DNA from: Flavobacteriaceae bacterium
GTDB lineage: Bacteria > Bacteroidota > Bacteroidia > Flavobacteriales > Flavobacteriaceae
DNA: 8,842 nucleotides
Reading direction: 5' to 3'
Assembly (NCBI GenBank): GCA_030618945.1
Contig: JAUXCI010000098.1
Coordinates: 1 to 8,842, forward strand
The translations under genes and the position numbers were made by a program. Positions 1 to 8,842 of this stretch are shown here, piece after piece. The notes beneath the pieces are model-generated. The model was given only the letters and a program-made list of their open reading frames with translations, did no database searches and was not told the origin of the DNA. Each line of letters begins with the position of its first letter. The stretch's first letter is position 1.

Positions 1-345
1 TACATTGTTTTTTAATGGCATCATCCTTACCACCAAACCGACCGACCGATCTTTTAAGTTATTTCCAAGTGCTCAGTTTATTAATGGACCGTAATGATTG
101 TATTGAAATATCTTATTCATAGTTTCCGTGTAGGAATTATGTTCGTAAAAGTAACCGACAATTCCATTTTGATAAATATAGTTCTTTTCGATCAAACATC
201 ATTGGGCTCCTATAAGATAAAAAACCCATTCCCGGAATCATCCATTACACAATTCCGAATAGTGATGTGATTTCCTTTTTCAACATAATTGCTGAAGAAA
301 TTTTTTGATAGGGCTCCACAACCTCTGCATCGTTAATACAAGTAG
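1..345 (-). pseudogene. Relic of a right-handed parallel beta-helix protein (polysaccharide-enzyme-like), cut by the window edge
   Basis: No intact frame exists, but the minus strand reads as beta-helix protein in two pieces. The first, from about 290 down to 200, includes KGNHITIRNCVMDDSGNGFF, a typical helix-coil pattern. A frameshift follows. The second piece, from about 190 to the window edge, reads IEKNYIYQNGIVGYFYEHNS, then FQYNHYGPLIN, a stop, and ALGNNLKDRSVG. I recall the GNNLKDRS and YEHN-type motifs from secreted or periplasmic beta-helix proteins annotated as polysaccharide-degrading enzymes; this is memory, not a search. The TGA at 73-75 sits where a glycine (GGA) is expected, so one base change explains it. 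One frameshift plus one nonsense codon indicates a dead gene. Its 5' part is missing and similarity fades just before the displaced tRNA terminator at 351. Catalytic residues cannot be judged from this fragment. Confidence 0.55.
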
Positions 346-350
346 TATAA

Positions 351-384
351 AGCAAAAGCACTTACTTTCGTAAGTGCTTTTGCT
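351..384 (-). terminator. Displaced copy of the tRNA-Asn terminator hairpin
   Basis: This is a perfect 15-bp stem (351-365 with 370-384) around a 4-nt loop that reads GAAA in the minus-strand RNA. It is followed by a broken U-rich tail (UUUUGCUUUAU). The hairpin is nearly identical to the one behind the intact tRNA at 839-869 and forms part of the displaced tRNA 3' end copy. It could still terminate read-through from the tRNA or the GIY-YIG gene, but its U-tract is weaker. Confidence 0.65.
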
Positions 385-422
385 CCTCCTCTTTCCCGAA
401 GGTTTTCGGGACGAACCAAGGA
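354..422 (-). repeat. Displaced 3' end of tRNA-Asn (direct repeat of 842-897)
   Basis: Bases 354-393 match 842-881 with one difference in 40 (T362 versus C850), covering the terminator hairpin and the tRNA acceptor 3' strand. Bases 412-422 then match 887-897, the T-arm. Between these blocks the intact tRNA has GGACT, while this copy has an 18-bp palindrome. No D-arm or anticodon arm is attached, so it cannot be a functional tRNA. The repeat ends 2 nt from the stop codon of the GIY-YIG gene. The two copies therefore flank a 419-bp segment holding that gene, like the duplicated target of a tRNA-directed insertion or the remains of a tandem tRNA pair. Confidence 0.85.
394..411. repeat. 18-bp palindrome (TCCCGAA-GGTT-TTCGGGA) inside the displaced tRNA fragment
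   Basis: This is a perfect 7-bp inverted repeat with a 4-nt loop. It replaces five bases of the T-arm in the displaced tRNA-Asn 3' end. Its TCCCGA...TCGGGA ends are shared with the inverted repeats at 785-812 and 2833-2850, so it probably belongs to a dispersed family of small palindromic repeats. Confidence 0.7.
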
Positions 423-424
423 AA

Positions 425-729
425 CTAACTTTTATACTTAAGAAGTAATTTTTTAGATATTTCAGGATACTTAATAAGATTATCAATATATATTCTACTC
501 TTCATATTTTTTATGTGCTGCTCAATTCTAAAGGCTTGTACTATGTTTTCACATTCAATATAATAAAATAATTCCCAATCATCTGCTCCGTGCGTATATT
601 TCTTATTACCATAATAACTCGTGTTGTGTTTCTCAATTCTTCTATCAAGTATATCCGAAGTATATCCGAAGTATATCCAATATAAAACTTATTATTTTTT
701 TTGCTATGGAGTATGTAACAAATTGCCAT
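425..729 (-). pseudogene. GIY-YIG nuclease-family gene, frameshifted by an 11-bp repeat expansion
   Basis: The frame opens at ATG 729 with MAICYILHSKKNNKFYIGYT, the GIY-YIG core in its CYI...YIG form. It then meets three tandem 11-bp units (647-679), runs out of frame and stops at 541. Removing one unit restores a continuous 97-codon frame ending at TAG 425-427. That frame reads YTSDILDRRIEKHN, then WELFYYIECENIVQAFRIEQ, and ends LLLKYKS. The restored protein has the family landmarks: the arginine motif (R26/R27), H31-N32 and the probable metal-binding glutamate E66. Its length is normal for single-domain bacterial GIY-YIG proteins, whose true role is mostly unknown. The gene lies just downstream of tRNA-Asn in the same direction and ends 2 nt from the displaced tRNA 3' end. 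It may be a recent pseudogene or a phase-variable gene caught in the off state. Confidence 0.85.
647..679 (-). repeat. Three tandem 11-bp units in the GIY-YIG gene
   Basis: Three contiguous units of AAGTATATCCG (plus strand) lie at 647-657, 658-668 and 669-679; the last ends in A instead of G. On the coding strand the unit is CGGATATACTT. Two units encode GYTSDIL in the correct frame; the third shifts the frame. Since 11 is not a multiple of 3, gain or loss of one unit would switch the gene off or on. Confidence 0.9.
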
Positions 730-784
730 TTCAAATTAATCGTAAATCAAAACAGAAGTTAACATAAGGTTGCACTTTTAGGCT

Positions 785-812
785 TCCCGATATCCGCTAC
801 GCTTCATCGGGA
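785..812. repeat. Inverted repeat TCCCGAT / ATCGGGA in the leader of the GIY-YIG gene
   Basis: Perfect 7-bp arms (785-791 and 806-812) flank a 14-nt spacer. This lies in the 730-838 gap between the GIY-YIG start codon and the tRNA terminator; I see no further gene in that gap. It shares its arm sequence with the palindromes at 394-411 and 2833-2850. Confidence 0.6.
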
Positions 813-838
813 TAAACTTCTCGCCCAATAGTCGTCAC

Positions 839-869
839 AAAAAAAGCACCTACTTTCGTAAGTGCTTTT
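839..869 (-). terminator. Intrinsic terminator of tRNA-Asn
   Basis: In the minus-strand RNA, a 12-bp stem (842-853 with 858-869, one G-U pair) closes on a GAAA tetraloop. It runs into seven consecutive U (845-839, the first four also pairing in the stem). It begins 1 nt after the discriminator base of the tRNA, as expected for a single-tRNA transcription unit. Confidence 0.85.
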
Positions 870-870
870 G

Positions 871-944
871 CTCCTCCTCTTGGACTCGAACCAAGGACCC
901 TCTGATTAACAGTCAGATGCTCTAACCAACTGAGCTAAGGAGGA
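871..944 (-). tRNA. tRNA-Asn (anticodon GUU)
   Basis: The minus strand folds as a complete cloverleaf. The acceptor pairs TCCTCCT with AGGAGGA, the D-stem GCTC with GAGC, and the anticodon stem TCTGA with TCAGA around the loop CTGTTAA. A 5-nt variable region and the T-arm CTTGG-TTCGAGT-CCAAG follow. The anticodon GTT reads asparagine codons AAC and AAU. The discriminator is G, as usual for bacterial tRNA-Asn, and CCA is not encoded, so it must be added after transcription. The length is 74 nt with the discriminator. There is no promoter in the 70 nt directly upstream; the nearest good one is at 1077-1107, so the primary transcript should carry a leader of about 125 nt containing the 5' tRNA fragment and palindrome. 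Confidence 0.97.
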
Positions 945-1017
945 ATATATTTTATTTTTGAGTCTTTTATTTGACTTTGTCTTTACTTGCTATTGCCGGA
1001 AACCGATAGAGCTCAGT

Positions 1018-1054
1018 CTGAGCCCTGCCTGCCGGCAGGCAGGTAAGGAGGAAT
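1018..1054 (-). repeat. tRNA-Asn 5'-end fragment split by a palindrome
   Basis: On the plus strand the intact tRNA end reads CTGAGCTAAGGAGGAAT (930-946). Here the same 17 bases occur as CTGAGC (1018-1023) and TAAGGAGGAAT (1044-1054), separated exactly by a 20-bp perfect palindrome. No anticodon or T-arm follows, so it is a relic of the 5' acceptor strand and start of the D-arm. It lies about 25 nt downstream of the tRNA promoter, where a tRNA gene would normally begin. This suggests it marks the ancestral gene position. Confidence 0.75.
1024..1043. repeat. 20-bp perfect palindrome CCTGCCTGCC x 2 (inverted)
   Basis: CCTGCCTGCC is followed directly by its reverse complement, giving a perfect GC-rich palindrome without a loop in AT-rich surroundings. 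It sits without any base loss between tRNA positions 9 and 10 of the 5' fragment. GC-rich palindromes of this kind recur between genes in flavobacterial genomes as I remember them, which points to a small mobile or propagated repeat. Confidence 0.8.
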
Positions 1055-1076
1055 GTTATTTCCTTTTTAAGGTGTG

Positions 1077-1107
1077 CAAATATAGATGTTTTTAAATTTA
1101 CCGCAAA
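1077..1107 (-). promoter_or_regulatory. Housekeeping promoter for tRNA-Asn
   Basis: The minus strand reads TTTG (1107-1104), 19 nt, then TATATTTG (1084-1077). This fits the Bacteroidota primary sigma factor consensus (TTG, about 17-23 nt, TAnnTTTG). Transcription should start near 1070, run through the 5' tRNA fragment and reach the tRNA at 944. Confidence 0.75.
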
Positions 1108-1127
1108 TGTTTTTCAAAAAATATTTC

Positions 1128-1177
1128 AAAAAAAATACCCACTTAAAATGATCCATCACAAACCAGTTAAAAGTGGG
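1128..1177 (-). terminator. Terminator of the sigma / anti-sigma operon
   Basis: CCCACTT (1138-1144) pairs with AAGTGGG (1171-1177) across a 26-nt loop, followed in the minus-strand RNA by UA and eight U (1135-1128). It begins 23 nt past the stop of the anti-sigma candidate and separates that operon from the tRNA promoter. The loop is long, so efficiency is uncertain. Confidence 0.65.
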
Positions 1178-1199
1178 CATTATAATTCGTTGAAATTGT

Positions 1200-1703
1200 T
1201 CAGATATTTACCGAAATTTTTCTGTTCTTCATAAAATAATCCAAGAATAAAAGAGAACTTAAAGCAAAAACACTCATCCCAAACAAAGGTGATGTTAATA
1301 TAGGTGGCAAGTCAAATGTCATAGAATTGGAAAGCACATTATTTACTTTTTCCATAGCTCCTTCAATGGCTTGAGAAGTAGCTGTATTCCTTTCTCCTGT
1401 CATAAGAACATATACAAAAATTGACACAATAAACGCAGCTATAAACGTCCAGGCTTTTTTCCCTATAATTGGTGCATCGACCACTTTAACTGATGCCTTT
1501 TCAACCTCGGCCATCACTCTTGCGGTAAAATTTAAAGAAGGGCTTTCCAGTGTATTCTTTTTCAACAAAGAACCCAAGGCCTTTTCTTGCTTTGCATCAA
1601 CTAAATCAATCTGATTCATAATCTTATTTGTAAAATCAACAGACGGTTGCTCCATCTTCAAACTCTCTCGAATCAATTTATCTATTTTCTCGTCTTCCTT
1701 CAT
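1200..1703 (-). CDS. Membrane protein, candidate anti-sigma factor for the adjacent ECF sigma
   Basis: This 167-residue protein has a cytoplasmic N-terminal region (1-82), a membrane helix (about 83-102), a short periplasmic loop, and a second hydrophobic segment (about 138-158) ending in the basic tail KNRK. The N-terminal region contains a duplicated motif 35 residues apart: PSVDFTNKIM (20-29) and PSLNFTARVM (55-64), each preceded by a helical, charged stretch. There is no HxxxCxxC zinc motif, so it is not a classic zinc-binding anti-sigma. The start codon overlaps the sigma stop codon (ATGA), so the two are translationally coupled. Position, topology and coupling support an anti-sigma role: holding the sigma factor at the membrane until a signal releases it. 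That role is inferred; no known anti-sigma fold is certain here. Confidence 0.7.
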   Translation of the reverse strand: MKEDEKIDKLIRESLKMEQPSVDFTNKIMNQIDLVDAKQEKALGSLLKKNTLESPSLNFTARVMAEVEKASVKVVDAPIIGKKAWTFIAAFIVSIFVYVLMTGERNTATSQAIEGAMEKVNNVLSNSMTFDLPPILTSPLFGMSVFALSSLLFLDYFMKNRKISVNI

Positions 1704-2275
1704 AATATCGTATTTACTTCTTCCTTCAATAAGAATGATAATTCTGTATTTAATTTTTTCCGAGCCCTAAATAATTTGACTTTGATATTACTTTGTGTCA
1801 AGTTTGTGATTTGCTCTATTTCCTCAATCGAACTTTCATTCATATAGAACAAAGTAATCAAAAGTGCATCCTTTTCTGCTAATCTGCCAATTGCCTCTCT
1901 TACATACTTCTGTTGTTCTCCATTCTTAATCGCCTCCAGTTGTGGAAATTCACTTCCTTCACTATAGTTGTCGATCACATAATCATCAATATCAGATGTA
2001 GCTACTTTTTTCTTTCTGATTTTTGTTATGGAATTTCTATACACTATTGTATACAACCATGTTGAGAACTTTGAATTCCCTTTAAAGCTTTCCAATTTTT
2101 CATAGGCCTTTAAAAAACTATCCTGAGCAACTTCTTCCGCATCCTCGTGACTCTTAACGATTTTTATAGAAATCGTATAGACCATGTCTTTATACTTATT
2201 AATTAAATAAGCAAAGGCATTAGCATCTCCTTGTAAGACCTTGTCAATATATATTTGATCTGAAATATTATCCAT
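1700..2275 (-). CDS. ECF-type RNA polymerase sigma factor
   Basis: This 191-residue protein has the two-domain ECF layout. Region 2 spans about residues 22-90, with the core-binding stretch HEDAEEVAQDSFLKAYEKL (43-61) and the -10 recognition part FKGNSKFSTWLYTIVYRN (64-81), followed by a basic run. A variable acidic linker covers 91-118. Region 4 spans about 121-180 and ends in the helix-turn-helix TNLTQSNIKVKLFRARKKL, the -35 recognition helix. The full length and intact motifs indicate a working protein. It directs RNA polymerase to a dedicated promoter set. It is first in a two-gene operon with the candidate anti-sigma factor. The promoter upstream is not of housekeeping type and matches the divergent one almost exactly, so autoregulation is likely. 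The ribosome-binding site is weak (GGA about 11 nt upstream). Confidence 0.93.
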   Translation of the reverse strand: MDNISDQIYIDKVLQGDANAFAYLINKYKDMVYTISIKIVKSHEDAEEVAQDSFLKAYEKLESFKGNSKFSTWLYTIVYRNSITKIRKKKVATSDIDDYVIDNYSEGSEFPQLEAIKNGEQQKYVREAIGRLAEKDALLITLFYMNESSIEEIEQITNLTQSNIKVKLFRARKKLNTELSFLLKEEVNTIL

Positions 2276-2298
2276 TTGAATTATTATCCATCTATACT

Positions 2299-2329
2299 AT
2301 AAGACAATCCTATTGCAAATAAGGTTACA
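2299..2329 (-). promoter_or_regulatory. ECF-type promoter of the sigma / anti-sigma operon
   Basis: The minus strand reads TGTAACC (2329-2323), 17 nt, then GTCTTAT (2305-2299). The same hexamer-like boxes at the same spacing occur on the plus strand at 2362-2392. A -35 box with AAC and a -10 box with GTC are typical of ECF sigma promoters. The expected start is near 2290, leaving a leader of about 15 nt before the ATG at 2275. Confidence 0.7.
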
Positions 2330-2361
2330 AGTTAGTCCAAAAACTTTATTTTAAAAAAATG

Positions 2362-2392
2362 TGTAACCTATATTTTAATGTTGTTGTCTTAT
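2362..2392 (+). promoter_or_regulatory. ECF-type promoter of the divergent membrane protein gene
   Basis: TGTAACC (2362-2368), 17 nt, GTCTTAT (2386-2392). Both boxes and the spacing are identical to the minus-strand promoter 32 nt away, and the shared block extends to TTGTCTTAT. The leader to the ATG at 2429 would be about 30 nt. Confidence 0.7.
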
Positions 2393-2428
2393 TAGGAAAG
2401 TAAAAAGTTTAACTAAATAATTTATATC

Positions 2429-2770
2429 ATGGAAGAAGTTTTAATTCCCTTAATAGTATTTTCATCTATTTTCGGCATCGTCTACGTGTTTTTAAACACG
2501 AGAAACAAAGAACGTTTATCATTAATTGAAAAAGGTGCAGATGCCTCTCTATTTGCAAGTAAAAAGAATTACAAATCCAACCTTACCTTGAAATTTGGAA
2601 TGTTAGCGGTTGGAATTGGTATTGGCATTTTGATTGCATCCATTTTGGAGACCTATACGGTTCTGGATGAAGAAGTCGCTTATCCATCAATGATCTTTTT
2701 ATTTGGTGGTTTGTTCTTAGTAGCAAATGCGTTGATAGAAAAAAAAGATAAGAATGATGATAGTGAATAG
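2429..2770 (+). CDS. Small inner-membrane protein (DUF6249-like), predicted sigma target
   Basis: This 113-residue protein has three predicted membrane segments: about 4-22 (VLIPLIVFSSIFGIVYVFL), 54-74 (LKFGMLAVGIGIGILIASIL) and 86-103 (PSMIFLFGGLFLVANALI). A conserved-looking cytoplasmic link, RNKERLSLIEKGAD, follows the first helix. The N-out helix, RNKER...IEKG linker and glycine-rich second helix resemble DUF6249-type proteins that I remember beside ECF sigma genes in Bacteroidota. The function is unknown. It is divergent from the sigma operon and shares its promoter type, so it probably belongs to the same regulon, perhaps as a membrane stress effector. No clear Shine-Dalgarno sequence precedes the ATG; GGAAAG at 2395-2400 is too far away. 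The acidic and lysine-rich tail (KKDKNDDSE) is likely cytoplasmic. Confidence 0.85.
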   Translation: MEEVLIPLIVFSSIFGIVYVFLNTRNKERLSLIEKGADASLFASKKNYKSNLTLKFGMLAVGIGIGILIASILETYTVLDEEVAYPSMIFLFGGLFLVANALIEKKDKNDDSE

Positions 2771-2798
2771 TAATTAATCAACAATCTAATTCTAAATT

Positions 2799-2830
2799 AA
2801 AAAAGCTGTCTCGTGAGACAGCTTTTTTTT
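2799..2830. terminator. Bidirectional intrinsic terminator between convergent genes
   Basis: AGCTGTCTC (2804-2812) pairs with GAGACAGCT (2815-2823), flanked by six A on the left and a run of T on the right. It can therefore end transcripts from both sides: the membrane protein (stop at 2770) and the GH31 gene (stop at 2863). The effective loop is about 4 nt. Confidence 0.92.
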
Positions 2831-2832
2831 GG

Positions 2833-2850
2833 TCCCGATAGTTATCGGGA
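2833..2850. repeat. 18-bp palindrome TCCCGATA-GT-TATCGGGA
   Basis: Perfect 8-bp arms with a 2-nt centre lie between the bidirectional terminator and the GH31 stop codon. The arm sequence matches the inverted repeats at 394-411 and 785-812. It may be a copy of a dispersed palindromic repeat and would also form a hairpin in the 3' end of the GH31 mRNA. Confidence 0.75.
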
Positions 2851-2862
2851 TTATAATTTAAT

Positions 2863-5268
2863 CTACTTTCCAAAAATAGTCAACTTGGTAAACTCTTTAT
2901 TTACAACAAAAGTGCTGTCACCATTGATTTTGACTTTTGCAAAATCTGTAACTTCATGATCCACTTCTATTTTATCGATCTCAAACGGCAAGCCATTGAG
3001 TTTAATTTTAAAGTTCTCATAAGGTGTAATAAATTTTCCGGATTTAAATTGTTGTATCGTTATCGATTTCTTTTTACCAATAAGCTTAAAATTGCGTAAA
3101 CTGAATCTTCCTTTTTTATAATCATATCCATCCTGTGCATCTTCATAAACCTGAGAAGTTTCTTTTCCATTTTTATAATACACATCCAGACCCAACTCTT
3201 TTATTTCCTTTTCACCTACATATTGCTGAATAGGGTACTTTGGAATGATAGCTCCTGCCTTAACAAAGATCGGCATTGAGTCAAGATCGGCGTCTACCCA
3301 AAATTCCTCACCTCCTTCTATCAATTCATTTGTCCAGAAATTATACCATTCTCCAATCGGAAAATACATCCTTCTACCCTTGGCATTAGGTTCTGCTATT
3401 GGGCAGGCCAGTATCTTTTCACCAAAAATAAACTCATCATTTCTGTAATGTGTATGAGGATCAGCCTGATCAAATAAAACCAATGATTTAAGAATTGGAA
3501 TTCCTTCTTCCACATACCTCCAGAAAGAAGTATATAAATAGGGTAAAAGTTGGTACCTGATTTCAATAAACTTTCTTACAATGTCTGTTATATTATTACC
3601 AAATGCCCATGGTTCCTGATCCCCGTGATCTCCTGAGGAATGAGTTCTGCAAAAAGGATGAAAAATACCCAATTGAATCCATCTTGCGAAAAGTTCGCCA
3701 TTAGGTTGCTCGGCAAAACCACCGATGTCAGACCCAACAAATGAATATCCTGACATTGACAAACGCTGAGCCTGAATATTAGCAATATTTAGATGATCCC
3801 AGGTAGCAACATTGTCGCCGGTCCAGGTTGACGTATATCTTTGCGTCCCTGAATAGGCAGCTCTTGTGATCACGAAAGGCCTTTTAGGATATGAGAATTT
3901 CTTTAAGCCTTGATAGGTAGCCCTGGCCATTTGCATACCGTATATATTGTGTGCTTTTCTATGACTACATCTAATACCTTCGTAATTATGTCTTACATCA
4001 TCCGGAAAGGTCTTTCCGGGAACATCCATAACCGCTGGTTCGTTCATGTCATTCCAAACCCCTCGAACCCCTATATCTTGTATCAATTCCTTGAACAATC
4101 CTGACCACCATTCACGTACCTCAGGATCTGTATAATCTGGAAAATAACATTCTCCCGGCCATACCTTCCCTTTCATATATGGCCCATCTGCTCTTTTACA
4201 AAAATAGTCCTTCTCTAATGCCTCTTTAAACACCGGATAATCCAAATCGATCTTGATCCCTGGATCAATAATCGCTATGGTCTTAAATCCGTCGTCCAAT
4301 AATTCTTTGACCATCCTTTTCGGATCCGGAAAATATTCCTTGTTCCAGGTAAAACACCTGAATCCTTCCATATAATCAATATCAAGATAGATGGCATCAC
4401 ATGGAATCTTTAATTCTCTGAATTTACTAGTTACGGCCTTCACGTTTGATTCCGGGTAATAGCTCCATTTGCATTGATGGTAACCCAAGGACCACAATGG
4501 CGGTAACTGATGTGGTTTTCCGGTAAGGTCAGTATAAGAAGCAACAACGTCAGTCATATCAGGCCCGTAGATAAAATAATAATTCATTTCACCTCCCTCG
4601 GCCCAGTAACTCGTTATATTTCTACGCTCAGCACAAAAGTCAAAGAAAGACCTGAAGGTATTATCGAAAAAGATACCATATGATTTGGTGTGGTGCAGCC
4701 CTATATAAAAAGGAATACTCTTATAAATAGGATCTGAACCCCTTCCATATGCATATGAATCGGTTACCCAATTCTCAAAACGCTTACCTTTTAAATTTAC
4801 ATCGACTGGCTTATCGCCTAATCCATAATAAGCCTCACTATCTTGTGACACCTTTGACATCTTAACAATATCTCCTCCAAACTCATAACTCTCTTCCCAA
4901 TGAAAACCCAATTCATCTTCACAAATCAATTTTCCATCTTTCGCATCGTAAATTGATTTTCGTAAATCAGCTTTAGCTATCTTGCAAATCAGCTTGGAAG
5001 TAGTGATGATATAATGCGCATCATCATCCGTTATCTCAAGATGATTAAAACCTCGACTCGCATATTTCGTGATCGCATATGAAAAATCCTTGTCAAAAAT
5101 TGTTTTAGTGCTATATCTAAATCTCAGTACGCTATCTCTTCTAACAGTAACTTGCAATACAACGAAATTTTCGGTCGTAAAATACAAGGTGTCAACGTCT
5201 TTTCTATAAGAAATTATTTTTGAAGGGTATAAATCTCCTTTGTGTTCCAGCTCAGTGCTTAATATCAT
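2863..5268 (-). CDS. Glycoside hydrolase family 31 alpha-glucosidase, cytoplasmic
   Basis: This 801-residue enzyme should release glucose from non-reducing ends of alpha-glucans or maltooligosaccharides by a retaining mechanism. An N-terminal beta-sandwich (about 1-250) leads into the (beta/alpha)8 barrel (about 255-590), then C-terminal beta-domains including a DUF5110-like part (about 690-800). Signature residues are present: nucleophile D407 in GVWNDMNEP, acid/base D485 in WTGDN, D296/D298 in YLDIDYMEGF, and FVGSDIGGF (510-518) with R541 and H543 in CRTHS. No signal peptide is seen, so it acts in the cytoplasm, unlike most Bacteroidota GH31 enzymes in polysaccharide utilization loci. It follows glgB by 139 nt in the same direction. 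A promoter candidate at 5293-5319 may allow separate expression. Alpha-glucosidase is the best call, but other GH31 activities (alpha-xylosidase, glucan lyase, transglucosidase) cannot be excluded. Confidence 0.93.
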   Translation of the reverse strand: MILSTELEHKGDLYPSKIISYRKDVDTLYFTTENFVVLQVTVRRDSVLRFRYSTKTIFDKDFSYAITKYASRGFNHLEITDDDAHYIITTSKLICKIAKADLRKSIYDAKDGKLICEDELGFHWEESYEFGGDIVKMSKVSQDSEAYYGLGDKPVDVNLKGKRFENWVTDSYAYGRGSDPIYKSIPFYIGLHHTKSYGIFFDNTFRSFFDFCAERRNITSYWAEGGEMNYYFIYGPDMTDVVASYTDLTGKPHQLPPLWSLGYHQCKWSYYPESNVKAVTSKFRELKIPCDAIYLDIDYMEGFRCFTWNKEYFPDPKRMVKELLDDGFKTIAIIDPGIKIDLDYPVFKEALEKDYFCKRADGPYMKGKVWPGECYFPDYTDPEVREWWSGLFKELIQDIGVRGVWNDMNEPAVMDVPGKTFPDDVRHNYEGIRCSHRKAHNIYGMQMARATYQGLKKFSYPKRPFVITRAAYSGTQRYTSTWTGDNVATWDHLNIANIQAQRLSMSGYSFVGSDIGGFAEQPNGELFARWIQLGIFHPFCRTHSSGDHGDQEPWAFGNNITDIVRKFIEIRYQLLPYLYTSFWRYVEEGIPILKSLVLFDQADPHTHYRNDEFIFGEKILACPIAEPNAKGRRMYFPIGEWYNFWTNELIEGGEEFWVDADLDSMPIFVKAGAIIPKYPIQQYVGEKEIKELGLDVYYKNGKETSQVYEDAQDGYDYKKGRFSLRNFKLIGKKKSITIQQFKSGKFITPYENFKIKLNGLPFEIDKIEVDHEVTDFAKVKINGDSTFVVNKEFTKLTIFGK

Positions 5269-5292
5269 AAATCGTCATTTAATCGAATTTTA

Positions 5293-5319
5293 CAAACCTA
5301 AGTAAATTCAAAATTTCAA
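5293..5319 (-). promoter_or_regulatory. Candidate housekeeping promoter for the GH31 gene
   Basis: On the minus strand TTG (5319-5317), 16 nt, then TAGGTTTG (5300-5293) match the Bacteroidota consensus, with a spacer one base shorter than usual. The predicted start near 5287 leaves about 20 nt before the ATG at 5268. Confidence 0.5.
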
Positions 5320-5321
5320 CG

Positions 5322-5362
5322 TGTATATAAAAACTAAAAATACCCTGCTCTTTTTATATACA
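5322..5362. promoter_or_regulatory. 12-bp inverted repeat just upstream of the GH31 promoter
   Basis: TGTATATAAAAA (5322-5333) is perfectly repeated in inverted form at 5351-5362, with a 17-nt spacer. It ends 2-3 nt upstream of the -33 box of the GH31 promoter candidate. It could be an operator or activator site, or an RNA hairpin shaping the glgB-GH31 junction. The minus-strand RNA has no U-run directly after it, so a simple intrinsic terminator is unlikely. Confidence 0.4.
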
Positions 5363-5407
5363 TCATAAAAATAACAGGATACTTTTCAATAAATCGAAAA
5401 ATCTATA

Positions 5408-7318
5408 CTATATTATCTTAAAAGCAACTAAACTTAAGGGTGGAAGTGTTATTTCTGCCGAATAAGGCTTACCATCTCTTTCCTCCTTTATGATCTTAAT
5501 TTCTTTTGAATTGCTTATCCCACTTCCAAAATATTTTTTAAAATCACTGTTCATCACTTGTTTAAGTTTTCCCTTACGGGGAATTCCTATTTTATAACTT
5601 TCCCTTACAACTGAAGTAAAATTGCAAACTACTATCAAGTCATTGATCTCATCATGACCTTTTCTGATATAAGACATAACCGAATTCTCATGATCGCCAT
5701 AATTGATCCATTCAAAACCCTCTCCGCTAAAACCTTTTTCATAAAGCGCCGGGGTTTGCTTATAAAAAGTATTCAAATCTTTGACAAAATTCTGCAAGCC
5801 TTTGTGAGACTTATAATCTAATAAATGCCAGTCTAAACTTTGATCAAAATTCCACTCTGCTGATTGCCCGAACTCACCTCCCTGAAAGATTAGCTTGGTG
5901 CCCGGATGCGTATACATATAGGCAAAGAGCAGTCTCATATTTGCAAAGCGTTGCCATTCATCACCAGGCATTTTATCAAGTAAAGATTTTTTTCCATATA
6001 CCACCTCGTCATGAGACAAGGGCAACATAAAGTTTTCAGAAAAAGCATATGCCAAACTAAAAGTAATCTCATTTTGATGATGCTTTCTGTAAACAGGGTC
6101 CTTACTAAAATATTCCAATGTATCATGCATCCATCCCATCATCCATTTCATACCAAAACCCAAGCCTCCATGTTCAACAGATTTGGTGACCCCGGAAAAT
6201 GCTGTTGATTCTTCTGCTATGGTTTGTATTCCGTCAAAATTAGCATAAACCTCTCTGTTAAAATCTTTTATAAATGAAACAGCTTCTAAATTCTCTCTTT
6301 CTCCATAAATATTGGGTTCCCATTCACCATCTTCCCTTGAATAATCAAGATAAAGCATTGATGCAACAGCGTCAACCCTAAGTCCGTCAATATGGTATTT
6401 ATCAAACCAGTAAAATGCGTTGGAGATCAGAAATGACTTTACCTCGTTCCTGCCATAGTTAAAGATCAAACTCTTCCAGTCTTGATGATAACCTCTTCGA
6501 GGATCAGGGTGTTCATATAAATGACTCCCATCAAAAAATCCTAAACCATGATCATCAGACGGAAAATGTGAAGGCACCCAATCCAGGATAACCCCTATAT
6601 CATTTTGATGCAAACGATCACAAAGTTTCATTAAATCCATAGCCGATCCAAACCTTGAGGTTGGGGCAAAATACCCGACCAATTGATACCCCCATGATGG
6701 ATCAAAAGGATATTCCATAACTGGCATAAATTCAACATGGGTAAAATTCATTTTCCTGACATAGGCTACGAGTTTATCAGCCAGCTGATCATAACTTAAA
6801 AAGCTATTGTCACTCGCATTTCGCATCCAGGAACCAAGGTGTACTTCGTATACGGCATATGGTTTGTCCAAGCCATTCTTTTCTTTTCTATAACCCATCC
6901 AGGCCTTATCCTTCCATTTATAACCATCTATCCCTTTTATGATCGAGGCTGTATTAGGTGGATGTTCACAGGAAACTGCATAGGGATCTGCTTTTTCGGT
7001 AACGATCTGATTATGACTTGATTTGATTTTGTATTTGTAACGCATGCCGTCAATGGCATCTGGGATAAAACCCTCCCAAATACCTGAGTCATCCCAGCGT
7101 ACACTCAAACGATGTTGTTTTTCATTCCAATAATTAAAATCTCCAATGACAGAAACCGATTCCGCCGAAGGAGCCCAAACAGCAAAATACGTTCCTGACA
7201 CACCTTCAAGTGTAACGGGGTGAGAACCGAATTTTTCGTAAAGCCGGTAATGCTTCCCGGATTTAAATAAATCGATGTCAAATTCGCTAAAAAGACTATA
7301 AGAAATTACCTCTGCCAT
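5408..7318 (-). CDS. glgB: 1,4-alpha-glucan branching enzyme
   Basis: This 636-residue GH13 enzyme cuts alpha-1,4 glucan chains and re-attaches them by alpha-1,6 bonds, making branched glycogen in the cytoplasm. An N-terminal CBM48 domain covers about 35-115 (FAVWAPSAESVSVIGDFNYW). The catalytic barrel follows with all four GH13 regions: DWVPSHFP (246-253), GLRVDAVASM with nucleophile D316, TIAEES with acid/base E369, and LSHDEVV with D437. A C-terminal beta-domain (about 545-636) completes it. There is no extra N1 domain, as in the shorter GlgB forms. Only 4 nt separate the maltokinase stop from this ATG, so the two are co-transcribed and probably translationally coupled. The pairing with maltokinase suggests work in maltose-1-phosphate-based glucan synthesis, in place of or beside the ADP-glucose route. 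Start choice is clear because the upstream gene fixes it. Confidence 0.97.
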   Translation of the reverse strand: MAEVISYSLFSEFDIDLFKSGKHYRLYEKFGSHPVTLEGVSGTYFAVWAPSAESVSVIGDFNYWNEKQHRLSVRWDDSGIWEGFIPDAIDGMRYKYKIKSSHNQIVTEKADPYAVSCEHPPNTASIIKGIDGYKWKDKAWMGYRKEKNGLDKPYAVYEVHLGSWMRNASDNSFLSYDQLADKLVAYVRKMNFTHVEFMPVMEYPFDPSWGYQLVGYFAPTSRFGSAMDLMKLCDRLHQNDIGVILDWVPSHFPSDDHGLGFFDGSHLYEHPDPRRGYHQDWKSLIFNYGRNEVKSFLISNAFYWFDKYHIDGLRVDAVASMLYLDYSREDGEWEPNIYGERENLEAVSFIKDFNREVYANFDGIQTIAEESTAFSGVTKSVEHGGLGFGMKWMMGWMHDTLEYFSKDPVYRKHHQNEITFSLAYAFSENFMLPLSHDEVVYGKKSLLDKMPGDEWQRFANMRLLFAYMYTHPGTKLIFQGGEFGQSAEWNFDQSLDWHLLDYKSHKGLQNFVKDLNTFYKQTPALYEKGFSGEGFEWINYGDHENSVMSYIRKGHDEINDLIVVCNFTSVVRESYKIGIPRKGKLKQVMNSDFKKYFGSGISNSKEIKIIKEERDGKPYSAEITLPPLSLVAFKII

Positions 7319-7322
7319 GTGT

Positions 7323-8842
7323 TTAATGATTTATTATATTTGAAATTCCTTTTAAAGGAATCAAGGCCCAACTAGGGCGAGAATTTAATTCGTATCCTAC
7401 TTCGTATACTGCTTTTTCAAGCAAACAATATTTTAGAATAAAGATACGCTCTTGGTGGTAACCAATATTTAAATTGGCATTTTGAACTGCTTCAGTATAT
7501 TTTTCAAGAAAGATACTAGTTAAATAACTATACACTATTTCTGCTGCTTCGAAAAGTTCTTCTTGTGTCCTGTTATACGACGCTCCATTATTAAAAACCG
7601 TTGCATAAATTGCGTAATGAAAAGACCTGAACAATCCTGCTACATCTTTTAAAGGTGGTTGTTTAACTTTTCTGTCGCGAATCGTACTTTCCGGCTCACC
7701 TTCAAAATCCAGAATAAAAAAGTCATTATTTGTAACCAGGATTTGCCCTAAATGATAATCCCCGTGAAGTCTGATACGTTCGCCTTTTAATTTGGTCCAA
7801 TCAAAATTGGAAATACGTTTTCTGATTACACTTTTCTTTTCCAAAAACTCTTTGGCCAGCTCTAGTGCCATCCCGTCAAGTTCGTGCATCCTGTTTTCGA
7901 TCGTATTCAACCGGTTTTGAAATTGATATATCAATCGGTTCTTTAACCACACTTCATAATCACCATTAAAATGATTTGGTGTAAAGGCGGTATCTTCAAA
8001 CTCTGAGCCCAGTACGATATGCATCTCAGCCGTACGGGTTGCCAGTAATTCTATCTGCTGAAACAGCTTAAGCCCAACCCAATCAATGATCTCAGGGCCT
8101 ACATTTTTAATTTGAAGGCGCTCAAATCTATCAATCTTTGGCAATTTATCTATGGAAATACGCTTTGTATCAAGGTTTAAGAAAACCTGGTGGAGTTCCT
8201 TTAACATATAGTCCCATGCATCTCCTTGATTGGGCACCAATTTCTGCATAAGTGCAATGGTAATATTATCTTTATCAGAATCAATTATGTTCAGGCTCCC
8301 CTGATAGGAGGGGGTATTTCTAAAATCTTTTACTTGGGTCAAAAACCTGCTCATTTCATAGTCAGGATTTTTATCGACGAAGATTCTTCTAAAAAATTTA
8401 AGCACATAACTATCATTATAAATGATGGAAGTATTGCTTTGTTCAAGCCCCATAAATTTGGAAGACTCGTATACTATGTTGGTAAAACTTTCGCTTTTAT
8501 GGTACTGAACCTTTGTGCGATCCATGGGTGCAGCTCCAAGTATTCTTTCAAATACAAGCTTTCTAAAAGCCTCAAGATTTATGGCATCTATGATATAACC
8601 CTGCTGTCCTTGAATTTTAATTGGAAGAATTCGCTCACTCGTAGCAAAATTAACATCCGTCACAAACGCAATAGGTAGAAAATAATGATGATAAAACGCT
8701 TCGACAAAATCAATTTCCAGGATGAGCCCAAAGTAAACTTCCCCTTTTTGTTGTATCCTAAAATACTCTGAAAGTTCAATGTATTTTAACTTGCTTGCCT
8801 TGCCTCCATACCACCGCTGTTTTATTATATAATCTTCCAGAA
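7323..8842 (-). CDS. mak: Maltokinase (5' end beyond the window; possibly part of a TreS-maltokinase fusion)
   Basis: The enzyme phosphorylates maltose with ATP to maltose-1-phosphate, the donor substrate for GlgE. A GTG at 8663 could be taken as a start, but the same frame stays open to the window edge and encodes 59 more residues, including LEDYIIKQRWYGGKA, the conserved opening of the maltokinase N-terminal cap. The GTG is therefore internal. In visible numbering (505 residues), the kinase core includes SYVLKFFRRI (about 144-153), the catalytic loop RLHGDYHLGQ (357-366), the metal-binding ILDFEGEP (376-383), RSFHYA (405-410) and the family-typical C-terminus YELNSRPSWALIPLKGI. All key residues are present. 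In many Bacteroidota this domain is fused behind trehalose synthase (TreS); the visible part cannot decide between fusion and a free-standing kinase. It is followed after 4 nt by glgB. Confidence 0.93.
   Translation of the reverse strand, partial: LEDYIIKQRWYGGKASKLKYIELSEYFRIQQKGEVYFGLILEIDFVEAFYHHYFLPIAFVTDVNFATSERILPIKIQGQQGYIIDAINLEAFRKLVFERILGAAPMDRTKVQYHKSESFTNIVYESSKFMGLEQSNTSIIYNDSYVLKFFRRIFVDKNPDYEMSRFLTQVKDFRNTPSYQGSLNIIDSDKDNITIALMQKLVPNQGDAWDYMLKELHQVFLNLDTKRISIDKLPKIDRFERLQIKNVGPEIIDWVGLKLFQQIELLATRTAEMHIVLGSEFEDTAFTPNHFNGDYEVWLKNRLIYQFQNRLNTIENRMHELDGMALELAKEFLEKKSVIRKRISNFDWTKLKGERIRLHGDYHLGQILVTNNDFFILDFEGEPESTIRDRKVKQPPLKDVAGLFRSFHYAIYATVFNNGASYNRTQEELFEAAEIVYSYLTSIFLEKYTEAVQNANLNIGYHQERIFILKYCLLEKAVYEVGYELNSRPSWALIPLKGISNIINH

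Follow-up and report, generated by a model that had tools for sequence, protein, structure and literature searches.

Integrative elements that target tRNA genes restore the tRNA upon insertion and leave a fragment at the far end. As judged from the sections of the literature consulted, the nearest precedents of the elements described here are SegB of phages and the mobile ORFs (mORFs) of fungal mitochondria. SegB, a free-standing GIY-YIG homing endonuclease of T-even phages, is described in the excerpts consulted as cutting within tRNA genes and as driving tandem amplification of a tRNA segment (PMC13096335; PMC2988022). The mORFs of Allomyces (atp6) and Glomus (atp6, atp9, cox2 and nad3) are described, in the part of the source consulted, as endonuclease ORFs that bring a replacement 3' end of the host gene, the native 3' end being left behind (PMC3630166). 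Text search of the literature found no account of such elements in bacterial chromosomes.

The elements analysed here were recognized from a window of 8,842 nt of Flavobacteriaceae DNA. They share with SegB, as far as the excerpts go, the location of a GIY-YIG nuclease gene amid tRNA genes, and with the mORFs the replacement of a host-gene end and the displacement of the native end behind the endonuclease gene. Unlike phage-borne SegB, they reside in bacterial chromosomes, encode proteins of mostly about 80-95 aa and regenerate one tRNA part; tRNA-part replacement, relics and palindromes go without mention in the SegB excerpts. In contrast to the mORFs, for which the excerpt gives mitochondrial protein genes as hosts, bacterial tRNA genes are the hosts here, replacement can affect either part, and a palindrome lies in the relic. 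The REP/RAYT system, too, couples scattered short palindromes with a small gene of nuclease type, but RAYT is a tyrosine transposase according to the part of the source consulted (PMC2817692), whereas the partner here is a GIY-YIG protein and the site is a tRNA gene. In the loci read, the GIY-YIG ORF was the sole gene between the tRNA copies; with no RAYT gene at the locus, a REP/RAYT element was rejected, and with no integrase gene, so was a tRNA-integrating island, even though restored tRNA and far fragment resemble those of the integrative elements.

Results

A preliminary description of this DNA had proposed, on the minus strand, an order running from a housekeeping promoter to a second terminator, and reading of the sequence together with ARAGORN gave the same order: promoter, 5' relic of tRNA-Asn, intact tRNA-Asn with terminator, small GIY-YIG gene, 3' relic of tRNA-Asn and second terminator. 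By direct reading, the tRNA promoter (1077..1107) consists of TTTG (1107-1104), 19 nt and TATATTTG (1084-1077), which fits the Bacteroidota-type consensus; a similar promoter is located directly 5' of the tRNA in 12 congener loci. The 5' relic (1018..1052) is composed of tRNA positions 1-9 (1052-1044), a 20-bp palindrome CCTGCCTGCCGGCAGGCAGG (1043-1024) and tRNA positions 10-15 (1023-1018), and related 5' relics were found in G003, G007, G010 and G019. The leader remaining between this relic and the tRNA (945..1017) lacks a GIY gene, is shared by five species of the genus, is conserved in alignment, and matched no Rfam family. The intact tRNA-Asn(GTT) (870..944) was identified by ARAGORN and by Rfam RF00005 at 71.3 bits. 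The terminator hairpin after it (842..869) and the second one (351..381) behind the 3' relic, both on the minus strand, were located by sequence reading and repeat comparison, and an imperfect palindrome, TCCCGAT...ATCGGGA (785..812), was read between the former and the GIY gene. The 3' relic (382..422) consists of a T-arm piece (422-412), an 18-bp palindrome TCCCGAAAACCTTCGGGA (411-394) and the acceptor 3' end (393-382).

The sequence matches given in the preliminary description held in full. The 5' copies are identical at 17/17 bases (AT-TCCTCCTTA plus GCTCAG), the relic copy being split by CCTGCCTGCCGGCAGGCAGG; a 40-nt repeat (354-393 and 842-881), spanning the last 12 nt of the tRNA and the terminator hairpin, is identical at 39/40 (98%), with 11 more T-arm bases TCCTTGGTTCG (422..412) beyond the 18-bp palindrome (394-411); and 2 nt separate the stop codon of the GIY gene (427..425) from the 3' relic. 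This anatomy exceeds chance: it recurs in many genera, and the 2.39-Mb assembly (80% complete) contains exact CCTGCCTGCCGGCAGGCAGG just twice, each time in a tRNA relic. Both relics of the window are split by small palindromes, which that description had left out.

The GIY-YIG nuclease gene (425..729, minus strand) had been taken as intact. It carries an 11-bp unit repeated 2.9 times in tandem at 647-678, and because of this repeat the frame is shifted, with the N-terminal part (541-729) and the C-terminal part (425-676) in different frames. The gene is broken, and the window copy is therefore a fossil. Both pieces matched PF01541, the C-terminal frame at 2.1e-7 and the N-terminal piece at 4.9e-4, under the curated cut-off, while relatives reached down to 1.8e-18. 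The catalytic domain of free-standing GIY-YIG homing endonucleases is present in the family, with Y, G, R, H and E columns invariant in the alignment. For eight of nine close pairs, chosen by a cut-off picked after the fact, dN/dS was 0.06-0.16, in keeping with constraint, the exception being L084/L100 at 0.77; only close pairs were used because the family-wide values (median 0.66 across 66 independent pairs, most of them cross-clade) are saturated between clades. Carriage by phages or plasmids was rejected on one family member, L155, which gave no match in the phage and plasmid collections at E 1e-5.

The elements were seen in two mirror-image arrangements: type A has its GIY gene upstream of the intact tRNA, with the 5' relic before the gene, and type B has it downstream, with the 3' relic behind the gene. 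Comparison with congeners separated the two relics of the window's locus. In G010 and G019 the 5' relic and leader are present, and no piece of tRNA was detected behind the tRNA. In G012 and G020 a 3' relic is present without GIY, and the promoter is directly 5' of the tRNA. Since each relic occurs alone in congeners, the two represent separate events; one insertion having both relics as its ends is rejected, and the earlier model of a single insertion of about 600 bp bringing a whole tRNA is not supported. In the cases read, an element exchanges a single part of the tRNA rather than the whole. The window contains a type B copy whose GIY gene is broken and, as we read it, an older remnant of type A, which retains 5' relic and leader and lacks the GIY gene. 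In G003, a fossil of the same locus, the last 6 nt of the relic together with the flank downstream of it share 98.4% identity with the window over 386 bp, whereas the T-stem and terminator beside the working tRNA differ. The tails in the window itself are too alike to tell whether a native tRNA end was displaced there.

The association with tRNA genes, for which a search in Bacteroidota had been suggested, was found in many genera: GIY-YIG relatives adjoin tRNA genes of twelve isotypes, and some form tandem arrays. An intact tRNA on the same strand was located within 300 nt in 126 of 178 loci, and on the opposite strand in none (0/178). These 178 are the 186 loci classified minus eight without a clean ORF (L087, L161, L213, L285, L308, L311, L332 and L344); they include eight palindrome-flanked loci without tRNA and exclude L275-L282, which repeat loci already counted. 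With the window's own GIY frame as query, a tRNA gene or fragment was found beside the gene in 28/29 loci (L173 and L174 overlap other loci), the exception being L161. Among the best 80 named of 513 loci, 64 had a same-strand intact tRNA within 700 nt and 14 more had tRNA fragments, a few of the fragment calls being palindrome matches only, as the tRNA library kept some palindrome-bearing pseudo-tRNAs; L238 and L240 gave no BLAST match. A filter against such pseudo-tRNAs was used in the 186-locus classification and in the survey of a second family, where a tRNA or relic was present in 65/70 loci (L275-L282 repeat earlier loci). As a control, tRNA was found at 0/14 loci of a GIY-YIG protein of roughly 600 aa, presumably UvrC as judged by its length. 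In 16 loci without intact tRNA, no rRNA or other RNA gene was detected at the gathering threshold.

Among type A genes, 20/51 overlap the tRNA, and 13 of these 20 end, by coordinates, at tRNA positions 8-10; stop codons of some GIY-YIG genes fall within tRNA sequence. The isotypes targeted cluster on the tree (38 label changes vs 105 when shuffled), with 23 relic-only loci labelled by hand and six rows in which no tRNA was seen, some at contig ends. The tRNA beside the gene is intact and contiguous, and the GIY-YIG gene lies outside any intron or intein. A group I intron in the tRNA was rejected, the tRNA being unsplit and no Rfam intron family being matched at E up to 1 across 8 loci.

Comparison with relatives, also suggested earlier, detected both filled and empty orthologous loci within a genus. 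Direct reading showed Arg(TCG), Ala, Pro and Asp loci behind the same upstream gene to be either filled or empty, the two alleles at one site being found between species, not strains. Of the eight Flavobacterium loci in which a palindrome follows the tRNA, five (L355-L358 and L362) have TACCACTTAC-type terminators after the working tRNA-Asn and GACTATC or GACGATC types after the relic. The latter types directly follow the tRNA in L366-L370 and L372-L374, which lack both GIY gene and palindrome, and L356 and L368 have upstream and downstream flanks in common. As judged from these sequences, the terminator swap in the five loci is an insertion that replaced the 3' end of the tRNA and displaced the native 3' end, which lies beyond the endonuclease gene as in the mORFs. 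Other tails stand behind the relics in L360 and L361; L382 has a tail of another type, and its relic end was not found. The element-type terminator is present without relic or gene in L359 and L363-L365, and relics without GIY occur in L047 and L052. For type B as a whole, both tails are at least 80% identical in 40/68 loci including the window, as local duplication would also give.

As a rule, a short palindrome replaces a few bases of the relic, and its position is characteristic of the lineage of the element. Palindromes were mapped when both 9-nt flanks matched the tRNA of the same locus, which gave 112 palindromes in 92 loci, out of 142 submitted, array copies being counted singly. The palindrome pattern of the second-family survey fits 23/70 loci; for 22 hand-picked relics missed by that pattern, a wider look gave a hairpin in 17. 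By eye, longer-looped or imperfect hairpins were seen in L290, L292, L310 and L316, and none in L307.

Discussion

The locus is probably a decayed minimal mobile element, composed of one GIY-YIG gene and a replacement tRNA part, that likely spread by free-standing homing. We infer that the nuclease would cleave a tRNA gene lacking the element, whereupon the element would be copied into the break by recombination repair; through this copying, the tRNA would be made complete again to one side of the GIY gene, and the displaced native part would remain on the other. Type A genes would be expressed from the tRNA promoter. The earlier idea of a tiny tRNA-targeting element that repairs its target finds support for the class, from the filled and empty sites, the five-locus terminator swap and the recurrence among isotypes, but the window copy is broken and only one tRNA part was replaced in the cases read. 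Immunity of the element-bearing allele is a difficulty for homing, because the presumed cut site is present again once the tRNA has been regenerated; immunity based on the sequence of the occupied tRNA was rejected in Flavobacterium, where occupied and empty tRNAs are mostly identical.

Two readings without a mobile element were weighed against homing. Tandem tRNA-Asn pairs are present in 29/30 Flavobacterium loci, and the relics of G012 and G020 stand without GIY, as might be expected if the locus were a decayed tandem tRNA array and the GIY-YIG gene a bystander. This alternative, already raised in the preliminary description, is highly improbable in view of the same-strand adjacency across twelve isotypes, the GIY stop codons inside tRNA sequence, the empty orthologous sites within a genus, and the terminators, which at some of the loci differ from one side to the other, as in the Flavobacterium swap. 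Hardly more credible is a toxin or immune unit, in which the GIY-YIG protein would attack tRNA and the palindrome-bearing relic RNA would serve as decoy or antidote. In type III toxin-antitoxin loci a repeat RNA lies upstream of the toxin gene on the same strand; the type A relic is placed likewise, and the targets are isotype-specific. Yet 45/101 Flavobacterium genomes lack any match to the family, terminators of native type behind relics are the mark left by insertion, and GIY-YIG enzymes nick or cleave DNA, according to the part of the source consulted (PMC2988022).

A third alternative keeps the element mobile and moves the site of action to the relic palindrome: the nuclease would open the hairpin, and the broken tRNA-sequence end would invade an intact tRNA gene, generating local tandem copies and new copies at homologous tRNA genes. 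This would account for the arrays and take away the problem of self-cutting. Palindrome positions are fixed (positions 45/51 in 45 of the 112 mapped cases, positions 14/18 in 12), the commonest forms change bases in both arms jointly, and in other lineages different palindromes occupy similar places (TCCGCC..GGCGGA, GTCACGC..GCGTGAC). The exact palindrome is restricted to the arrays in G031 (2/2 places) and G202 (3/3), and the structure-specific nuclease SLX1 is among the closest solved relatives. Palindromes are, however, common elsewhere in some genomes, for example at 40 places in G156, and we consider this reading unlikely. Counting against homing and palindrome cutting alike, 15/20 palindrome places fetched outside the known loci were without tRNA.

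If homing is right, intronless homing with repair of the host gene extends from phages and mitochondria to cellular tRNA genes, and it would account for fragments of tRNA and unusual tandem tRNA arrays found in many annotations and for the swapping of tRNA-adjacent bases between lineages. A widespread class of mobile elements of roughly 300 bp appears to inhabit essential tRNA genes of Bacteroidota, the complete tRNA being kept. A more speculative and rather doubtful proposal is that small GIY-YIG genes drive a mobile system of Bacteroidota that is directed by hairpins and moves short palindromic repeats. Genes for tRNA would then be one kind of hairpin target, and the forms borne on them would be self-repairing parasites fused to the tRNA, using its promoter and even its conserved bases as stop codon; such a system, if true, would be a REP/RAYT counterpart without transposase. 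The elements also offer compact candidate nucleases specific for tRNA genes.

Organization of the tRNA-Asn locus

The tRNA-Asn locus is located on the minus strand of the window. Its promoter (1107-1077) is followed by a 5' piece of tRNA-Asn (1052-1018) that a 20-bp palindrome splits, then a short leader, the intact tRNA-Asn (944-870) with its terminator, a GIY-YIG gene (729-425), and a 3' piece of tRNA-Asn (422-382), which is split by an 18-bp palindrome and followed by a second terminator. The base counts reported for these repeats in the preliminary description were found to be correct. A tandem repeat at 647-678 (11-bp unit, 2.9 copies) disrupts the GIY-YIG gene and leaves its two halves in different frames. 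The assembly is 2.39 Mb and 80% complete. It belongs to the Flavobacteriaceae, the family of Leeuwenhoekiella: genome G223, assigned to this family, matches locus L175 of Leeuwenhoekiella polynyae without a difference along 3231 bp. In the neighboring region (1200-8663), Pfam matches were observed for a sigma-70 type factor, a DUF6249 protein, a GH31 glycosidase and a GlgB-like branching enzyme; 167-aa and 446-aa proteins, both without Pfam match, are also encoded.

For comparison, 18 tRNA-Asn stretches from 17 of 21 congeners were combined with the window, and 18 of these 19 loci were read (L037, the second contig end of G001, was left out). The promoter is located immediately 5' of tRNA-Asn in 12 of the 18. 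In five (window and congeners G003, G007, G010 and G019), a displaced tRNA fragment (relic) plus leader of about 105 nt, with no GIY gene inside, separates the two; in G017, just a 3' piece is visible, adjoining unread bases. The 3' relic is present in the window, G003, G012 and G020. Because each relic occurs without the other, the sequences indicate that the 5' and 3' relics are separate insertions. The proposal that one insertion had produced both relics of the window thus failed, since congeners carry them independently of each other. Over 386 bp, starting at the 3' end of the relic, G003 and the window share 98.4% identity, yet the T-stem and terminator at the working tRNA-Asn of G003 differ from those of the window, and the GIY gene is gone from between tRNA and relic.

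Comparison of G003, G004, G005, G010 and G011 with the window shows that the tRNA-Asn T-stem occurs within the genus as two swapped alleles, CTTGG/CCAAG and CAAGG/CCTTG, which may reflect replacement of 3' ends. Five species of the genus share a conserved leader of about 105 nt (945-1053, minus strand, in the window; also in L039, L042, L045 and L051). It contains the hairpin-like GCTCAGAACTGAGC and GTC..GAC stretches, and might be a structured RNA. Loci L044 and L047 have, behind the tRNA-Asn terminator, a repeat (gactccgattggg...cagagcccaatgaggcggccgagcg) that contains hairpins and is similar by eye to 785-835 of the window.

GIY-YIG genes at filled and empty sites within the genus

A PF01541 search of 22 genomes yielded small GIY-YIG genes, a family of about 475 aa, and a family of about 600 aa, which we take from its length to be UvrC. 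Small genes were found at tRNA-Arg(TCG) in four cases, tRNA-Pro(TGG) in two, and tRNA-Asp, -Ala, -Met and -Asn in one each. In the Pro and Ala cases and in three of the four at Arg, the gene leads straight into the intact tRNA. In one Arg locus (L098), the next copy again bears a palindrome, and then the contig ends; in the Asp case, a second relic lies between gene and tRNA; in the Met and Asn cases, the gene is downstream of the tRNA. The assembly of the window carries a second case, in which an open GIY-YIG gene lies between an upstream palindrome-bearing tRNA-Arg(TCG) relic and the intact tRNA-Arg. Empty sites for Arg, Ala, Pro and Asp were identified by reading, in relatives having the same upstream gene and then leader plus tRNA only.

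No tRNA was detected beside the 600-aa protein in 14 loci, nor beside nine other small GIY genes (L082, L086, L089, L090, L091, L094, L095, L097 and L101). These nine are flanked, as judged by eye, by inverted copies of dispersed palindromic repeats, and the eight of them placed in the tree form one group. The repeats (GTCATTCC..., GTCATTTCGAGC..., GTCATTGCGAGG...) are arranged like transposon ends. Three further loci (L004, L085 and L088) have neither tRNA nor flanking palindromic repeats. At 2971-4334 of L088 (genome G002), five 3' fragments of tRNA-Arg(TCT) were observed, with the intact copy absent from the stretch; the GIY match there has no adjoining tRNA.

Association of the family with tRNA genes

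Relatives of the window gene's C-terminal frame were detected in 28 of 199 family genomes, and a tRNA or tRNA piece adjoins 28 of the 29 loci thus found (exception, L161). With a first profile built from 13 such proteins, 513 loci were obtained; the best 80 range from Flavobacterium to Crocinitomicaceae, Cytophagales, Saprospiraceae and Bacteroidales. Among these best 80, an intact same-strand tRNA was found within 700 nt in 64 and tRNA pieces in 14 more, while BLAST gave no tRNA for L238 and L240. A second profile matched in 123 of the 199 genomes; a tRNA or relic was present at 65 of 70 loci of this second family (eight of the 70 repeat earlier loci), and neither at L283, L304, L331, L340 and L344, three of them at contig ends. 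Among 178 loci with a clean ORF, an intact tRNA no more than 300 nt away was found on the same strand in 126 and on the opposite strand in none. The isotypes are Asn, Met, Arg, Val, Pro, Ala, Asp, His, Leu, Phe, Ser and Thr. Tandem arrays of GIY gene plus tRNA piece exist; in genome G202, five copies are spaced 391 bp apart. Long regular GIY-YIG runs, with copies about 350-381 bp apart, were also noted (G236:C1:541806-544301, G304:C1:181321-182960 and G289:C24:34487-36510). Locus L237 comes from a metagenome-assembled record titled Rickettsiales; either the locus has left Bacteroidota by transfer or the bin is mixed.

Two arrangements were distinguished, with the GIY gene upstream (type A) or downstream (type B) of the intact tRNA. 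For type A, the gene stops inside the tRNA or no more than 26 nt from it in 41 of 51 cases; 20 genes overlap the tRNA, and 13 of these, by coordinates, end on tRNA positions 8-10. If expressed, such genes must be cotranscribed with the tRNA, and we infer that the tRNA promoter drives them. For type B (90 loci), the start codon lies at a median of 54 nt past the tRNA, and the stop codon is often made of relic bases.

On a tree of 179 proteins (few columns, many open forks), 38 changes of label (side plus isotype) were counted, versus 105 after shuffling; the Val, Phe and palindrome-flanked sets are single groups. Median dN/dS was 0.66 over 66 independent, mostly saturated pairs. Of the nine close pairs among them (dN below 0.2, a cut-off chosen afterwards), eight gave values of 0.06-0.16 and one a value of 0.77. 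The nearest solved structures by sequence search were UPF0213 proteins and SLX1.

Displacement of the native tRNA end

Among the type B loci, 91 have an intact upstream tRNA, and the 3' end of the relic was found in 68 of these. In 40 of the 68, the 40 nt past the intact tRNA match the 40 nt past the relic at 80% identity or more; between loci, this holds for 1.5%. Alike tails alone would also fit local duplication. The direction was examined in the best 30 loci from 101 Flavobacterium genomes. In L355-L358 and L362, the element-type terminator (TACCACTTAC...) follows the working tRNA, and the native type (GACTATC or GACGATC) lies behind the relic. GIY gene and palindrome are lacking in L366-L370 and L372-L374, where native types directly follow the tRNA (GACTGTC in L366). 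Between filled L356 and empty L368, the upstream flank is near-identical, and the sequence right after the native terminator also matches. L362 has lost the GIY gene and kept the relic. As read from their sequences, these loci show displacement of the native end. Less neat cases are L360 and L361, with other tails behind the relics; L382, with a tail of another type and the relic end not found; and L359 and L363-L365, with the element-type terminator and neither relic nor gene, perhaps the state after element loss. A family match at any tRNA was detected in 56 of the 101 genomes, and its presence is therefore patchy.

Possible mechanism and distribution of palindromes

The anatomy fits free-standing homing with host-gene repair: the nuclease would cut an empty tRNA gene, the GIY gene and replacement tRNA part would be copied into the cut gene, and the native part would be displaced by the incoming element. 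SegB of phage T6, likewise a GIY-YIG nuclease, cuts within tRNA genes at the motif RAWTSGAAC and yields tandem repeats of a tRNA segment, according to PMC13096335; the present family resembles it in its predicted tRNA-gene cutting and its tandem arrays. For fungal mitochondrial mobile ORFs, PMC3630166 describes a replacement gene end that comes with the insertion and a native end left behind, as read at the five Flavobacterium loci. Among the matches listed in full-text searches of open-licence literature, there was no account of GIY-YIG elements in bacterial chromosomal tRNA genes.

The main rival to homing into the tRNA gene is cutting at the palindrome. A palindrome of the CCGA..TCGG kind lies near the gene in 72 of the best 80 of 513 loci, and in its four commonest forms both arms change together. 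In the second family, this pattern fits 23 of 70 loci and other palindromes replace it elsewhere; in 17 of 22 relics missed by the pattern, a different hairpin was observed, for example TCCGCC..GGCGGA or GTCACGC..GCGTGAC. For 112 palindromes whose flanks match the tRNA of the same locus, the site lies between tRNA positions 45 and 51 in 45, between 14 and 18 in 12, and in the anticodon or T region in others. Exact matches to palindrome CCTGCCTGCCGGCAGGCAGG lie at two places in the assembly of the window, the tRNA-Asn leader and the tRNA-Arg(TCG) relic. It is not restricted to tRNAs in every genome: in G004 it occurs at ten places, one being the tRNA-Arg relic, and no tRNA was found in four stretches fetched around others of the ten. 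Exact YCCCGATAGCTATCGGGR lies beside GIY copies in 2 of 2 cases in genome G031 and 3 of 3 in G202, and occurs at up to 40 places in other genomes. Of 20 stretches, each centered on a palindrome outside the loci already collected, 15 contained no tRNA and four were tRNA relics (Leu in L255; Leu, plus a GIY gene, in L261; Ser in L262; Phe in L266); in L258 the palindrome lies immediately behind tRNA-Asp. In L259 and L263, palindrome TCCCGATAGCTATCGGGA is located within the loop of another hairpin (AAACCG...CGGTTT), hinting that the palindrome prefers hairpin loops.
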